DNA of 64,000 nt, from positions 1 to 64,000 of the forward strand of contig CALUVI010000005.1 of assembly GCA_944324185.1 (NCBI GenBank), written 5' to 3'. The stretch comes from Candidatus Gastranaerophilales bacterium. Its GTDB lineage: Bacteria; Cyanobacteriota; Vampirovibrionia; Gastranaerophilales; Gastranaerophilaceae. Under the pieces are notes generated by a model. That model was not told the DNA's origin. It saw only the letters and a list, made by a program, of their open reading frames with translations, and ran no database searches. The position numbers and the translations under genes are program-made. Below are positions 1-64,000 of this stretch, in pieces. Position 1 is the first letter of the stretch; every line of letters starts with the position of its first letter.

Positions 1-216
1 ATCGGAATTCAGGCGACAGGTGATTATGACAAAGATTACGCAGCATTCAACAACGCCATTCAGTTATTGAGCCAGAGTGCAATTGACGGTCAGGCAATGA
101 CATATTTTGCAGGCTTAAGATCTGAGGCGCAGCAGGCTTTTGGATTGTCCAATAAGCCGGAAGCTCAGGAAGCGCCGATAACATATAGAGCATATCAGGC
201 GCAATTTATGAGCTAA
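1..216 (+). CDS. C-terminal end of an unidentified protein (5' cut by window)
   Basis: An open frame runs from the first base to a TAA at 214-216, giving the last 71 residues of a protein that starts outside the window. The tail is rich in Gln and Ala (SQSAIDGQAMTYFAGL, then SEAQQAFG) and looks helical and soluble. No motif allows a family to be named. An intrinsic terminator follows 6 nt after the stop, which supports this as a real gene end. Confidence 0.6.
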   Translation: MGIQATGDYDKDYAAFNNAIQLLSQSAIDGQAMTYFAGLRSEAQQAFGLSNKPEAQEAPITYRAYQAQFMS

Positions 217-222
217 GTTTAG

Positions 223-253
223 GGCGGTCTTTGCAGCGGTGAGACCGCCTTTT
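223..253 (+). terminator. Intrinsic terminator
   Basis: GGCGGTCT (223-230) and AGACCGCC (242-249) form a perfect 8-bp GC-rich stem with an 11-nt loop, followed by TTTT. It closes the gene entering from the left edge and separates it from the SDR gene. Confidence 0.85.
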
Positions 254-277
254 GGTAGATTCGATTTTTTATCCTTA

Positions 278-286
278 TGATATAAT
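278..286 (+). promoter_or_regulatory. Extended -10 promoter for the SDR gene
   Basis: TGATATAAT is a perfect extended -10 (TGnTATAAT) 20 nt before the ATG at 307. No convincing -35 hexamer lies 17 nt upstream, which is common for extended -10 promoters. The short leader carries AGGGA as a weak ribosome site. Confidence 0.55.
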
Positions 287-306
287 ATTCATAGGGATTT
301 TTTATT

Positions 307-1011
307 ATGAATATACTGATAACAGGTGCAGGAAGAGGAATCGGCAAAGCTATTGCAGCTGCTTGTATGGAAGCAGGTGAAAGAGTTTTTGCAACCGGAC
401 GCAATGAAGAGCTTTTAAAAGTGTATGAAAACTATTTTATTGCAGATTTGACCAATCAAAGTGAACTTGAAGCTTTAGGCGGTTATATAGAACAAAATAA
501 CATAGATGTTCTGGTTAATAATGCAGGTGAGTATATTTATTCTCCAATAGAAGATGTAAGCCTTTTACAAATTGAACATATTATAAAAACCAATCTGGAA
601 GCGCCTTTGTACTTGATAAAAAAGTCGGTTCCTTATATGAAAAAGAATCATTGGGGAAGGATAATTAATATCGGGTCTATAAGCGGAATTGTGGGCGAAG
701 CCGGTGCAAGTTTGTATTCAGCGGCAAAATCAGGGTTAATCGGCGCTGCAAAATCTCTTGCCTTAGAACTTGCAGAATACGGAATTACAGTTAACACAAT
801 TAATCCGGGCTGGGTTGATACCGATATGGGAAATTCTTCCGCCTCGGAAGGAGACTTCTCTAAAGAAGAAATTATTGAATGCATTCCGCAAAAAAGGTTT
901 GTGACACCTCCGGAAGTTGCCGGCATGGTTAAGTATTTAATCTCAAATGATGCACGGGGTGTTACGGGGCAGTCAATAAATCTTTGTGCGGGGCTGACAT
1001 GCGGATGCTGA
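307..1011 (+). CDS. SDR-family oxidoreductase (FabG-like)
   Basis: A 234-residue classical short-chain dehydrogenase/reductase of normal family length. It has the NAD(P)-binding TGAGRGIG motif at 6-13, NNAG at 71-74, the structural Asn96, a Ser near 124-126 and the catalytic YSAAK (Tyr137, Lys141). The C-terminal NPGWVDT motif is also typical. The family reduces ketones or oxidises alcohols in the cytoplasm. FabG-type 3-oxoacyl-ACP reductase is the closest textbook relative, but the substrate cannot be read from sequence. It stands alone behind its own extended -10 promoter, away from other fatty-acid genes, so a role outside the core fatty-acid cycle is possible. Confidence 0.85.
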   Translation: MNILITGAGRGIGKAIAAACMEAGERVFATGRNEELLKVYENYFIADLTNQSELEALGGYIEQNNIDVLVNNAGEYIYSPIEDVSLLQIEHIIKTNLEAPLYLIKKSVPYMKKNHWGRIINIGSISGIVGEAGASLYSAAKSGLIGAAKSLALELAEYGITVNTINPGWVDTDMGNSSASEGDFSKEEIIECIPQKRFVTPPEVAGMVKYLISNDARGVTGQSINLCAGLTCGC

Positions 1012-1367
1012 GGAGTTATTGAAGGATTTACAGTGACCAGGTGATCAAGTGATCAAGAAGAGTTACTGGTGACAAAGTGATTAAGTGACAGAGAATATAA
1101 AAATAGTAGTGTGGAGCTTGCTCCACAAGAAATGTAGGTTGGGGGAGACCCAACAAAAACTAAATGGATTACCACGGCGCTTACGCGCCTCGCAATGACG
1201 GCAAATTTGAATGTAAGCCGATAAACTAGCCGTCATTCCGGGGGTAAATGTATTGAGTTGGTATGTCAAACGCCAAGCTTGCCGTCATTCTGAACCCGAC
1301 AGCAATTCAGGGGTAAAGAATCTCTTAAACTTATACAAAAACATATTAATAATAAACGAGGTAAATA
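1012..1367 (+). repeat. Composite intergenic repeat island A
   Basis: A gap of 356 bp with no credible gene. It holds GTGA-rich heptad-like repeats (about 1031-1090), the hairpin GTGGAGCTTGCTCCAC (1111-1126), a GTTGGG...CCCAAC hairpin (about 1138-1156), the ATGGATTACC...CTCGCAATGACG module (about 1164-1200), GGGGTAAAT (1241-1249) and CGTCATT fragments to about 1315. The last 50 bases carry the bioB leader with GAGG as ribosome site. Confidence 0.8.
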
Positions 1368-2303
1368 ATGTTAAGCAAAGATGAATTATTAAAATTATAC
1401 AATATGGATTTAGACGAGCTTTTAAAAGAGTCTCAAAAATACTTAAAAGACAAAGTCGAATTTTGTTCGATAATTAACGCCCGCTCCGGCAAATGCTCGC
1501 AAAACTGCAAATATTGCGCCCAGAGCTCACACTACAATACCGATATTGAAACTTATCCACTAATGGGGGTTGAAACCGTTGTTCACGCAGCACTTGACGG
1601 GGTAAAAAACGGAGCTGACAGAATTGCAATCGTTACTTCCGGCAAAACGCCCGATGAAAGCGACTTTGGCAGAATGCTCGATATGATTAAAGCTTTGAAT
1701 AAAGAAGGAATAAAAAGCTGCGCAAGTATTGGAATTTTAAACGAAGAGCAGGCTAAAAAGCTTTCCGAAGCAGGTCTTGTGAGGTTTCACCACAACATTA
1801 ACACCTGCAAGTCTTATCACCCGCAAATATGCACAACGCACAATTATGAAGACAGAATCAATACTGTAAAACTCGTCAAAAAATACGGCATGGAGCTTTG
1901 CTGCGGCGTTATAATCGGTATGGGAGAAACTGTAGAACAGAGAGTTGAAATGGCGCTTGAGCTTGCTGAAATCAATCCTGAAAGTATTCCGGTAAACATT
2001 TTGACCCCGATTCCAAACACTCCGTTTGAGAATTATTGGGATAAAATTGATGAAGAAAATGTTTTGAGAACACTTGCAATCTTCAAGATAGCTTGTTCGA
2101 ACGCTTCAATAAGAATTGCCGGCGGCAAGAAAGCAAGATTATCGGAAGAAACTCTTGAAAAAGCATTCAAATATTGTGCAGATTCTGCAATCGTAGGGAA
2201 TTATCTTACCACAACAGGTTTTTCTCCGGAAGAAGATAAAAAGCTTGTTAAAAAAGCCGGCAGAAAGGTAAATATACAAAGAGGAAATTATGTCGCTGTT
2301 TAA
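1368..2303 (+). CDS. bioB: Biotin synthase
   Basis: A 311-residue radical-SAM enzyme that inserts sulfur into dethiobiotin, the last step of biotin synthesis, in the cytoplasm. The BioB signature lies at 43-56, with CSQNCKYC giving the SAM-cluster cysteines Cys43, Cys47 and Cys50, followed by AQSSHY. The downstream LTPIPNTPFE motif is also typical. Length is at the short end of the family. The start follows ACGAGG at a normal distance. No bioA, bioD or bioF lies in this window, so the enzyme may act on imported or remotely made dethiobiotin. The next gene starts inside the last 14 bases, so the two are co-transcribed, although the partner is functionally unrelated. Confidence 0.95.
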   Translation: MLSKDELLKLYNMDLDELLKESQKYLKDKVEFCSIINARSGKCSQNCKYCAQSSHYNTDIETYPLMGVETVVHAALDGVKNGADRIAIVTSGKTPDESDFGRMLDMIKALNKEGIKSCASIGILNEEQAKKLSEAGLVRFHHNINTCKSYHPQICTTHNYEDRINTVKLVKKYGMELCCGVIIGMGETVEQRVEMALELAEINPESIPVNILTPIPNTPFENYWDKIDEENVLRTLAIFKIACSNASIRIAGGKKARLSEETLEKAFKYCADSAIVGNYLTTTGFSPEEDKKLVKKAGRKVNIQRGNYVAV

Positions 2304-2829
2304 ATTATTTTTAATATTCTGTAAAATAGGAGCAATTCTTCTCGGCGGCGGATATGTAATACTGCCGATTATGACAAGCGAATTTGTCGACAAGAGAAAA
2401 CTAGTTTCACACGATGATGTTATTGACTATTTTGCGCTTGCTCAATCTCTTCCGGGAATTATTGCTGCTAATATGTCAATGTTTATCGGGTACAAACTCC
2501 GTGGGAAGTGGGGCGCAATTATTGCAATGCTCGGGGTTACTTTTGTTCCGTTCTGGTGTATTGTTTTATTGGCTTCGATAATTTCCACCCTGATTAATAA
2601 TTCCTACATTCAAGGCGCATTGTGGGGTGTAGGAGTGTCTGTAATAGCGTTGATTATGCTGACAGTAAGAGAAATGTGGCAAAAATCAAAGAGGGATAAC
2701 TTTTTCTATACTATATTTATCCTAACTCTTTTGACATTACTCATTTTTAAGCTTTCCCCGATCCAGACAATTCTACTGTTTGCGCTTCTTGGAGTCGGGT
2801 ATAAAAAACTCAGGGAGGGTAAGGCATGA
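2290..2829 (+). CDS. Chromate transporter family, N-terminal-type half
   Basis: A 179-residue membrane protein with one CHR domain. It carries the GGGYVILPIM motif near residues 18-27, the LAQSLPGIIAAN motif near 52-63 and about five hydrophobic segments. Long ChrA proteins have two CHR domains in one chain. Here the two halves are adjacent genes (2290-2829 and 2826-3353) overlapping by ATGA, so they probably assemble as a heterodimer. The family exports chromate by exchange, but many short-chain pairs have unknown natural substrates. GAGG inside the end of bioB serves as ribosome site. Confidence 0.88.
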   Translation: MSLFKLFLIFCKIGAILLGGGYVILPIMTSEFVDKRKLVSHDDVIDYFALAQSLPGIIAANMSMFIGYKLRGKWGAIIAMLGVTFVPFWCIVLLASIISTLINNSYIQGALWGVGVSVIALIMLTVREMWQKSKRDNFFYTIFILTLLTLLIFKLSPIQTILLFALLGVGYKKLREGKA

Positions 2830-3353
2830 TTTTTGTCCACCTTTTCTTAGAATTTTTTAAAATAGGTTTATTTTCATTCGGAGGCGGATACGCAACAATT
2901 CCGTTTCTTTATCATATATCACAGGTTTATAACTGGTATTCGCTGGATGAACTTACGCAAATGGTTGCAGTGGCGTCAATTACTCCGGGACCTGTCGGTA
3001 TAAATGTTGCAACGTATGCGGGGCTAAAAAGTGCAGGAATTTTAGGTTCAGCGCTTGCTACCGTTGCGGAAATGCTGCCGTCGCTTTTTCTTGTAATTAT
3101 AGTTTCAAAACTCCTTAGAAAATTCAGCGACAATTTTTACGTAAGGTCTTTGATTGAAACACTAAAACCTATAAGCTGCGGACTTTTAACCGCCGTTGCA
3201 ATAGGACTTTTAAAGCCGGAAATCAAAGATATAAAAGCAATGATTCTGCTTGCTTTTCTTCTGCTTATCAGCTGGAAATCAAAAAAAGATCCTTTGTTTT
3301 ATATTCTGATTGCTGCTGTAGCCGGAGTTTTAATTGCTTTTTTTAAACTGTAA
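2826..3353 (+). CDS. Chromate transporter family, C-terminal-type half
   Basis: A 175-residue membrane protein with the second CHR domain: FSFGGGYATIPFL near residues 17-29 and ASITPGPVGIN near 50-60, the latter being the family's conserved proline-glycine loop. It overlaps the preceding half by 4 bp (translational coupling). Both halves are needed for an antiparallel two-domain transporter. The stop codon lies inside the stem of the following hairpin. Confidence 0.88.
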   Translation: MIFVHLFLEFFKIGLFSFGGGYATIPFLYHISQVYNWYSLDELTQMVAVASITPGPVGINVATYAGLKSAGILGSALATVAEMLPSLFLVIIVSKLLRKFSDNFYVRSLIETLKPISCGLLTAVAIGLLKPEIKDIKAMILLAFLLLISWKSKKDPLFYILIAAVAGVLIAFFKL

Positions 3354-3387
3354 GCGGAAATTCTTAAAACGATTTCCGCTTACAGTT
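3346..3387 (+). terminator. Long hairpin at the end of the bioB-chr operon
   Basis: AACTGTAAGCGGAAAT (3346-3361) pairs perfectly with its complement at 3372-3387, giving 16 bp with a 10-nt loop and including the stop codon of the second chr gene. A strong U-run is missing, so it may act as a weak terminator or an mRNA 3'-end stabiliser. Confidence 0.6.
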
Positions 3388-4037
3388 ATTGTTGGCTTCC
3401 CAAACCTATACATTTACCAACCCTCTTTAAAATTTCTATTCACTAATAATAGGTCAGGCTTTAACCCGACAATAACTTACACAACTTTTGTGGAGCAAGC
3501 TCCACACTACTGCTTTTTATATATCTTCGTTTTTTCTTCTTTGGAAAACAAAGAAGAAAAAACGAAGCAAAAAAGAAGAAACGTTGTTGTTATGAATGCT
3601 CTTCGAGCATAGGATTAAACGGCTGTTGCGGGCAAAGCCCGCACTTCACCCCTCGCTAAAAACGCTCGGGAGGGCTTCGCCGCTGATAGAAATTGTTATA
3701 TGGCAGTCGGTGCAGTAGTGTGGAGCTTGCTCCACAACCATAGTATAAGTCGGCGTAGGGTGGGAAAAGCGTCAGTGTTCCCACCGGAAAAAGTTATCGT
3801 CAGGTAAAACCTGACCTACATTTCCAAACAAATTGAACATCAGCGCGCATTCCCTCTCCAACGGGGAGGGCTAGGGAGGGGGTTAGAAGTACATAATAGT
3901 AAATAGGTCGTGCTTTAGCCAGATAATAACTTCCACAACTCTTGTGGAGCAAGCTCCACACTACAGTTTTTATTTCCTCAGTCACTTAGTCACCAGCCCC
4001 CTCTTGGTCACCTGTTCACTTGATCACTGTAAAAACC
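3388..4037. repeat. Composite intergenic repeat island B
   Basis: This 650-bp gap has no credible gene. It contains three copies of the GTGGAGC(TT/AA)GCTCCAC hairpin at 3490-3505, 3720-3735 and 3944-3959, in both orientations. It also has GTCAGGCTTTAACCCGAC-type units near 3452 and 3905, the hairpin TGCGGGC/GCCCGCA (3627-3643), a 51-bp block at 3833-3883 that recurs exactly at 24479-24529, and GTGA-type heptads at about 3967-4028 in inverted orientation to those near 1031-1090. Confidence 0.8.
3525..3567. repeat. 19-bp perfect hairpin
   Basis: The 19-base arm at 3525-3543, beginning CTTCGTTTTTTCTTC, is perfectly complementary to 3549-3567, with a 5-nt GAAAA loop. It sits inside repeat island B and is followed by an A-rich purine stretch. 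Its role is unknown. Confidence 0.7.
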
Positions 4038-4694
4038 TTACTTTTCAGAGCCTTTCATAACGACTTTAAGTTCAACTCTGCGGCTTTTTGCATAATCTTC
4101 TTTGCCGTTTACAAGAATCGGAGAGGAGAAGCTTGCGCCTTCTACAATAATCATTTTTCTTAAGCGGTTTCCGTTTTCTTTGTTATACGGGGTATTTGTC
4201 ATATAATTAGCTACTTCATAAGCTCTTTTAAGGCTCAATTCCATATTTTTCATATATTGCTCGTCTTCTGAAAATTCACCTTTGAATGTTTGTGAATCAG
4301 TGTGCCCTTGAATTATGATTTTTTCTATATTATTGTTCAAATACTCATTAGAAAATATTGAATCCAGATACGCCGGAGAAAATTTTGCCAGATACTGTTT
4401 ACCTTTATCAGAAAGCTCATAACTGTTTACATCAAAAAGTTCCAGATCAGAAATTTTTACAACACCGGAAGTATCAATATTAGCATCAATATTTTGTTCT
4501 TTTAAAGTCTCTTCAAGAGCCTGCGCTGCTTTTTTCTGTTCGAGTTTACTCTGGAGTTTTTCATAATAACTGGTCATATACGTATAGAAAAACAGCACAA
4601 TAAAAACCAGCACAAGAGCGGTCATCAAATCTGTCATTGTAACCCAGAAAATATTATCTACACCTGTATCTTCCTTGCGCGGTCTTATTCTCAT
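4038..4694 (-). CDS. ZorB/MotB-like stator protein with OmpA-type domain
   Basis: A 218-residue inner-membrane protein. A short cytoplasmic N-terminus leads into one transmembrane helix (about 20-42). Asp22 in TDLMTALVLVF sits where MotB/ZorB stators carry the ion-conducting aspartate. After a charged coiled linker comes an OmpA/MotB-type peptidoglycan-binding domain with QGHTDS (about 133-138), LSLKRAYEVANYM and KSRRVEL. It lies 9 bp behind the ZorA-like gene on the same strand, so the two should form an A5B2-type proton- or sodium-driven unit. No flagellar genes are present. ZorAB of the Zorya anti-phage system is the best-fitting family; a generic MotAB-like energiser remains possible. Confidence 0.75.
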   Translation of the reverse strand: MRIRPRKEDTGVDNIFWVTMTDLMTALVLVFIVLFFYTYMTSYYEKLQSKLEQKKAAQALEETLKEQNIDANIDTSGVVKISDLELFDVNSYELSDKGKQYLAKFSPAYLDSIFSNEYLNNNIEKIIIQGHTDSQTFKGEFSEDEQYMKNMELSLKRAYEVANYMTNTPYNKENGNRLRKMIIVEGASFSSPILVNGKEDYAKSRRVELKVVMKGSEK

Positions 4695-4703
4695 TCAAAC
4701 CTC

Positions 4704-5591
4704 TTAAAATAATTTATCCACAACATCCCCACCGTTATTTCCTTTATTAAAGGACTCATTCAGCTTATTTAAACTGTATAAAATATTTTCCAGGTAAGGG
4801 ACTGTTGTATTACTTATACATTTATCAATTGCTTTTGCAAAATTTTCAGGCAGAGCCTTTAACAGTTTTTCGTTTGTAATGCTCTGGATTTTTGATTCTT
4901 TTACAAGATCAATAAGGAATTTTTCACTGGTTACAACATCAAACAGTCTTATTAATTCTTTCTGGATTGCAAGGTAATATTTTTTGCACATTCTGTTATA
5001 CATAATTTTTTCTATAAACATAAACAGAAGTGAAAAACCTACCGCAAAAACCGAACATAGTGCTGCTATTTGAATATTAGCGATAAGTCCGTTAAGAGAT
5101 TGCCCGACATTTGATTCCATGGAAAAATTTACTTCCGTAAATGCGACAGCCATTTTTAAAAATGTAAAAAATGGTCCGAGACCTGTCAGAAGCGTCGGCA
5201 TGGTCTGTATAAATTTATGGTTAATTTTTGAGTAAACAAGAGTATCTTCATTAAAAAAGTATGAAGCGTCAAGTGTCAAATATATTTCCGGTTTAAATTC
5301 GTTATTGGAAGTAGGATTTTTTGCAGCTACAAAAAGTTTTTCAGGAAAAATCAGTGCTTTTTTAAAATCCTCCCATGAGGTTGATGTAAAAGCGTTATTC
5401 TTCATAAAATTATCAAGTTCATTAAAACGATATGACAATTCTTTTTTGTTCAACGATCTTAAGAACACATACACTGCGTTAAGATTCTTTTCTACTTTTG
5501 CATAGTTCTTCAGAACAGTCATTATAAAAAACAGAAAAAATGCCGTGATAATTAAAATTGCAGGCTCAATTAAAATCTTTAATAAAGTCAT
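4704..5591 (-). CDS. ZorA/MotA-like channel subunit
   Basis: A 295-residue membrane protein. It has a transmembrane helix near 5-28, a cytoplasmic domain, then TM helices around 130-152 and 170-196. The segment PTLLTGLGPFFTFLKMA resembles the TGLG-TFLG motif of ZorA proteins. Zorya ZorA usually has a long cytoplasmic coiled-coil tail that senses infection. Here only about 90 residues follow the last helix, so the tail is short. The ribosome site GGAGAGGG is next to the ATG. It is transcribed divergently from the 1,097-residue zinc-ribbon protein across 91 bp. I see no ZorC, ZorD or ZorE. Confidence 0.72.
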   Translation of the reverse strand: MTLLKILIEPAILIITAFFLFFIMTVLKNYAKVEKNLNAVYVFLRSLNKKELSYRFNELDNFMKNNAFTSTSWEDFKKALIFPEKLFVAAKNPTSNNEFKPEIYLTLDASYFFNEDTLVYSKINHKFIQTMPTLLTGLGPFFTFLKMAVAFTEVNFSMESNVGQSLNGLIANIQIAALCSVFAVGFSLLFMFIEKIMYNRMCKKYYLAIQKELIRLFDVVTSEKFLIDLVKESKIQSITNEKLLKALPENFAKAIDKCISNTTVPYLENILYSLNKLNESFNKGNNGGDVVDKLF

Positions 5592-5669
5592 ACCCTCTCC
5601 CGAATAGCTACAAAAAATATTTTCAAAAATATTTACCCCTAAATTATAGCATAAAGTTTAATTTTAGAC

Positions 5670-5675
5670 TATAAT
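5670..5675 (+). promoter_or_regulatory. -10 box for a probably leaderless transcript
   Basis: TATAAT ends 7 nt before the ATG at 5683, and there is no Shine-Dalgarno sequence between them. Initiation at the usual distance would place the first base at or next to the start codon. The -35 region is not recognisable. Confidence 0.5.
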
Positions 5676-5682
5676 TCTAGAT

Positions 5683-8600
5683 ATGAAATGTCCTAAATGT
5701 CATAAAGAGATTTCAGAAAATGTGACAGTTTGTCCGCACTGTCATAAAGTTTTAGCACTGGAATGCCCGAACTGTAATTCAACAGGCGAAAATCCTGTTT
5801 GTGAAAAGTGCGGATATATTATCCTTACTAAATGTTCAAAATGCGGAAAAACAGTCTCTACTGCCTCAGAGAAATGCAAGTGCGGCTTTCCGGTTAAGAC
5901 AAGTCTTGCGTATCAGGAGTGTGAATGTGATGAATTCGCTTCTCTTGTTATAAAATTTGGAGCTTTAAAAAACATAAGGCGTCAGTTAGGCTCGCAGGAA
6001 TTATTCACAAAATTCTTTTTTAAACTTAAAAATCTTTTGACAGCTCAATTTGCAGGACTGGAAGGTAAAATTATAACTTACAACGATATTTTTATTGTAA
6101 ACTTCAACAAAGAATTATCATTCCCGACTTCTGCCAACAAAGCCGTCAGACTTGCACTGAAGCTAATGAATGCGTTTGCAGATTTAAATTTCCGGATATT
6201 AGAAGAACTTAAAACTCCCCTCAATCTAACAATTTCAATTATTAAGAAAAGTTCAGAAGATTTGCAGGAAAAGATAACGGTCGATAATAATGTCAAGCTG
6301 CTTTCTGTTAAGAGAAATGAGAAAAAATATTTGAAGGGTATGCAAATTATACTTGATCAATTTGTTTTTGACAGCGTAAGCAATGATTACCAAACAGACT
6401 CCCTTTATTCCGTAGAAAAAAATGGAAGTTCCTTGATGTATTATGAAATCCTTCTGGAAAATTATATTCTGCCTCCGGATGAAGGAATATCCGAAACTCC
6501 GGTAGATATTCAGCCGCAAAGTATAAAAAAGGCAACTGTTCAACGAGAAAAAAACGATGATATTTACGGGTTTAAAGTCTTTGATATCAATGCAAAGTGC
6601 AGTTTTGTTAAAACAAATGCCGTTTCTTTCTTTGAGCAATATAAGGAAAATAAAATTGTATCAATTCGTTCTGAAAAAGGTCTGGGAATAAATACATCAG
6701 ATCTGGTTAATTATTATAAATCAAAGGGGATTCGGGTTATTCATGCTGTATGTACCGAAGAGTTGAATTACAAACCTTGGGGTGTTTTGACACAACTTTT
6801 TAAAGATTATTATAATCTGCCTTTTCACAGTGCTTCTATTCCTAAAGACTTTGAAGCGAAGCGCTTTTCCGCAATACTTGATTTAATAAAATCCACTCCC
6901 AGAAAAGCTTCTTCTCCTGAGGATGCCAGATTTGCATATATGGAAGATTTCGGGGTATTATTAGCTTCTCTGAAAAACACTGTTGTTATAATTGAAAATT
7001 TTGAATATATTGACGATACTTCCATTCAGACTATTTCTCTCTATTTTGACAGATTTAAGAATATTAACGCACAATTTGTATTTACAACCGACAGTGAAAC
7101 TTCTTTGCATTCAAAAATTAAAGGACTTTTAAGAACCGGGCTGTACACAGAATATATTCTGCAAAAGACCGGCATGGACAGTATGCTTTCTTCCCTGAAA
7201 GAAGAAGCTTCCGACTTTATTCAGTCTTTTTATTTTGAAAAAATAAAGGAGAATTTTCAGGGCTCATATCTTTATTTTGATAATGCGCTAAGATATCTTA
7301 TGGAAAAAAATATTCTTCTTTGTTTTGAAAATAGACTGTTGATAAAAAGTAACAGTTCTGTTATAATGCCGAATACTCTTGCGGGACTTTTAAAAGCAAG
7401 GCTTAAGTTCATGAGCAGGAATATGGATGCGTCACTGGTTCTTGCATATGCCGCTTATCTTGGAGAAAGACTTGATTATGATATTCTTACGCAGCTTGGA
7501 ATAAAAGATGTTGCAAAAGCTGTTCAAGTTTTAGAGAGAGCAGGGTTTGCTTTTGTTGAAAATAATATACTGTACATAAATAACTATAATCTTATAAAAC
7601 CGGTTATTCTTGATTCTCTGAAAAAAGAAGCTAATGAATTTATGTCAAAAAATATACTGGCAAAAATCGGAAAAGGGCTTGATGATACATCAACGCTTCT
7701 TATTATGGGAAAACTAGGGCTATTTAAGGAAGAATATCTGCTTCTCTGGAGAAACTCCCAGTTAGCTATGACCGCCGGAGACTATGATGCTTATCTGAAA
7801 AACTGTCTCGGATTTCTGTCTCTCATAGAGCATATAGGAAACAATATTCCGGAGGAAGATATTGAAAACAATAAAAAAGAAGTTTATCAGAATATCTTAA
7901 TGAGTTTGTATAATTATTCTCCTGCAAAAATTTATTCAATAGAAAATATTCTTCTGATAGATGCAATGAATGAAAATAATAATGAAAAAATTGTAAAATT
8001 ATCAAATCTTATGTTGCAAGGGGCTTTGATAGCTTCAAATTATACGGATGCTCTAACGCTTTTGCATAATATTCTGACGCGTATGGAAAATCCGACATTG
8101 CTGACTTCCGACGGTGCTGTTAATACAAAATTCCTGCTTCTCTCTTTAGTGAATATAGAAATACTGTTTAATATAGGTGATTTTTCTCAGTGCGTTGATG
8201 TATCAAATGACTTACTCGGAGTTATAAAGGCTGATATAATAGAAAAAATTAAACCGGTCAGTTTTTCTACCAATCTTTTTGTTGAACACATGCTTGATAC
8301 TTTCAGGCTTACTGCTTTTGCAAAATTATTTTTACTGGATAAAGATCTGGACAATTTCTTTGATTTAATAAAGCAGACTCTTAACGTTGATATGCCGGAT
8401 AAAGAATGTATCTTAGCAATAAGAGACTTTTTGCAGGGCAAAAGTTTTTCAACTTCAAATGTTGAAAACGCTACAAGTTTTTCAAAGGTAATTTTCCTGA
8501 TATTGCAGGAATTTGCATCCCATAAAGACGACTATAAAACATTTGCCCAGAATATATATCAGGCAAAATTGCTTGCTGCCGATATTCACCAAACCCAGAT

Positions 8601-8976
8601 TGAGATGCTGTGCGACCTCTTGATAGCTTATTCATACGCAAATATCGGTATCAAACAGAAAGCAGAGATTATATACAACGACATTCTGGAAAAAGCTGAA
8701 AATTCCGCAATATTTAATATTTTAACGCTTGCAAAATACTTTATTGCCCGCCTCTATATTTCTGACAATAAACTCCATGACGCCCTGATGATAATCAATG
8801 ATACCCTTGCACTTATTCAGAAATACAATAATCAGGCAAAAATTGTATACATTCTCTTTGAAAAACTCTTTATTGAAACTGCCAAATCTCTTGGGCTTGA
8901 TTCAATAGACATCTCCTCGGAAGAGCAGAAGCTTTCACTCGCTGCTGAAAACGGCGAGCTGTCACGTCTGATATAA
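5683..8976 (+). CDS. Large zinc-ribbon protein with degenerate cyclase/AAA-like and TPR-like regions
   Basis: A 1,097-residue protein of unknown function. The N-terminus has three Cys4 zinc ribbons (Cys3/6/17/20, Cys28/31/40/43, Cys51/54/65/67). Residues about 80-265 resemble a worn class III nucleotide-cyclase fold. A STAND/AAA-like region follows, but the expected Walker A is replaced by RSEKGLGIN (329-337, no Lys-Ser/Thr), and the Walker B-like VVIIENFEYIDD (434-445) has Glu-Asn where Asp is usual, so ATP hydrolysis looks unlikely. The remaining half is all-helical with TPR-like repeats. Zinc ribbon-cyclase-AAA-TPR proteins are known signalling scaffolds. Divergence from the ZorAB-like pair suggests a functional link, but that is inference. 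No transmembrane segment is seen. Confidence 0.7.
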   Translation: MKCPKCHKEISENVTVCPHCHKVLALECPNCNSTGENPVCEKCGYIILTKCSKCGKTVSTASEKCKCGFPVKTSLAYQECECDEFASLVIKFGALKNIRRQLGSQELFTKFFFKLKNLLTAQFAGLEGKIITYNDIFIVNFNKELSFPTSANKAVRLALKLMNAFADLNFRILEELKTPLNLTISIIKKSSEDLQEKITVDNNVKLLSVKRNEKKYLKGMQIILDQFVFDSVSNDYQTDSLYSVEKNGSSLMYYEILLENYILPPDEGISETPVDIQPQSIKKATVQREKNDDIYGFKVFDINAKCSFVKTNAVSFFEQYKENKIVSIRSEKGLGINTSDLVNYYKSKGIRVIHAVCTEELNYKPWGVLTQLFKDYYNLPFHSASIPKDFEAKRFSAILDLIKSTPRKASSPEDARFAYMEDFGVLLASLKNTVVIIENFEYIDDTSIQTISLYFDRFKNINAQFVFTTDSETSLHSKIKGLLRTGLYTEYILQKTGMDSMLSSLKEEASDFIQSFYFEKIKENFQGSYLYFDNALRYLMEKNILLCFENRLLIKSNSSVIMPNTLAGLLKARLKFMSRNMDASLVLAYAAYLGERLDYDILTQLGIKDVAKAVQVLERAGFAFVENNILYINNYNLIKPVILDSLKKEANEFMSKNILAKIGKGLDDTSTLLIMGKLGLFKEEYLLLWRNSQLAMTAGDYDAYLKNCLGFLSLIEHIGNNIPEEDIENNKKEVYQNILMSLYNYSPAKIYSIENILLIDAMNENNNEKIVKLSNLMLQGALIASNYTDALTLLHNILTRMENPTLLTSDGAVNTKFLLLSLVNIEILFNIGDFSQCVDVSNDLLGVIKADIIEKIKPVSFSTNLFVEHMLDTFRLTAFAKLFLLDKDLDNFFDLIKQTLNVDMPDKECILAIRDFLQGKSFSTSNVENATSFSKVIFLILQEFASHKDDYKTFAQNIYQAKLLAADIHQTQIEMLCDLLIAYSYANIGIKQKAEIIYNDILEKAENSAIFNILTLAKYFIARLYISDNKLHDALMIINDTLALIQKYNNQAKIVYILFEKLFIETAKSLGLDSIDISSEEQKLSLAAENGELSRLI

Positions 8977-9002
8977 ATCTAACGGGTTTTTCATTCAGCT
9001 TT

Positions 9003-9020
9003 TAGAGTAATTTTACTCTA
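9003..9020. terminator. AT-rich palindrome between convergent genes
   Basis: TAGAGTAA (9003-9010) and TTACTCTA (9013-9020) form a perfect 8-bp inverted repeat between the end of the 1,097-residue gene and the stop of the 29-codon gene on the other strand. It could be a weak bidirectional terminator; no U-run follows it. Confidence 0.4.
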
Positions 9021-9024
9021 TCCC

Positions 9025-9114
9025 TTATTTACCCCTCTTTTCACAAAGAGTCGGAATGCCTATCAATGCAAGGTAGAATACACAGCCGAATAATACCAAA
9101 TTTAATACTTCCAT
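9025..9114 (-). CDS. 29-residue single-span membrane peptide
   Basis: A short gene: MEVLNLVLFGCVFYLALIGI (residues 1-20), then PTLCEKRGK. One hydrophobic helix (about 4-21) ends in a positively charged tail, the usual layout of small bacterial membrane peptides with the C-terminus in the cytoplasm. Support for translation is good: GGAAAGGAG sits 8 nt before the ATG, one of the strongest ribosome sites in the window. A 38-bp imperfect palindrome lies just upstream. The last codons overlap a GGGGTAAAT motif. I cannot assign a family, and it does not match the small photosystem or cytochrome subunits I know. A regulatory peptide or small membrane-complex subunit is possible. Confidence 0.6.
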   Translation of the reverse strand: MEVLNLVLFGCVFYLALIGIPTLCEKRGK

Positions 9115-9133
9115 TGTTAAGACTCCTTTCCGG

Positions 9134-9171
9134 GTAGTAAATATAATCACACATGTGAATATACCTACTAC
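9134..9171. promoter_or_regulatory. 38-bp palindromic site upstream of the small membrane peptide
   Basis: The pattern GTAGTA-n2-TATA-n-TCACA-n2-TGTGA-n-TATA-n2-TACTAC matches its own reverse complement at 30 or more of 38 positions. It lies about 20-57 bp upstream of the 29-codon gene, beyond its ribosome site, and about 140 bp upstream of the plus-strand gene at 9309. It fits a dimeric-regulator operator (TCACA/TGTGA half-sites) or a hairpin in the leader RNA. Confidence 0.55.
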
Positions 9172-9308
9172 TCACATCTTATACTTGTTTAATTCCACAT
9201 TTTCAGAATTTATAACACTTTTTGAGAAAAATATTTACAAATCTTCACATACTGTTGTTTACATTGACATACATTTGAGTGTACAATTATATAAGGAGGC
9301 TTTTAATT

Positions 9309-9953
9309 TTGAGTAAAGGCTACGAAAATTTCAATAATATGGAAACTTCATTTAGAAAATCCACACTAATTCAGGAGAGAATCGGGCTTGTATCAAGTCA
9401 CATGTATAAACAGTTTCTGGACTATCAGCACGCGACAATGAATACTACAGAAATTTTTGCCGAGATGATAGATAACCTTAAAGCAACTGCGGATTCTTTA
9501 AAACAATCCTTTGCTGCCAGAGGAATTACAACAGAAAACATCTATGTTGAACACGACAAAGATAAAACCGTTGTTATTATTAATATTCTATGGCATACAA
9601 TAAGCCTCACAACCAGATGTAACTATGAACCCCAGGCTTTATACAGAGAAGGTGCTCAGCCGATGTTTTCCGGGCGTATAATGGCTATCAACGGAAATTA
9701 TAATGAATTAATGGAAGGAATAACCTCCAGAAACGAAATGATGCAGATTCTTCTGGATAAAGAAGTCGCCTCGTTATTTGTTCCTGCTGATAAAACTCAA
9801 AATTCAATATTTAAAATCAGACATCTGGCAAACAGAGAATTTTTTCTGAATTCATCGGATGCCTCAAGGGAATTTGTCTTGAAAGTTGTAGAAACAATCT
9901 GCGGCGGCGGTTTGTACCACGAAGAAGGCTCAAGAAGGAGTTTTAACATATAA
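9309..9953 (+). CDS. Conserved-looking hypothetical protein (TTG start)
   Basis: A 214-residue soluble protein beginning MSKGYENFNN. I place the start at the TTG at 9309 because AAGGAGG (9293-9299) precedes it at ideal spacing; the upstream in-frame GTG at 9279 would put that ribosome site inside the gene. The N-terminal half is helical (KSTLIQERIGLVSSHMYKQF). The middle is a beta-rich segment (NIYVEHDKDKTVVIINILWH). No signal peptide, membrane helix or catalytic motif is evident, and I recognise no family. Confidence 0.6.
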   Translation: MSKGYENFNNMETSFRKSTLIQERIGLVSSHMYKQFLDYQHATMNTTEIFAEMIDNLKATADSLKQSFAARGITTENIYVEHDKDKTVVIINILWHTISLTTRCNYEPQALYREGAQPMFSGRIMAINGNYNELMEGITSRNEMMQILLDKEVASLFVPADKTQNSIFKIRHLANREFFLNSSDASREFVLKVVETICGGGLYHEEGSRRSFNI

Positions 9954-10151
9954 CTTCTATTCACTCCTCACTCCTCACTAGTCACTAGTTTAAGATAATA
10001 GCAGTAGTGTGGAGCTTGCTCCACAAGTAATAGGTCGGGCTTTAGCCGACAATAACTAAATGGATTGCCGTCTCGCTCCCGCTCCTCGCAATGACGCTAA
10101 ATTAGTAAGCCGGACAAAAACCATTTATTTTAAAGAATTTTACAATATGGC
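9954..10151. repeat. Composite intergenic repeat island C
   Basis: Short TCACT/CTCACTAG repeats (about 9961-9988) are followed by the hairpin GTGGAGCTTGCTCCAC (10009-10024), a GTCGGGCTTTAGCCGAC hairpin (about 10030-10047) and the ATGGATTGCC...CTCGCAATGACG module (about 10058-10095). No gene is visible. Confidence 0.8.
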
Positions 10152-10493
10152 TTAGAGTCCAAAATCCCGATCTGCCATAGTTCTGGCTTGCAATTCTATA
10201 TTAACTGAACTTCGTGTTGCCATATTATGTGGATCATAGTCTCCAAAGCAAGCTTCGTATCCGTTTTTGATACCATTGCCCAAATTTTTATTAAATACTG
10301 AAATATCTACCCTGCCATTCCCGGGATTGGAGTCTGTTCTATCTAATTTTTCTAAGAGTTTAATATATTTATCTACTCTTTGTCTGTATGAATTAGTATT
10401 ACGCTTTCTCTCGCTTAAAGACTGTTCAACATCTTGCTGAGCTATTTGAGCAGCCCTGATACTTCCGTCATAATTGTAACTTGATTGTAACAT
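10152..10493 (-). CDS. Hypothetical protein, helical N-terminus
   Basis: A 113-residue protein starting MLQSSYNYDG. The start is chosen at 10493 because AAGGAG lies 5 nt upstream; an in-frame ATG seven codons earlier lacks a ribosome site. Residues about 14-55 are charged and helical (SLSERKRNTNSYRQRVDKYI), and the remainder is Asn/Gly-rich. No known domain was recognised. It lies beside another small minus-strand gene of unknown function, separated by 62 bp. Confidence 0.5.
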   Translation of the reverse strand: MLQSSYNYDGSIRAAQIAQQDVEQSLSERKRNTNSYRQRVDKYIKLLEKLDRTDSNPGNGRVDISVFNKNLGNGIKNGYEACFGDYDPHNMATRSSVNIELQARTMADRDFGL

Positions 10494-10555
10494 ATATTCT
10501 CCTTGTCTAAACATATTTTATTGGAAACTAAATAGAAAAATTATTTAATTACACT

Positions 10556-10801
10556 TTATTTCAATAATGTAGAGATAAATCTGATTGAATCGTCTTTTAA
10601 TTCTTTAACAAAGTCTTTAGCGATTTTAGAGAGAGGTCTGTTGTCGATTTTATCAAATACAGCGTAGATTGGGTCGCCGCCGTTGTTGAATCTCATTTGT
10701 CTGTCTTGTTTTTTAAGATAATAAAATTGAAAGTCAGAAGGGATTTCTAAAGCTCCTGCCGGTTTTTTATTTCTTTCGATTGCGTCGTATGTTGCTGTCA
10801 T
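10556..10801 (-). CDS. Hypothetical small protein
   Basis: An 81-residue soluble protein (MTATYDAIERNKKPAG...). It includes a tract RQMRFNNGGDPIYAVFD near residues 34-50 and an amphipathic C-terminal helix (SKIAKDFVKELKDDSIRFI). A GAGAGAG purine stretch precedes the ATG. No family could be assigned. It may be co-transcribed with the 113-residue gene downstream. Confidence 0.5.
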   Translation of the reverse strand: MTATYDAIERNKKPAGALEIPSDFQFYYLKKQDRQMRFNNGGDPIYAVFDKIDNRPLSKIAKDFVKELKDDSIRFISTLLK

Positions 10802-10960
10802 CTTTCTTACTCTCTCTTTCGTTTATCTCTTACATATATATAAAGTATATCTGTTTCAAAAAATTGCCTTTTTGTTGCTTAAATATTAAGAAATGTAAAG
10901 ACAAGCTCTTATGTTATTTGTTAAAAAATATTAAGAACACTACAATAAGATATCTTCATG

Positions 10961-10969
10961 TGGTATAAT
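10961..10969 (+). promoter_or_regulatory. Extended -10 promoter of ispF
   Basis: TGGTATAAT is a perfect extended -10, 44 nt before the ispF start. A GAGAGGG ribosome site lies in the leader. Confidence 0.6.
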
Positions 10970-11013
10970 AAATATATACAGGATGTCTAAATTCTAATGA
11001 GAGGGTTTTAGTT

Positions 11014-11502
11014 ATGTCAGAACAACAATATAGAATAGGTATCGGATATGATATTCATAAGCTTATAGAAGGTAGGGATTTGATTATAGGCGGTGTGAAA
11101 TTACCTTATGAAAAAGGTCTTGAAGGGCATTCGGATGCAGATGTTCTTGTGCACGCTATAATGGATGCTCTCCTTGGTGCACTGGCAATGGATGATATCG
11201 GGACACTTTTCCCAGATACAGATGACAGATTTAAGGATGCGGACAGCCTTACTCTTTTGAAAAAAGTTTGTGATAAAGTTCAGGCTCAGGGCTACTGGAT
11301 TAGTAATATTGATACCAATATTATTGCACAGGAGCCAAAGTTGATGCCTTATATTCCACAGATGAAATCTGTTCTTGCACCTTGCCTCGGACTTGATCAG
11401 ACGGATATTTCCATAAAGGCTAAGACTAAGGAACAACTTGATGCCGTAGGTGAAAAGCTTGCTATTGAAGCTCAAGCTGTTGTTATGCTTGAAAGATTCT
11501 AG
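11014..11502 (+). CDS. ispF: 2-C-methyl-D-erythritol 2,4-cyclodiphosphate synthase
   Basis: A 162-residue enzyme of normal length. It cyclises CDP-methylerythritol 2-phosphate to ME-cPP with release of CMP, in the non-mevalonate isoprenoid pathway. The signature GYDIHKL gives metal ligands Asp13 and His15, and GHSDADVLVHAIMDALLGA supplies His47. AKTKEQLDAVGE near the C-terminus is also typical. The protein acts as a cytoplasmic homotrimer. The gene is alone, with its own extended -10 promoter and a shared bidirectional terminator. No other MEP gene lies in the window. Confidence 0.96.
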   Translation: MSEQQYRIGIGYDIHKLIEGRDLIIGGVKLPYEKGLEGHSDADVLVHAIMDALLGALAMDDIGTLFPDTDDRFKDADSLTLLKKVCDKVQAQGYWISNIDTNIIAQEPKLMPYIPQMKSVLAPCLGLDQTDISIKAKTKEQLDAVGEKLAIEAQAVVMLERF

Positions 11503-11514
11503 TTTAAATTGATA

Positions 11515-11551
11515 CAAAAAAAGGAGCTTTTTTAAAAAAGCTCCTTTTTTT
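11515..11551. terminator. Bidirectional terminator between ispF and fabZ
   Basis: AAAAAGGAGCTTTTTT pairs with AAAAAAGCTCCTTTTT, giving A- and T-runs on both sides. It can end ispF (+) and the lpx operon (-), which converge here. Confidence 0.85.
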
Positions 11552-11560
11552 ACGGATTTA

Positions 11561-12040
11561 TTATTTTAAAGCAACAGTCATATCAGCTTCAATGCAGACT
11601 TTGCCGTCAACGTAACCTACGCCATGGCTCTTGCAGATAGGACCTTTTGCCTTTATGAGTTCTATATGCATTTCAAATCTGTCACCCGGTCTTACAATAT
11701 TTTTGAATCTTACATTGTCAACGCCTGCGTATAATGTTAATTTCCCCTGATATTGAGGGAGGCACATTAAAACAGGAGCAGAACATTGAGCAAGAGCTTC
11801 AAGCTGTAACACACCCGGCATTACAGGATTACTGGGAAAATGTCCCTGAAAGAATGCTTCGTTCATAGTTAAATTTTTGTATCCTTTTGCGTATTTACCC
11901 GGAACACATTCAGTAATCTTGTCTACGAGCAAAAACGGGTATCTGTGAGGAATCATTTCCATAATTTGCATCACATCAAAAGATAAAATATCTTCTCCTG
12001 CTTCATTTACGCCGACTTTTGTTCCAATCTCTTCTGTCAT
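11561..12040 (-). CDS. fabZ: 3-hydroxyacyl-[ACP] dehydratase
   Basis: A 159-residue hot-dog-fold dehydratase of fatty-acid elongation. IPHRYPFLLVD (30-40) and GHFPSNPVMPGVLQLEALAQ (66-85) carry catalytic His67 and Glu81. It sits directly downstream of lpxC and lpxD, the usual arrangement where FabZ and LpxC compete for hydroxyacyl-ACP and balance phospholipid against lipid A. It ends the minus-strand operon at the bidirectional terminator. The N-terminal extension of about 20 residues is slightly longer than usual. Confidence 0.95.
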   Translation of the reverse strand: MTEEIGTKVGVNEAGEDILSFDVMQIMEMIPHRYPFLLVDKITECVPGKYAKGYKNLTMNEAFFQGHFPSNPVMPGVLQLEALAQCSAPVLMCLPQYQGKLTLYAGVDNVRFKNIVRPGDRFEMHIELIKAKGPICKSHGVGYVDGKVCIEADMTVALK

Positions 12041-12064
12041 AAATCTCTCCTTTTATATTTATCC

Positions 12065-12901
12065 CTATATTTTAACTAACTTTGATTTTAATATTTGTGC
12101 AACTTTTGTATGTACGGCATGCCCTGCCTCTTTTACAAGAATCTGAGCCCGCATATTGAGCGGTGAAACTCCTGTAAGATAAAAATCACCGAGCAAGTCA
12201 AGTATTTTGTGCTTGATAGGTTCGTCCGCAGAGCGTAGTTCCGTTGTATAGCCGACATCTTTGAGTCCTACGGTGTTATCAATGGTAACGCCTTTTGCAA
12301 ATCCGAGCATCTGGAATTTTCTAAGATCCTTATAGAACCCGAAAGTTCTGGCTTCAATAATCTCTTTGAGATTATCATTATCCATTGTAACCCATCTTTC
12401 TCTTAAATCCGGATGGTCATAGTTTACGGCGTAAGTGATTCTAAGCTCTTTATCCGGAAGGACAACAAGGCTTGTCTTGCCGTTAAGGTAATAAACAGGC
12501 TCACTTACCGTATACAAATCCTTGTTTACTCCCTCTATTCCAGCCTGATTGAATAAGTCAACCCAGACTTTGGAGCTGCCGTCAAATATCGGCATTTCAG
12601 TTTCTGAAAGGTACACATCTAATGAATCGATTCTACAGATTGCGCAGGCTGCTATAAAATGTTCGCAAAGCATAACTTTGTATTTATAGTCGCCAAGAAG
12701 TGTTCTATGCTCCTTACTGCACAATGTAACACAATGGTCTGTAGAATAAAGATTTTCTATGCATACATTAAACGGAGTTTCAGCACCTTTGGAAAAAATA
12801 CGAATATGACCGCTGCTTGAAGGCTTTATTACCACCTCGCAGTTTTTATTCTTCATTAAACCTTTTCCAGAGGTCTTTATCTCTGACTTTATTGTACCCA
12901 T
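12065..12901 (-). CDS. lpxC: UDP-3-O-acyl-N-acetylglucosamine deacetylase
   Basis: A 278-residue zinc amidase that catalyses the committed step of lipid A synthesis in the cytoplasm. CEHFIAAC gives Glu80 and zinc ligand His81. IKHKILDLLGD gives zinc ligands His231 and Asp235. KEAGHAVHTK holds the catalytic His261. PIFDGSS (104-110) and ARTFGF (184-189) are further LpxC motifs. It is somewhat shorter than the E. coli enzyme. It is flanked by lpxD upstream and fabZ downstream, 22-24 bp apart. Its presence indicates that the cell makes LPS-type outer membrane. Confidence 0.95.
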   Translation of the reverse strand: MGTIKSEIKTSGKGLMKNKNCEVVIKPSSSGHIRIFSKGAETPFNVCIENLYSTDHCVTLCSKEHRTLLGDYKYKVMLCEHFIAACAICRIDSLDVYLSETEMPIFDGSSKVWVDLFNQAGIEGVNKDLYTVSEPVYYLNGKTSLVVLPDKELRITYAVNYDHPDLRERWVTMDNDNLKEIIEARTFGFYKDLRKFQMLGFAKGVTIDNTVGLKDVGYTTELRSADEPIKHKILDLLGDFYLTGVSPLNMRAQILVKEAGHAVHTKVAQILKSKLVKI

Positions 12902-12924
12902 TTTACCTTTTTATCCTTGTAATA

Positions 12925-14052
12925 CTATACAGTAGTTTTGCTTCCGGTATTTACCCCTGCCCCATCATTTACCCCGTCTTCAAAAGAGCGTAAGAGCGGT
13001 TCATATTTTTTAAATTTAGTGATTAAATCACCGGCATCTTTCATAATTTTAAGCTGCTTAATGAATTCTTTTCTCGGAACTGCAGGAGCGCCTACTACAA
13101 TAGATTTAGCAGGGAAGCTCTTTGTAACACCTGCCTGAGCGGCAATAATAGTGTCATCTCCTATGCTGATATGGTCTGCAAGACCTGCCTGACCTGCAAT
13201 TACAACTCTGTCACCTATCACACAGCTTCCTGCAATACCGACCTGAGATACAATCATACACCCCTTGCCGATTCTGCAGTTGTGACCGATCATAACAAGG
13301 TCGTCAATTTTTGTGTTATCGCCGACTGTTGTATTTTCAATTGTACCTCTGTCAATTGCTGTATTAGCGCCGATTTCTACGTTGTTGCCGATTTCTACCG
13401 AACCTATAGAAGGTATTTTATAAATAACCTGTTCAATATCATTTTCTTTAATTTCACCGTCTTTGCGTGCCTGCTCAATGTTGTTAGGGTTTTCTGTTAC
13501 AAAGCTGAAACCGTCAGCTCCAAGTGAAACGCCGTGGTGTAAAATAACTTTGTTTCCGACTTTTACTCTGTCACCTATGCATACGGCAGGGTGGAAGAAA
13601 CAATCATTTCCGATTATAGCTCCGTTTCCGATATACCCGTTAGCAAGAATTTTTGTATTGTCGCCGATTTGAGCATTTTCACCCACTACAACATTAGGTC
13701 CTAATGAAACATTTTGACCGAGTTTTGCAGACGGGTGAACAGTTGCTGTCGGATGAACGCCTGAATTTACATGCGGCTCTTCATAAAACATTGTGATTAA
13801 TTTCATCATTGCAAGACGCGGTCTTTCAACTTCAATGGTTGAAAATCCGTCTATGTTTACTCCCAGTGGAACAAGGGCTGCTTTTGCTTTTGTTTTGGAT
13901 AGATTGTTAATCTCATCTTCGCCGAGCGCAAGAGCAAGAGTATTTTCATCTGCTAAAAGCGGAGGTGCTATATTTGTAATAGCAACATCTTTTGCTTTAG
14001 AGAGCATACCGCCTGTAATTTGTGCAATTTGTTCCAATGTAAAAGTTTTCAT
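12925..14052 (-). CDS. lpxD: UDP-3-O-(3-hydroxyacyl)glucosamine N-acyltransferase
   Basis: A 375-residue left-handed beta-helix acyltransferase that adds the second acyl chain in lipid A synthesis. I start it at MKTFTLEQI (14052), where AAGGAG lies 7 nt upstream; the longer reading has no ribosome site. An N-terminal uridine-binding domain is followed by many hexapeptide repeats (about 100-310), including IDRGTIENTTVGDNTKIDDL and GHNC with the likely catalytic His. The C-terminal tail (DGVNDGAGVNTGS) is encoded by two copies of the dispersed GGGGTAAAT motif, so it looks like a later addition. It is followed by lpxC. Confidence 0.93.
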   Translation of the reverse strand: MKTFTLEQIAQITGGMLSKAKDVAITNIAPPLLADENTLALALGEDEINNLSKTKAKAALVPLGVNIDGFSTIEVERPRLAMMKLITMFYEEPHVNSGVHPTATVHPSAKLGQNVSLGPNVVVGENAQIGDNTKILANGYIGNGAIIGNDCFFHPAVCIGDRVKVGNKVILHHGVSLGADGFSFVTENPNNIEQARKDGEIKENDIEQVIYKIPSIGSVEIGNNVEIGANTAIDRGTIENTTVGDNTKIDDLVMIGHNCRIGKGCMIVSQVGIAGSCVIGDRVVIAGQAGLADHISIGDDTIIAAQAGVTKSFPAKSIVVGAPAVPRKEFIKQLKIMKDAGDLITKFKKYEPLLRSFEDGVNDGAGVNTGSKTTV

Positions 14053-14069
14053 ACATAAACTCCTTATAA

Positions 14070-14537
14070 TTATTTCAAACACTTATTAATAACGTTTGTA
14101 GTAGATTTACCCTGTACAAATTCGATAAATTCTACTTTTATGTTGTTCTTTTGAACAATTTCTCTCTCCGGAAGAGTTTCCAGAGTATAGTCAGCCCCTT
14201 TTGTATAAATGTCCGGTTTTATAGCTTCCAGCAATTTTGCGGGAGACTTCTCTTCAAATAATACCACATAATCAACAGAGCTCAAAGCATTTAATATTTC
14301 AGCTCTGTCTTCTTCACAATTTATCGGGCGGTCATCCCCTTTTATGAGTTTTACGGAAGAGTCGGAATTAAGCATCACAATTGAATAATCAGCTAGTGAC
14401 TTTGTTTTTTTTAGATATCTTACATGACCGACATGGAGAATATCAAAGCAGCCGTTTGTTGCGGCATAAGTTTTACCTTCCGCCTGCCCTTTTTGCACTA
14501 TATTTACGATTTCTGTTTGTGAGACAAGTTCTCCCAA
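14070..14537 (-). CDS. rfaE2: D-glycero-beta-D-manno-heptose 1-phosphate adenylyltransferase (HldE C-terminal type)
   Basis: A 155-residue nucleotidyltransferase. TNGCFDILHVGHVRYL (about 27-42) is the HxGH-type cytidylyltransferase-fold motif, and the protein matches the C-terminal domain of HldE that activates heptose phosphate for LPS core. The kinase half is absent, so it must be a separate gene elsewhere. The start is a TTG immediately after the TAG of the upstream 69-codon gene, with GAGG upstream. Its place between asd and lpxD ties it to envelope synthesis. A glycerol-3-phosphate cytidylyltransferase-like role is a weaker alternative. Confidence 0.88.
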   Translation of the reverse strand: MGELVSQTEIVNIVQKGQAEGKTYAATNGCFDILHVGHVRYLKKTKSLADYSIVMLNSDSSVKLIKGDDRPINCEEDRAEILNALSSVDYVVLFEEKSPAKLLEAIKPDIYTKGADYTLETLPEREIVQKNNIKVEFIEFVQGKSTTNVINKCLK

Positions 14538-14747
14538 CTATTTATTTCCTCTCATATTATCAATTTTCATCTGTATGCTGTCTTTAATTCTGGCAAATTT
14601 TTCTGACATTGGCTGAATATAAAATTTCTTCTCAACCGGCATTTCTTTTGGAAGTCCGCTTACTGTATTTATAGCCTGTTTTGCTTCTCTCATTTTTTTA
14701 TTTGTAGGTCTTATTGTTACTTTATTTAAAATCTTTTCTACTTTCAT
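14538..14747 (-). CDS. Small basic hypothetical protein
   Basis: A 69-residue basic, helical protein (MKVEKILNKVTIRP...) between asd and rfaE2 on the minus strand. Its stop abuts the next start, so translation is coupled. No domain, signal or membrane segment was recognised. Its position inside an envelope-precursor operon is the only functional hint. Confidence 0.65.
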   Translation of the reverse strand: MKVEKILNKVTIRPTNKKMREAKQAINTVSGLPKEMPVEKKFYIQPMSEKFARIKDSIQMKIDNMRGNK

Positions 14748-14748
14748 C

Positions 14749-15762
14749 TTAAAATAGCCCCATTTCTATAACTCTCTTACAAATTCTAACGGTATTTAAA
14801 GCAGCTCCGATTCTCAAATTATCGGCAACACACCAGAGTGAAATTCCGTTATCAAAAGCCAGATTCTTTCTGATTCTTCCGGCAAAAACCGGATCAACTC
14901 CGCTTGCATCACGAGTTGTCGGGTATTCATAATTCTCCGGATTATCAATAACCTTTACCCCGTAAGCATTCTTTAGAATTTCTCTGACTTCATCCGGCGT
15001 AACATTTTTCTCAAATTCAATATCAACAGCCTCTGAATGCCCGTTAAATACCGGAACTCGGGCAGCCGTACAGGATATCTTTGTAGTGTCATCAAGATGA
15101 AGAATTTTTCTTGTTTCATTAACAACTTTCATTTCTTCTTTTGTGTAACCGTTTTCGCAAAATACATCAATCTGCGGAATTACATTAAAGGAAATCGGTT
15201 TTTTGAAACATTTATTTTCAAACGGTTTACCTTCCAGATTAGCAATTGTATCATCTCTTAATTCATTAATAGCCGCAAGCCCGGCGCCTGAAACAGCCTG
15301 ATAAGTTGATACAATCAGTCTTTTTATTCCAAATTTTTTCAAAGGCTCAAGAACAAGCATTAATTGGGAGGTTGAGCAGTTTGGATTTGCAATAATACCT
15401 TTATGCTTTCTTAAGTCTTCATCATTAACCCCCGCAATAACAAGCGGAACATCTTTTTCCATTCTGAATGCAGACGAGTTATCGATAATTAAACCGCCGC
15501 GCTTAACAATTTCAGGTGCAAAAAGTTTACTTGTAGAGCCGCCTGCCGATGCCATAACTATATCAACATTGTCAAAAACTTCCGGCTTTGCTTCTTCTAC
15601 AGTGTATTCCTTGCCTTTAAAAGTTATTTTGCTTCCTGCACTTCTTGCACTTGAAAGGAATTTTATACTCTCAAATTCAATTCCTAATTCATCGGTAATC
15701 TTTGTAATTTCTCTTCCGACAACTCCGGTTGCGCCTAAAATTGCTATTCTTGGTTTTCTCAT
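14749..15762 (-). CDS. asd: Aspartate-semialdehyde dehydrogenase
   Basis: A 337-residue enzyme that makes aspartate semialdehyde from aspartyl phosphate with NADPH, the branch point to lysine/diaminopimelate and threonine/methionine. GATGVVGRE (10-18) is the nucleotide loop, SAGGSTS the phosphate-binding loop, and ANPNCSTSQ holds catalytic Cys129. Length is typical. It lies 11 bp downstream of dapB, so consecutive steps toward diaminopimelate are co-expressed. Confidence 0.96.
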   Translation of the reverse strand: MRKPRIAILGATGVVGREITKITDELGIEFESIKFLSSARSAGSKITFKGKEYTVEEAKPEVFDNVDIVMASAGGSTSKLFAPEIVKRGGLIIDNSSAFRMEKDVPLVIAGVNDEDLRKHKGIIANPNCSTSQLMLVLEPLKKFGIKRLIVSTYQAVSGAGLAAINELRDDTIANLEGKPFENKCFKKPISFNVIPQIDVFCENGYTKEEMKVVNETRKILHLDDTTKISCTAARVPVFNGHSEAVDIEFEKNVTPDEVREILKNAYGVKVIDNPENYEYPTTRDASGVDPVFAGRIRKNLAFDNGISLWCVADNLRIGAALNTVRICKRVIEMGLF

Positions 15763-15773
15763 CTTCCATCCTT

Positions 15774-16520
15774 CTACAATATGTTATCTAACCCGTATAC
15801 AAAGTTTTTGTTCTCATTCACGTATCTTACAGCTCTCAAAACACCGTCCATATAGCATTCTCTGTTCATTGAATCGTGTCTGATTGTGAGGATCTGCCCG
15901 CCTGCTCCGAATATAACCTCCTGAGAAGCTATATACCCCGGAAGTCTGACGGAATGAATATGTATATTATTGTATGATTCAGCCCCTCTTGCGCCTTCAA
16001 TTGTTTCAACTTCGGCGCAATTTCCGGCTGTGAAATCAGAATTCTCTTCCGACATCATTAAAGCCGTTTTAACCGCGGTTCCTGACGGCGCATCCTTTTT
16101 CTGGTTATGGTGAAGTTCAATAATTTCTGCATTATTGAAATATTTTGAAGCCATTTTTGCAAATTTCATCATCAAAACCGCACCTGTTGAAAAATTAGGA
16201 GCTATAAAGCAGCCGAGCTTTTGAGCTTCTGAAAGCTTCTTCAACTCGTCTATCTGCTCATCACTCAAGCCTGTTGTTCCGATAACAATACTAATTCCGT
16301 TATTTAAGCAGTAAAGAGCGTTTTCATATATTGATTTTGGCTGGGTAAAATCTATCAAAATATCTATTTTTACGGAGTCTTTTGCATCCTTGATTGTTGC
16401 AAATTCACCGTCTTTTATATCAATTTTCGCAACAAGAGTCATATCCTCAGCACTATTAACCGCCTTTATGACCTCCTGTCCCATTTTTCCGTTCGAACCG
16501 CATACTGCAATATTAATCAT
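15774..16520 (-). CDS. dapB: 4-hydroxy-tetrahydrodipicolinate reductase
   Basis: A 248-residue reductase in diaminopimelate/lysine synthesis. The N-terminal GSNGKMGQ (8-15) binds NAD(P)H. ELHHNQKKDAPSGTA (136-149) is the DapB substrate and catalytic signature. AAGGAGA precedes the ATG. It is the first gene after the 246-bp gap below secA, and asd follows, so a promoter is expected in that gap. The product feeds peptidoglycan. Confidence 0.96.
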   Translation of the reverse strand: MINIAVCGSNGKMGQEVIKAVNSAEDMTLVAKIDIKDGEFATIKDAKDSVKIDILIDFTQPKSIYENALYCLNNGISIVIGTTGLSDEQIDELKKLSEAQKLGCFIAPNFSTGAVLMMKFAKMASKYFNNAEIIELHHNQKKDAPSGTAVKTALMMSEENSDFTAGNCAEVETIEGARGAESYNNIHIHSVRLPGYIASQEVIFGAGGQILTIRHDSMNRECYMDGVLRAVRYVNENKNFVYGLDNIL

Positions 16521-16686
16521 AATATACTCTCCTTGTACAAGCGCTTAAAGCCTAAAACCCTTGTCCGGTCTGCTTATCTCCTATTATACAACAAACAAAA
16601 AAGCAGAGAATTGTAAATTTTTGTAACAAATATATACTGAATATGTTATAAATATATAAAATGTGGAATTATATAAGTATAATCTC

Positions 16687-16754
16687 TTTTCTTTATTTTC
16701 TCCTCCACTCCTTTATCTAACGAGAGTTAATGCCGCAACAGATTGCGGCTTTTT
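16687..16754 (+). ncRNA. Candidate small RNA with pyrimidine-rich CUCCUCC segment
   Basis: A plus-strand transcript with no gene is suggested by TATAAT (about 16677-16682), a run TTTTCTCCTCCACTCC and a good intrinsic terminator: GCCGCAA (16732-16738), loop CAGA, TTGCGGC (16743-16749), then TTTTT. Both flanking genes are on the minus strand, so the terminator serves neither. CUCCUCC is complementary to Shine-Dalgarno sequences, as in known translation-blocking small RNAs. Ends are approximate and transcription is unproven. Confidence 0.4.
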
Positions 16755-16766
16755 GTTTTGGAAAAA

Positions 16767-19409
16767 TTACTGTTCGATGGTTTCCACGCCGTCATCACCG
16801 ACAAACTGGATTCCGAACTTTGCTCTGAAGAGATATCTTACTGTATTGCTCTGGATTTCATACATCATTTTGTTGAAAAGGTCATAAGCTTCCTTTTTAT
16901 ACTCAATCAGAGGATCTTTTTGCCCGTAAGCTCTAAGCCCGATGCCGTCTTTGAGCATATCAATATTATGAAGATGGTCTATCCACTGGTTATCAACAAC
17001 TCTTAAGAGAATGTCTCTCTCTAACGAGCGCATTATATTGTTTTCAGAGAATACTTCCTGCTTTGTAAATGATGGGTCATACTGCTCGGAAATTGTATTA
17101 TAGAATCCGATAATTTCTTCTTCGTGTTCTTTGTAAGCCTTCTGGGCAGCGTCTCTAAGTGAATCATATATTCTTGCAAATCTCAGGTTCTTAATATCAT
17201 CCACATTAATATATGAAAGCTGCGGAATGTTTGAGTGAAGCTCCTTGATAAGTGTCTGCAAATCCTCTTGAATGTATTCTTCCGGATTCATTTCTGGAGT
17301 TATATAACTCTTTAAGAGTCTGTCGATTTCCTTATCAATCATATATTCAATATCACTTCTCAAATCCTTACCTTCAAGGACTTTGCGGCGTTGTGCATAG
17401 AATTTTTCTCTCTGAATATTCATAACGTCGTCATACTGAAGTACGTTTTTACGGATATCAAAGTGATATGTTTCAACTTTCTTCTGTGCTGACTGAATTT
17501 GCCTTGAAATAAGCTTTGATTCAATAGCCATATCTTCTTCAACATTAAGCATATTCATCAAGCCGGTAATTTTATCACCGCCGAAGATTCTCATTAAGTT
17601 ATCTTCAAGCGATAGGAAGAATCTTGTAGACCCAGGGTCTCCCTGACGTGCGGCACGACCTCTAAGCTGGTTATCAATTCTTCTGGATTCGTGTCTTTCC
17701 GTACCTATTACATGAAGTCCGCCGAGTTCCACAACTTTTGCGTGTTCCTGCTCTGTAATTGCTCTCGCGTTTTTGAGCGCTGAATCCTTTAGTTCTTCAT
17801 AATTAGGACTGTCCGGAGTAATATTGTGCTTTTCTAACTCTTCCTTGGCTAGAAATTCAGCATTACCGCCTAACAGAATATCTGTACCGCGCCCTGCCAT
17901 ATTGGTTGCAATAGTTACAGCCCCGACTCGTCCTGCCTGAGCAATAATATAAGCTTCCTTTTCGTGCTGCTTGGCATTCAATACATTATGTTTAATCCCC
18001 TTTTTAGTCAAAAGTGATGAAATGTATTCTGATTTTTCAATACTGACCGTACCGACAAGAACCGGACGACCTAATTTATGCTGCTCTATAATATCGTTTA
18101 CAACCGCATTATATTTTGCTTTTTCTGTTTTATAAATGACATCAGGGTAATTAATTCTGATATCCGGCTTATTAGTCGGAATAACAGTTACTTCGAGGTT
18201 ATAGATTTTACCAAACTCTGCTTCCTCAGTCATTGCAGTACCTGTCATGCCGGAAAGTTTAGGGTAGAGTCTGAATAAGTTCTGGAAAGTAATGCTTGCA
18301 AGAGTCTGGGTTTCATCCTGAATTTCTACGCCTTCTTTTGCTTCAATTGCCTGATGAAGTCCGTCAGACCAGCGTCTTCCCGGCATTAAACGACCTGTAA
18401 ACTCGTCTACAATCATTACTTCGCCGTCTTTAACCACATAATCCGTGTCTTTTATGAACAATTCTTTTGCCTTAAGAGCATTCAGAAGGTCATGCGCGTA
18501 CTGGTTGTTTATATCAAACAAATCTTTGCAGCCGATAATTTCCTGCGCTCTGTCAATACCGTCCTCTGTAAGGATAACGTTCTTATTTTTTTCATCAACT
18601 TCATAATCTTTATTCTTTTCAAGCTGAGGAGCAACTTTAGCCATAAGAGTATAAGTGTCTGCAGATTTTTCGACACGACCGCTAATAATAAGAGGAGTTC
18701 TTGCTTCATCTATTAAAATACTGTCAACTTCGTCTATAATTGCGTAGTTAAAAGGTCTCTGGACAAGCATTTCTTTTGATGCTGCCATATTGTCTCTCAA
18801 GTAATCAAACCCGAACTCGTTGTTTGTGCCGTAAGTTATATCGCACGCATAAGCGGCTCTTTTTCTGTTAAATTCATCCGCATCATGCTGGTTGGAGAGA
18901 ATAACACCAACACTTAAACCAAGAAATTTATAAATCTGTCCCATCCACTCGCTGTCACGTTTTGCAAGGTAGTCATTAACCGTAACAACGTGCACGCCTT
19001 TGCCTGTAAGCGCGTTTAGATAAGCAGCAAGAGTTGCAACAAGGGTTTTTCCTTCACCTGTTCTCATCTCGGCAATATGACCGTTATGGAGAAAGTATCC
19101 GCCGATTAACTGTACGTCAAAGTGACGCATATTTAAGACTCTTTTTCCGGCTTCCCTGACTGTTGCAAAAGCTTCCGGCAGAATTTTATCCAGAGCTTCT
19201 TTTTCTAAGAGTCTGTCTGCTTTTTCGTTATCAGAAGTCGGGCGTTTGGCAAGAATTGCCTTAAATTCGTCTGTTTTTGCCCTTAACTCTTCGTCTGTAA
19301 GTTTTGCAAATTCCGGCTCAAGTGCGTTGATGTGATCAATAATCCCTGAGATTTTTTTAACTTTTTTCTCATTAGGGTCGCCAATAAGCTTTAATAAAAA
19401 ATTTATCAT
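16767..19409 (-). CDS. secA: Preprotein translocase ATPase SecA
   Basis: An 880-residue motor that drives unfolded proteins through SecYEG. I start it at [10 protein letters not shown] because GGAGAGG lies just upstream; an in-frame ATG 16 codons earlier has no ribosome site. MRTGEGKT (about 115-122) is Walker A, and [13 protein letters not shown] carries Walker [19 protein letters not shown] and the [28 protein letters not shown] motifs are all present. The protein ends with [12 protein letters not shown] and lacks the C-terminal zinc-binding SEC-C motif that binds SecB in many bacteria. The next gene on this strand, dapB, is 246 bp away. Confidence 0.97.
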
Positions 19410-20164
19410 AATATCCTCTCCAATTACGAACATAATAACATAAACATAAAAAGGCAAAAGATATTCAGGCGGATAAAACTTGTACTATGTAAATTTTTTG
19501 TAACAATATGAAGTTTATTGTTCTGGCAAAGAGGCGCAAAATGTTCGTTTTCCCTCCCTTGAAAAAACACATCCACCTCTCCAATCGGGGAGGTCGCAGT
19601 TGTGCGAACGTTAGTGAGCTACAAATGCGGGTGGGGTTCAGTTAAAGCTAATCCCCATCTGAACCAGCTTGAGCCGTCTGGCAAAATTTACGGATGCGGG
19701 AGAGGGGCTGAAAAACTATCACCTCAACCACTACCCCCCTACCCCCTTCGGGTACTTCCCCCGCAAGGGGGGGGGCAGATGCGGCGGCGCTCAATTAGCG
19801 TATATTCATTACCCTCTAAAAATCACGTCATTGCGGGGGTAAATGTTTGGTTTGGTATGTAATACTACCAGCTCGACGTCATTGCGAGGGAATAGCAATT
19901 CAGCCCGAAGCAATCCCGAACGAATTTTACAATTAAAAACAGTAGGTTGTGTGAAACCTAACAATGACACTATGGATTGCCGTGTCGCTCCCGCTCCTCG
20001 CAATGACGCTAAACCGGTAGGCTTAACTACCAGACCCAAACATTTACCCCAGATATCCAATATATTTACCCCTCCGGATATTGTAAATATTTATTAATAT
20101 AGACGCAAAAAATTTTTTTACCTGTTTTTTATTCATTACTGTACAAAATAAAGGGTTTGAAATT
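19410..20164. repeat. Composite intergenic repeat island D (long form)
   Basis: There is no credible gene here. From about 19570 to 20055 the sequence contains a GGGGAGGTCGCAGTTGTGCG unit, a GATGCGGG...GAGGGGCTGAAAAACTATC unit, CCCCTTCGGGTACTTCCCCC with a 9-G run (19767-19775), GGGGTAAAT (19836-19844 and inverted at 20042 and 20064), the inverted CGTCATTGCGAGG...GAAGCAATCC module, a GTAGGTTGTGTGAAACCTAAC hairpin and the ATGGATTGCC...CGCAATGACG module. The same order of units recurs at about 52870-53390. Confidence 0.85.
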
Positions 20165-21595
20165 ATGAATATAGGAAAAATATCTTTTTACAATAATTAT
20201 GGAATGAATTATAAAAGAAATATGGATAACCGGACAGTTTTTGGAAGCAGAAAAGAAAAACTTGTTACCGACGGTATAAAACTGGGAGCAAGTGCACTTT
20301 CTGCAAGTGCTTTATTCCTAATGGCGAAAAATGATGTTAAAAACCCTGAAAAAATTATTGATGAATATTATGCAAACGAAAACAGCAGAGTTATAAATGC
20401 AAAATTTAATCTGAACAGATTTTCAGAACAAGAAAAATATGAAATCAACCACCGCATTGATGACATAAATCTTTACCCTAAAGCTTTCAGAGCAATTATT
20501 AATGCTAAAAATGAAGATAATACCTACAAATTTGATTTCCAGGATTCAATGACCTTATTTGATGATGCCGGAGAAGAAATAGATAAGTATCCGGAAATTT
20601 TTAAACAAATTATAAATGCAAAAGATAAAGACGGAGAAACAAGATTTAATCGTGATGAGTGTGCTGCACTTATGGGGCAGGCTGATTTGTTAAAAGCTTA
20701 CCCTAAAGCATTTGAAGCTGTATTATCTATAACGGAATTAAATGCAGAAGATTGCCGGAATTTTATAACAGATACGGGCGCTGCTATTCAGGAATTTCCG
20801 TTTATTTTAGATGAAGCGCTGCAAAGTGTTCCAAAGGATAGCGATAGTTACGGTAAGCAACTTATACACACTCTAAAGAGGCTGTTTTTGGAACGTACTG
20901 ATAAACAACAATGGGAATTAAAGAAGCAGCGTGAAATAGCTGAAATAGCAGCCCGCTCAGCGCAAGAAGAAAAAGCTCAGGCTAAAGCAAATGCCAGAAC
21001 TAAAAAAGCAGAAGCAAAACAGGCTGTAATGGAAGAGTGGAACAAAAAAACCGGCTGGATTGATGCAAAAAGCTTCTTTGAAAAAGTTGACAACTCCGTC
21101 TCTGAATGCAAACCTCTTATTCTGGAATCCGGAGAAATTATGCCGGATAAAATGAAGTATAAAATCGACCATTATATATTACTTAAATCTAAAAAAGCTA
21201 AGGCTGTAATAAACGCAAGATATGAAAATTTACAGCCGATGTTTAGTGAAAAAGAATGCTGCGAAATTATAAATGAACTGGATTTATATAAAGAACCTTC
21301 CGAGCTTAAATATTTGAAAACAGTTCGTGACGGCAAGCCGTTCTTTAATTCGGAACAATGCAAAGAATTATTGCAAATAGAACCGTTTACCAGAAAATTC
21401 ATAATGGAAAAATTTATGAATCCGCCGCGTGAGTGCAGTGCTGATGAAATCGTAGAAATAGCAAAAAACACTTTATTGACAGGCGATTTTTGGTTATCCT
21501 TTAGAGATTTAGTAGAATTAAAAGACGAAAACGGGAATTATAAATACACTGTTCAGGAATGTATCGAAAAATCTAAACAGGAAATTAATCAATAA
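20165..21595 (+). CDS. Repeat-containing protein of unknown function
   Basis: A 476-residue protein. A short N-terminal tail with a VFGS motif precedes one hydrophobic stretch (about 38-53, LGASALSASALFLMA). Residues about 65-210 contain degenerate repeats of 35-45 residues following YPxxFxxIINAKxxDGxxRFxxxEC. A basic Ala/Lys/Glu coiled coil spans about 245-295, and at least two more repeats occur in the C-terminal half (INARYENLQPMFSEKECCEI, then LKTVRDGKPFFNSEQCKEL). The repeats suggest a helical-solenoid scaffold. I know no family. It overlaps the convergent dciA gene by 11 bp. Confidence 0.65.
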   Translation: MNIGKISFYNNYGMNYKRNMDNRTVFGSRKEKLVTDGIKLGASALSASALFLMAKNDVKNPEKIIDEYYANENSRVINAKFNLNRFSEQEKYEINHRIDDINLYPKAFRAIINAKNEDNTYKFDFQDSMTLFDDAGEEIDKYPEIFKQIINAKDKDGETRFNRDECAALMGQADLLKAYPKAFEAVLSITELNAEDCRNFITDTGAAIQEFPFILDEALQSVPKDSDSYGKQLIHTLKRLFLERTDKQQWELKKQREIAEIAARSAQEEKAQAKANARTKKAEAKQAVMEEWNKKTGWIDAKSFFEKVDNSVSECKPLILESGEIMPDKMKYKIDHYILLKSKKAKAVINARYENLQPMFSEKECCEIINELDLYKEPSELKYLKTVRDGKPFFNSEQCKELLQIEPFTRKFIMEKFMNPPRECSADEIVEIAKNTLLTGDFWLSFRDLVELKDENGNYKYTVQECIEKSKQEINQ

Positions 21596-21914
21596 TCCAC
21601 TTTTTAGGGTCGAATTTAAAATCCGAAACCTTCATTTTTAAAGATTTTGCATAGGGTTCAAATTTTTTAAGCAGAATAATTTTGTGCAGCGAAAGCTCCT
21701 GCGCAACAATCGGATTCTCGCAGGCAATTACCATTACATAACCCGGAAGCATTGAATAAGGTTTTGATCTGCCCTTGAATTTTGAAGGCAGAATTTTATC
21801 CCATAAGCTTATGAGGTTAGTCCGCGCAATTGCTTTTTTAAGCTGCGGATTATCCATCATTGAACTTATTACCGAATCTACCCCTTCAAAATCTGTATAA
21901 AGAACTTTTTTCAT
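21585..21914 (-). CDS. DUF721/DciA-like protein
   Basis: A 109-residue protein with the DUF721 pattern: LISLWDKILPSKFKGRSKPYSMLPGYVMVIACENPIVAQELSLHK, split between residues about 34 and 80. In many bacteria DciA proteins of this family load or stimulate the replicative helicase DnaB. The match is by pattern only. It is divergent from nrnA with just 21 bp between the start codons, so the two promoters must overlap each other's genes. It converges with the preceding repeat protein. Confidence 0.7.
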   Translation of the reverse strand: MKKVLYTDFEGVDSVISSMMDNPQLKKAIARTNLISLWDKILPSKFKGRSKPYSMLPGYVMVIACENPIVAQELSLHKIILLKKFEPYAKSLKMKVSDFKFDPKKWIID

Positions 21915-21923
21915 TGTTTATGT

Positions 21924-21929
21924 TATTAT
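21924..21929 (+). promoter_or_regulatory. -10 box immediately before nrnA (likely leaderless)
   Basis: TATTAT ends 6 nt before the ATG at 21936, with only T-rich sequence and no Shine-Dalgarno between. The intergenic gap is only 21 bp. Confidence 0.4.
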
Positions 21930-21935
21930 TTTTCT

Positions 21936-22883
21936 ATGAGTTGTAATTTAAATGATATCATAAAATCATCAAATAAGATACTTCTTTTATCACACATGAA
22001 CCCTGACGGTGATACACTGGGTTCTATGTGCGCTCTCTATAGCATGATTTATCACCGGTTTAAGAAAAAAGCCGATATGAGTGTTGTATCTAATATTCCT
22101 TATAATTACAAATTTATGCCGAATATTGACCTAGCTGAGCGTTATTTTGATAAGTCTCTTGTTTACGACCTTGTTATAACTCTTGATGTCGCGGCAATAG
22201 AGAGAACTCTGGATTCCAAAATCCTTTTTGATAAAGCAAAATTAAGCATTAATATAGACCATCACAAAACCAATCCGGGGTTCGGCGACTATCAGATTAT
22301 TAATCCGGATGCAAGCTCCTGCGGTGAAGTTCTTTTTGATATTTTTAAATCCGAAAACTGGACAATTGATAAAGATTCCGCAATCTGTTTATATACGGCA
22401 ATAATGACAGATACGGGGAACTTCCGGTTTGAAAATACTTCATCAAGCACTCTTCGGGCAGCGGCAGATCTGGTTGATGCCGGAGCTAATCCGAATTATA
22501 TATATAAAATGTGTTATGAAACTAAAACCAAAAACTTTGTAATGTTCCAAAACTATTGCGTAAATAAAGCTGTATTTTTGGAGGACAATAAAATAGCCTA
22601 TACAACTGTTTATAAAAAAGATCTGGAGAAATTTTCAGCAGGTGACGATTACACGGACGGAATCGCGGAAACTCTCCGGGCAATAGACACAACAGAAGTT
22701 TCTTTTGTAGCAAAAGAAGTTGATACAAAATTAACTAAAATCTCAATGCGCTCTAAAAAAGTTGATGTAGCCGAGATTTGTTCAAAATTTGGCGGCGGCG
22801 GACATACTTTTGCAGCAGGCTGCACAATAAAATTAAATGTACAGGACTCCATTGACAAATTGTTGAGAGAAATAAAACCGTGA
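21936..22883 (+). CDS. nrnA: DHH-family phosphoesterase (NrnA-like nanoRNase/pAp phosphatase)
   Basis: A 315-residue cytoplasmic enzyme that degrades very short RNAs and/or 3'-phosphoadenosine 5'-phosphate. SHMNPDGDTLGS (about 19-30) is motif I. TLDVAA, NIDHHKTN (DHH motif, about 109-116) and the C-terminal DHHA1 motif GGGGHTFAAGC (about 287-297) are intact. The start agrees with family alignments as I remember them. It heads a run with a YihY-type membrane protein, whose GTG overlaps this stop. Confidence 0.9.
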   Translation: MSCNLNDIIKSSNKILLLSHMNPDGDTLGSMCALYSMIYHRFKKKADMSVVSNIPYNYKFMPNIDLAERYFDKSLVYDLVITLDVAAIERTLDSKILFDKAKLSINIDHHKTNPGFGDYQIINPDASSCGEVLFDIFKSENWTIDKDSAICLYTAIMTDTGNFRFENTSSSTLRAAADLVDAGANPNYIYKMCYETKTKNFVMFQNYCVNKAVFLEDNKIAYTTVYKKDLEKFSAGDDYTDGIAETLRAIDTTEVSFVAKEVDTKLTKISMRSKKVDVAEICSKFGGGGHTFAAGCTIKLNVQDSIDKLLREIKP

Positions 22884-23767
22884 GATTCAGAACACTGAGA
22901 AATATAATAAATTCTGTAATAGAGCATGACTATTTCGGTATGGCATCCGAGATGGGGTATATGCTCTGCATCGGAATCTGTCCTTTTCTTCTGTTTTTAA
23001 CGGCAATTTTCGGGTACATAGGTAAGCAAAACTTTATGCAGCCGATTTTTATTTTTATGCAGAATATTATGCCTACAGATGTGCTTACGGTTGTTAATAC
23101 TGTATTAAACGAAGTTTTCTTCTTCAAAAAAGGCGGACTTGTTGCAGTTTTAGGCTTTTGTATAACGCTGTTTCTTTCTACAAACACAATAGCAATTGTT
23201 GCGAAAGGTTTGAACAGAGCTTATAAGGTAAAAGAAACCAGAAGTTTTCTTTATTCAAGGCTTCTGGCGCTTATTATGGTATTTGTAAATACGCTGGTTT
23301 TGTTTTTGAGTATTACATTAATCGTATTCGGTAAAGTTATTATAAAATTTTTGGTTGCTTATATAGGAATGACCCAGCACCTGGCAAACATTATGTTATT
23401 TGTCCGCTGGCCGATTGCGTTTTTAACCCTGTTTATCATGGCGTATTTGAGTTATTACATACTGCCGGATTTGAGCGGTAACGAAAAACTCCGTAGGCAT
23501 AGTGCTTTACCGGGAACGATATTTTTCTGCGTATCCTGGCTGCTGGGTTCGTGGTTGTTTTCAGTGTATATTAACAACTTGCATACGTATAACTTTGTAT
23601 ACGGAACTATTGCCGGATTTGCGGTTATGATGGTCTGGCTTTACTATACATCAATTTTAATACTGATAGGCGGTGAAATTAATTCACAGCTTTATAATAA
23701 ACTGGAAAGGCGTGAAGAAATAATTGCGCGCAGAGACAGGATGCGAAAAAATGATAACGCGGTATAG
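22880..23767 (+). CDS. YihY/BrkB family inner-membrane protein
   Basis: A 295-residue protein with about six transmembrane segments. The opening MASEMGYMLCIGICPFLLFL near residues 20-40 and AVMMVWLYYTSILILIGGEINSQL near 248-271, here quoted only in part as family landmarks, mark the YihY/virulence factor BrkB family. The C-terminus is short and basic. The family was long annotated as RNase BN by error; its true role, possibly in envelope integrity or transport, is unsettled. The GTG start overlaps the nrnA stop (GTGA). Confidence 0.88.
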   Translation: MRFRTLRNIINSVIEHDYFGMASEMGYMLCIGICPFLLFLTAIFGYIGKQNFMQPIFIFMQNIMPTDVLTVVNTVLNEVFFFKKGGLVAVLGFCITLFLSTNTIAIVAKGLNRAYKVKETRSFLYSRLLALIMVFVNTLVLFLSITLIVFGKVIIKFLVAYIGMTQHLANIMLFVRWPIAFLTLFIMAYLSYYILPDLSGNEKLRRHSALPGTIFFCVSWLLGSWLFSVYINNLHTYNFVYGTIAGFAVMMVWLYYTSILILIGGEINSQLYNKLERREEIIARRDRMRKNDNAV

Positions 23768-24323
23768 AGAATATCTTGAATTTCTTGATGAAAAGCTGGG
23801 GAAAATGTTTGAAGCCCAGAAACCTTTTATTAAATGTAAAGAAGGGTGCGCTTATTGCTGTAAAGAAGGCGAATATCCTCTAACAGAGCTGGAATACGTG
23901 TGTATGATGCTTGCATACAATGAATTAGAGGATGAAATTAAAGACAGAGTTACTGAAAATATTATAAATCTCTTGAAAAAATCAAGAGAAAAGCTGTATG
24001 AATGCCCGTTTCTTGTTGATAACAGGTGCAGTATTTATAAAGCCAGAGGTATTATTTGCAGAACATTCGGCTTGATTTCCTATGATGATAAGGATAAAAA
24101 ACGAATTCCGTTTTGTGTAAATCTTGACTTAAATTATTCCAATGTTTACGATAAAGAAAAGCATATGATTGTTTCTAAAGCAGAGGACGGAACAGAGCCT
24201 GCTGCATATAATATTACCCGTAAGGTGCTTATAACTCCAAAAGTTGAAAAACAGTTTGATATATTTTTCGGCGAAGACAAATCACTTGTGGAGTGGTTAT
24301 CAGAAGAAGATTTCGGGGTATAA
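23751..24323 (+). CDS. YkgJ-type cysteine-cluster protein
   Basis: A 190-residue protein beginning MITRYREYLE. An in-frame ATG nine codons upstream is also possible. Clustered cysteines KCKEGCAYCCKEG (near 29-41) and CPFLVDNRCSIYKARGIICR (near 84-103) match the CxxCxGxCC-type zinc/iron-cluster domain of UPF0153/YkgJ. The biochemical role of the family is not established; metal binding is likely. The gene starts inside the YihY-family gene and is probably co-transcribed. The repeats of island E begin after its stop. Confidence 0.82.
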   Translation: MITRYREYLEFLDEKLGKMFEAQKPFIKCKEGCAYCCKEGEYPLTELEYVCMMLAYNELEDEIKDRVTENIINLLKKSREKLYECPFLVDNRCSIYKARGIICRTFGLISYDDKDKKRIPFCVNLDLNYSNVYDKEKHMIVSKAEDGTEPAAYNITRKVLITPKVEKQFDIFFGEDKSLVEWLSEEDFGV

Positions 24324-24720
24324 CTTCACCTCGATTTATACCTCATATCAGGTCAAACGATTCTGTTATTATAAACAAAAATGCAAGCTTTATTTTGTTA
24401 ATTTATGTCGGGGGTTAACCCGCCATAGAATTTTCGTATTCTCAGCTAGTTTGTGGAGCAAGCTCCACACTACTTCTGTTGAACATCAGCGCGCATTCCC
24501 TCTCCAACGGGGAGGGCTAGGGAGGGGGTAAATGATTTCAAATATGAAGTAATGCTTGGTGTCATTAAAAGGGATAACCATTTGCCCCGAAACAAACCGG
24601 AAGAAATATAACAATTAAATAAAAAATGGATTGCCGCGGCACTCACGTGCCTCGCAATGACACCCGACTTATAGTCTCACCTACAAACCAAATATATTTA
24701 CCCCCCCCCCCTTGATTGTT
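24324..24720. repeat. Composite intergenic repeat island E
   Basis: It contains a GTCGGGGGTTAACCCG hairpin (about 24406-24423), GTGGAGCAAGCTCCAC (24453-24468) and the 51-bp block at 24479-24529 that is identical to 3833-3883 (TTGAACATCAGCGCGCATTC at its start). It also has GGGGTAAAT (24525-24533 and inverted from 24696), the ATGGATTGCC...CTCGCAATGAC module (about 24627-24662) and a long C run (from 24701). No gene is visible. Confidence 0.82.
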
Positions 24721-24745
24721 GTTTATGTTTGTGGTTATTTATAAT
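24716..24745 (+). promoter_or_regulatory. Promoter of rpsP
   Basis: TTGTTG (24716-24721), an 18-nt spacer and a perfect TATAAT (24740-24745) form a good vegetative promoter. The transcript would start near 24752 with a leader of about 120 nt that includes an inverted repeat, CTAAGAAT (24779-24786) with ATTCTTAG (24796-24803), and a 13-codon open frame. Confidence 0.55.
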
Positions 24746-24827
24746 CAGGTAAGTTATATCCTCTTGAACTTATTCAATCTAAGAATAGCGGCTTGATTCT
24801 TAGGAGTATTAAATTAAAGGGGTGTGA

Positions 24828-24869
24828 ATGTCAAGTAAGCATCTCTTAAAATTAAAAGAAGGAATATAA
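24828..24869 (+). CDS. Possible 13-residue leader peptide of rpsP
   Basis: ATG to TAA encodes MSSKHLLKLKEGI. AAAGGGG lies 5 nt upstream, and the stop is only 2 nt before the rpsP start, with the rpsP ribosome site GAAGGA inside the small frame. The arrangement fits translational coupling or leader control, but a chance frame cannot be excluded at this length. Confidence 0.35.
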   Translation: MSSKHLLKLKEGI

Positions 24870-24871
24870 AT

Positions 24872-25264
24872 ATGTTAAAAATCAGATTAAAAAGATTAGG
24901 CGCTAAAAAAGCTCCGACTTACAGAATAATAGTTATTAATTCAACTACAAAAAGAGAAGGTAAACCTATTGAAGAATTAGGTCATTACAATCCTAAGACA
25001 AAGATTATGAAGCTCAATAAAGAAAGCGCTCTTGCCTGGATTTCTAAGGGTGCTCAGCCTACAGATACAGTTAAGTATTTGATTAATAATTGCAACGATG
25101 ACGGAACTTTGAACTACAAAAAACCTGAAGTTGTAAAATTATCAAAGAAAGCACTGGCAAAGAAAGCTGCTGAAGAAGAAGCTAAAAAAGCAGCAGAAGA
25201 GGCTGCAAAAGCTGAAGCAGAAGCCGCAGCGGAAGCTCCGGCTGAAGAAACTGCTGCTGAGTAG
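24872..25264 (+). CDS. rpsP: 30S ribosomal protein S16
   Basis: A 130-residue protein. The first 85 or so residues are classic bS16 (MLKIRLKRLGAKKAPTYRII, KREGKPIEELGHYNP, LAWISKGAQPTDTV), which helps assemble the small subunit. The remaining 40 residues are a low-complexity Ala/Glu/Lys tail that ordinary S16 proteins of 80-90 residues lack; similar acidic-alanine tails occur in several lineages. No rimM, trmD or rplS follows, unlike the common operon. It ends at a bidirectional terminator. Confidence 0.96.
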   Translation: MLKIRLKRLGAKKAPTYRIIVINSTTKREGKPIEELGHYNPKTKIMKLNKESALAWISKGAQPTDTVKYLINNCNDDGTLNYKKPEVVKLSKKALAKKAAEEEAKKAAEEAAKAEAEAAAEAPAEETAAE

Positions 25265-25282
25265 TTTTTTTAAAAGTTATAA

Positions 25283-25318
25283 AAATAGAACCGCTTTCTA
25301 TAAGAAGCGGTTCTATTT
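25283..25318. terminator. Bidirectional terminator after rpsP
   Basis: AAATAGAACCGCTT (25283-25296) pairs with AAGCGGTTCTATTT (25305-25318), a 14-bp stem with an 8-nt loop. It serves rpsP (+) and the convergent phosphatase gene (-), whose stop codon lies inside it. Confidence 0.8.
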
Positions 25319-25804
25319 ATTTGCAATCTTTTTCAGAAGATTTTCTGTCCATTTTATCATATTGGGATATCTTTTTGTATTATGTCCTCTTTGAATCCAT
25401 TCTTTTTCATTTTCTTCTTTTGTGCCTATATTTTTCAGTGTTTTGTAAACAAAAGAATACATTCCGGTTCTGTCGGCGCCTGCTTTGCAGTGAATGTGGG
25501 CTTTGCCGTTATTTTGGGCAATGTTTTTTATCAAGTCTAAAAAATCCATAACAGAATGTTTACGAGGTTTTGCAGAAACTGTCGGTATGTTATGGTATTT
25601 CATCCCGAGTGATTCGACAACTTTTTTTTCGTCAAAATCTAAGCCGGAGTTAGCCATTGTTCTAAAATTAATAACGTCTGTTACGCCCTGTTCTTTAAGC
25701 CATTTAAAATCATCTTTTTGAGGCTGGGCGGAGCGTGAAAGGAAATTATCTATTTTAGCGTAATTATCAGGTTTGCCTTTAAATGTGATTGGAAAGATTT
25801 TCAT
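25313..25804 (-). CDS. Dual-specificity/tyrosine protein phosphatase
   Basis: A 163-residue protein with the Cys-based phosphatase loop HCKAGADRTG (105-114; nucleophile Cys106, Arg112). The preceding NFRTMANSG and a region VTDVINFR fit the fused DSP/PTP-like group, which also includes inositol-phosphate phosphatases. It begins MKIFPITFKGKPDNY without a signal peptide; the ITFKG pentapeptide resembles the short N-terminal tag of other proteins in this lineage as I recall them. A TATAAA box lies 8 nt before the ATG with no ribosome site. The substrate is unknown. Confidence 0.8.
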   Translation of the reverse strand: MKIFPITFKGKPDNYAKIDNFLSRSAQPQKDDFKWLKEQGVTDVINFRTMANSGLDFDEKKVVESLGMKYHNIPTVSAKPRKHSVMDFLDLIKNIAQNNGKAHIHCKAGADRTGMYSFVYKTLKNIGTKEENEKEWIQRGHNTKRYPNMIKWTENLLKKIANK

Positions 25805-25845
25805 TTTACTATTTTATAATAAATAAAAATTAATTGACATTAATT

Positions 25846-27267
25846 TTAACCTTTTGTATTTAATACAAACTTAACGGCATCATCTTTTGTAACGATATCG
25901 CCGTTTAACTGCGCCTCAGTTAGCGCGTTAACTATTTTGCCTAAAAGCGGTGACGGCTTAATGTCCAAAATCTGCATAATTTCATTCCCGTCGAGAAGTT
26001 TTGGCAAAGGCTCCAGCGTTTCGCGCTTTTCAAGGTAAAAGTTTAAAAGAGTTTCTAAACCGTCAAGGTTGTTTTTTATCATCTCATCAGTAACATCAAC
26101 TCCTCTTGCAGATAGCCTGTCGGCACGGGCAAGAACAATGTTATCTATTACATTATCTCCCATTTTTCTGATATAGCGCATTTTAACTTTTTCGTTAAAA
26201 TCAGGCGCAGCCAGTACGCTAGAAGGGTAAATATGATTTTTAATCATACAGGAAATATATTCAATTTGCTTTTTAGAAAATTTTAAGTTTCTAAGACGCG
26301 GAATTACCATTTTGGAGCCAACGTCATCGTGCTTAATAAACCTGTGACGGGCGCTGCAGGACGTACATTCCGGCTTGTTGTGCAAACAAGCGTATTTATC
26401 ACACCTGTCTTTGCCTCCTTCAAGAGTCCAGGTGGAGAACTTCCCTATATCGTGCAGAAAACCTGCAAGTTTCAGATGATTTATCCGGGGAAAACCGCCA
26501 AAATCGACTCTCGCTAAGTGCTCTTTAATTTCTTCCGGAGCATTTGCGTACTGAATTTCTATCTGCCTTACGGTTTCCACGACATGATGGAATAAATCCA
26601 GATGATGATGCGTGTTTGGTGTAACTTTTTTCATCTCGATAACGCAAGGAAATATTTTATCTAAAAGCCCGAATTCGTCCATTTTCAAAAGAACTTTTGA
26701 GGCAAAGTCCCCGCCGAAGAGTTTCATAAGTTCGTAGTGAATCCGCTCCGGCGCCGGATTTAGAGCAAGCGGTAAATATTTTTTTATAGCAGCTTCCATA
26801 TCCGGTGTCATTGAAAAGCCGGTTGTTGCTGTAAATCTGAAAGCTCGTAGAATTCTTAGAGGATCTTCTTCAAAATTCTTATCATCAATGTGTCTTAAAA
26901 CTTTGTTTTTTAAATCCGCCATCCCGCCTGTTGTATCAATAATTTTGTCCGCTTTAAGGTCATAGGCTATGGCATTTATTGTAAAATCACGCCTTTTCAG
27001 GTCATCTTCAATAGTTTCACCCTGAAGCTCCGATATATCAAAGAAATTAATTTTATCCTCAAGAACTACACGATAAATTTTGTTTTCGGAATCAAGCACA
27101 ATAAAAGTTCCGCAAAAATCCACAGCAAGCTTCTTTGCAAACTCTTCTGCGCCTTTGATTGTAATATCCCTGTCAGTAGTGGTTTTTCCGAGCATTAAAT
27201 CCCTTATTGCGCCGCCTACAAGATAACCGTCATGGATTTCAGATAAAAATTCATCCCTGATATTCAT
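25846..27267 (-). CDS. cca: CCA tRNA nucleotidyltransferase / polyA polymerase family with HD domain
   Basis: A 473-residue class II nucleotidyltransferase that builds or repairs the CCA end of tRNA. LVGGAIRDLMLG (16-27) and the DRD metal residues (Asp32, Asp34) form the active site. RRDFTINAIAYD is the flexible-loop motif, and RILRAFRF is a tRNA-nucleotidyltransferase landmark. An HD domain follows (LAGFLHDIGK, near 266-275), with an unusual insertion rich in Cys (RCDKYACLHNKPECTSCSAR) that could bind zinc. It overlaps rsmE by 17 bp. PolyA polymerase activity cannot be excluded by sequence. Confidence 0.9.
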   Translation of the reverse strand: MNIRDEFLSEIHDGYLVGGAIRDLMLGKTTTDRDITIKGAEEFAKKLAVDFCGTFIVLDSENKIYRVVLEDKINFFDISELQGETIEDDLKRRDFTINAIAYDLKADKIIDTTGGMADLKNKVLRHIDDKNFEEDPLRILRAFRFTATTGFSMTPDMEAAIKKYLPLALNPAPERIHYELMKLFGGDFASKVLLKMDEFGLLDKIFPCVIEMKKVTPNTHHHLDLFHHVVETVRQIEIQYANAPEEIKEHLARVDFGGFPRINHLKLAGFLHDIGKFSTWTLEGGKDRCDKYACLHNKPECTSCSARHRFIKHDDVGSKMVIPRLRNLKFSKKQIEYISCMIKNHIYPSSVLAAPDFNEKVKMRYIRKMGDNVIDNIVLARADRLSARGVDVTDEMIKNNLDGLETLLNFYLEKRETLEPLPKLLDGNEIMQILDIKPSPLLGKIVNALTEAQLNGDIVTKDDAVKFVLNTKG

Positions 27268-28006
27268 AGATAATATCTCCTAAAGCGGTTATAACGGCAG
27301 TATCGGCTTTTAGTATCAAATCACCGAGAGTAATCAAAGGAAGATTTTTCCCTCTAAAGTATTCAAATTCCCGCTCCGAAAATCCGCCTTCCGGTCCGAT
27401 GATTACAAGAAATTTCTCACCTTTTTTTACCGGATTTTCTTTCAAATACTGTTTTAGACTCATCTCACAAGAGCGTTCCGCAAAAACTATAATTCTGTCA
27501 AAGTCTTTAGTTAAGACTTCTTCAAGAGTAGAAAGTTCGTGGCAGGTCGGAATCTTTGTCCTCTCACACTGTTTGGAAGCTTCATACATAACCCGCTGCC
27601 ATTTTTCGTGTTTATCAACTTTTAAAGCACAATTATCCGTTGCAACCGGAAAAACTTCTCTTATTCCAAGCTCTGTTGCTTTTTCCATAATCGTAAGCTG
27701 AGAGTCGCTTCTCAGGGGGCTTTGTGCTAAATATAAGTCAAAATCCAAATCTCTTTTTGACGGGTAAGATTTTTGAATCTCGCAAATAATTTCTTTAGAG
27801 TTAATCTCCTTAATGATTGTTTCATACTGAATCTGGTTATCATCAATAAGCAAAAGTTTTTCTCCCGTCCTTGCACGCAGCGAACGCGCAATATGCCGGT
27901 AGTTATCGGTATCTTTGATTGTAATCAGAGGCGGTTCGATTTTGTTGGGATTGTTTTCCTTATTTATCCCTGGATTTCCCCCTCCGCCTATAAAGAAGTG
28001 CGGCAT
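27251..28006 (-). CDS. rsmE: 16S rRNA (uracil1498-N3)-methyltransferase
   Basis: A 251-residue SPOUT methyltransferase that modifies U1498 in the small-subunit rRNA. MPHFF at the start and IGPEGGFSEREFEY plus LGDLILKADTAVITAL near the C-terminus are RsmE signatures, the latter forming the SAM-binding knot. An odd Gly/Asn-rich insert (GGGGNPGINKENNPNK, residues 8-23) interrupts the N-terminal PUA-like domain and resembles translated intergenic repeat. It overlaps the MATE gene upstream by 19 bp and cca downstream by 17 bp, so the three form one operon. Confidence 0.92.
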   Translation of the reverse strand: MPHFFIGGGGNPGINKENNPNKIEPPLITIKDTDNYRHIARSLRARTGEKLLLIDDNQIQYETIIKEINSKEIICEIQKSYPSKRDLDFDLYLAQSPLRSDSQLTIMEKATELGIREVFPVATDNCALKVDKHEKWQRVMYEASKQCERTKIPTCHELSTLEEVLTKDFDRIIVFAERSCEMSLKQYLKENPVKKGEKFLVIIGPEGGFSEREFEYFRGKNLPLITLGDLILKADTAVITALGDIIYEYQG

Positions 28007-29316
28007 GATGTTTCTTTGTACTCCGTTTTGAATTTCTTAATAAGTGTTACTAACATTATTGTACACAAAACAACAGCAGAAATACCAAGGCTGTACCAGA
28101 ATCCTAAAAGATTTAATTTTAATTTAAGCCCGAAGTAACACCCGAGAGGAATTGATATAAGCCAGTAAGCAATGAAGTTTGCAAGCATTACAACTCCGGT
28201 TTGTTTAATCCCTTTAAACACTCCGGCTAACGCTACCTGCAAGCCGTCAAAAACTTGAAATGCGCACAACATATAAACTACAGGTATACAAACTTCAACA
28301 AGTTCTGCATCTTTTGTAAACAAACTTAACAGAAGTTCCGGAAAAATTCCGACAACAATTGCAGAGCAGGTCATAAATGCTACACACATTGCAATACCTG
28401 TATAAGCGTAAGTTTTAAGCGATTTAAAATACTTAGCCCCGTTTGCAAACCCGACTTTTACAGCTGTAGCGTTTGAAATTGCAAGCGGAACCATAAATGA
28501 CACGCTGGTGAGAGTGCAGACAATATTTTGAGCCGCTGCGTAAATTCCTGAAATTCTGCCCAGAATTACCGTGATTGCATTAAACCCGATAAACTCTATC
28601 ATAACCGCAAGAGATGCCGGAACGCCGACACGGAGCATATCTTTGTAATAATTTTTATCCTTGTGGTGTTTGATATTTACTTTTTTATAGCAATAAATTA
28701 AAAGCACAAGCCCCATAATATATCTTGTAATTAAACTTGCAAGTGCAAGCCCTGCCGTTCCCATCTCCGGAATTATTCCCCAGCCGAACGCCAGCAGAAT
28801 ATTTAATCCGAGGTTAATGAAAATGCAAATAACCGTTAGAATATTCGGAAAAACAACAATCTCAAATGCCTGCAAAAACTCTTTTACAACACAATGGATA
28901 TAAGCGCCGAAAGTTGAAAAAACTGTTATCCAGAAATAGTCCTTGATTAAAGGCACAAGTTTTGCTTCAAACCCAAATTTGTCAATAAGCGGAATGAATG
29001 CCGCTATTAGGATTGACATTATGACTGATAGAATCGAGGCAAATTTTAACGACGGGTAAAAATACTTTTCAGCTTCTTTTCCTGCCCCCCGGTAATTGGA
29101 AAGGATTGCGGAAGTGCTCCCTAATATTCCGATTCCGAATATCATAATGCAGTTAATAATAGCCGTTGCAAGACTTACAGCCGCAAGCGTATCAGTTGAA
29201 TACCTTCCCGCAACAATAACATCTCCGACACCTATCATAATGAAGCCTAAATTACCCAGAATAATAGGTCCTGCAATATTTGCAATATCTTTTATATAAA
29301 AATTTCTGACCAGCAT
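27988..29316 (-). CDS. MATE-family efflux transporter
   Basis: A 442-residue, 12-helix inner-membrane protein of the multi-antimicrobial extrusion family, which exports organic cations or drugs against sodium or protons. The N-terminal IAGPIILGNLGFIMIGVGDV and the AAVSLATAI segment are typical, and the mid-protein repeat (VGVPASLAVMIEFIGFNAIT) matches the internal pseudo-duplication of the family. Substrate is unknown. It is the first gene of the MATE-rsmE-cca operon. The start has no clear ribosome site, and TACAAT lies 9 nt upstream. Confidence 0.9.
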   Translation of the reverse strand: MLVRNFYIKDIANIAGPIILGNLGFIMIGVGDVIVAGRYSTDTLAAVSLATAIINCIMIFGIGILGSTSAILSNYRGAGKEAEKYFYPSLKFASILSVIMSILIAAFIPLIDKFGFEAKLVPLIKDYFWITVFSTFGAYIHCVVKEFLQAFEIVVFPNILTVICIFINLGLNILLAFGWGIIPEMGTAGLALASLITRYIMGLVLLIYCYKKVNIKHHKDKNYYKDMLRVGVPASLAVMIEFIGFNAITVILGRISGIYAAAQNIVCTLTSVSFMVPLAISNATAVKVGFANGAKYFKSLKTYAYTGIAMCVAFMTCSAIVVGIFPELLLSLFTKDAELVEVCIPVVYMLCAFQVFDGLQVALAGVFKGIKQTGVVMLANFIAYWLISIPLGCYFGLKLKLNLLGFWYSLGISAVVLCTIMLVTLIKKFKTEYKETSCRTSL

Positions 29317-29829
29317 AATGACAATATTGTATTATAAAGCAAAAGCAGAATAAAGGGGGGGAGAAATGCAGGTTGGGTGAAACCATATATTTACAGAGCT
29401 TTTGTCGGGCTGAAGCCCGAACATACATTTACCCCAAAGAGGGCGAGGGAGAGGGGACAATAGAACGATAACGCGCATTCCTTCCACGGATAAATACATC
29501 CTGCTTGTAGTATCAAACCAATATATTTACCCCAGGAAGGTTAGGATGGGGATTAGTCTTGACTAACCCCCTCCCGCATTTGTAGCTCGCTAACGCTCAC
29601 ACAACTGCGACCTCCCCGCCGGAGAGGTGAGCACAATTTCAAGATAACGCAATAATTAAACAATAGTCTCAGTAGTGTGGAGCTTGCTCCACAAAATTTA
29701 ATTTATAATAAATTTACACAACTCTTGTGGAGCAAGCTCCACACTACTGCTATATTAAGGTCTTGAGAAGAATCCCTTTAACTTTAATTATTTATTTTGA
29801 CAAAGAATTATCCTTATCATACGATAAAG
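29317..29829. repeat. Composite intergenic repeat island F
   Basis: No gene is visible. Elements include a GGTTGGGTGAAACC hairpin (about 29371), GTCGGGCTGAAGCCCGA (29404-29420), inverted GGGGTAAAT (29427-29435, 29525-29533), an inverted copy of the GGGGAGGTCGCAGTTGTG unit (about 29575-29620), and two oppositely oriented copies of the GTGGAGC-type hairpin (29677-29692 and 29727-29742), 50 bp apart. The last 70 bases lead into the riboswitch. Confidence 0.82.
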
Positions 29830-30010
29830 AAAACTAAATACGGGGAAACTACGGTGGAATTCCGTGACTGTGCCGCAGCCGTAAAAGCCGGAATGCTCAA
29901 GAGCTCTCGTTCCATCCCTTCATAGGGGAGGGTGGGGGCTAATCTTAAAACAATGCTGCGAGTCACAGTTTTGTATGTAGCTTTCTTTTACTGCGGCGAA
30001 ATTTCCCTCA
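29830..30010 (+). ncRNA. Cobalamin riboswitch
   Basis: The conserved core is readable: GGGGAA (29842-29847), CGGTGGAATTCCG with the P4-like stem (29852-29864), GACTG, then TGCCGCAGCCGTAA (29871-29884), and the B12-box-like GCTGCGAGTCACAG (29955-29968). GCCGCAG (29872-29878) is perfectly complementary to CTGCGGC (29991-29997), the L5-L13 kissing loop that cobalamin riboswitches use to sense ligand. The variable middle (29900-29945) carries a purine-rich stretch like the local intergenic repeats. It precedes the start at 30057 by about 47 nt, so control of translation initiation is likely. Exact ends are approximate. Confidence 0.88.
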
Positions 30011-30056
30011 AAACAATACATAAGATAAACTAAAAAGCAGTAAAGGAAGTTTTTTA

Positions 30057-30764
30057 TTGGCAGGAATATCAGCCGGAGCCGGAAAAGTTAATACAGGAAC
30101 CTGTCCGCACGGAATGTCGCCGGGCGCCTGTCCTATTTGTTCGGGTATGGGCGGCGGAGGCAGCACAAGAATGGGCGAACGTCCGCAAAAAGCAGGTGAA
30201 TGGAGTTATCATCAGTGCGCAATGATTGGCGCAATGATGAGGGCAAGAGAACAGAGGCTTGAAGCTCATGAAAAAAATCTGCTCAACCATGCGCAACAGC
30301 TTTTGCAGTTTCAGCAAAACCTGGAGAAATTAGCGCAAAAAATGATTGATTTTATCAATCAAAGTTCAACCGGCTTTATTTTAAAACCTGTTGTGTATAC
30401 AATTAGTAATATCGTCGTTGGCGGAGTAAATAACCTTATAAAAGGTATAGCTGCTGTCCTTAATGTAATTTCTAATATTAAAGACAAACTATCTCAAATC
30501 AAACAGAAACTGGTCGATATTCAGGATAAGCTTAATGCTATATTCGGGGAAGCAAAGGCTTTTATTGAAAAAAAAGTCTCTGAAATCGTAAGCACGGTAA
30601 AATCGAAACTGGAAGGACTTTTTAAGATTTTTAAAAGAAATAACACAAAAGACGATGATACAAAAATTGATGAAGATAAAAAAATATTTAATCTAAAAAC
30701 CATATTACACAAAATCATGCGAAGAAAGAAAAAAGATGATACCGAAAGTGAATCTGGATCTTGA
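30057..30764 (+). CDS. Cys/His-motif protein under cobalamin riboswitch control (unknown function)
   Basis: A 235-residue protein with a TTG start behind AAGGAAG. Near the N-terminus TCPHGMSPGACPICSG (15-30) places Cys16, His18, Cys25 and Cys28 as a probable metal- or cofactor-binding site, followed by a Gly-rich run. Residues about 60-105 are a charged helix (RAREQRLEAHEKNLLNHAQQ). A moderately hydrophobic stretch spans about 115-145, then a long Lys-rich helical tail. It is not a known B12 uptake or synthesis protein. Riboswitch control implies a role in cobalamin or cobalt use, or in a B12-replaceable process; that is inference. It overlaps the next gene by 29 bp. Confidence 0.75.
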   Translation: MAGISAGAGKVNTGTCPHGMSPGACPICSGMGGGGSTRMGERPQKAGEWSYHQCAMIGAMMRAREQRLEAHEKNLLNHAQQLLQFQQNLEKLAQKMIDFINQSSTGFILKPVVYTISNIVVGGVNNLIKGIAAVLNVISNIKDKLSQIKQKLVDIQDKLNAIFGEAKAFIEKKVSEIVSTVKSKLEGLFKIFKRNNTKDDDTKIDEDKKIFNLKTILHKIMRRKKKDDTESESGS

Positions 30765-32250
30765 ATCTTCAAGACATCAGAAAAATATGACAAATACTCA
30801 AAAAAAGAATGACACCTATGTTAAAGAAGGTGTTATTGTAAACACGTTTGTCAAAGACCCGCTGCTTGAAGGACCAAAGTCATCACCACTTAACGAAACT
30901 TACGATACACTTGTAATATCTGATGAAATACCACTTCCTTCGGGTGTTTACGAAAAAGAGGATAAAAACAAAAGTCCGCTTTTGCCATTGTGCGCGGCGA
31001 CAGTAGGTGTGATGGCTTTGCTGGGCGGATTTACCGCAATGATGAAAAAGTTTTCCAAAGGCAAGTTAGAGAGTTCAAAAGAATATCTGCTGCCGGGAAT
31101 TACAAGAAACCACTGCATTAATGACGAGATTCACCAGAGTATTTTTAGTATGATTCAATCTCCGAGCAGGAAAACAATCCTCGCATCACTGGGCGTGATT
31201 ACATTAGGCTCAATGGCTTTTATGGGAAAAATATTTATTGACGGGTTTAAGGAGGTCTGGGTCAAAAAACAGGAGGCTGATATTCAGAAAAATTTGCAGG
31301 AAAACCTGATTGCGGTTGAAACACGCTCTTTTTCAGGAAAAATTCAGATTATAAGGAGTATGCTCTCTTCTAAAGCCAAAGCGTTTTCAGAAGAGCTTGC
31401 GCCGGAAAAACCGTACGAAAATACTTCTTTTAAAGCCAAAGAAAAACAAGATAAAAATAATGATAACAAATCTCTTATGATTGCAGGCGGAATAACGCTG
31501 CTTTCAATTTTAGGACTCGGCTACTGGGCAGTTAGAAACATCAGAAAAAGTGACGAATTTATTACAAAAGGGCTGAAAAATACCAGAAAAGGGCTGGATA
31601 ATGTAATAGATGATTTTAATAAAAATAAGCCGATAGGAGAAATTCAGGGACATAACGGAGAAGTTTTGACCGGAAAAGAGGCGTACAAGCTTCTTATAGA
31701 AAACCTTCTGGAATCTGTTTATGCAAGACCTGATGAAGTTAAGCAAACCGTAGATAAAATGAATCTGCCTCTAAAGGAGAAAGCAGAGTATTTAAACCGG
31801 CTTCTTGACAGTATGAATCAGGCAACTGAAAAGGTTAATCCGATGATGGGCGGAAGCGGCAGAAATAAAATTACTTATTTTTCCCACGTAAATGATTATC
31901 TTTCGTTTTTCTATGACTGGCTTATGAACCCTAAAAACCCTCAGTTTAAAAATCTGTTTTTCGGTATTGCCGGAATTTCAGCACTTGCCTACGGCGGTAA
32001 AGCTGCAGCAGAAGCTGTTAAAGAAGTGCAGGTAAAAAAATACAACGCGCAGATTGAATTAAACCTGCAAAACAGGCTTGTGTCTACCGAACTTCGTAAC
32101 TTTAAAGCAAAAAAAGAGTCTGCAATAGAACCTTTATGCGATGAGTTTTTCAAGCAAAAAGAAAACGGAAAATCCAACGAAGAGTTAAAAATTATAGCCG
32201 ACAATATTTTGTTTGAAATCAAAAATGGTCCACCGTTTGTTTATTCTTAA
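30736..32250 (+). CDS. Membrane protein with internal duplication, second gene of the cobalamin-controlled operon
   Basis: A 504-residue protein of unknown family with about four transmembrane helices (near 82-103, 147-168, 246-266 and 406-424). Two segments are clearly related: residues 172-202 (KEVWVKKQEADIQKNLQEN...) and 429-460 (KEVQVKKYNAQIELNLQNR...). Each directly follows a membrane helix, so the protein arose by duplication of a helix-plus-coil unit. Cysteines are few. It starts inside the riboswitch-controlled Cys/His gene and should share its regulation. The stop overlaps the convergent HAD gene by 4 bp. Confidence 0.7.
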   Translation: MIPKVNLDLESSRHQKNMTNTQKKNDTYVKEGVIVNTFVKDPLLEGPKSSPLNETYDTLVISDEIPLPSGVYEKEDKNKSPLLPLCAATVGVMALLGGFTAMMKKFSKGKLESSKEYLLPGITRNHCINDEIHQSIFSMIQSPSRKTILASLGVITLGSMAFMGKIFIDGFKEVWVKKQEADIQKNLQENLIAVETRSFSGKIQIIRSMLSSKAKAFSEELAPEKPYENTSFKAKEKQDKNNDNKSLMIAGGITLLSILGLGYWAVRNIRKSDEFITKGLKNTRKGLDNVIDDFNKNKPIGEIQGHNGEVLTGKEAYKLLIENLLESVYARPDEVKQTVDKMNLPLKEKAEYLNRLLDSMNQATEKVNPMMGGSGRNKITYFSHVNDYLSFFYDWLMNPKNPQFKNLFFGIAGISALAYGGKAAAEAVKEVQVKKYNAQIELNLQNRLVSTELRNFKAKKESAIEPLCDEFFKQKENGKSNEELKIIADNILFEIKNGPPFVYS

Positions 32251-33029
32251 CAAAATCTTTCCATTGCTTTTACAAAACCGTCATTAAAAACAGTGTCTGT
32301 TGTATAATTTGCGACCTGCTTTAATTCTTCTGTTGCATTACCCATTGCAACACGTATTCCGCCGGCTTTTAAGAGGGCAATGTCGTTGTTTTGGTCGCCT
32401 ATTGTTAAAGTCTCTTCTTCTTTTATTCCCCAATAATTTTGCAGGAATTGTACAGCGCAGTATTTTGAAGCTTCTTTGTTTGAAAATTCAAGGAAATACG
32501 GAGTTGATTTAACTATATAAAGTTCAGGAAAAATCTCCGGCAATTCTTTTTCTAACCTGTCGATTTTATCCGGATTAGAATAATCAATTGCAAGGAGTTT
32601 ATTAACCTTGTCTTTTTTTATATCTTTAAAGGCGCAAATTTCATACTCTGTATGCAAATTATTGCAATAGCGCTCAATTTCATAACACTCTTTTTCAGAA
32701 TACAAAATATCATCGTTATACAAATTTATATGAATGTTTTCCTCTTTTGCACAATCGAGAATTTTCTCTGTCTGCTCCGGTGTCAGGCATCTCTCGTAGA
32801 GGGTTTTATCCTGATACTTTATTAATCCGCCCTGATAAGATACAACAGGAGTATCAAGCCCTAAATCATCTGCAATCCTTGTTGCTGCAGCGTTCATCCT
32901 GCCGGTTACAAGGACAACTTTTATTCCTTTATTGCATAATTTGCGAACACACTGTTTTACTCCTTCGGTAAAGTTGCCTTCAGGAATTAAAAGCGTACCG
33001 TCAATATCAGTTGCAACAAGTTTTATCAT
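32247..33029 (-). CDS. Cof-type HAD-superfamily phosphatase
   Basis: A 260-residue soluble hydrolase. DIDGTLL (8-14) supplies the nucleophile Asp8 and acid/base Asp10. VVLVTGR (motif II), a C2B-type cap and GDQNNDIALLKAGG (motif IV) complete the Cof group. These enzymes dephosphorylate sugar phosphates, nucleotides or cofactors such as pyridoxal or FMN; the substrate here is unknown. It overlaps the TolC-family gene upstream by 4 bp and is probably in one transcript with it. Confidence 0.88.
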   Translation of the reverse strand: MIKLVATDIDGTLLIPEGNFTEGVKQCVRKLCNKGIKVVLVTGRMNAAATRIADDLGLDTPVVSYQGGLIKYQDKTLYERCLTPEQTEKILDCAKEENIHINLYNDDILYSEKECYEIERYCNNLHTEYEICAFKDIKKDKVNKLLAIDYSNPDKIDRLEKELPEIFPELYIVKSTPYFLEFSNKEASKYCAVQFLQNYWGIKEEETLTIGDQNNDIALLKAGGIRVAMGNATEELKQVANYTTDTVFNDGFVKAMERFC

Positions 33030-34288
33030 AATAAATCCTCTTCTATCAAAATATCATGCCCGATATCCTGCATTAATTCCAGATACGAATAAAAATGTCT
33101 GGACATAGATGCAAGATACTGGCTCAGAACTTCCTGATGCCCGTTTTCGTTAATTACTAAATCAGTATAGGAATTTTTGCCCTTAATATACCCTTCGGTT
33201 GAAAGCTTAACAATTTTTTCGGAATCTTCAAGTATTTTTTTTGAATGTTCCATATTCTCGGCAGAATACTTAAAAATATTGTAATCTTTTTTTAGTTCAT
33301 ACTTTAATTGATATTCATAAGCTTTTTTGTTAACTTTGCTCCTTTCAAGAAATATTTCAGCCTTTTGTATTTCCGGAGTGAAGTTATAAAGAATCGGAAC
33401 ATCCATCCCGAAACCTACATAAGCGCCGCCATAGTTATTTGTTGTGTTTCTATATGCCTGCCAAGCATATCCGCCTGCAATACTTATATCGGGAACTCTG
33501 TTTCTTTTTGCCTGCAATACTTCATCCTGAGATTTTTTTATATTCATATCCGAAAGCTTTATAATATAACTGTATTGAAGCGCAGTATTTTCCAGAAATT
33601 TATACTCGGGAAGCTTTATATCCAAAAATGCACTATGTCCGATAAGTGAATCCTCAAGTGTATCATACATAACATCTTCTTTTCCGGTATTCAAGACCTT
33701 GTTAAGGTCAAATTGTTTAGCAAAAACATTAGCCTTAGCCCTGTTAACTTCTATAAGCTGCTGCCCGTACTGAATATCGGCTTTTAAATTATCAATCTCG
33801 TAAGAAGGATATTTAGGCTTCTCAGTTGTAATTTTTACAAGGTCTTTAAACAGTTTAAGGCGGTCCTCCTGTATTTTATATACAGATTTTGCATACAAAA
33901 CATCAAAATATGCCTGCATAATCTGCAATTTGTAATTGTGTTCCGCCTGCATAAGTTCTGTTTCTTTTATAGAATACTCTTTTTCGGCAATCTTTTTTCT
34001 AATTCCGCGCTTTAAAACTTCTATCGGAAGATTAACTCCGGCTTGTGATGCGTTTCCGAGGGCAACATTACCCAGAACAACATTTGATTGAATCTCGGGG
34101 TTCTGCAGTCTGTTTGCAATTTTTATATCTTTTTTTGCAGCATCAAGTTCAAGACGCTTCATTTTTAAATCACAATTTTCATTAAGCCCTATTTCAATCA
34201 TTTTGTCTAAATCAACATTCACAACCTCAGCCTGAACGTTGCCTATAGTAAACATAAATACAGCTAATGCAAATAGAAATCTCTTCAT
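33026..34288 (-). CDS. TolC-family outer-membrane efflux protein
   Basis: A 420-residue exported protein. I start it at MKRFLFALAVF, which gives a clean signal peptide cleaved near NVQA-EV; an ATG six codons upstream is possible. The rest is almost all helix with the two TolC-type repeats: NCDLKMKRLELDAAKKDIKI near the N-terminus and YKFLENTALQYSYIIKLSDM in the second half. DISIAGGYAWQ suggests the beta-barrel strand. It should form the trimeric outer-membrane channel of a type I exporter or RND pump. No partner pump lies beside it. Confidence 0.87.
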   Translation of the reverse strand: MKRFLFALAVFMFTIGNVQAEVVNVDLDKMIEIGLNENCDLKMKRLELDAAKKDIKIANRLQNPEIQSNVVLGNVALGNASQAGVNLPIEVLKRGIRKKIAEKEYSIKETELMQAEHNYKLQIMQAYFDVLYAKSVYKIQEDRLKLFKDLVKITTEKPKYPSYEIDNLKADIQYGQQLIEVNRAKANVFAKQFDLNKVLNTGKEDVMYDTLEDSLIGHSAFLDIKLPEYKFLENTALQYSYIIKLSDMNIKKSQDEVLQAKRNRVPDISIAGGYAWQAYRNTTNNYGGAYVGFGMDVPILYNFTPEIQKAEIFLERSKVNKKAYEYQLKYELKKDYNIFKYSAENMEHSKKILEDSEKIVKLSTEGYIKGKNSYTDLVINENGHQEVLSQYLASMSRHFYSYLELMQDIGHDILIEEDLL

Positions 34289-34306
34289 ACAGAAATATAT
34301 TACCAT

Positions 34307-34327
34307 AAAAAAAACGCCCGGAGGCGT
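34307..34327 (-). terminator. Intrinsic terminator upstream of the TolC gene
   Basis: Read on the minus strand, ACGCC-TCCG-GGCGT is followed by eight T. It ends the Gly/Ala-repeat gene (34373-34927) just before the TolC gene begins. Confidence 0.75.
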
Positions 34328-34372
34328 ATAAATTTGGTTAATTAATAAGGTATTTTAATAAGGTTATTTATG

Positions 34373-34927
34373 CTAAACTTTTGTTTTCTTGAACCAGTTA
34401 ACCGGATTCAACTTAGAAAAGAAGCTTGTTTTTTGAACAGGCGGCTTTTTCTTGCCCCTGAATACAAGAGCCAGCGAACCTATCATAAGAAGTCCTGCTG
34501 CAATTCCTTTTACTGCCTTAGGGATTCTATCAAAGAATGAAAGAGTGCCGTCTAAATGTGCGGAAACATTTCCGCCTACGTCATTAAATCCGCCCCAGGC
34601 ATTTGCGCCTGCTTGAGAATTTGTTCCTATTCCTCCGAGACCGAAAGCGTTTAATCCCGCGCTTGATTCAGCCCCTATTCCCTGCATACCCCACGCATTT
34701 TTCCCCGCCTGAGAATTTACGGCAAGCTGCTGCATACCGAACGGGGAAGAGTATGTAAAACTGTCTCCGTACATTCCGTGATTTTGATATAAAGAGCCCT
34801 GCATTGCACTTTGAAGATAAGGATTTGCAATCCCGGAAGATACGTTAACTCCATTGCATAAATCATACGGTACATAATCTATGATTCCGTGAGAATACAA
34901 ATTGTTTAATGTAAACGGGTTCGTCAT
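34373..34927 (-). CDS. Gly/Ala/Asn repeat protein with C-terminal membrane helix
   Basis: A 184-residue protein starting MTNPFTLNNL, chosen because AAAGG lies upstream; an in-frame ATG nine codons earlier is less likely. Three imperfect repeats of about 16 residues (NSQAGKNAWGMQGIG, ESSAGLNAFGLGGIG, NSQAGANAWGGFNDVG) occupy residues about 70-120. A hydrophobic helix (AVKGIAAGLLMIGSLALVF) and a basic tail follow. It has no N-terminal signal peptide. A C-tail-anchored membrane scaffold is plausible; no family could be named. Confidence 0.6.
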   Translation of the reverse strand: MTNPFTLNNLYSHGIIDYVPYDLCNGVNVSSGIANPYLQSAMQGSLYQNHGMYGDSFTYSSPFGMQQLAVNSQAGKNAWGMQGIGAESSAGLNAFGLGGIGTNSQAGANAWGGFNDVGGNVSAHLDGTLSFFDRIPKAVKGIAAGLLMIGSLALVFRGKKKPPVQKTSFFSKLNPVNWFKKTKV

Positions 34928-35018
34928 ATCAAAATACCTTTCACTAACACACATATATATAAAGTTATTTTTTGTTAAAAAATTGCTTTATTTGTAAAGC
35001 TTTGTTACGATAAGTTTT

Positions 35019-36608
35019 ATGGAGAAGGCTTTTTTAAAAAAACACTGGCAGATTATATTAATTAATTTGTTAATAATTCTGGCTTTTATACTTGGTTACG
35101 GAAGGTTTGGAGATATTATTTTTGACTCCTTCAGGGAAGCCTATATTCCTGCTCAAATTATTAAAGGTCAGGTTTTGTATAAAAATATCTTTAATATTTA
35201 CGCCCCGTTTGCGTATCTATTTAATGCGCTGCTTTTTAAAATTTTCGGTGTAAAACTTTCTGTTTTGTATTTTGCAGGGCTTTTTGCCACTTTAGGAGTT
35301 TCTAATCTTACGTTTTTTATATCGAATAAATTTTTTAATAGAAACATTTCTTTTTGTATAGTATTGTTTTTTATTTGTGCGGCAGTCCTTTCAGGAAATG
35401 TTTTTAACTGCTTTTTCCCGTATTCTTACGGAATGCTTTACGGATTATTGTTTATTCTCTCTTCTCTGTACTTTGCTTTAAATGACAAATATCCTCTCTC
35501 ATTTCTAATGTATTCATTTGCAATTTGCTCAAAGTATGAATTTCTGCTTCTTTTACCGTTATTATTCTATATTGCTGGCAAGAAGAACCTCCGGAAAAAT
35601 ATTCTTGCTTTGCTTGCTCCCATCGTAGTAACATTTTTACCTCTGCTTATTCAGGGTGCAGGTATTAAAAATCTTATAGTCTCTTACCAGCTTACAATGG
35701 CAATGAGCGCCACTAAAACTCTTTACTGGTTCTATTCCGTAACGGGGCTTGTATTCAGACCGGAGTTAATTCCTATTTATCTGGAAAACTTTATCAAATT
35801 TGCAATCCCTGCTGCAGTTTTATATTATTTGAAAAATTGGCTGATTTACCCGCTGGTTTTCGCTTATTGCTATTATATTTTTACGCCGGAAATTCTTATA
35901 TATATTTTTCCGTTGATTTTAATTTTATATATAGCCAGATTTACGGAGCTTTCTAAGAAAGAAAAATTCTTTGTACTGGCGTCCCTGCTTTTGTCCGTAA
36001 AAATATTTTTTGCGCTTACAATGCAATCTTACGGTATTTATTTTCTGCCGTTTGCGCTTATTTCAGTATTTATACTGCTTCCAAAACGCATAAGAAGTCA
36101 GGCGCTTATTGTTCTTGTCCTTTGCGGAATTTCTTTCGGAATAAAGAACATTCAAACTCTTTATTCTAAAAACGTAAAAATAACAGCTTCTACAGGCTCA
36201 ATATACACCTCACCTTATAACGGCAATTCCATAAAACCGCTTGTTGAATACATTTCATCCAATACAAAGCAGGAGGATAAGGTTCTTGTGTATCCGGAAT
36301 GCCTCGGGGTAAATATCTTAGCCTCAAGAGATTCGGATAACAAATTCTATTCGCTTATACCTTTGTATGTGGAAACTTTCGGCGAAGATGTGATAATTAA
36401 GCGTCTTGATATCAAGAAGCCTGAATACATTATTGTCAGCAATTATGATACTTCAATTTATTATTACTCATATTTTGGCAAAGATTATGCAACAAAAATT
36501 ATGGATTATATTTTAAATAACTATGAAAAACAAACTGAAATCGGTGAGGGCTTAATTTTTACCGTTTATAAACTTAAGTCTCGTCATCCTTCTCGGCAGC
36601 ACGCCTGA
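35019..36608 (+). CDS. Multi-spanning GT-C-like glycosyltransferase (GT39/ArnT-like)
   Basis: A 529-residue protein with about ten to twelve membrane helices. The first periplasmic loop holds DSFREAYIPAQIIKGQVLYK (31-50), and the Asp-x-x-Arg-Glu there resembles the acidic catalytic site of GT-C enzymes that use polyprenyl-phosphate sugars. Such enzymes decorate lipid A, glycans or proteins outside the inner membrane. TACGAT lies 7 nt before the ATG and no ribosome site is seen. The last 35 bp overlap the convergent membrane gene. Confidence 0.65.
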   Translation: MEKAFLKKHWQIILINLLIILAFILGYGRFGDIIFDSFREAYIPAQIIKGQVLYKNIFNIYAPFAYLFNALLFKIFGVKLSVLYFAGLFATLGVSNLTFFISNKFFNRNISFCIVLFFICAAVLSGNVFNCFFPYSYGMLYGLLFILSSLYFALNDKYPLSFLMYSFAICSKYEFLLLLPLLFYIAGKKNLRKNILALLAPIVVTFLPLLIQGAGIKNLIVSYQLTMAMSATKTLYWFYSVTGLVFRPELIPIYLENFIKFAIPAAVLYYLKNWLIYPLVFAYCYYIFTPEILIYIFPLILILYIARFTELSKKEKFFVLASLLLSVKIFFALTMQSYGIYFLPFALISVFILLPKRIRSQALIVLVLCGISFGIKNIQTLYSKNVKITASTGSIYTSPYNGNSIKPLVEYISSNTKQEDKVLVYPECLGVNILASRDSDNKFYSLIPLYVETFGEDVIIKRLDIKKPEYIIVSNYDTSIYYYSYFGKDYATKIMDYILNNYEKQTEIGEGLIFTVYKLKSRHPSRQHA

Positions 36609-37593
36609 GAATATTTCTGTCTAACTTTTTCTTTCCGTATTTTTTATGGGATTCTTCCATAAGTTTTTCACTCGGGCGCTTTTTTGATGATTTTTTTGTC
36701 TGCACTCCAGCGGAGGGATTAGAAAAAGAACCGCCGAGTTCTCTGTACCAGAGAGACCATAAAATAGAGCGCAGCGGAAGAGTATATTGAATCAATATTT
36801 GCGCTGCAAAAACTTTTATTGTAAAAATTGCAATATCGTATTCTGTCGGAGACTTTACTCCGTATTGTGTTAAATCCGGCATCGGAAGCTCTGAAATAAC
36901 AGGAATTATTCCTTTTGCAATAAAATTATTAACTCCTGTTAAATCAAAAACTTTTATAAAAAGCTGCGGAATAAATATATAAGTTAAGGCTCCGGCAAGA
37001 GCCATCAGCATAAAAGTTGAAGCAAAATGACCTTTCACCAGAGCTAAGCTTCTTTTTACACACCCGACAGGTGAAAGTTCCGGCTCAAAAGTGAATACCT
37101 GAAATACCAGTACAAAATAAACCGCAAGTATTCCGCAGATTATCCAGAAAAGCGGGCAGAATGATACGGCGGAAAAGATTCCGAACAGGAACCATAAGCC
37201 GATAAATGGAATGGTTCTTCTTTTAATTAATTCCGTATGAGCGCCAAAATCATATACCCGTCCGGATTTTTGCATATTATCAAACATAGAATTTATTGCC
37301 CCGTACGCAACCAGATATTCCCAGAAAGCTTTTACAAATATAGCAAGCCCCGGAAGAGTTATAAGAATTGAGAGCAGAACAAGTACATTAAAATTATTCA
37401 GACCGGAAAATTTGTCAATCAACGGAGGCAGGTTTTTTGTGTAAAGATACGTTATTAAAAATACAAGCAAAAGTCCTGCAAGCTGCCCTAATACAGGAAA
37501 AGTCATGTACTTCATAAATTTATCAAAGTTAGAAAAATACAATCCGATTGATTCGGTAAAAATTCCGAGAGGTGTGTTATTTTTTTTAGACAT
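36574..37593 (-). CDS. Multi-pass membrane protein of unknown function
   Basis: A 339-residue protein with about six hydrophobic segments and a soluble basic tail of about 60 residues (QTKKSSKKRPSEKLMEESHK). The middle contains CVKRSLALVKGHFASTFMLM, a pattern seen in glycerophosphoryl-diester phosphodiesterase-type and DUF975-like membrane domains. GGAG precedes the start. It overlaps the glycosyltransferase gene by 35 bp on the opposite strand. No enzymatic motif was found. Confidence 0.6.
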   Translation of the reverse strand: MSKKNNTPLGIFTESIGLYFSNFDKFMKYMTFPVLGQLAGLLLVFLITYLYTKNLPPLIDKFSGLNNFNVLVLLSILITLPGLAIFVKAFWEYLVAYGAINSMFDNMQKSGRVYDFGAHTELIKRRTIPFIGLWFLFGIFSAVSFCPLFWIICGILAVYFVLVFQVFTFEPELSPVGCVKRSLALVKGHFASTFMLMALAGALTYIFIPQLFIKVFDLTGVNNFIAKGIIPVISELPMPDLTQYGVKSPTEYDIAIFTIKVFAAQILIQYTLPLRSILWSLWYRELGGSFSNPSAGVQTKKSSKKRPSEKLMEESHKKYGKKKLDRNILRRAAEKDDET

Positions 37594-37643
37594 TTTTATC
37601 TCCGCTTCTCTTTTCTACCCTATTGTAGTATAAAGATATTATT

Positions 37644-38252
37644 ATGAAAAATTTAACAAGAGAAGATTTTTTGTCCGGAAAAGTCGATTTGCATATCCAT
37701 TCAAATTACTCTGACGGAAAAGCCGATTTTAAAGAAATTATAGATAGCGCAAAAGATAAAGGGTATAAACTTATATCTATTACCGACCACAATACGGTTG
37801 AAGGGCATAAAAAGTATCAGGATGAAATTCTTGTAACAGGGGCGGAATTCGACTGCTGGTTCGGTTATGTTTTTATACATCTTCTAGCATACGGAATTGA
37901 TTTAAATCATCCGGCTTTAAGTCCTTTTCTTGCAAAAACCAAAGCAGAAACTGAAGGTGATATAATACGGCTGTTTGCAAGGCGGAATGTTCCTAAACTA
38001 ATCAAAGCAATTCACGAAGCCGGAGGAATTGCCGTACTTGCGCATCCGGCATGCTACTGGACAGTAAGCTTAGAGAGGTTGGTAAAAAAACTTATGAAAT
38101 ACGGTTTAGACGGGATAGAAGTCTACTACCCCTATCCGAGGTTCAGAAAGATTGTCAAATTCCATTCCTCCAGGGACGTTAAAAGAATTGCTGATAAATA
38201 CCCTGAATTAATCCAAACAGGCGGTACAGACTTCCACGGCGAAAAGCTTTAG
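37644..38252 (+). CDS. PHP-domain phosphoesterase
   Basis: A 202-residue protein with the PHP metal-site motifs DLHIHSNYSDG (16-26), ITDHNTVEGH (46-55), AVLAHPACYW near the middle and GGTDFHG at the C-terminus. The TrpH/RNase AM-like group hydrolyses small nucleotides or trims RNA 5' ends. At 202 residues it is shorter than usual (about 270-290), and the segment between the second and third motifs is compressed, yet all metal ligands I can recognise are kept. TATAAA lies 9 nt before the ATG. Confidence 0.82.
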   Translation: MKNLTREDFLSGKVDLHIHSNYSDGKADFKEIIDSAKDKGYKLISITDHNTVEGHKKYQDEILVTGAEFDCWFGYVFIHLLAYGIDLNHPALSPFLAKTKAETEGDIIRLFARRNVPKLIKAIHEAGGIAVLAHPACYWTVSLERLVKKLMKYGLDGIEVYYPYPRFRKIVKFHSSRDVKRIADKYPELIQTGGTDFHGEKL

Positions 38253-38402
38253 AAATATAAAAAATTCCTGCTCATACTTGCTTTATAATCACCCACAATA
38301 ATTTTAAATGTGTGGTGTATTCACTATAGGTGCATTAGCATTTGATAAAATTTCATCAATATGAATATAATGTATGTTGATAAAGACTCGGGAAGGATGG
38401 AA

Positions 38403-39560
38403 ATGAAAAATACAAAAACTGCAATAATCTGGTTATCTCTTGCGCATTTATTTGCTGATGTCTACAGCGGGTTTCTGAATCCTATAATGCCTTTTATTGC
38501 AGCAAAATTAGGATTTTCAATGGCAATTGCAACTGTTGTAATAAGTATTTCCCATATATGTTCGTCTATGATGCAGCCGATTTTTGGATTTTTTGCAGAT
38601 AATATTTTGAAAAGATTTTTCATATTCTGGGGGTTGATTCTTGCCTCGTTATTTATTCCGTTAACTCCTGCCGCGCCTAATATTCAAACCCTTTTACTCT
38701 TTATGATTCTCGGAAGCCTTGGAGGAAGCTTTTTCCACCCGCAGGCAATGGGGTTTGTAAATTATTTTGCGGGTAAAGAATGTCCGACAACTATGGGTGT
38801 ATTTATGAGTATGGGCTCATTAGGGTTTGCTTTCGGACCTCTTCTTGCGGCTATGATTACCCAGGTACTGGGGCTTGATATGATTTCTTATACTTCAATT
38901 TTCGGGCTTCTTCTTGCTGCAATGATGTTTTTCTTTGTGCCGAAACTCTCTAAAATAGAAAAGAAACCCTGTCATAAAGCTTTCATTAAATCATTTAAGG
39001 ATATTTTAGGCAACAGGCAGATGAATTATTTAATTCTGATTGCAATGATGAAGTCTCTTGTTACAAACAGTTCCTGCATACTGCTGCCATTCTTGTGGAA
39101 ATCTATGAACTGCTCGCCTTTCTATATAGGGTTTGCTCTGTTCTTGTTTGTCTTTGCAGGCGCAATAGGCTCATTTTTAAGCCCGCACACTGAAAGAATT
39201 TTCGGCTCAAAGCCTGTAATTTATTTTTCAATGTGGGCAACTTTTCCTATGATGCTATTGTTCGGATTTATTCACAAAAGCCATCCGGCTTTAGCGCTTT
39301 GCGTATTTTTTATAATCGGATTTACAACAATGCTTGCCCAGCCAGTCACAATGGTCTGGGCTCAGAGAATTTTGCCTGAATACAAGAGCATAGCAGCCGG
39401 ATTTATAAACGGTTTCTGCGTGGGTGTAATTGCTCTTTGTATGTCGGTTTTAGGAAGCATTGCACAAAAATTCGGTATTATGAATGTTTTGATTGTGTTA
39501 AGCATAATCCCGGCAATGTCTTCGTACTTTGTAAGGTATTTGAAAGAGGGTGAGAAATAA
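38403..39560 (+). CDS. MFS transporter (fosmidomycin-resistance-like)
   Basis: A 385-residue transporter with twelve predicted helices. GGAAGG lies 5 nt before MKNTKTAIIW, so I start there rather than at the ATG 14 codons upstream. HLFADVYSGFLNPIMPFIAA (near 14-33) and LGSLGGSFFHPQAMGF are landmarks of the Fsr/MFS_1 exporters. Substrate is unknown; the ispF isoprenoid gene in this window makes fosmidomycin-like relevance only a curiosity. A small truncated acyltransferase remnant follows. Confidence 0.85.
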   Translation: MKNTKTAIIWLSLAHLFADVYSGFLNPIMPFIAAKLGFSMAIATVVISISHICSSMMQPIFGFFADNILKRFFIFWGLILASLFIPLTPAAPNIQTLLLFMILGSLGGSFFHPQAMGFVNYFAGKECPTTMGVFMSMGSLGFAFGPLLAAMITQVLGLDMISYTSIFGLLLAAMMFFFVPKLSKIEKKPCHKAFIKSFKDILGNRQMNYLILIAMMKSLVTNSSCILLPFLWKSMNCSPFYIGFALFLFVFAGAIGSFLSPHTERIFGSKPVIYFSMWATFPMMLLFGFIHKSHPALALCVFFIIGFTTMLAQPVTMVWAQRILPEYKSIAAGFINGFCVGVIALCMSVLGSIAQKFGIMNVLIVLSIIPAMSSYFVRYLKEGEK

Positions 39561-39597
39561 TTCAAGACAGATTTAGAGAGAGGGGCTGGAATATTAA

Positions 39598-39795
39598 AGT
39601 ATAGATAAGAATGTAATAATCGGTAATCACGCCTGGATAGGGCGTGATGCTTCCGTACACAAAGGGGCGGTTATACCTGACGGTTGTGTAGTTAGTGCTA
39701 ATTCTTTTGTTGCGCATAAATTTGATGAACCTAATACAATAATTGCGGGAACTCCGGCTAAAGTAATCAAAAGAAACATCCGCCAGGAATCTTAA
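39598..39795 (+). pseudogene. Remnant of a hexapeptide-repeat acyltransferase
   Basis: An open frame of about 65 codons with no start codon, bounded upstream by an in-frame TAA (39595-39597). It reads DKNVIIGNHAWIGRDASVHK, then GAVIPDGCVVSANSFVAHKF and IIAGTPAKVIKRNIRQES before the TAA at 39793-39795. This is the C-terminal part of a left-handed beta-helix acetyltransferase of the WbbJ/maltose-acetyltransferase type, including the GxPAKVIK landmark. The N-terminal two thirds are missing, so it is a decayed gene, perhaps from a lost surface-polysaccharide locus. Confidence 0.75.
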
Positions 39796-39837
39796 TCAGC
39801 AAAAAAAATATTTACCTCTTACCCTATTTAACCTTTT

Positions 39838-39846
39838 TGGTATAAT
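39838..39846 (+). promoter_or_regulatory. Extended -10 promoter of the LptF/LptG gene
   Basis: TGGTATAAT is a perfect extended -10, 15 nt before the ATG at 39862. AGAG is the only ribosome-site candidate in the short leader. Confidence 0.55.
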
Positions 39847-39861
39847 ATATTAAAAGAGCTT

Positions 39862-40989
39862 ATGAAAAAGTTAATTAAAAACCTGATTTATAAATTACAA
39901 AATTTGACGCATTTAGACAAATACATTCTCAAACAGGTTATTGAGATGTTTATTATGGGTGTGCTTGTTTTTACATCTATTATCTTTGCGTCAGATACTT
40001 TCATAACTCTTATTAAACAAATTTCAATGTACGGAATTCCGTTTAAGTATGCAATTTTGATGATTATTCTGCATCTGCCGGAAGTTTTTGTAATGACAAT
40101 TCCGATGGGGGTACTGCTTGCAACAGTTATGACGCTCAACGGTCTAAGCTTAAACTCGGAAATAACTGTAATGCGTGCTTGCGGTATCGGACTAAATCGT
40201 ATAGCTAAACCTATATTTATTTTTGCAATTGTAATGTCCTGCGTAAGTTTTGTTATAAATGAAACTGTTGTACCTTTTTCTACAAGGCTTTCTACAAAGC
40301 TTGCAGGCGTTGCTTTCAGCCAGAAAAACGTTCCGGAAGGCAAGCAGAATTTTACTTTCAAAGAAACAAAAGAGGACGGCTTATTAAAGAGATTATTTTA
40401 TGTTGGAGATTCAACAGACGGCGTTTTGCATAATATAACAGTGCTGGATGCTTCAAAAGAAGGGACTATCCAGATTTTGCAGGCAAGAGAAGGGGCAACA
40501 ACTCCGGGCGGATGGAAGTTCCGGAAAGGCGCTATTTATACAGTAACAGACAGCGGCAAAACTTTAGATACAACTCTTTTTGAAAATACTGACGTAAAAT
40601 TCGGCATGGATCTTTCAAAAGAACTTGATAAGAATTTAGCAAACCAGCATAATTTTGTTCAGTTATGCAAAGTCCTTGCCGAACCTGATATTGCAGACAG
40701 GGCAGAGCTTGAAATAAGCCTGTTTGATAAGATTGCTCTTCCGATAACTACGGTTGTTCTTGTTCTTATAGGAGTTCCGCTTGCGATTACTCCGCCGAGA
40801 GTAAGATATAACAGAGGGTTTTTGTTCAGTATTTTGATTATTTTTGCGTATTATCTCGTAAGAGCTTTGTCAATATCATTCGGAGAAGCCGGCTCGCTTC
40901 CTCCTGTTCTTGCGGCGTTTATGCCGGATATAATATTGTCAATAGCAGGAGCTGGATTGTATTACAGAAAAGTTTATACAATCTGTTAA
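39862..40989 (+). CDS. LptF/LptG-family LPS export permease
   Basis: A 375-residue YjgP/YjgQ-family protein. Three N-terminal helices, a periplasmic beta-jellyroll-like domain (about 150-270) and three C-terminal helices fit the fold. MTIPMGVLLATVMTLNGLS (near 74-92) is the coupling-helix region that contacts the LptB ATPase, and LPITTVVLVLIGVPLAITPP is the C-terminal landmark. LptF and LptG normally form a heterodimer; only one copy is in this window, so the partner is elsewhere or the protein is a homodimer. It fits with the lpx genes in supporting an LPS outer membrane. Confidence 0.88.
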   Translation: MKKLIKNLIYKLQNLTHLDKYILKQVIEMFIMGVLVFTSIIFASDTFITLIKQISMYGIPFKYAILMIILHLPEVFVMTIPMGVLLATVMTLNGLSLNSEITVMRACGIGLNRIAKPIFIFAIVMSCVSFVINETVVPFSTRLSTKLAGVAFSQKNVPEGKQNFTFKETKEDGLLKRLFYVGDSTDGVLHNITVLDASKEGTIQILQAREGATTPGGWKFRKGAIYTVTDSGKTLDTTLFENTDVKFGMDLSKELDKNLANQHNFVQLCKVLAEPDIADRAELEISLFDKIALPITTVVLVLIGVPLAITPPRVRYNRGFLFSILIIFAYYLVRALSISFGEAGSLPPVLAAFMPDIILSIAGAGLYYRKVYTIC

Positions 40990-41004
40990 AGAGGAGTTCC
41001 GAAT

Positions 41005-41760
41005 ATGTTTCGCTATGGTCGTATTTTAGGATTATTATTTGCTTGCTGCCTTATGCTGTTTAATATTGCTCCTGTGCCGACATTCATAACTATGTTGACA
41101 TTACTGGCAGCATTTTTATTTTTTAAATATTACATTCCTCAAAAAACAGCAGAAGATGGCCGCACAATCCGGAGAGAAGCTGCATTAAAACGGGCAAAAG
41201 TTTATCTTGCACCGTATGAAGATATTTGGAGAGACTTAAAACTCTCTAATTCATATTGTTATTTGACGCTGGGAATGGATGGTATAACTATTGAAGGTTT
41301 TGAAAAAAATGAAGGCGCGGCTTTCAGAAGCTTTAAGGTCTTGAAATCCAATGTTCATGAACGGGAAGAGCTCTGGAATATGTTTTGTAAAGGTTTTAAT
41401 TATAATAAGTCTTATGACGGGCTGCTTGAAGATTGCAGACGCTTTAAACTTGTTATAGAAGAAAAATTATTTGAACAGCCTGTTGAATCGGTCATTCCGG
41501 TTGTCCCTGTTCAAAAAGTCGATATAAATAACTGTTCTGAAGAGGATTTGACTGCATTACCTGGAATTAGTGTAATAATGGCTAAAAAAGCTATAAAAAA
41601 CCGCAGTGAAAATGGTGGATTTAACAGTATTGACGAATTTTTCAGATTACTTAATATAAAACCGCACATACAGGAACAATTGAAATCCATTGTTTATGCA
41701 GGAAAATTAACAAACGCTCCTGATATTGAAATGTCACCGGAAAGGAGGGTTGATTTTTAA
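41005..41760 (+). CDS. Helix-hairpin-helix (ComEA-like) membrane-anchored protein
   Basis: A 251-residue protein. Two hydrophobic segments fill residues 5-45, then a soluble region, then a ComEA-type helix-hairpin-helix: VDINNCSEEDLTALPGISVI (about 171-190) and GGFNSIDEFFRLLNI. Such modules bind DNA backbones or mediate protein contacts. GAGG precedes the ATG. The stop overlaps the ATG of a 58-codon gene (TAATG), and five more genes follow with short gaps, so it heads the Ycf46 operon. Whether it binds DNA or belongs to the Ycf46 module is unknown. Confidence 0.78.
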   Translation: MFRYGRILGLLFACCLMLFNIAPVPTFITMLTLLAAFLFFKYYIPQKTAEDGRTIRREAALKRAKVYLAPYEDIWRDLKLSNSYCYLTLGMDGITIEGFEKNEGAAFRSFKVLKSNVHEREELWNMFCKGFNYNKSYDGLLEDCRRFKLVIEEKLFEQPVESVIPVVPVQKVDINNCSEEDLTALPGISVIMAKKAIKNRSENGGFNSIDEFFRLLNIKPHIQEQLKSIVYAGKLTNAPDIEMSPERRVDF

Positions 41761-41936
41761 TGAATTTTTCAACTCTGGAAATTATTGCCGTTATCACGGT
41801 TGGTATATTTAGCTGGTGGATGTATTTTTCCTGGATTAATTCCAGATTCAATGATGAAGATAAAGATGTCACAGACGCGTGGACATCTGAAGAATACATG
41901 TTAAGAAAGATAATAAGATTTTTTACGGGGAAATAA
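41760..41936 (+). CDS. 58-residue single-pass membrane protein
   Basis: A small gene: MNFSTLEIIAVITVGIFSWW, then a second aromatic stretch and an acidic/basic tail (NDEDKDVTDAWTSEEYM). One helix spans about residues 7-27. GGAGG lies 12 nt before the ATG, which overlaps the preceding stop as TAATG. It sits inside a tight operon, which argues that it is real. No family could be named. Confidence 0.7.
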   Translation: MNFSTLEIIAVITVGIFSWWMYFSWINSRFNDEDKDVTDAWTSEEYMLRKIIRFFTGK

Positions 41937-41938
41937 AC

Positions 41939-42070
41939 ATGTTTTCTTCTTTCAGGTATTTTACTAATAATATCTCAATTTGTATATTCTGGTGTATAAT
42001 TATTCTTACATCATTATTTTATTTGTATAAGTTTTTTAAAGAAAAAGTTTTTTCCGGTTTAAAAAAGTAG
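41939..42070 (+). CDS. 43-residue membrane peptide
   Basis: A second tiny gene 2 nt behind the first: MFSSFRYFTNNISICIFWCI, then IILTSLFYLYKFFKEKV and a basic end. One hydrophobic helix with a Lys-rich cytoplasmic tail is apparent. GGGGAAA overlaps the end of the upstream gene as ribosome site. It is followed after 8 nt by the radical-SAM gene. Function is unknown. Confidence 0.6.
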   Translation: MFSSFRYFTNNISICIFWCIIILTSLFYLYKFFKEKVFSGLKK

Positions 42071-42078
42071 GATGCGCG

Positions 42079-42672
42079 TTGAAATTAAGAGTATTCAATA
42101 TCTTAAAGAGAACAAAAGTTGAAGGACCGGGTATCCGGTATTGTATCTGGACTCAGGGATGTTCCAGACACTGCAAGGGCTGTCAGGCGGTTCATACCTG
42201 GTCACATTCCGGCGGGTATTTAGTTGATGTAAAAGATATAATTGAAGATATTAAATCCCAAAAAGATATTGAGGGCGTGACATTCTTAGGCGGCGAACCT
42301 TTTGAGCAGGCAGAAGCGCTGGGAATTATTGCAGAAGAAGTACAAAAACTCGGATTGAGCGTTTTATGCTTTAGCGGATTTCTACTGGAAGAACTTCGAG
42401 CGGAAGAAAAAAATAAACTTCTCCTTGATAACATTGATTTATTAATCGACGGTGAGTTTAAGCAGGAACTTGTTGATTATTCCCGCCCGTGGTGCGGCTC
42501 TTCAAATCAAAGATATCATTTTTTGACAGACAGGTATAATGAAGAAATCTTTGAAAAATATAAAAATAAAGTGGAAGTAAATATCTCGAAAAACGGGGTT
42601 ATTTTTATGAACGGGATGGGAAACTTTGATGAGATACTGCAAAAGATTGATTTAGTGAAAATGAATAAATGA
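42079..42672 (+). CDS. Radical-SAM activase-like protein (NrdG/PflA-like, single 4Fe-4S)
   Basis: A 197-residue protein with a TTG start (AGGA upstream). The N-terminal signature VEGPGIRYCIWTQGCSRHCK (14-33) holds the SAM-cluster cysteines Cys28, Cys32 and Cys35 (CxxxCxxC), and FLGGEPF (85-91) is the GGE motif. This is the layout of glycyl-radical-enzyme activases such as NrdG, but no ribonucleotide reductase or other glycyl-radical enzyme lies nearby. Its neighbours are Ycf46, Ycf35 and DUF2997 proteins, so it probably works with that ATPase module. The substrate is unknown. Confidence 0.85.
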   Translation: MKLRVFNILKRTKVEGPGIRYCIWTQGCSRHCKGCQAVHTWSHSGGYLVDVKDIIEDIKSQKDIEGVTFLGGEPFEQAEALGIIAEEVQKLGLSVLCFSGFLLEELRAEEKNKLLLDNIDLLIDGEFKQELVDYSRPWCGSSNQRYHFLTDRYNEEIFEKYKNKVEVNISKNGVIFMNGMGNFDEILQKIDLVKMNK

Positions 42673-42698
42673 TATAAGTAATAAAAAAGGATTATTCT

Positions 42699-44312
42699 AT
42701 GTGTGCATACAAATTATCAAATTTAATCAGGGCAAGATTCCCGCTTATTTATATTTCCTCATTTGAAGAGGACAGAGTGACTAAATATATTAAGTCTGTA
42801 GTTACAGATGTTAAACAGGTAAAATATGAGCGTGAAGTTTTTACCTGGACGCAAACTGACGGTTTGCACAATGAAACCGCGAATAAATCAATTTCTGATA
42901 CCACCGCCCCGTGCAAAATGCTTGAGTATATAAGAAAATACGACAAGGATGCGGTTTTTATTCTGTATGATTTTTATGTAAACTTCGGACCTAACAACAG
43001 AACACCTGATTATAATGTAATAAGAAAAATCAGAGATATTATTCCTGATTTAAAACTCGGCATGTTCAGAAAAACTATATTTTTTATCTCTCCTGAACTT
43101 CTCATACCGGAAGCTTTGCAAAAAGAGATTACAATATTTGATTTTCCGCTTCCGAATTTAGGAGAAATAAAAACAAAGTTTGACAGCATGCTCAGACAAA
43201 ATTCCGGAATAGAGGCAAATTTATCTGATGAAGATAAAGATAAATTATGCAAAGCCGCTCTCGGGCTTACCTTACAGGAAGCGGAAAGCGCGTTTGCTCT
43301 TGCAATGGTGAACGACGGAAAAATAGATATCAAAGACCTTCCTGTAATAATGGAAGAAAAAGTTCAGGTAATTAAGAAAACCGGAATACTTGAATTTATT
43401 CAGTCTGATTATTCACTGAAAGACATAGGCGGTTTGGATAATTTGAAGAGCTGGCTTTTGAAACGCAATAACTCGTGGTCGGAGAGTGCTAAAAAATACT
43501 GTATTCCAGCCCCTAAAGGCGTTCTTGTAACCGGAGTTCCGGGCTGCGGTAAGAGTTTGACAGCAAAAGCCATGAGCAAAATCTGGCAGCTTCCTCTTCT
43601 AAAACTCGATTTTGGAAAAGTTTTCTCAGGACTTGTCGGAAGCTCCGAGGAGAATATGAGAAGGGCGCTTAAGACAGCGGAAGCGGTTTCACCATCTATT
43701 TTATGGATAGATGAAATTGAAAAAGGCTTGAGCGGAGTCGGCTCTACCGGCGACAGCGGAGTCTCTTCAAGAATTTTCGGTCAGTTTTTAACCTGGATGC
43801 AGGAAAAAGAAGCGCCGGTTTTTGTTATTGCAACCGCAAACAACATAAGCAATCTTCCGCCGGAACTTTTGAGAAAAGGGCGTTTTGATGAGATATTCTT
43901 TGTTGACCTGCCGACTCTTGCTGAAAGAAAAGAAATCTTTAAACTTCACCTTGAAAAAAGGCTTAAGGATAAAGAGGTTGCAAGTGAGATTGCCGGAGTA
44001 AAAAATATTTGCACCCGGCTTGCAAAAATGACAGAAGGATTTATCGGCTCTGAAATAGAACAGGTTGTAATCTCCTCTCTATGCGACGCGTTTTTTGAAA
44101 ATCGTCCTCTTAAGTTTGAAGATTTAGAGAAAAATATTGCAAACACCGTTCCTCTTTCAACGACCCAGAGAGAACAAATACTTGCTCTTAGAGCGTGGGC
44201 AAATGTCAGAGCCGTCTCTGCTGCAAAAACTTCTGATATGAAACTGTACAAACGAGAGGATAACAAAGAAAACGTAGCAGCCTCAAGAGGCGGAAGAACT
44301 TTAGATTTTTAG
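42699..44312 (+). CDS. ycf46: AAA ATPase of the Ycf46 family
   Basis: A 537-residue ATPase. Residues 1-225 form the family-specific N-terminal region. The AAA core has Walker A GVPGCGKS (279-286), Walker B ILWIDEIE (334-341), sensor-1 IATANN (near 377-382) and [11 protein letters not shown] with the arginine finger region (391-401). Ycf46 is encoded in plastids of red algae and in cyanobacteria, where it has been linked to photosynthesis regulation. Here no photosynthesis genes exist, so its ancestral role must be broader. The gene is between the radical-SAM protein and Ycf35. Confidence 0.92.
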
Positions 44313-44323
44313 GAGATTAAATT

Positions 44324-44845
44324 ATGTCATGCACTGTTTTAGCTCTGCCTTATGCTCTGGCGTGGATTGTCGGTAATCTGGTTATAGCCGGTGTCGCGGA
44401 GTCAAAAAATAAAATTGTTCAAAACGTGAAACAGTCGGAAACCATACCCTGTGATGAGGTACAGATAATATCAGAAAAACATTTTATTGAAAAAAGTTTT
44501 GAAACTCCGTTTATGGATAAGGCGCTCCTTATAAAAACAATAGAAGAGCACGGCGCAAACGGGATTAATGAGACTGACTTCGGACAAATAAAATGCTTTT
44601 GTGATCACTATGAACTGATTTTTGAGAGAACAAATGCTAATAATCCGTATTATGTCAGGATAAAAGCTCTTGATACTGATGATACGGAAAGTAAATTAAA
44701 TGATTTAAACAGCGAATACGCCGTTAATGTTCAGGAAGCAAGCTACAACAGTATTGTTTCAAAACTGGAAGAAAACAATTTAGAGATAGAAAATGAAGAA
44801 GTTTGTGATGATAATACAATTGTACTAACGGTAAATCTGGAGTAA
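44324..44845 (+). CDS. ycf35: DUF1257 (Ycf35) protein
   Basis: A 173-residue soluble protein. The central GANGINETDFGQIKCF region and C-terminal repeats of short strands (NVQEASYNSIVSKLEENNLE) match DUF1257, the family of plastid Ycf35. The N-terminal 25 residues are hydrophobic (LALPYALAWIVGNLVIAGVA) and may form a membrane anchor, which ordinary Ycf35 proteins lack as far as I recall. GGAG precedes the ATG. The pairing with Ycf46 and DUF2997 is the strongest evidence. Function is not known. Confidence 0.8.
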   Translation: MSCTVLALPYALAWIVGNLVIAGVAESKNKIVQNVKQSETIPCDEVQIISEKHFIEKSFETPFMDKALLIKTIEEHGANGINETDFGQIKCFCDHYELIFERTNANNPYYVRIKALDTDDTESKLNDLNSEYAVNVQEASYNSIVSKLEENNLEIENEEVCDDNTIVLTVNLE

Positions 44846-44849
44846 CAGT

Positions 44850-45059
44850 ATGTCAAAAAAGTTAAAAATAAGACTCCTTCCGAACGGAGAAATTCAGATG
44901 GAAACTATCGGAGTTAAGGGAAAAGAATGTCTGGATTATGTAAAGCTGCTGCAAAAGCTTGTTAATGCAAAGATTACCAAAACAGAACTTACGGATGAGT
45001 ATTACCAGACTGAAACCGAAGTTGCAAATGTCGAAAATGCCGAGATAAGGCTGGAATAG
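44850..45059 (+). CDS. DUF2997 protein
   Basis: A 69-residue protein (MSKKLKIRLLPNGEIQMETI...). The pattern of a short beta strand, the GxxGxxC motif (VKGKECLDYV) and a LTDEYY tail is that of DUF2997, which in cyanobacteria is usually encoded beside ycf35/ycf46. It starts 5 nt after the Ycf35 stop and closes the operon. No activity is known; the conserved Cys could bind a cofactor or form a thioester, but that is conjecture. Confidence 0.8.
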   Translation: MSKKLKIRLLPNGEIQMETIGVKGKECLDYVKLLQKLVNAKITKTELTDEYYQTETEVANVENAEIRLE

Positions 45060-45064
45060 TATTT

Positions 45065-45229
45065 TTACCGGGATAAAGCTCTGCCCGTTGGGCGCAGGTG
45101 TCTTTGCCGCAGTAAAGATTTTAATTATTACCTGCAATTGGGAAGTTAAGTTGCAATGTAAAATGCGTTCTCGATTTCCCTGAATTCAAATATACAAAAA
45201 AAGCCCGTACAATTTGTACGGACTTTTTC
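45065..45229 (+). ncRNA. Candidate structured RNA or 3' UTR element after the DUF2997 gene
   Basis: Nested pairings are visible: CTGCCC-GTT-GGGCgCAG (about 45081-45097), GCAGGT (45094-45099) with ACCTGC (45130-45135) enclosing TCTTT/AAAGA, and GGGAA (45140-45144) with TTCCC (45176-45180), before a terminator at 45202-45229. I could not match it to a known RNA family. Some of these helices are mutually exclusive, which would suit a switching element. Confidence 0.35.
45202..45229. terminator. Terminator of the Ycf46 operon
   Basis: AGCCCGTACAA pairs with TTTGTACGGACT across a short loop and is followed by TTTTT on the plus strand. A run of A before it makes it usable from the minus strand too, where the truncated gene at 45241 ends. 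Confidence 0.75.
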
Positions 45230-45240
45230 TCTGTTATTTC

Positions 45241-45903
45241 TTATTTTTCCTCATTTTTAGCTTTTACGGTTGTCACTCCCGGTTTAAGATGGTGAGTAGT
45301 ACAATATGGTTCAGTTTCATGCCACTCTTTAATGTAATCCGCATAATCACCTGTTTTAAATGTTACGGCAGAATTATCGCTTACTCCAGCCGTATCAACA
45401 GCTCCATCGCGTCCGATAATAGTTACATTAGAATCGCCATGGAAATCAAAACCACGATATTCGCTGCTGTTGTCTCCGAGAATTGTTAATGTACCCTTTA
45501 CATTCTCCATTTGTAGATTATGTGCTTCTGCTCGATATATTCTAATTTTATGAGGTTCGAAATTTTTATCAATAGGCATTGAAAGCTCATACTCAGGGGC
45601 TTTTAATACCAGATAAGTTTTACCGTTAACTGTTTTTACTTCACAGTCGTTAATACTAGTTCTTTCAATCTGGCTATAATCTATACCGTAAAAAGTAAGC
45701 GTTTGTCTAAATTTCTTATATTGTGCCGATTTTTTTGAATACTCTGCCTTTGCTTCTTCTATATTAACTGTCTTTATTGGTGCTGAACCCTTAGTTTCTC
45801 TATCGTATAATCTGATCTCTCCCTTATTAGTATCGTTAGTAATTGATGTACCATTAAAGTCAAGTGCTTCACCATAGCTATAATTTTGTTTATGGTGAAT
45901 TAT
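45241..45903 (-). pseudogene. 5'-truncated gene for a beta-rich protein
   Basis: The minus strand is open for 221 codons, from just after a TAG (45904-45906) to a TAA at 45241, but contains no ATG, GTG or TTG near the beginning. The first ATG is at 45579, more than 100 codons in, and has no ribosome site. The frame reads YSYGEALDFNGTSITNDTNK, later KTYLVLKAPEYELSMPIDKN and TLTILGDNSSEYRGFDFHGD. This is strand-rich and acidic, like a surface or adhesin-type C-terminal domain. I take it as a gene that lost its N-terminus. No family is assigned. Confidence 0.55.
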
Positions 45904-46008
45904 CTAAAGCCGCGGGAAATGCTGGTAGATGAGATTATTGAAAAAGTAAAATCTATAAAAGACAGGGAAAAAATAGAAATTATTTATAAAATCATAAAGT
46001 CATTTTAG
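45892..46008 (+). CDS. 38-codon fragment or small protein
   Basis: It reads MVNYLKPREMLVDEIIEKVK, then a charged helix ending KIIKSF. No ribosome site is evident. It begins exactly where the truncated minus-strand gene ends, so it may be the 3' remnant of another gene at a rearrangement junction. A helical antitoxin-like or chaperone-adaptor-like tail is possible but unsupported. Confidence 0.3.
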   Translation: MVNYLKPREMLVDEIIEKVKSIKDREKIEIIYKIIKSF

Positions 46009-46323
46009 TTTGGCAGTCTGGATGATTGCTATTCAGTCTGTTTTAGTGTTTTATATGCCTTGAAATATATTTCTTGTATCCAAATGTTATTGTCAGACAA
46101 TTCATGAGCTGCATTTTTTGTGGAGCAATCTCCACACTACTTTTTTTAATATTTTAGTTACGTGTTACTCTTTACACTTCATTCTTCACTCTTTAAATTT
46201 CCCTTTCGAAGGACAACAAGCCTAAAGTCTGACATCTCAACCGGAATTCATTTACCCTCCCCCTCTTTATTCCTTTTTTTCTTTGTGTAATAATATTCGG
46301 GTAAAAAAAGGAAGGATAAAATT
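46009..46323. repeat. Gap with a variant hairpin repeat
   Basis: This gap has no gene. GTGGAGCAATCTCCAC (46120-46135) is a variant of the dispersed hairpin with one changed loop-adjacent base. TTACTC/CTTCACTC-type repeats (about 46160-46195) and an ATTTACCCTCCCCC tract (about 46248-46261) follow. A purine-rich leader with GGAAGGA precedes gltX. Confidence 0.7.
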
Positions 46324-47802
46324 ATGTCAGAAGTAAGAGTAAGAATTGCACCGTCACCGAGCGGCAATCTTCACATCGGAACGGCAAGAACAGCTTTATT
46401 TAATTATTTATTTGCAAAGAAGAATAACGGAAAATTTATTTTAAGAATAGAAGATACTGATGCTGAAAGAACGAGTCAGGAATATGTTGATAATATTTTT
46501 GACAGCTTGAAAGCGTTAGGCTTAAACTGGGATGAAGGTCCTGATGTAGGCGGAGAATACGGTCCTTATACTCAGTCTCAGAGGTTTGATATTTATCCAA
46601 AATATATTCAAAAACTTCTTGATGAAGGTTTTGCTTATGAATGCTTCTGCACGCCGGAAGAGTTGGAAGCTGAAAAAGAAGAAGCATCCAGAAACAAAAA
46701 AGCTTATGTTTATTCTAAAAAATGCGAAAATTTAACAGAAGAAGAAAAAGCAAAACTAAGAGCAGAGGGAAGAAAGCCTGCAATCAGATTTAATGTCGCA
46801 AAAGCACAAAAAGCTTTCCACGATTCTTCAATTCTTGAATTTGACGACCTTGTTAAAGGCAAGCTTCACATGGATACAAACTTAATCGGGGATTTTGTTA
46901 TTATGAAATCTAACGGAACTCCGACTTACAATTATGCAGTTGTAATCGATGATGCCCTGATGAAGATTTCACACGTTATAAGAGGTGAAGATCATATTTC
47001 TAATACTTATAAACAGATTCTTATTTTTGAAGCTTTAGGTTTTGAAGTTCCACGTTTCGGACATTTAGGTATGATTCTTGCGCCTGACAGAAGCAAACTT
47101 TCAAAGAGACACGGCGCAACGGCGGTTTCAGACTTTGTAGAACAGGGTTATTTGACAGAGGCTCTTGTAAACTTTGTAGCGCTTCTCGGCTGGTCTCCGT
47201 CTGACGGGCAGGAAATCAAGACTATTGACGAGATTGCAGCAGATTTTAGAATTAATGAAATTTCTTCGTCTAACTCAATATTTGAATACGATAAATTGAA
47301 ATGGATGAACAGCCATTATATCAAAATGCTTCCGAAAGATGTTTTGAGAGAAAAGCTTAAAAAGTATTTAACAAAATATGATTTAAGCGAACTTACGGAA
47401 GAACAGTATAACAGAATGATTGATATAACTTATGAACCGTTAACATTATTATCTGATATAACTGATGCGGTTGCTTATTTCTTCGGCGGTGACAAGGTTG
47501 AAATTGATGAAAAAGCTCAGGCAGAATTGGAAACGGATTTGTCTCAGGATGTTTTGAAATCCTTTGTTGAACAGGCTGAAGGCTGGGAATGGACAGAAGA
47601 AAATCTTCACGAAAAATTGGAAGTTTTCAGAGGTAAATTCAAAGAAGAAAAAGGCTACAAGCCTAAATTTACAATGTGGGCAATCCGTGCTGCTGTAACC
47701 GGAAGATTATGCGGGGCTGATATGGTTGTAACTCTTGCTATAATAGGTAAAGAAAATTCGCTTAAGAGAGCAAAAGCCGCTATTAAGACTGCAATGGTTT
47801 AA
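46324..47802 (+). CDS. gltX: Glutamate-tRNA ligase
   Basis: A 492-residue class I aminoacyl-tRNA synthetase that charges tRNA(Glu), and possibly tRNA(Gln) with later amidation. HIGT (17-20) within APSPSGNLHIGTARTAL and KLSKRHG (near 258-264) are the two catalytic signatures. RIEDTDAERTS and GEDHISNTYKQ are also standard. The zinc-binding insert seems degenerate: only Cys residues in ECFCTPEEL and KKCEN are left. GGAAGGA precedes the ATG, and an intrinsic terminator closes the gene. Confidence 0.96.
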   Translation: MSEVRVRIAPSPSGNLHIGTARTALFNYLFAKKNNGKFILRIEDTDAERTSQEYVDNIFDSLKALGLNWDEGPDVGGEYGPYTQSQRFDIYPKYIQKLLDEGFAYECFCTPEELEAEKEEASRNKKAYVYSKKCENLTEEEKAKLRAEGRKPAIRFNVAKAQKAFHDSSILEFDDLVKGKLHMDTNLIGDFVIMKSNGTPTYNYAVVIDDALMKISHVIRGEDHISNTYKQILIFEALGFEVPRFGHLGMILAPDRSKLSKRHGATAVSDFVEQGYLTEALVNFVALLGWSPSDGQEIKTIDEIAADFRINEISSSNSIFEYDKLKWMNSHYIKMLPKDVLREKLKKYLTKYDLSELTEEQYNRMIDITYEPLTLLSDITDAVAYFFGGDKVEIDEKAQAELETDLSQDVLKSFVEQAEGWEWTEENLHEKLEVFRGKFKEEKGYKPKFTMWAIRAAVTGRLCGADMVVTLAIIGKENSLKRAKAAIKTAMV

Positions 47803-47822
47803 TTTTTAAACAGCAATAATAG

Positions 47823-47859
47823 AAAAAAGAGGCAAGTTTTTTGTTTGCCTCTTTTTTTA
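47823..47859 (+). terminator. Intrinsic terminator of gltX
   Basis: AAAAAAGAGGCAA (47823-47835) pairs with TTGCCTCTTTTTT (47845 onward), with a T-rich loop and a final T-run. It is well formed on the plus strand. Confidence 0.88.
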
Positions 47860-47891
47860 TGTATAATTATATAAGGTAAGAGGATAAAAAT

Positions 47892-49244
47892 TTGTTCAAC
47901 TATCGTTTTATAAGAAGAGTATTTTTAATATTGCTGATGCTTGCAGCTGTAACAATACAGTCATACGGGTTTGAAATATATTACCCGAAGGAAAAGAAAT
48001 CCGAAACGACTTATGATTATGGTTTATTTATCGGAAAAGCCAGAAATACAGAGTTGATTTCAATTAATAATATAAATATACATACCGCGTCAAACGGCGC
48101 CTTTGCTCATTCTGTTAAACTTAAAGACGGAGAAAACAGAATTGTAATCCGCTCAAACTACAGCACAAAAGTGTACAATGTTTACAAGAAGAAGCCTGCA
48201 ATTAAAGCAGCCGCAGAGATTAAGGAATTGGAAAAACGCACTCTTCTTGTAAAATCTGATAATACTCCTTTGAGGAGGGCGCCTGAGGATATCGGATATA
48301 ATATTGTATCGTATCTGTTTAAAGATACAAGAATTGTTGTTAACGGAGAAAAAGGCATCTATTACAGAGTTTTTCTCTCTAAAGACAAAACTGCCTGGAT
48401 ATTAAAAAGTGATGTGGACGAAAATTCCTGTCCTGATACAGAGCCGGCAAGTTTTGTGAATATGGACAGTGAAAGGTTCAAAAATGCAAATGTTCAGACA
48501 ATAACTTTTACGAAAAATCTTCCTTATACAGTAGAGGACGGGGAAAAAGAAATTTTGTTCAGAGTGTATAATCCTGAACTTTCAGACAATTCTGTTTATA
48601 CTTTAAATATTTTAAAACCGAAAAAGTATTTTTATAATGTAACATTAAACGATGGTTTTTATACATTTAAAGTCAGCGAAGTTCCTAAGACATTTGAGGG
48701 CTGTACCATTGTTGTGGATGCAGGACACGGAGGCGAGCAGGACGGGGCTGCCGGGTGCCTCGGGGATAAAGAAAAAGACATTAACCTGAAAATAGCGCTT
48801 GAACTCCAGCAGCTCTTGAAGCAAAGAGGAGCTAATGTCGTTATGACGCGGGAATGCGACGGAACAATTACGCTTAAAGACCGGATAAGACTGGCAAAAG
48901 CCCGTGAAGCAAATATATATTTAAGTATTCACATGAATTCAATCGGAAATGTTGCTTTTAGCGGCATAAAACACCGCGGAACCGGCGTATATTACTTTAA
49001 CAGAAACTCAAGAGAATTAGCGGAAATTCTTGAAAAAACTATTTCAAAATCTGCAGGTACCAGAAGAGATGGCGTGAAGTCCAGAAGTTTTGCGGTAATC
49101 AGACCTGCAAATTATGTCGGCGTTCTTATAGAAACCGCTTTTATGATAAATCCTTCCGATACTTTGCTCTACCGCTCGCCTGAATTTGCTAAAAATGTTG
49201 CGGAAGGAATCGTTACAGGTCTGGAAGAATTTATTTGTGAATAA
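47892..49244 (+). CDS. N-acetylmuramoyl-L-alanine amidase (Amidase_3)
   Basis: A 450-residue exported cell-wall hydrolase that cuts the lactyl-peptide bond of peptidoglycan. A TTG start behind AAGAGG gives a signal peptide (residues 1-27). The middle (about 110-180) resembles an SH3-like wall-binding domain. The catalytic domain starts near 270: VVDAGHGGEQDGA (zinc His and neighbours), the conserved GDKEKDINL Glu, SIHMNS (second zinc His) and ETAFM with the catalytic Glu. No activator genes of the EnvC/NlpD type lie nearby. Role in division or wall recycling is likely. Confidence 0.92.
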   Translation: MFNYRFIRRVFLILLMLAAVTIQSYGFEIYYPKEKKSETTYDYGLFIGKARNTELISINNINIHTASNGAFAHSVKLKDGENRIVIRSNYSTKVYNVYKKKPAIKAAAEIKELEKRTLLVKSDNTPLRRAPEDIGYNIVSYLFKDTRIVVNGEKGIYYRVFLSKDKTAWILKSDVDENSCPDTEPASFVNMDSERFKNANVQTITFTKNLPYTVEDGEKEILFRVYNPELSDNSVYTLNILKPKKYFYNVTLNDGFYTFKVSEVPKTFEGCTIVVDAGHGGEQDGAAGCLGDKEKDINLKIALELQQLLKQRGANVVMTRECDGTITLKDRIRLAKAREANIYLSIHMNSIGNVAFSGIKHRGTGVYYFNRNSRELAEILEKTISKSAGTRRDGVKSRSFAVIRPANYVGVLIETAFMINPSDTLLYRSPEFAKNVAEGIVTGLEEFICE

Positions 49245-49767
49245 ACTATAACTCTTGTCATTGGGGGGGGGGTAAATATATTTTGGCTGGTAAGTTGGAA
49301 CTGCTAGCTTGACGTCATTGCGAGAAAATCTTTGATTTTCGTAGCAATCCATTTAGTTTTCGTTGGGTTTCACCCAACCTACATTTTATAACGCGTATTG
49401 CGCCGCGAGCGTGTTATGCGTCAGCATAACAATAGCGAGCGAGAACCTGCAGGCTATGCCTGCAACAACCATTCAGACAACGCTCGAAAGAGCGTAGAAA
49501 ACAATTGCGTTTTTTCTCTTTCTTTTGGTCCTTTTCGGGGTAAATTTATTTAGTCTGTAGGCACCACTACAAATTTGAAAGTTTCATAAAACTTTGTTTC
49601 GTAAATAAAGAGAAAGAAAAGGACAATTATGAAAAATAAAGATAAGAATAAGAAATTATTATCAGGGTAGTAGTGTGGAGCTTGCTCCACAACCATTGTG
49701 TAATCCGTCAACTCTCAAGACTTGTTTTATTTATACATTTTTAAAATTTTAGTGTTAAAATGTTGAT
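49245..49767. repeat. Composite intergenic repeat island G
   Basis: Elements seen: a run of ten G leading into GGGGTAAAT (49269-49277), an inverted GACGTCATTGCGAG...GTAGCAATCCAT module (about 49312-49352), GTTGGGTTTCACCCAAC (about 49363-49379), several short hairpins (TTATGC/GCATAA, GCAGGC/GCCTGC, CGCTC/GAGCG) between 49428 and 49498, another GGGGTAAAT (49537-49545), and GTGGAGCTTGCTCCAC (49675-49690). No gene is visible. Confidence 0.8.
49756..49761 (+). promoter_or_regulatory. -10 box directly before dnaG (likely leaderless)
   Basis: TAAAAT ends 6 nt before the dnaG ATG, and GTTGAT between them has no ribosome site. Start-proximal initiation would give a leaderless dnaG-rpoD mRNA. Confidence 0.4.
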
Positions 49768-51648
49768 ATGGCAAACTCGTTTGAAGAAGTTATTTCTCAG
49801 ATAAAAGACCGGCTGGATATAGTAGACGTTGTTTCACAATATGTGGTTTTGAAAAAGAGCGGAGCGAATTACTGGGGGTTGTGTCCGTTTCATAACGACA
49901 AAAAACCTTCCATGTCAGTAAGCCCATCCCGCGGTATTTTTAAGTGCTTTTCTTGCGGAGAAGGCGGAGATGCTTTAAGTTTTCTTGTGAAAATCCAGAA
50001 TCGGGAGTATAAAGATGTTATACTTGAACTTGCCGAAAAATACGGAATCGAGCTTCCAAAAAAATATACCCCGTCATCGGAAACTAAAGATTTAAAAAAA
50101 GATATGATAAAAGCCTGCACAAAGGCTGCAAAGTTTTATCACACACAGTTAAGAAGTGCTGATGATGCAAATAAAGCAATGACAGCTCTTAGAGCACGAA
50201 ACGTCGATGACAGTGTGATAGACAGATTTACTTTGGGCTGGGCGCCTAATAAGTATGATGTTTTGTATAAAGAATTGAAAAAAGAGTTTAAGGATGATGT
50301 TCTGGAAAAAGCCGGCTTGATTCTTAAATCCAATTCTGGCGGATGGATTGACCGGTTCAGAAACAGAATAATTATTCCTATTCAAAACGAAAACGGAGAG
50401 TATGTCGCGTTCGGCGCGCGCGCGGTTGACGAAGGTCAGAATCCTAAATATTTGAACTCTTCTGACTCTTTGATTTATAACAAAAGCAAACTTCTTTTCG
50501 GGCTTTATACCGCGCAAGAAGCTATAAAAAACGAGGACGGAGTCCTTATTATGGAAGGGTATTTTGATGTAATCTCGGCTCAGGCACATGGCGTGGAAAA
50601 TGCTGTAGCTTCCTGCGGAACCGCTTTAACAGCTGAGCATGTAAAACTCCTTTCAAGGTATACAAAATCAAGAAGGATTTATCTCTCGTTTGATACGGAT
50701 AATGCCGGAATTAATGCTACAAAAAAAGGAAGTGCGGTTATAAAAGAAACTCTGGCGGCACTAGGAGATGTAAAACAATTTGATGAAAGTCATATTTCAT
50801 CTGCCGCTGATAATAAATACGCCTGTGAAATCCGTGTAGTTTCACCTCCTCAGGGAAAAGACCCGGATGAATTTATAAGAACAACCGGAGGTGAGGCGTT
50901 CAAAGAATTTATTAAAAATGCCCCGCTTCTTATAGATTTTCTTCTAAATAATATTTTGAAAGAAAAAAATTCCGCAAGAACTCCTCAGGAAAAAGCGGTT
51001 CTTGTTGAACAGATAATAGAAATTTTAAAAGATGTTAATAATAAAATTATTCAATCTGAATATGTAAAGATGGTTTCATCAATTTTAAATGTTGACGAAA
51101 ATGCCATGCTGAAAGAACTTCAGCGGCATGAAAATTTGAATCAATATATAGAGCGCCAGAACTTTAATAAAAAAGTTGTAACAAATTCTTCACAATTTGA
51201 AATAAAAGCGCAAAAAAATTTATTGAGCGTTTTTCTAGCAAGTGGCAATGTTCTAAGTTACCAACAGCTAAATGAACTATTACCCGAAAATATCATTCAA
51301 GATGAATCGTTAATAATTGTAAAAAATACAATTGACAAATTGTCGTGTACAATAAATAATGTTAAGGAATTGGTAAAAAGTTTGTATACAGAATTCATTG
51401 AGGATGATAATTTGACCCATATATTAACCGATATAGTCGAACTCTCGGAGTCATTTAACGGACTCGAACCGGATGAGTTTAAACGGGCTGTAGAGGAAAA
51501 TGTTGCAAGACTTAAAAGATGTTATCAGGAAAAAGAAGCCGAAATAATTCGCCGGCAGTACAAGCAGGTGAATGATAATGATATTGAAGCATTAAAGCTT
51601 CAAATGCAGCTTAGAGATAAGATAAAATTAAGGACTGGAGATAAATAA
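49768..51648 (+). CDS. dnaG: DNA primase
   Basis: A 626-residue primase that makes RNA primers for replication. The N-terminal CHC2 zinc finger uses Cys39, His42, Cys60 and Cys63 ([26 protein letters not shown]). The central RNA-polymerase/TOPRIM domain has [27 protein letters not shown] (acidic site) and [11 protein letters not shown]. The C-terminal 150 residues should bind the DnaB helicase. rpoD follows with overlapping stop and start, the conserved core of the bacterial macromolecular-synthesis operon; rpsU is not in front. Confidence 0.96.
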
Positions 51649-52742
51649 TGACCCAAAAAAGAAATTCACATTCATCAGTTGTAAGCGTAGAAGATGAAAA
51701 TCTTGATTTATTGGATTTTGATGCTGACAAAGAAGATGATGATACTGTAGATTACATTGAAACTGATTTAGGGACAGATAATATTGAAGATATTATAACT
51801 TCATCCAAACTCGGCGAGATGAAAAGTGATGATTTTTATATGATGGATTCATCCGACTCTTCAAGAGATTCAGACTTAGATACAGATGTTCCAAAAGGTG
51901 TTGCGGTAGAAGATCCGGTAAGACTTTATTTAAGAGAAATCGGACGTATTAAATTATTATCAACAAGTGAAGAGATTGAACTTGCCAGAAAAATTATTCA
52001 GGGCGGAACTCCGGGCGCTATTGCAAAGCGTAAACTTGTTCAGGCAAATTTGAGACTTGTTGTAAGTATTGCAAAAAAATACGTCGGAAGAGGCATGCTA
52101 TTTTTAGACCTTATTCAGGAAGGCAATTTAGGTTTAATAAGAGCAGCAGAAAAATTTGACCACGAAAGAGGGTTTAAATTTTCGACTTATGCAACCTGGT
52201 GGATAAGACAGGCTATTACAAGAGCAATTGCAGATCAGGCAAGAACAATCCGTATTCCGGTTCACATGGTTGAAACTATTAATAAATTGAAGAAAGTTAC
52301 CCGCCGCTTGGCTCAGGAACTTTCAAGAAAACCGACCGAAGAAGAATTGGCTTCAGAAATGGGAGTTTCAATTTCTAAATTGAGAGAAATTGTTAAAATT
52401 GCGCAGGAGCCTTTGTCTTTAGAAACACCAATCGGCAAAGAAGAAGATTCAAGACTAGGTGATTTTATTGAAGATAAAGAAGCAGACGCTCCGATTAAAA
52501 CTGTAGCTTCAGAACTCTTGAGAGAAGACCTTGCAGAAGTTTTATGTACATTATCTCCTAGAGAAAGAGATGTATTAAGACTCAGATTCGGTATGGACGA
52601 CGGACGCCAGAGAACGCTTGAAGAAGTTGGACAATTGTTCGGCGTAACAAGAGAACGTATCAGACAAATTGAGGCAAAAGCGTTAAGAAAACTCCGCCAT
52701 CCAAACAGAAGCAAACGCTTAAGAGAATATGTAGAAAACTAA
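51648..52742 (+). CDS. rpoD: Primary RNA polymerase sigma factor (SigA/RpoD)
   Basis: A 364-residue group 1 sigma-70 factor. An acidic N-terminal extension (about 1-85) is followed by region 1.2/2.1 ([17 protein letters not shown]), region 2.3-2.4 ([20 protein letters not shown]), region 3 and region 4 ([20 protein letters not shown]). It directs core polymerase to -10/-35 promoters. Region 1.1 is not recognisable, as in many cyanobacteria-type sigma factors. Its ATG overlaps the dnaG stop by one base. A strong terminator follows. Confidence 0.96.
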
Positions 52743-52747
52743 ATTTT

Positions 52748-52778
52748 AAAAAGACCGGATTTACAATCCGGTCTTTTT
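52748..52778 (+). terminator. Terminator of dnaG-rpoD
   Basis: AAAAAGACCGGATT (52748-52761) pairs perfectly with AATCCGGTCTTTTT (52765-52778) across a 3-nt loop; the T-run forms the 3' side. Confidence 0.88.
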
Positions 52779-53574
52779 CGTTAAATATTTATAAAATTTT
52801 TTCTACTAAATCTTTCAGCAGAAACTTTATTGCGTTTAATGTTTGTTCTTACCCCTCGCCCAATAATCGCGTTTCCCTCCCAAGTTGGGGAGGTCGCAGT
52901 TGTGCGAACACCAGTGAGCTACAAATGCGGGTGGGGATTAAATAACGTAAAGTCCACCCCCTCCCTAACCCTCCCCGCCGGAGAGGGAACGCGCGTTGTC
53001 GTTCAATTTGCGCCTTCCCCTCGCACATTTGGGGAGAGGGAGCAGCTGTTCTTGAGCCGTCAGGCGAAAGTTACAGATGCGGGTGAGGGGCTGAAAAACT
53101 ATCATTCCATACAACACCCCCCTACCCCCTTCGGGTACTTCCCCCGCAAGGGGGGCAGAAGCGGCAGCGTTCGATTAGCGCATATTCATCACCCTCTAAA
53201 ATTCTCGTCATTGCGAGGGAATAGCCATTCAGCCCGAAGCAATCCAGAACGAATTACACAATTAAAAAATGCAGGTTGGGTTTTACCCAACAATAACAAT
53301 ATGGATTGCCATGTCGCTCCCGCTCCTCGTAATGACACCCAGCCGGTAAGCTTACTTACTAAAAAACCAAACATTTACCCCCGCAATGACGCCAAACTGG
53401 TAGTTCTACCTACCAACCAAAATACATTTACTCCTGACGTCCAACTAGAGGTTTTCACTTACCTCTTTGGAAGAGAGAGTATAAAACAGAATTTTTACAA
53501 AACATAACATTTTATTGGATTTTTAGAATGTTTAAAATATAATAACTTAGGTAAACCTATGAGGGAGTATAAAT
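52779..53574. repeat. Composite intergenic repeat island H (second long copy)
   Basis: From about 52865 to 53390 the sequence repeats the unit order of 19570-20055: GGGGAGGTCGCAGTTGTGCG, a GATGCGGGTGAGGGGCTGAA unit followed by AAACTATC, CCCCTTCGGGTACTTCCCCC, TTAGCG(C/T)ATATTCAT, CGTCATTGCGAGGGAATAGC, a GGTTGGGTTTTACCCAAC hairpin, ATGGATTGCC...CGTAATGAC, and inverted GGGGTAAAT (53373-53381). An extra block (about 52960-53060) with CTCCCCGCCGGAGAGGGAAC is absent from the first copy. The frames open across it are repeat artefacts. Confidence 0.85.
53515..53543 (+). promoter_or_regulatory. Promoter of the 198-residue coiled-coil gene
   Basis: TTGGAT (53515-53520), exactly 17 nt, then TATAAT (53538-53543): a good vegetative promoter. 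The leader includes AGGTAAACCT, a tiny hairpin, and the ribosome site GAGGGAG. Confidence 0.65.
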
Positions 53575-54171
53575 ATGCCAAGTAATGAAAGTGTTGGAAA
53601 AAAGATTGTAGAAGCTTTGAAAAAGCAAGCTGAGAGTATGGACTTACAGGATACCTCTGATGTGAGTTTTGATGCAACTCCTGTAAGTAATTCCGCGAAT
53701 AATGACATTTTTGCTTCATCATCTACTGATGATATTTTTGCAGAACCTGTTAAACCGCAAAAAAATTCAGGATTTTTTGATGATATAGAAGAAGATAGAG
53801 ATCCGTTCTTTGTTGAAACTAAGCCAGTTCAGGCTCCTGTATCTGAAACAATGAGCGAATCTTTTGAAATGCCTGCAAATATATCAGTTTTGAAGAAATT
53901 GATATCTCAGCTTCCAAGCGGTGTGTCAAGACATACGGGAGCGCAAATTATAAAACAGACAATGGAAGCTCTCGGTATTTCTATGAAAAGTGTCCTTCAA
54001 GATGCACAGCAGGTTCAGGAAAATTTGAAAGTTTCTGCAAGAGAATGCCAGGCATCTATTCAGGAATATAAAAAACAGATTCTGGCACTGGAAAAACAAT
54101 CTCAGAGTTATCAGAAACAATATTCTGCTTTGAATGATTTAATAAGTTTGTTTATACAAACTACAAAGTAG
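53575..54171 (+). CDS. Coiled-coil protein of unknown function
   Basis: A 198-residue soluble protein. The first 95 residues are acidic, low-complexity and probably disordered. Residues about 98-140 form a conserved-looking core (VLKKLISQLPSGVSRHTGAQ, then IIKQTMEALGISMKSVLQDA). The last 55 residues are a coiled coil (QASIQEYKKQILALEKQSQS). The layout recalls cytoskeletal or division-associated adaptors, but I cannot place it in a family. It is a single gene with its own promoter and terminator. Confidence 0.65.
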   Translation: MPSNESVGKKIVEALKKQAESMDLQDTSDVSFDATPVSNSANNDIFASSSTDDIFAEPVKPQKNSGFFDDIEEDRDPFFVETKPVQAPVSETMSESFEMPANISVLKKLISQLPSGVSRHTGAQIIKQTMEALGISMKSVLQDAQQVQENLKVSARECQASIQEYKKQILALEKQSQSYQKQYSALNDLISLFIQTTK

Positions 54172-54194
54172 CAGTTTATTTTAACAATAATAAT

Positions 54195-54226
54195 AAAAAT
54201 GAGACGTTGGTTGGCGTCTCATTTTT
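54195..54226. terminator. Bidirectional terminator
   Basis: AAAAATGAGACG (54195-54206) and CGTCTCATTTTT (54215-54226) form a 12-bp stem with an 8-nt loop, between the convergent coiled-coil gene and the 235-residue secreted-protein gene. Confidence 0.85.
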
Positions 54227-54229
54227 AAT

Positions 54230-54937
54230 TTAAAAATATACAGTATAAATCTCTCCGGGTTTAATTTTGGCATGTCCGCCTCTTATAAACATCAGAGCAA
54301 ATCCGGGGATGCCAAAAATTCCTACTGCAAAAGAAAGCGGCTTTACCCATAGCATACGGTCTGCTCCGGTTTTGGAGATTTCCCCGTAGAGCGGAACTCC
54401 GTTCATATCAAAACTTCCGATTACAACATTTGCAGGATCTCCGTTCATTGCGTTTGCAGAAACTGTTTCAATTCTGCCTCTAACCTTTGTTCCTGTCGGA
54501 ATAACTTTTCCTTTATATTCAACATCAGATGCCGTTACAAAATCTATATAAGAACCTTCTTGCGGATTTTTTCTGGTTGTAAAATAATTAACAATTCTTA
54601 TAGGTACAGACGGACGGAATTCCTCGGTTATAACATATTTTCTAGGCTTATAAGGTTTTACAACTTTCGGCAGAATCTCCTCCGGCTTTTGCACAACTTT
54701 TCTCGGAGCAGATTTATTTTTATTAGACTCTGCAAATGTATCTATAATTACAGGCGCTTTATATTCCTTTATCTTTAAATTCTTATCTAAAGTCTGTTCT
54801 ACAAAATCATCTGTAATCGTAACAGATAATGCAGGCGAAAGACTGATTAAAAGACTTAAACAAAGCGCAGATAATTTCTTATTGATATTTAACTTTCTTT
54901 GTCGATTTAGTTTTGACTTTTTCCTGGAATTTTGCAC
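54230..54937 (-). CDS. Exported protein of unknown function
   Basis: A 235-residue protein. The GTG start, with AAAGGA 5 nt upstream, lies 59 bp inside the preceding protease gene. A long basic N-terminus precedes a hydrophobic stretch KLSALCLSLLISLSPALS (about 21-38), so it is exported or anchored. The C-terminal part has a beta-rich core (GSYIDFVTASDVEYKGKVIP, TGTKVRGRIETVSANAMNGD) ending in another hydrophobic run and KPGEIYTVYF. The pattern resembles outer-membrane or periplasmic domains of unknown type. It is coupled to the M48 protease and may be its partner. Confidence 0.6.
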   Translation of the reverse strand: MQNSRKKSKLNRQRKLNINKKLSALCLSLLISLSPALSVTITDDFVEQTLDKNLKIKEYKAPVIIDTFAESNKNKSAPRKVVQKPEEILPKVVKPYKPRKYVITEEFRPSVPIRIVNYFTTRKNPQEGSYIDFVTASDVEYKGKVIPTGTKVRGRIETVSANAMNGDPANVVIGSFDMNGVPLYGEISKTGADRMLWVKPLSFAVGIFGIPGFALMFIRGGHAKIKPGEIYTVYF

Positions 54938-55580
54938 GGTTTTCCTTTGAGGTTAATAAAAAGTTTTGATAGTAAAGATTGTTCTTGTATTTGTTATTTG
55001 CAAGATATTCCGGATATTTTGTATAAATATATTCATAAACCTGCATCATTCTTCTGCTGGCAAGAGGATAAGTAAACCACCAGTCATACCGGTTTTGTCC
55101 TAAAACTTTATTCATCATTACAATCATTGCAACAGGATTATAACCGGCATTTACCATATAATCGACTGCTCGTTTATCAGCTTTATATTCATATTTTCTC
55201 GGAGTGAAAAAGTAACGGCATCCGGTAAATGCACCTTTAAAAATACCGTCATAACTGTCAATACCATGAGATATTTCATGCCCCAAAACGGCTGCAATTT
55301 CATCATCCTCTTCAAGCATATTATACAAACCTCTGTATAATACGATACTTCTGTTAAAGTTAGATGTTCCGGCATTTATTGTTTTGGTTGAATTATCAAA
55401 AATAAACACCATTCTCTTGTCAATACCGTTAGAATTAAGAAGGTTATAACCGATTTCATTAACGTGTCTTTGCAAAGCTTCAAGCTCTTTTGATGTTGTT
55501 AAGAGCCCGTCAGAAGTGGCAAAAACCGCCGACAGTCCCGTTATAACTAAGGCAAATATTAATACTAGTATCTTTTTCAT
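54879..55580 (-). CDS. Secreted M48-family metalloprotease
   Basis: A 233-residue zinc protease with an N-terminal signal peptide (MKKILVLIFALVITGLSAVFA). GHEISHG (100-106) gives zinc ligands His101 and His105 and catalytic Glu102, and EYKADKRAVDYM supplies the third ligand, Glu131. BepA/LoiP-type periplasmic M48 enzymes help outer-membrane protein and LPS-transporter quality control. The gene lies 9 bp downstream of pheS, and the exported 235-residue protein follows with a 59-bp overlap. Confidence 0.85.
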   Translation of the reverse strand: MKKILVLIFALVITGLSAVFATSDGLLTTSKELEALQRHVNEIGYNLLNSNGIDKRMVFIFDNSTKTINAGTSNFNRSIVLYRGLYNMLEEDDEIAAVLGHEISHGIDSYDGIFKGAFTGCRYFFTPRKYEYKADKRAVDYMVNAGYNPVAMIVMMNKVLGQNRYDWWFTYPLASRRMMQVYEYIYTKYPEYLANNKYKNNLYYQNFLLTSKENRAKFQEKVKTKSTKKVKYQ

Positions 55581-55589
55581 ACTTTAATC

Positions 55590-56624
55590 CTAAAATTGTT
55601 CTAAAAATCTTTTGTCATTGTTAAAGAATAATCTTATATCGTCTACTGCGTATTTAAGCATAGCGAGTCTTTCTACACCCATGCCGAAAGCAAAACCAGA
55701 ATAAACATCCGGATCGATTCCTACGCCTTTCAGTACATTTACGTCAACCATACCGCAGCCGAGGATTTCCAGCCAGCCTGTTCCGCCGCATATTCTGCAG
55801 CCTTCTCCGTGGCACATAATACATTGAACATCCAATTCTGCAGACGGTTCCGTAAACGGGAAGAAACTGCTTCTGAATCTTGTCGGGCGGGAAGCGCCAA
55901 AATACAGTCTGATAAATTCGTTTAAAACACCTTTCAAGTCTCCGAAAGTAATGCCTTTATCAATATAAAGCCCTTCTATCTGGTGGAAAAAGTTATTTTT
56001 TCTTGCATTAATATTTTCGTTTCTGTAAACTCTTCCTGGTGCAATAACTTTAATAGGAGGTTTTTGATTCTCCATGGCATGAATTTGCGCGCCAGAAGTC
56101 TGGCTTCTTAAAACAACACCATCCATATCTTTAACATAAAAAGTATCCTGAACATCTCTTGCCGGATGGTCTTTCGGAACATTCAGCATGTCAAAGTTAT
56201 AATATTCTGTTTCAACTTCCGGAGAAAGCTCAGAAGATACGACTGAAAATCCAAGATTCTGGAAAATTGATACAATTTCATTTGTTGTAAGTGTAAGCGG
56301 ATGAACTTTTCCCTGCGGAATATATTTTCCGCTCAGTGTAATATCTATTCTGTCATGCTGAAGTTTTTCATTTAATTCTTTTCTGTAAAAAATGTCGTAC
56401 TTTTCTTTTAATAATCCTTCAAGTTCCTGCGTTATTGTGTTTGCGAAAGCTCCTACAATACGTTTATCTTCGTCTGACAAATCTTTAAGTCCTTTTTTTA
56501 TGGAATTAAATTCTCCCTTACGGCTTAAATATTTTAATCTTATTTCATCAATATCATTTAGTGTTTGAGCTTTTTCAATATCGCTCTTTGCTGAATTATA
56601 AATGCTTTCCAACTGTTCTTTCAT
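55590..56624 (-). CDS. pheS: Phenylalanine-tRNA ligase alpha subunit
   Basis: A 344-residue class II synthetase subunit that forms the alpha2-beta2 enzyme with PheT. The N-terminal coiled-coil arm (1-90) binds tRNA. HPLTLTTNEIVSIFQNLGF, VYRNENINARKNNFFHQIEG (motif 2 region) and FAFGMGVERLAML (motif 3) are conserved. The CIMCHGEGCRICGGTGWLE segment (near 276-294) is a cysteine-rich loop seen in many bacterial PheS. pheT is not adjacent and must be elsewhere, which differs from the common pheST operon. Confidence 0.96.
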   Translation of the reverse strand: MKEQLESIYNSAKSDIEKAQTLNDIDEIRLKYLSRKGEFNSIKKGLKDLSDEDKRIVGAFANTITQELEGLLKEKYDIFYRKELNEKLQHDRIDITLSGKYIPQGKVHPLTLTTNEIVSIFQNLGFSVVSSELSPEVETEYYNFDMLNVPKDHPARDVQDTFYVKDMDGVVLRSQTSGAQIHAMENQKPPIKVIAPGRVYRNENINARKNNFFHQIEGLYIDKGITFGDLKGVLNEFIRLYFGASRPTRFRSSFFPFTEPSAELDVQCIMCHGEGCRICGGTGWLEILGCGMVDVNVLKGVGIDPDVYSGFAFGMGVERLAMLKYAVDDIRLFFNNDKRFLEQF

Positions 56625-56784
56625 ACTTTTCTCCCTTAAAAAAATGATACCGCAGGGCGGGATAAATGTAAATAGGGTTATTTCAACTCTCTTAAATTGA
56701 ATGCTGAATAATTCATCTATATATATGATAACGATTTTGTTACAAAACGTTACAATATTAATGACGTGTTATTGGGAAAGAGGA

Positions 56785-57600
56785 ATGGAACAGGACATTT
56801 CTTACAATAAAATAAAAAGGGTTACAAACCAAGAGTTGACAGAAATGTGGACTCGGTATTTTGATGATCATGAAAATAAAGAACTGAGAGATGCGCTGAT
56901 TTTGCAATACATTTACCTTACAAGGTATGTTGTCGGTCGTGTAAAAGTTGCACTGCCTCCTACTTTTTCGTATGAAGATATTGCAAGTTACGGTGTTGAA
57001 GGTCTAATAGATGCCGTAGAAAAATTTACGCCAAAAATGGGCGCAAGGTTCGAGACTTATGCTCTCGTAAGAATCCGCGGAAATATTATTGATAAAATCC
57101 GTTCTCAGGATTTTCTGCCAAGAAGCGTAAGAAGGAAGATTAAAGATGTTAAAGAAGCGCAGGAAGAGCTGAAAAAACAATTTGGAAGAGCTGCTACTGA
57201 TACTGAAGTTGCGGATTTCCTCGGTATAGAAAAAGAAAAAGTCGAACAATTGTTGTCTGACGATACTACTATTACATCAATATATGACAAAAAAGGTTCC
57301 TCAGAAGGGGATTTAGAGATTATAGATACCATACAGGATGCCCAAGCTCTAAATCCACACGAGAAGTTAGAAGAAAAAGATGTAAAGAAAGAATTGGAGA
57401 ACGCATTGAAAAGACTGCCGGAAAGAGAAAGAACTATTATGGTTCTTTATTACCATGAAAACATGACCCTAAAAGAAATCGGAGAAGCGATAAATGTTTC
57501 CGAATCCCGTATATCCCAATTACATGCACAGGCTATTATGAAATTAAAAAATCTTTTAAGTGAAAACAGGGCTGAAAGATTAAAAAGGAGTATAATATAA
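56785..57600 (+). CDS. FliA/WhiG-type (sigma-28-like) RNA polymerase sigma factor
   Basis: A 271-residue alternative sigma factor. I start it at MEQDISYNKI, where GGGAAAGAGG lies just upstream; longer in-frame readings have no ribosome site. Region 2 (ASYGVEGLIDAVEKFTPKMG, then ARFETYALVRIRGNIID), the LPRSVRRK linker of region 3 and region 4 (MTLKEIGEAINVSESRISQL) match the FliA/WhiG/SigF family. In flagellated bacteria it drives motility genes. No flagellar gene is in this window, so its regulon may instead be stress or surface related. It lies divergent to pheS and convergent with sdaAA. Confidence 0.9.
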   Translation: MEQDISYNKIKRVTNQELTEMWTRYFDDHENKELRDALILQYIYLTRYVVGRVKVALPPTFSYEDIASYGVEGLIDAVEKFTPKMGARFETYALVRIRGNIIDKIRSQDFLPRSVRRKIKDVKEAQEELKKQFGRAATDTEVADFLGIEKEKVEQLLSDDTTITSIYDKKGSSEGDLEIIDTIQDAQALNPHEKLEEKDVKKELENALKRLPERERTIMVLYYHENMTLKEIGEAINVSESRISQLHAQAIMKLKNLLSENRAERLKRSII

Positions 57601-57622
57601 TTTTTCCGGTAAATGATTTGAT

Positions 57623-58510
57623 TTAGATTGGTTTGTGCGCCAAGTGTAATTTTTTTTCAAGTTCCAGCGCGGTTTTTGTTTTAGCAAGTCCGCCGAGCGA
57701 AGTTTCTTTCAAAAGTGGCGACATTAGTTGACCTGTAATTTTTAGTGTATCGACAATTTCATCAATAGGAATTTTGCTTTCAACACCGCATAATGCAAGT
57801 TCTGCGCCCGTAACAGCGTGGATTGCGAGAAAAGCGTTTCTTTTTATACACGGAACTTCTACCAGACCGCATACAGGGTCACAGGTTAAGCCTAAAATAT
57901 TTTTTAAAGACAGTGCCGCAGCATTTATAATTTCATTGCATGTGCCTCCGAGCATTTGTACAAGTGCACCTGATGCCATCGCCGAAGCAACTCCGCACTC
58001 TGCCTGACATCCCGCAACGGCACCGGCAAGTTGTACTTTATTTGAAATAATTAATCCTATTAATCCGGCGGTTAAAAGTCCGCTAATCTGTTCTGATTCA
58101 GAAATTTTTCTTTCTTCAGATACTGCTATGATAACAGAAGGAACGATTCCGCAAGAGCCGGCAGTCGGGCAGGCAACGATTCTTCCCATTCTTAAATTTT
58201 CTTCTGCTGTTGCAAGCGCGTAGGTCGTTATCTTTTCAAAAACTTTCCCGAATAATGCAGGTTTTTCGGAAAACTTTGCTGTTAATTTTACACAATCATC
58301 TCCGCACCATCCGCTTATTGATTTCTCTTTAGACGAAAGTCCGTTTTTTACGGCATCTTTCATCGCAAGTAAATCTTCCATAACCCTGAGTCTTATTACA
58401 TCAACAGAGTCTCCTGATAGAAAAGCCTCTTCATCTTGTGCAATTTCATAGATTGTTTTATTATCACGGCTGCATTTTTCTAAAAGTTCTGTAAAAGATA
58501 GTATTGCCAT
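57623..58510 (-). CDS. sdaAA: L-serine ammonia-lyase, alpha chain
   Basis: A 295-residue iron-sulfur dehydratase subunit that converts serine to pyruvate and ammonia. CPTAGSCGIVPSVI (near 115-128) binds substrate. Cluster cysteines lie in GGTCNEI (near 190) and LTCDPVCGLVEVPCIKRN (near 208-225), leaving the 4Fe-4S cluster oxygen-sensitive and suited to an anaerobe. Its start overlaps the beta-chain stop by one base; sdaAB is upstream. Length is typical for the two-chain, Bacillus/Clostridium-type enzyme. Confidence 0.95.
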   Translation of the reverse strand: MAILSFTELLEKCSRDNKTIYEIAQDEEAFLSGDSVDVIRLRVMEDLLAMKDAVKNGLSSKEKSISGWCGDDCVKLTAKFSEKPALFGKVFEKITTYALATAEENLRMGRIVACPTAGSCGIVPSVIIAVSEERKISESEQISGLLTAGLIGLIISNKVQLAGAVAGCQAECGVASAMASGALVQMLGGTCNEIINAAALSLKNILGLTCDPVCGLVEVPCIKRNAFLAIHAVTGAELALCGVESKIPIDEIVDTLKITGQLMSPLLKETSLGGLAKTKTALELEKKLHLAHKPI

Positions 58511-59163
58511 TATTTTAGTTTCCTGATATTAGTTACGAAAAACACATCTTTTGTTTGTCTGACTTTGTCTACAACTTCATCTCCGACCGGAATGTCCAGA
58601 GCCAGATACATAGATGCGGTTCCTCCTTTAGAGCTTCTGTCGCAGTGAAGCGATGCAATATTAACCTTCTGTCTTTGAATAATATCGCTTACTGCTGAAA
58701 TCATTCCGGGGCGGTCTTTGTACATCAAAAGAAGTGTGTCATAAGTACCGTCAATATTAACCGAAAAACCGTTTATGCTGTTAATTCTGATTTCTCCTGC
58801 TCCTACTGAATCGCCGGAAATTGTCATTTTATCATCAAAAGTTATATCAACAGAATTCGGATGTCGGGATATATCTTCCTGATATTCATAAGAATAATTA
58901 ACAATGTTTACATTATCAAAAATGTTTTTTATAGCCGGATCATCAACATGGTATCCCAGGACTCCCGCAAGTAAACCTTTGTCGGTGCCATGCCCAAATC
59001 CTGTTGTTGCAAACGAATTATAAAGAACAAATTTTACTTTTTTAAATTCATTTTTATAAATATTTCTTGCCATTAAACCCAGTCGAACAGCTCCGGCGGT
59101 ATGAGAACTTGACGGTCCGACCATAATAGGGGAAATTACAGCGAATAAAGACTTCTGTTCCAT
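58510..59163 (-). CDS. sdaAB: L-serine ammonia-lyase, beta chain
   Basis: A 217-residue subunit of the same anaerobic serine dehydratase. ISPIMVGPSSSHTAGAVRLG (near 10-29) is the family signature. The C-terminal 75 residues form an ACT regulatory domain (YDTLLLMYKDRPGMISAVSD, then IIQRQKVNIASLHCDR), which probably senses serine. It is translated with sdaAA as one unit; the receiver-domain protein lies 3 bp upstream of its start. Confidence 0.94.
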   Translation of the reverse strand: MEQKSLFAVISPIMVGPSSSHTAGAVRLGLMARNIYKNEFKKVKFVLYNSFATTGFGHGTDKGLLAGVLGYHVDDPAIKNIFDNVNIVNYSYEYQEDISRHPNSVDITFDDKMTISGDSVGAGEIRINSINGFSVNIDGTYDTLLLMYKDRPGMISAVSDIIQRQKVNIASLHCDRSSKGGTASMYLALDIPVGDEVVDKVRQTKDVFFVTNIRKLK

Positions 59164-59166
59164 GGT

Positions 59167-59790
59167 TTAGTAATCGTCCTCATCATTGTCAACGCCTTTG
59201 TCTGCATCAATATATTTTTTCATAATCCCGACAAGAGCGTTTTGCCAGTCGCTGTTTTTTTCAAGGAAAAAGTCTGCACCTCTGGCTTTGCACTGGGCTT
59301 CCGTTTCTTTTCTCGGAGAAGCTGTAATCACTCCGACAACAGTATTGGCACCGGCTGCTGCAGCCATCTTTTTTAACTCTGTTAGCAATATAAAACCTTC
59401 CCGCTCTGTAGGAATAAATAAATCCATAACAATATAAGCATATTTACGCTTTTTATACTTACTTACAGCATCATAAATTTCTTGAGAGCAGTCTACATCA
59501 TAGTCAAATTGTGATAATAGAACTCTAAGCTGGTAAGTTATAACTCCTAAGTCATCCACAACAAGTATAGCCGGACCTTTTTTATCCTCTTCTTCCTCCG
59601 GAGGCGGTGTCGGACTGATTGCCCTGCTGTATATTGGTTTTTTAGCATTTGCATTAAGTTCTTTTAATGTATCAACTATATTGATGAGCTGTTTTTTTAA
59701 ATCAAATAACTGTAAATCTTTTGGAGGTTTAGAATTTGTAATATTGTAAAATAGTTCAAGAAACTCATCGTCTAAGTCAATATTTGGCAT
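59167..59790 (-). CDS. Response-regulator receiver protein (no output domain)
   Basis: A 207-residue protein. An N-terminal region of about 70 residues with a Pro/Glu-rich linker (TPPPEEEEDKKG) precedes a complete receiver domain: acidic pocket Asp79-Asp80 (VVDD), phospho-acceptor Asp123 in MDLFIP, Thr156 in ITAS and Lys178 in LEKN. A short acidic tail follows. It has no DNA-binding or enzymatic output, so it works by protein contact. No histidine kinase gene is adjacent. Its 3-bp spacing to the serine dehydratase genes suggests co-transcription. Confidence 0.87.
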   Translation of the reverse strand: MPNIDLDDEFLELFYNITNSKPPKDLQLFDLKKQLINIVDTLKELNANAKKPIYSRAISPTPPPEEEEDKKGPAILVVDDLGVITYQLRVLLSQFDYDVDCSQEIYDAVSKYKKRKYAYIVMDLFIPTEREGFILLTELKKMAAAAGANTVVGVITASPRKETEAQCKARGADFFLEKNSDWQNALVGIMKKYIDADKGVDNDEDDY

Positions 59791-59885
59791 GCCGTCTCCT
59801 ACTCATTGTACACTTGATTATATCATATTTTTTATAAAAAAGTAAGTCGTATGTTTGTATTATTCAAGTTTTTGCAATTTTAGAG

Positions 59886-59891
59886 TATAAT
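59886..59891 (+). promoter_or_regulatory. -10 box directly before the exported NTF2-like gene (likely leaderless)
   Basis: TATAAT ends exactly 7 nt before the ATG at 59899 with no ribosome site. TTCAAG (59863-59868) lies 17 nt upstream as a weak -35. Confidence 0.5.
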
Positions 59892-59898
59892 TTATACT

Positions 59899-60762
59899 AT
59901 GAAGAAAAGTTTATTAAGTTTATTATTAGTTGTATTTCTTTCTCCGGCTACATTCGCTGGAGAGGGATTTGATTTTTTTAAATTGCATATTTTTAACAAT
60001 GATACGCGGGAAATTAGGTCTTTGTTGAATTCTCAAGTACGATATGCAAACAAAACAAATTTTGATAAATTTATTGCAACTTTTGATAAAGATTATGTAA
60101 ACGCTGACGGATTTAATCTTGATACATATTCTCAGCTTGTGCGTGATTTGTGGGAAACATACGACAATATAGAATATGAAATGACAATTAAAGATATTTC
60201 CGTAAAAGATGATATGGCAACTGTTTCTGTTACAGAAACTTCGTTTGCCCAAATTCCGGCGCCGCATCAATTAGACGGAGTCTTAACGAGTGAAGCGGAC
60301 AGTGTTTATTATCTAAAAAAATCTAATGGCGACTGGAAGGTCACATCTGATAAGGTTATCTCAGAGACAACATCGCTGCTTTACGGTGATGCTAAAGATC
60401 TGGATATTAAGTTGACAGCGCCGCAGGAAATACAGGCAGGAAAAGAATATACGGCATCTCTTGAATTTACGCCGCCCGATGATGTGATTGCGATTGCTTC
60501 AATTGCAAGTGATAAAGTTGAATACCCTCAGAAGCAGGCAAAAGAAGTTTATAGAAAATTGCCTGATGATAATATTTTAGAAAGAATTTTTGTCTCAAAC
60601 AGCGATAGTGTTAATGAATATGTTGTCGCTTCCATCGGTTTGACAAAAGCCGATATAAGTGATTTGAGCATAAAGTTAAGTCTTACGGGGTTCGGGTATA
60701 AAATTATCCGCGTAAATGTTGTTCCTGAAAGCAGAGAGGATGTAAATGTCAAAGACAGGTAA
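59899..60762 (+). CDS. Exported NTF2-like protein of unknown function
   Basis: A 287-residue protein with a signal peptide (MKKSLLSLLLVVFLSPATFA-G). Residues about 35-155 fit an NTF2/SnoaL-like cone fold (NKTNFDKFIATFDKDYVNAD, DLWETYDNIEYEMTIKDI, YLKKSNGDWKVTSDKV). The C-terminal half (about 165-285) is a beta-sandwich-like domain (QEIQAGKEYTASLEFTPPDD). It probably acts in the periplasm or at the outer membrane; the ligand is unknown. It overlaps lspA by 17 bp, so lipoprotein processing and this gene share a transcript. Confidence 0.72.
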   Translation: MKKSLLSLLLVVFLSPATFAGEGFDFFKLHIFNNDTREIRSLLNSQVRYANKTNFDKFIATFDKDYVNADGFNLDTYSQLVRDLWETYDNIEYEMTIKDISVKDDMATVSVTETSFAQIPAPHQLDGVLTSEADSVYYLKKSNGDWKVTSDKVISETTSLLYGDAKDLDIKLTAPQEIQAGKEYTASLEFTPPDDVIAIASIASDKVEYPQKQAKEVYRKLPDDNILERIFVSNSDSVNEYVVASIGLTKADISDLSIKLSLTGFGYKIIRVNVVPESREDVNVKDR

Positions 60763-61207
60763 AATTATTTATTTCTTTATATCTGTCGTATTTTTTATAT
60801 TTTTTGACCTGATTCTTTCCAACGAAACTCTCAGAACTCCGGCTTATGTTCCTCAAAATCCGGTTCTGGATATTGTATATGTTAAAAATACAGGCGCAGC
60901 TTTTAGTATATTACAAGATGCGGGAAATTTTTTAATCTGTTTTTCTGCTGCAGCTATTCTGTTTATAATTTTTTATACAATAAAACACATAAAAAAAGCC
61001 TCAACTATAGCTCTTTTCTGGGTATCTCTGCTGGTTGCGGGTATTTTTTGTAATATGCTAGAGAGAATTACGCTCGGTTTTGTAAGAGATTTCTTTAAAT
61101 TAAATTTTGTAAATTTCCCTGTATTTAATATTTCTGATATTTTCATAAATTTGAGTGTTTTTGCTATAGTTATAATTATTGTAAAACATAATTTTAAGAA
61201 AAAATAA
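60746..61207 (+). CDS. lspA: Lipoprotein signal peptidase (signal peptidase II)
   Basis: A 153-residue, four-helix aspartyl protease that cleaves prolipoprotein signal peptides. The motifs VKNTGAAFSIL (near 50-60), LGFVRDFF and FPVFNISDIFINL keep both catalytic aspartates. Two departures from consensus are seen: the usual GNxxDR reads CNMLER, and FNxAD reads FNISD. These may reflect lineage drift and not loss of activity. It lies between the exported NTF2-like gene and the pseudouridine synthase, whose start overlaps its stop. Confidence 0.88.
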   Translation: MSKTGKIIYFFISVVFFIFFDLILSNETLRTPAYVPQNPVLDIVYVKNTGAAFSILQDAGNFLICFSAAAILFIIFYTIKHIKKASTIALFWVSLLVAGIFCNMLERITLGFVRDFFKLNFVNFPVFNISDIFINLSVFAIVIIIVKHNFKKK

Positions 61208-62124
61208 TGAAACTAATAGCAGATGATTTTATTTCAGATATTCGAATAGATGCTTTTCTTGCAGGTTATTATGCAGGAAACAATTCAGGTGAAACTTTTT
61301 CCCGCTCAAAGATTCAGGCGGAGATAAAAAAAGGTGCTGTTCTTGTTAACAATAAACCGGTAAAACCTTCCTATATATTAAAAGAAGCTGATGTTATAGA
61401 ATTTGAACCGGCAGAAGAGAATAAAATTCAGCCAGAAAATATCCCTCTGAAGATAATCTGGGAAAATGATAATATGGCAGTAATTAATAAACCTTCAGGA
61501 ATGCTTACACATCCTACGCCGCTTGAAAAATCCGGAACTCTGGTAAACGCTTTATTATACAGATACGGCGATAACCTTTCGGATATAAACGGTGAATTAA
61601 GAAGAGGTATTTTGCATCGTCTGGACCGAAATACTTCCGGACTTTTAATGATTGCAAAAAATAACGAAGCGCATGAGTATCTTGTTAATGCAATGAAGGC
61701 AGGAAAAACGATAAAAAAATATCTGGCAGTGGTTAAAGGTGTAATTAGCGAGGATGAATTTACAATTAATGAACCTATTTTGCGCAGTCCTAATCAGCCG
61801 TATAAAATGATGATAGGTCCGGATGGCAAAGACAGTATTTCAATAATCCGGGTGTTAGAGCGTTTTTCCAGAGCGACGCTGGTTGAAGTCCGTTTGATAA
61901 CAGGAAGAACGCATCAAATAAGAGTTCATCTTTCAAGCATAGGACATCCTGTTTATAATGATACGCTTTATGGATTCGGAAAAATGAAAATTAAAACGGA
62001 AGAGCAGGTTCTGGAGTCTTACAAACTATCTTTTCCGCAGCCTTTTGACGGGAAAATGCTTGAGTTTGAAATTCCAAAGGATGAAAAACTTGTCAGGGTT
62101 ATAAATTTTTTAAGAAATACCTGA
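61207..62124 (+). CDS. RluA/RluD-family 23S rRNA pseudouridine synthase
   Basis: A 305-residue enzyme. An N-terminal S4-type RNA-binding domain (about 1-80, RSKIQAEIKKGAVLVNNKPV) precedes the synthase domain with the catalytic motif HRLDRNTSGLL (near 138-148; nucleophilic Asp), INKPSGML and GRTHQIRVHLSSIGHPV near the end. RluD-type enzymes modify helix 69 of 23S rRNA; assignment to RluD or RluA group members beyond this is uncertain. lspA-rluD adjacency is common in bacteria. Confidence 0.93.
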   Translation: MKLIADDFISDIRIDAFLAGYYAGNNSGETFSRSKIQAEIKKGAVLVNNKPVKPSYILKEADVIEFEPAEENKIQPENIPLKIIWENDNMAVINKPSGMLTHPTPLEKSGTLVNALLYRYGDNLSDINGELRRGILHRLDRNTSGLLMIAKNNEAHEYLVNAMKAGKTIKKYLAVVKGVISEDEFTINEPILRSPNQPYKMMIGPDGKDSISIIRVLERFSRATLVEVRLITGRTHQIRVHLSSIGHPVYNDTLYGFGKMKIKTEEQVLESYKLSFPQPFDGKMLEFEIPKDEKLVRVINFLRNT

Positions 62125-62155
62125 ATCCCGTTTTGCTTTAATTTTAACTTAACAT

Positions 62156-62197
62156 TTGTCCATAATTCGTGACAAAACTTTCTTTTCGCGCTATTAT
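62156..62197 (+). promoter_or_regulatory. Promoter with overlapping inverted repeat
   Basis: GTGACA (62169-62174), 17 nt, then TATTAT (62192-62197) give a good promoter for the gene at 62235. TTGTC (62156-62160) and GACAA (62171-62175) form an inverted repeat that covers the -35 box, a typical operator position for a repressor. Confidence 0.55.
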
Positions 62198-62234
62198 GAA
62201 TTTGATATGGTAACGTAAAGAAAAGGTTTTTTTA

Positions 62235-63311
62235 ATGGAAAAAGAAATGGTTATAGGTATTCCGAGAGGAATGTCATTTTACAACAATTACCCGTTCTGG
62301 TTTGGTTTTTTCTCGAGTCTGGGAATAAAGATTGTGTTGTCAGATCCTACGACAAAGCAGACTATGTCGGATGGCTCAGCTCTGGTTGTTACAGAAACCT
62401 GTCTGCCTATTAAAATTTATTTAGGACATATTCTTAATTTGATTTCCAAAGGGGTAAAGAATATTTTTGTACCGTCTCTGCAGTCAATTGCACCGAAAAT
62501 TTATAACTGTTCTAAAATCAGAGGACTCCCGGATTTGGTCAGAAATGTTATAAAAGCTGACATTAATATTATTGAGCCGACTCTGGATAAATCCCGGAAA
62601 CATCAGGGTTTGTATGAATTTCTTCAAGAAGCTGTGAAACCTTTCGGAATTACAAACTTTGAAGAAATTAGAAAGGCTTCAAAGCAAGGCTGGAAAGTTT
62701 ATAATAATTTCCTTGTAATGGCACGTTCCGGTATGAGTTATAAAAAAGCTATGAATTATGCTCTCCAGGGAAAAGTCTTTATAGAAAATTCTTCTACCTC
62801 TGCTCCGATAAATGTTGCTCTGGTTTCACACGCTTACAATATTTATGATGACAGAGCCTGTATGAAGATTTTTGATAAACTGGAAAAAATGGATGTAAAG
62901 GTATTTACTTCACTCCAGCTTACCGACGAACAGATGGAAGAAGGGATTTCAGCGTTAGGTCAAAAACGTTACTGGGCTAATGAGTATGAGATGACAGGTA
63001 CTGCCGGACATTATCTCAAAGATAACAAAATCGACGGTATTATCACCCTTAACGCTTTCGGCTGCGGACCTGATTCATTGATGATAGAGAGAATTACAAG
63101 GAAAGCAAAAGACAACGGCAAACCGATTCTTTCATTAACTATAGATGAACATACCGGAGAAGCGGGGTTTATTACAAGGCTGGAAGCTTTTATTGATATG
63201 TTGTATCGTAAAAAACGCTCTAAGATTATAAATAAGATTTCCATGCCTGAGTATGATTATGTTCCTCAGACAAATATATGCGATTCACTGACTTTTGCGG
63301 AGAATAAATAA
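62235..63311 (+). CDS. DUF2229/2-hydroxyglutaryl-CoA dehydratase-type protein
   Basis: A 358-residue soluble protein. IGIPRGMSFYNNYPFWFGFF (7-26) and the following GSALVVTETCLPIKIYLGHI match DUF2229, usually the C-terminal part of large CoA-substrate-specific activases of 2-hydroxyacyl-CoA dehydratases. ETCLP contains a Cys conserved in the family and likely to ligate an iron-sulfur cluster. Here it is a stand-alone protein with no ASKHA ATPase domain, so an activator would be elsewhere. It has its own promoter and possible operator. A MacB-like permease follows after 7 bp, of unclear relation. Confidence 0.82.
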   Translation: MEKEMVIGIPRGMSFYNNYPFWFGFFSSLGIKIVLSDPTTKQTMSDGSALVVTETCLPIKIYLGHILNLISKGVKNIFVPSLQSIAPKIYNCSKIRGLPDLVRNVIKADINIIEPTLDKSRKHQGLYEFLQEAVKPFGITNFEEIRKASKQGWKVYNNFLVMARSGMSYKKAMNYALQGKVFIENSSTSAPINVALVSHAYNIYDDRACMKIFDKLEKMDVKVFTSLQLTDEQMEEGISALGQKRYWANEYEMTGTAGHYLKDNKIDGIITLNAFGCGPDSLMIERITRKAKDNGKPILSLTIDEHTGEAGFITRLEAFIDMLYRKKRSKIINKISMPEYDYVPQTNICDSLTFAENK

Positions 63312-63318
63312 CGGAAAG

Positions 63319-64000
63319 ATGTTAGATTTTAAATCAACATTAAAAATGGCGATAAATTCTTTAAGGGTCAATATGCTTCGCTCTGCGCTTACGAGTCTCG
63401 GCGTAATTATTGGTGTAAGTGCTGTAATTATTATGCTTGCTGTTGGAACCGGCGCCAGCAAAAAAGTTACCGAAAATATGGAGGCAATGGGTACAAATAT
63501 TCTGACGGTTCGTTCAGCTTCTGCTAAGACCGGCGGGGTTCACATGGGTATGGGAACAAAGCCTACGCTTACATCAAAAGACGCCGAGGCTATAAAAAAG
63601 ATGGCGCGTGGAATCCTTGCAATTTCAACGATGTCCTCCCAAACCCAGCAGCTTACTTACGGAAACCAGAACTGGTCAACAACGGTTTACGGGGTGCAGC
63701 CTTCTTATTTATATATAAAAAATTATGAAATAGAAATGGGGAGAGGTTTTATTCCGGAAGACCTGCAAAATAGTGCAAAAGTTACACTTATCGCTTCAAC
63801 AATTGCAACAGAGCTTTTTGGAGATGTTGATCCTATTAACAAGGTCATAAGAGTCGGTAATATTCCGTTCAAAGTAATAGGTCTTTTGAAGCCGAAGGGG
63901 CAATCAGGACCGTTTGATCAGGACGATTTAATATTTATTCCTATTACAACTGCACAGAAAAAAGTTTTTGGAACTGATTTCCCCGGAACAGTGAGTCAGA
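63319..64000 (+). CDS. MacB/FtsX-like ABC transporter permease (3' cut by window)
   Basis: An open frame from ATG (GGAAAG upstream) through the window edge, at least 227 codons. SLRVNMLRSALTSLGVIIGV is the first transmembrane entry typical of MacB permeases, followed by a periplasmic domain of the MacB_PCD type (GTNILTVRSAS, GRGFIPEDLQNSAKVTLIAS). The family exports peptides, lipoproteins or antibiotics, or does mechanical work with a partner ATPase. The four-helix end and the ATPase gene would lie outside the window. Confidence 0.86.
   Translation, partial: MLDFKSTLKMAINSLRVNMLRSALTSLGVIIGVSAVIIMLAVGTGASKKVTENMEAMGTNILTVRSASAKTGGVHMGMGTKPTLTSKDAEAIKKMARGILAISTMSSQTQQLTYGNQNWSTTVYGVQPSYLYIKNYEIEMGRGFIPEDLQNSAKVTLIASTIATELFGDVDPINKVIRVGNIPFKVIGLLKPKGQSGPFDQDDLIFIPITTAQKKVFGTDFPGTVSQ

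Follow-up and report, generated by a model that had tools for sequence, protein, structure and literature searches.

Introduction

The described systems closest to the one considered here are the AdoCbl-II riboswitches (Rfam family RF01689) and, among the genes placed behind cobalamin riboswitches, the uptake genes btuB-btuCDF, the enzyme genes metE and nrdDG, and ppe2 of M. tuberculosis. BtuC represents the standard B12-uptake permease and CbiC is a marker of cobamide synthesis; class II NrdJ, a ribonucleotide reductase, needs adenosylcobalamin. The genes metE and nrdD stand in for the B12-dependent metH and nrdJ, which is the classical logic of these riboswitches. Cobamides are traded in gut communities, and the Gastranaerophilales form a widespread and mostly uncultured group of gut bacteria related to the cyanobacteria.

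In the present work, we analyzed a window of 64,000 nucleotides (the whole stretch under study) from a Candidatus Gastranaerophilales genome, in which a cobalamin riboswitch precedes two uncharacterised genes, hereafter P1 and P2; the sequence and the ORFs of positions 29500-32800 were examined. The riboswitch shares with AdoCbl-II the junction of helices P3-P6, the GGAA junction motif and a pairing (predicted here) of loop L5 with a downstream loop; moreover, in the source genus it lacks the large class I insertion. It differs in having a lineage-specific variable hairpin, an L5 partner located in an arm able to pair with a Shine-Dalgarno sequence, and targets belonging to protein families unreported for cobalamin riboswitches in the literature searched. 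The btuB-btuCDF genes have the same riboswitch, presumably with the same logic, and in two relatives (G051 and G056) btuBCDF, nrdDG and P1-P2 lie each behind a separate riboswitch; unlike them, P1, P2 and a third family, P3, include no TonB receptor, FecCD permease, ABC ATPase or binding protein. In the same way, metE and nrdDG are found by the same riboswitch model in relatives, but they code for enzymes with B12-dependent twins, whereas P1-P3 show no enzyme family. Lastly, the M. tuberculosis ppe2 locus resembles ours in its class II-like switch, a target gene of uncertain function and overlapping ORFs downstream, and differs from it in encoding a PPE protein together with cobQ-cobU, the proteins and the lineage being unrelated (PMC11260477). 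In the open-access literature that we searched, neither this operon nor any cobalamin riboswitch of the Gastranaerophilales is reported.

Results

Class and Conservation of the Riboswitch

A previous sequence-only reading had recognized a cobalamin-riboswitch core at this locus and proposed that it be scored with the RF00174 model. The core is real: its cmscan match to RF01689 (29831-29906, + strand) exceeds the gathering score of 36.5 bits (Table 1) and its helices covary. The good score was obtained with RF01689 and not with RF00174, whose best match in the source genome reached 16.9 bits, under the cut-off of 31.5 bits, and the subfamily is thus AdoCbl-II; homologues from another family of the order (f3) do pass the RF00174 cut-off. 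According to the searches, which included RF00174 and R1 (the model of the present work), this is the only cobalamin riboswitch in the whole 1.97-Mb genome, which is of the Gastranaerophilales type.

In the alignment of the relatives, 93.8% of the cells of the core helices are paired and 9 of the 13 pairs show double changes, with none of 500 shuffles being as good; this covariation is well above both shuffles and slid controls. The junction bases are near-invariant, while the helices carry compensatory changes. The complementarity of seven nucleotides between L5 and its downstream partner, also pointed out in the sequence-only reading, is found 7/7 at exactly the same positions. Among the relatives, 39 of 127 sequences contain, farther downstream, the exact complement of their L5, versus a mean of 0.5 when the L5 letters are shuffled, and the two sides covary: the two commonest variants are GCCGCAA/TTGCGGC and GCCGCAG/CTGCGGC, and a further pair is ACCGCAA/TTGCGGT. 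The complementarity is therefore more than chance would give, the loop-loop contact itself being predicted. Cobalamin would be the ligand of the riboswitch at 29831-29906, and the regulation of P1-P2 has all the certainty that sequence comparison can provide.

Table 1. Features of the riboswitch-P1-P2 locus (positions in the window).
Feature	Position	Strand	Evidence and remarks
Sigma-70-like promoter, TTGACA-17-TACGAT	29797..29825	+	10/12 consensus matches; directly upstream of the aptamer
Cobalamin riboswitch aptamer core, AdoCbl-II type	29831..29906	+	RF01689, 39.9 bits; model R1, 81.8 bits; covariation
L5 loop, GCCGCAG	29872..29878	+	Direct reading; partner CTGCGGC at 29991-29997; covariation in relatives
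Peripheral hairpin, variable, in the core-platform interval	29902..29943	+	Fold z-score -3.1
Small hairpin, loop CGAGTCA	29950..29974	+	CGNGTCA-like loop kept within the genus (sequence comparison)
Expression-platform arm, CTTTCTTTTACTGCGGC	29981..29997	+	Includes the L5 partner; predicted pairing
Opposite arm, GCAGTAAAGGAAG	30037..30049	+	Includes the P1 Shine-Dalgarno; pairs with 29981-29994 in the local fold
P1, 235 aa, TTG start, with TCPHGMSPGACPICSG	30057..30764	+	C-x-H-x6-C-x-x-C knuckle plus GGG in the N-terminal part, followed by amphipathic/coiled helices
Motif CPHGMSPGACPIC, P1 residues 16-28	30102..30140	+	C16, H18, C25 and C28 invariant in alignments A4 and A6
P2, 504 aa, membrane protein	30736..32250	+	Two copies of a unit of TM plus helix of about 75 residues

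Promoter, Leader and Expression Platform

The genes flanking P1-P2 on the two sides, a MatE-family gene and an HAD hydrolase gene, are on the opposite strand; since both neighbors run the opposite way, P1-P2 should represent a transcription unit of its own behind the promoter-like sequence. Sigma-70-like sites are no commoner in this region than in shuffles, so that it is the position that supports the candidate in Table 1.

The full leader folds slightly better than shuffles (z = -1.29). The local fold joining the platform arm to the Shine-Dalgarno arm is not better than shuffles (z = -0.76); the support for Shine-Dalgarno pairing is, thus, positional and comparative. Moreover, the minimum-energy fold offers the 5' end of the leader as an alternative partner of the platform arm (29981-29994), and for this reason the direction of the switch is taken from the riboswitch class, according to which it would be an OFF switch. 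Reading the leaders of three other families (f3, f5 and f6) disclosed terminator-like hairpins instead of the Shine-Dalgarno pairing of the genus; judging from these sequences, the platform differs between families while the linkage to the riboswitch stays.

The peripheral hairpin varies freely in length and sequence from species to species. At this place, the source genome and four other loci (L017, L030, L039 and L041) have species-specific GC-rich palindromes or short tandem repeats, and the interval between core and platform has, on this comparison, the look of an insertion site for small repeats within the riboswitch. Upstream of the operon (29670-29749) there is an almost perfect inverted repeat of 30 bp with a loop of 20 nt (93% complementary), which is the sole source of some miRNA-type Rfam matches; these were discarded as artefacts.

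The P1 and P2 Proteins

The protein with a Cys/His motif that the sequence-only reading had placed directly after the riboswitch is P1. Its C-x-H-x6-C-x-x-C arrangement is an ordinary zinc-knuckle pattern. P1 has no curated Pfam or NCBIfam family above cut-off and no relative in the PDB; its best NCBIfam match, the anti-phage protein ZorA (NF033916), was rejected, scoring 20.9 versus 250 bits and covering the coiled-coil portion only.

The start of P2 overlaps the end of P1 by 29 nt on the same strand. P2 had been described as a four-helix membrane protein with an internal duplication, and both traits are borne out: its four hydrophobic segments (residues 79-104, 146-171, 244-267 and 407-425) show by hydropathy a predicted membrane protein, and its two halves align with a score of 103, whereas shuffles reached at most 59 (hhalign probability 94%, E = 1.1e-7, 70 columns). 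These data confirm that the duplication is genuine, the unit being a membrane helix that continues as a helix of about 75 residues. As for P1, no curated Pfam or NCBIfam family above cut-off and no PDB relative were found.

Taken together, the searches of P1 and P2 against Pfam, NCBIfam, PHROGs and the PDB turned up just coiled-coil or apolipoprotein-like chance matches under the cut-offs. Confidence in the structure models is low (pLDDT 61 for P1 and 61.9 for P2) and the fold searches with them were uninformative: Foldseek retrieved nothing for P2 at E <= 0.001, and the best VIA matches (Z 8.5) were unrelated long-helix proteins. In the search for horizontal mobility, P1 was not matched in phages and P2 was not matched in plasmids.

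Some observations concern other proteins. Many unrelated proteins of the lineage have, within a linker or close to the N-terminus, an (I/V/S)-x-F-K-G or S-F-S-G motif, e.g., the product of 25313-25804 (-) in the window, P2 at about residue 231, the proteins at L061 5354-6895 and L133 3904-5139, one of L258, and a phosphatase-like protein (MKIFPITFKG); the motif is possibly a lineage-specific sorting or processing signal. The window also encodes, at 34373-34954 (-), a protein of 193 aa that combines repeats rich in Gly/Asn/Ser (SSAGLNAFGLGGIGTNSQAGANAWGG) with a membrane segment at its C-terminus and has no match in Pfam or NCBIfam.

Linkage of the Riboswitch with P1 and P2

P1 homologues were found in 60 of 77 relatives, i.e., in 45 of the 46 genomes of the genus and in 15 from other families of the order, and in none of nine genomes from other orders; P2 adjoins P1 in nearly all the relatives bearing the latter. 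The R1 model detected the riboswitch in 45 of the 46 genomes of the genus, the strong match being the one upstream of P1, and all 45 same-genus genomes with P1-P2 homologues have it. In G024, P1, P2, P3 and the riboswitch are all missing together.

Scanning 84,980 species genomes for the P2 profile, we retrieved 306 loci. Among the best 80 of these, P2 is preceded by the riboswitch and P1 in 78, and the contigs of the other two start inside P2, so that the linkage holds at 78 of 78 evaluable loci; these loci coincide in part with the 45 same-genus genomes, but more than 20 are additional and come from farther members (47-55% identity). The best 80 loci come from MAGs labelled as Gastranaerophilales, Melainabacteria or cyanobacteria, from unlabelled gut or rumen bins and, in two cases, from MAGs labelled 'Acinetobacter'. 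In four other families of the order (f3, f5, f6 and f7), the riboswitch is present at 14 of 15 loci, the exception (L057 in G063) being without it even with the filters off. Order-wide, P2 is near universal (258 of 286 genomes). Twenty-two genomes without P2 were searched, and 14 of them, including all seven listed of genus g46, have no cobalamin riboswitch at all.

The homologues in other genomes, which the sequence-only reading had proposed to look for, thus nearly always lie behind the riboswitch (45/45, 78/78 evaluable and 14/15). As far as sequence comparison goes, the link between riboswitch, P1 and P2 is not accidental and recurs across the whole order.

In two other orders of the class, a cobalamin riboswitch precedes a different uncharacterised protein, of 506 aa at L128 (1650-3170, -) and of 581 aa at L129 (1414-3159, +); the two proteins are 34% identical to each other, and in L129 a glycine-rich protein of 226 aa follows. 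We rejected the identification of the 506- and 581-aa proteins with P2 (hhalign probability <= 0.2%); a weak hhalign match of the 226-aa protein with P1 (68%) did not find support in hmmsearch. These loci may represent a parallel system.

P3 and the Organization of the Locus

The third family, P3, includes proteins of 130-210 aa with the conserved sequence ...SPNIQTFLAGIYRK...EEIGGAIL..., and no curated family above cut-off was found for it in the Pfam and NCBIfam searches. Its gene lies directly 3' of P2 at many loci of other genera in the source family and also in f5 and f7. In the source genus, where P3 was found in 42 of the 46 genomes searched, it is usually unlinked to P1-P2 (in the source genome, at G000:C26:12153-12563); it is absent from G001, G024, G036 and G040, and the G003 and G006 hits represent fragments located where contigs end. 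Within this genus, P3 sits after a sigma-factor-like gene and a prepilin-peptidase-like gene, in a conserved run often near flagellin. At L243 (7151-9252, -), the order is sigma-factor-like, prepilin-peptidase-like and P3, with an MlaE-like gene close by. In one family, an AAA+ ATPase gene is located 3' of P1-P2 on the same strand (L061, 5354-6895, +), and in one group of loci FliD-like genes are found upstream of the riboswitch.

Four genomes of genera g43 and g54 have a riboswitch-P1-P3 arrangement with no P2 recognizable by profile, and three of the four have a second P3. Since these genomes keep riboswitch and P1 without P2, P1 is the constant partner and P2 a replaceable one. The sequence-only reading had suggested a new cobalamin- or cobalt-linked membrane system: two uncharacterised genes do lie under a cobalamin riboswitch and a membrane system fits P2, but P2 is replaceable, as these four genomes show.

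B12 Synthesis, Uptake and Use in the Order

The other R1 matches in the relatives precede nrdD with an activase-like radical SAM gene, metE, btuB-btuC-btuD-btuF, a cobT-like gene, and cbiM-cbiN (the last in G060); the targets were identified by reading their translations, and BtuC by Pfam. Since these matches sit on btuB-btuCDF, metE, nrdDG and cbiMN, the R1 model picks up true cobalamin regulons.

Class II NrdJ is present in 20 genomes of the order outside the source family (in G059 as two half genes). Among the genomes of the order searched, CbiC occurs only in G046, G048 and G060, all three without P1-P2, and a full-length BtuC only in G051, G052, G054, G056 and G061, the last without NrdJ; a partial FecCD match in G057 (28.1 bits) was left out of the BtuC count. 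P1-P2 is present in every one of the 13 NrdJ-positive genomes that lack both CbiC and full-length BtuC, versus two of the seven NrdJ-positive genomes with either of them (G051 and G056). For this gap in the known B12 sources, Fisher's test gave p = 0.0014, or p = 0.005 by genus and p = 0.14 (not significant) by family-state, and these values are optimistic because the genomes are related. In the wider sample, BtuC is rare, being full-length in 23 of 286 genomes, and BtuC and P2 are only weakly opposed (BtuC in 5 of 28 P2-negative genomes, p = 0.06). A strict mutual exclusion of P1-P2 and BtuC was dropped after this sampling, in which 18 of the 258 P2-positive genomes have BtuC.

In the source genus, no NrdJ, BtuC (FecCD) or CbiC was found in the 46 genomes. 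One of them, G018, encodes a MetH bearing the cobalamin-binding DxHxxG motif, lacks CbiC and BtuC and carries P1-P2; long frames of G005, G019 and G023 give similar strong matches of the B12-binding type. In the source genome, NrdJ, MetH, BtuC and CbiC are all absent, and there are only two radical-SAM proteins of B12-binding families.

Discussion

P1-P2 is probably a new way of getting, or of managing without, vitamin B12. In our main reading, to which we give a probability of about 0.5, the operon is a cobalamin-repressed cobamide-acquisition module of the Gastranaerophilales, which would help the cell to obtain cobamides (B12 and its relatives) in times of shortage. In the cobalamin-bound state, the core and the L5-platform pairing would favor the pairing of the P1 Shine-Dalgarno with arm 29981-29994; this would be sequestered, and neither P1 nor the overlapping P2, probably translationally coupled to it, would be made, whereas both would be made with cobalamin absent. 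We infer both the acquisition function and the roles of the proteins: P2 may act as a scaffold in the inner membrane, from which its two long helices would project, P1 a soluble metal-knuckle adaptor with amphipathic helices, and P3 a HEAT-like partner, unlinked in the source genus and 3' of P2 elsewhere.

Acquisition is favored because P1-P2 is carried by all 13 NrdJ-positive genomes lacking CbiC and BtuC and by only two of the seven with either; furthermore, both CbiC and BtuC are missing from most P1-P2 carriers. The three CbiC-positive genomes without P1-P2, the case of G018 and the joint loss in G024 speak for it as well. Against it stand the lack of likeness of P1, P2 and P3 to any transporter, receptor or ATPase, the operons without P2, and the non-significant test at the level of families. 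Since P1-P2 also occurs in genomes with BtuC, it is no simple replacement of the latter. One could go as far as to see in P1-P2-P3 a categorically new acquisition system, working order-wide on the cobamides of neighbors without BtuCDF or any other known transporter; we advance this only tentatively. The main difficulty for acquisition is that little B12 use is visible in the source genome, where the use of cobamides is not established, and for this reason two other explanations stay alive.

According to one of them, P1-P2-P3, switched on at low B12, does without the vitamin what a cobamide-dependent protein otherwise does. The same genomes have nrdDG and metE under the riboswitch, and this explanation would account for the retention of the module in a genus without NrdJ, BtuC and CbiC, as well as for its absence from the CbiC-positive genomes, which would never be short of B12. 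On the other hand, P1, P2 and P3 have no catalytic motif or enzyme family and a scaffold-like look, and no known B12-dependent protein has an occurrence that tracks P1-P2; we thus consider it rather unlikely. This same scaffold-like look would suit the other explanation, in which the genes build an envelope, motility or adhesion structure and B12, itself not handled, signals the nutrient state or the place in the gut. The gene run containing P3 in the source genus (with the sigma-factor-like and prepilin-peptidase-like genes, often near flagellin) and the FliD-like genes of one locus group point in this direction, and M. tuberculosis ppe2 would be a precedent for it (PMC11260477). However, neighborhoods vary by family, flagellar-like genes are found at few loci only, and this reading does not predict that all three CbiC-positive genomes of the order should be without the module, which makes a role of B12 as a mere cue not very probable either.

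It is much harder to maintain that the P1 knuckle binds cobalt and that the pair moves or stores it for cobamide repair or synthesis. The C-x-H-x6-C-x-x-C residues are indeed invariant, and the cobalt transport genes cbiMN are behind a cobalamin riboswitch in one relative (G060); the tested carriers of P1-P2, however, lack CbiC, and therefore make no B12 de novo, and the P1 motif is not peculiar among zinc knuckles. We regard this as very unlikely. Lastly, the riboswitch might be a decayed relic with no regulatory role, as its RF01689 score barely over the cut-off and the modest folding of the full leader might suggest, but near-invariant junction bases, compensatory helix changes and its maintenance across families despite changed platforms make this highly improbable.

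Three nameless protein families are now tied, order-wide, to a cobalamin riboswitch. If acquisition is their true function, they would fill a gap in those genomes that have a B12-dependent ribonucleotide reductase and lack both CbiC and BtuC. Whichever reading holds, the level of B12 provides a testable physiological handle on these uncharacterised proteins.
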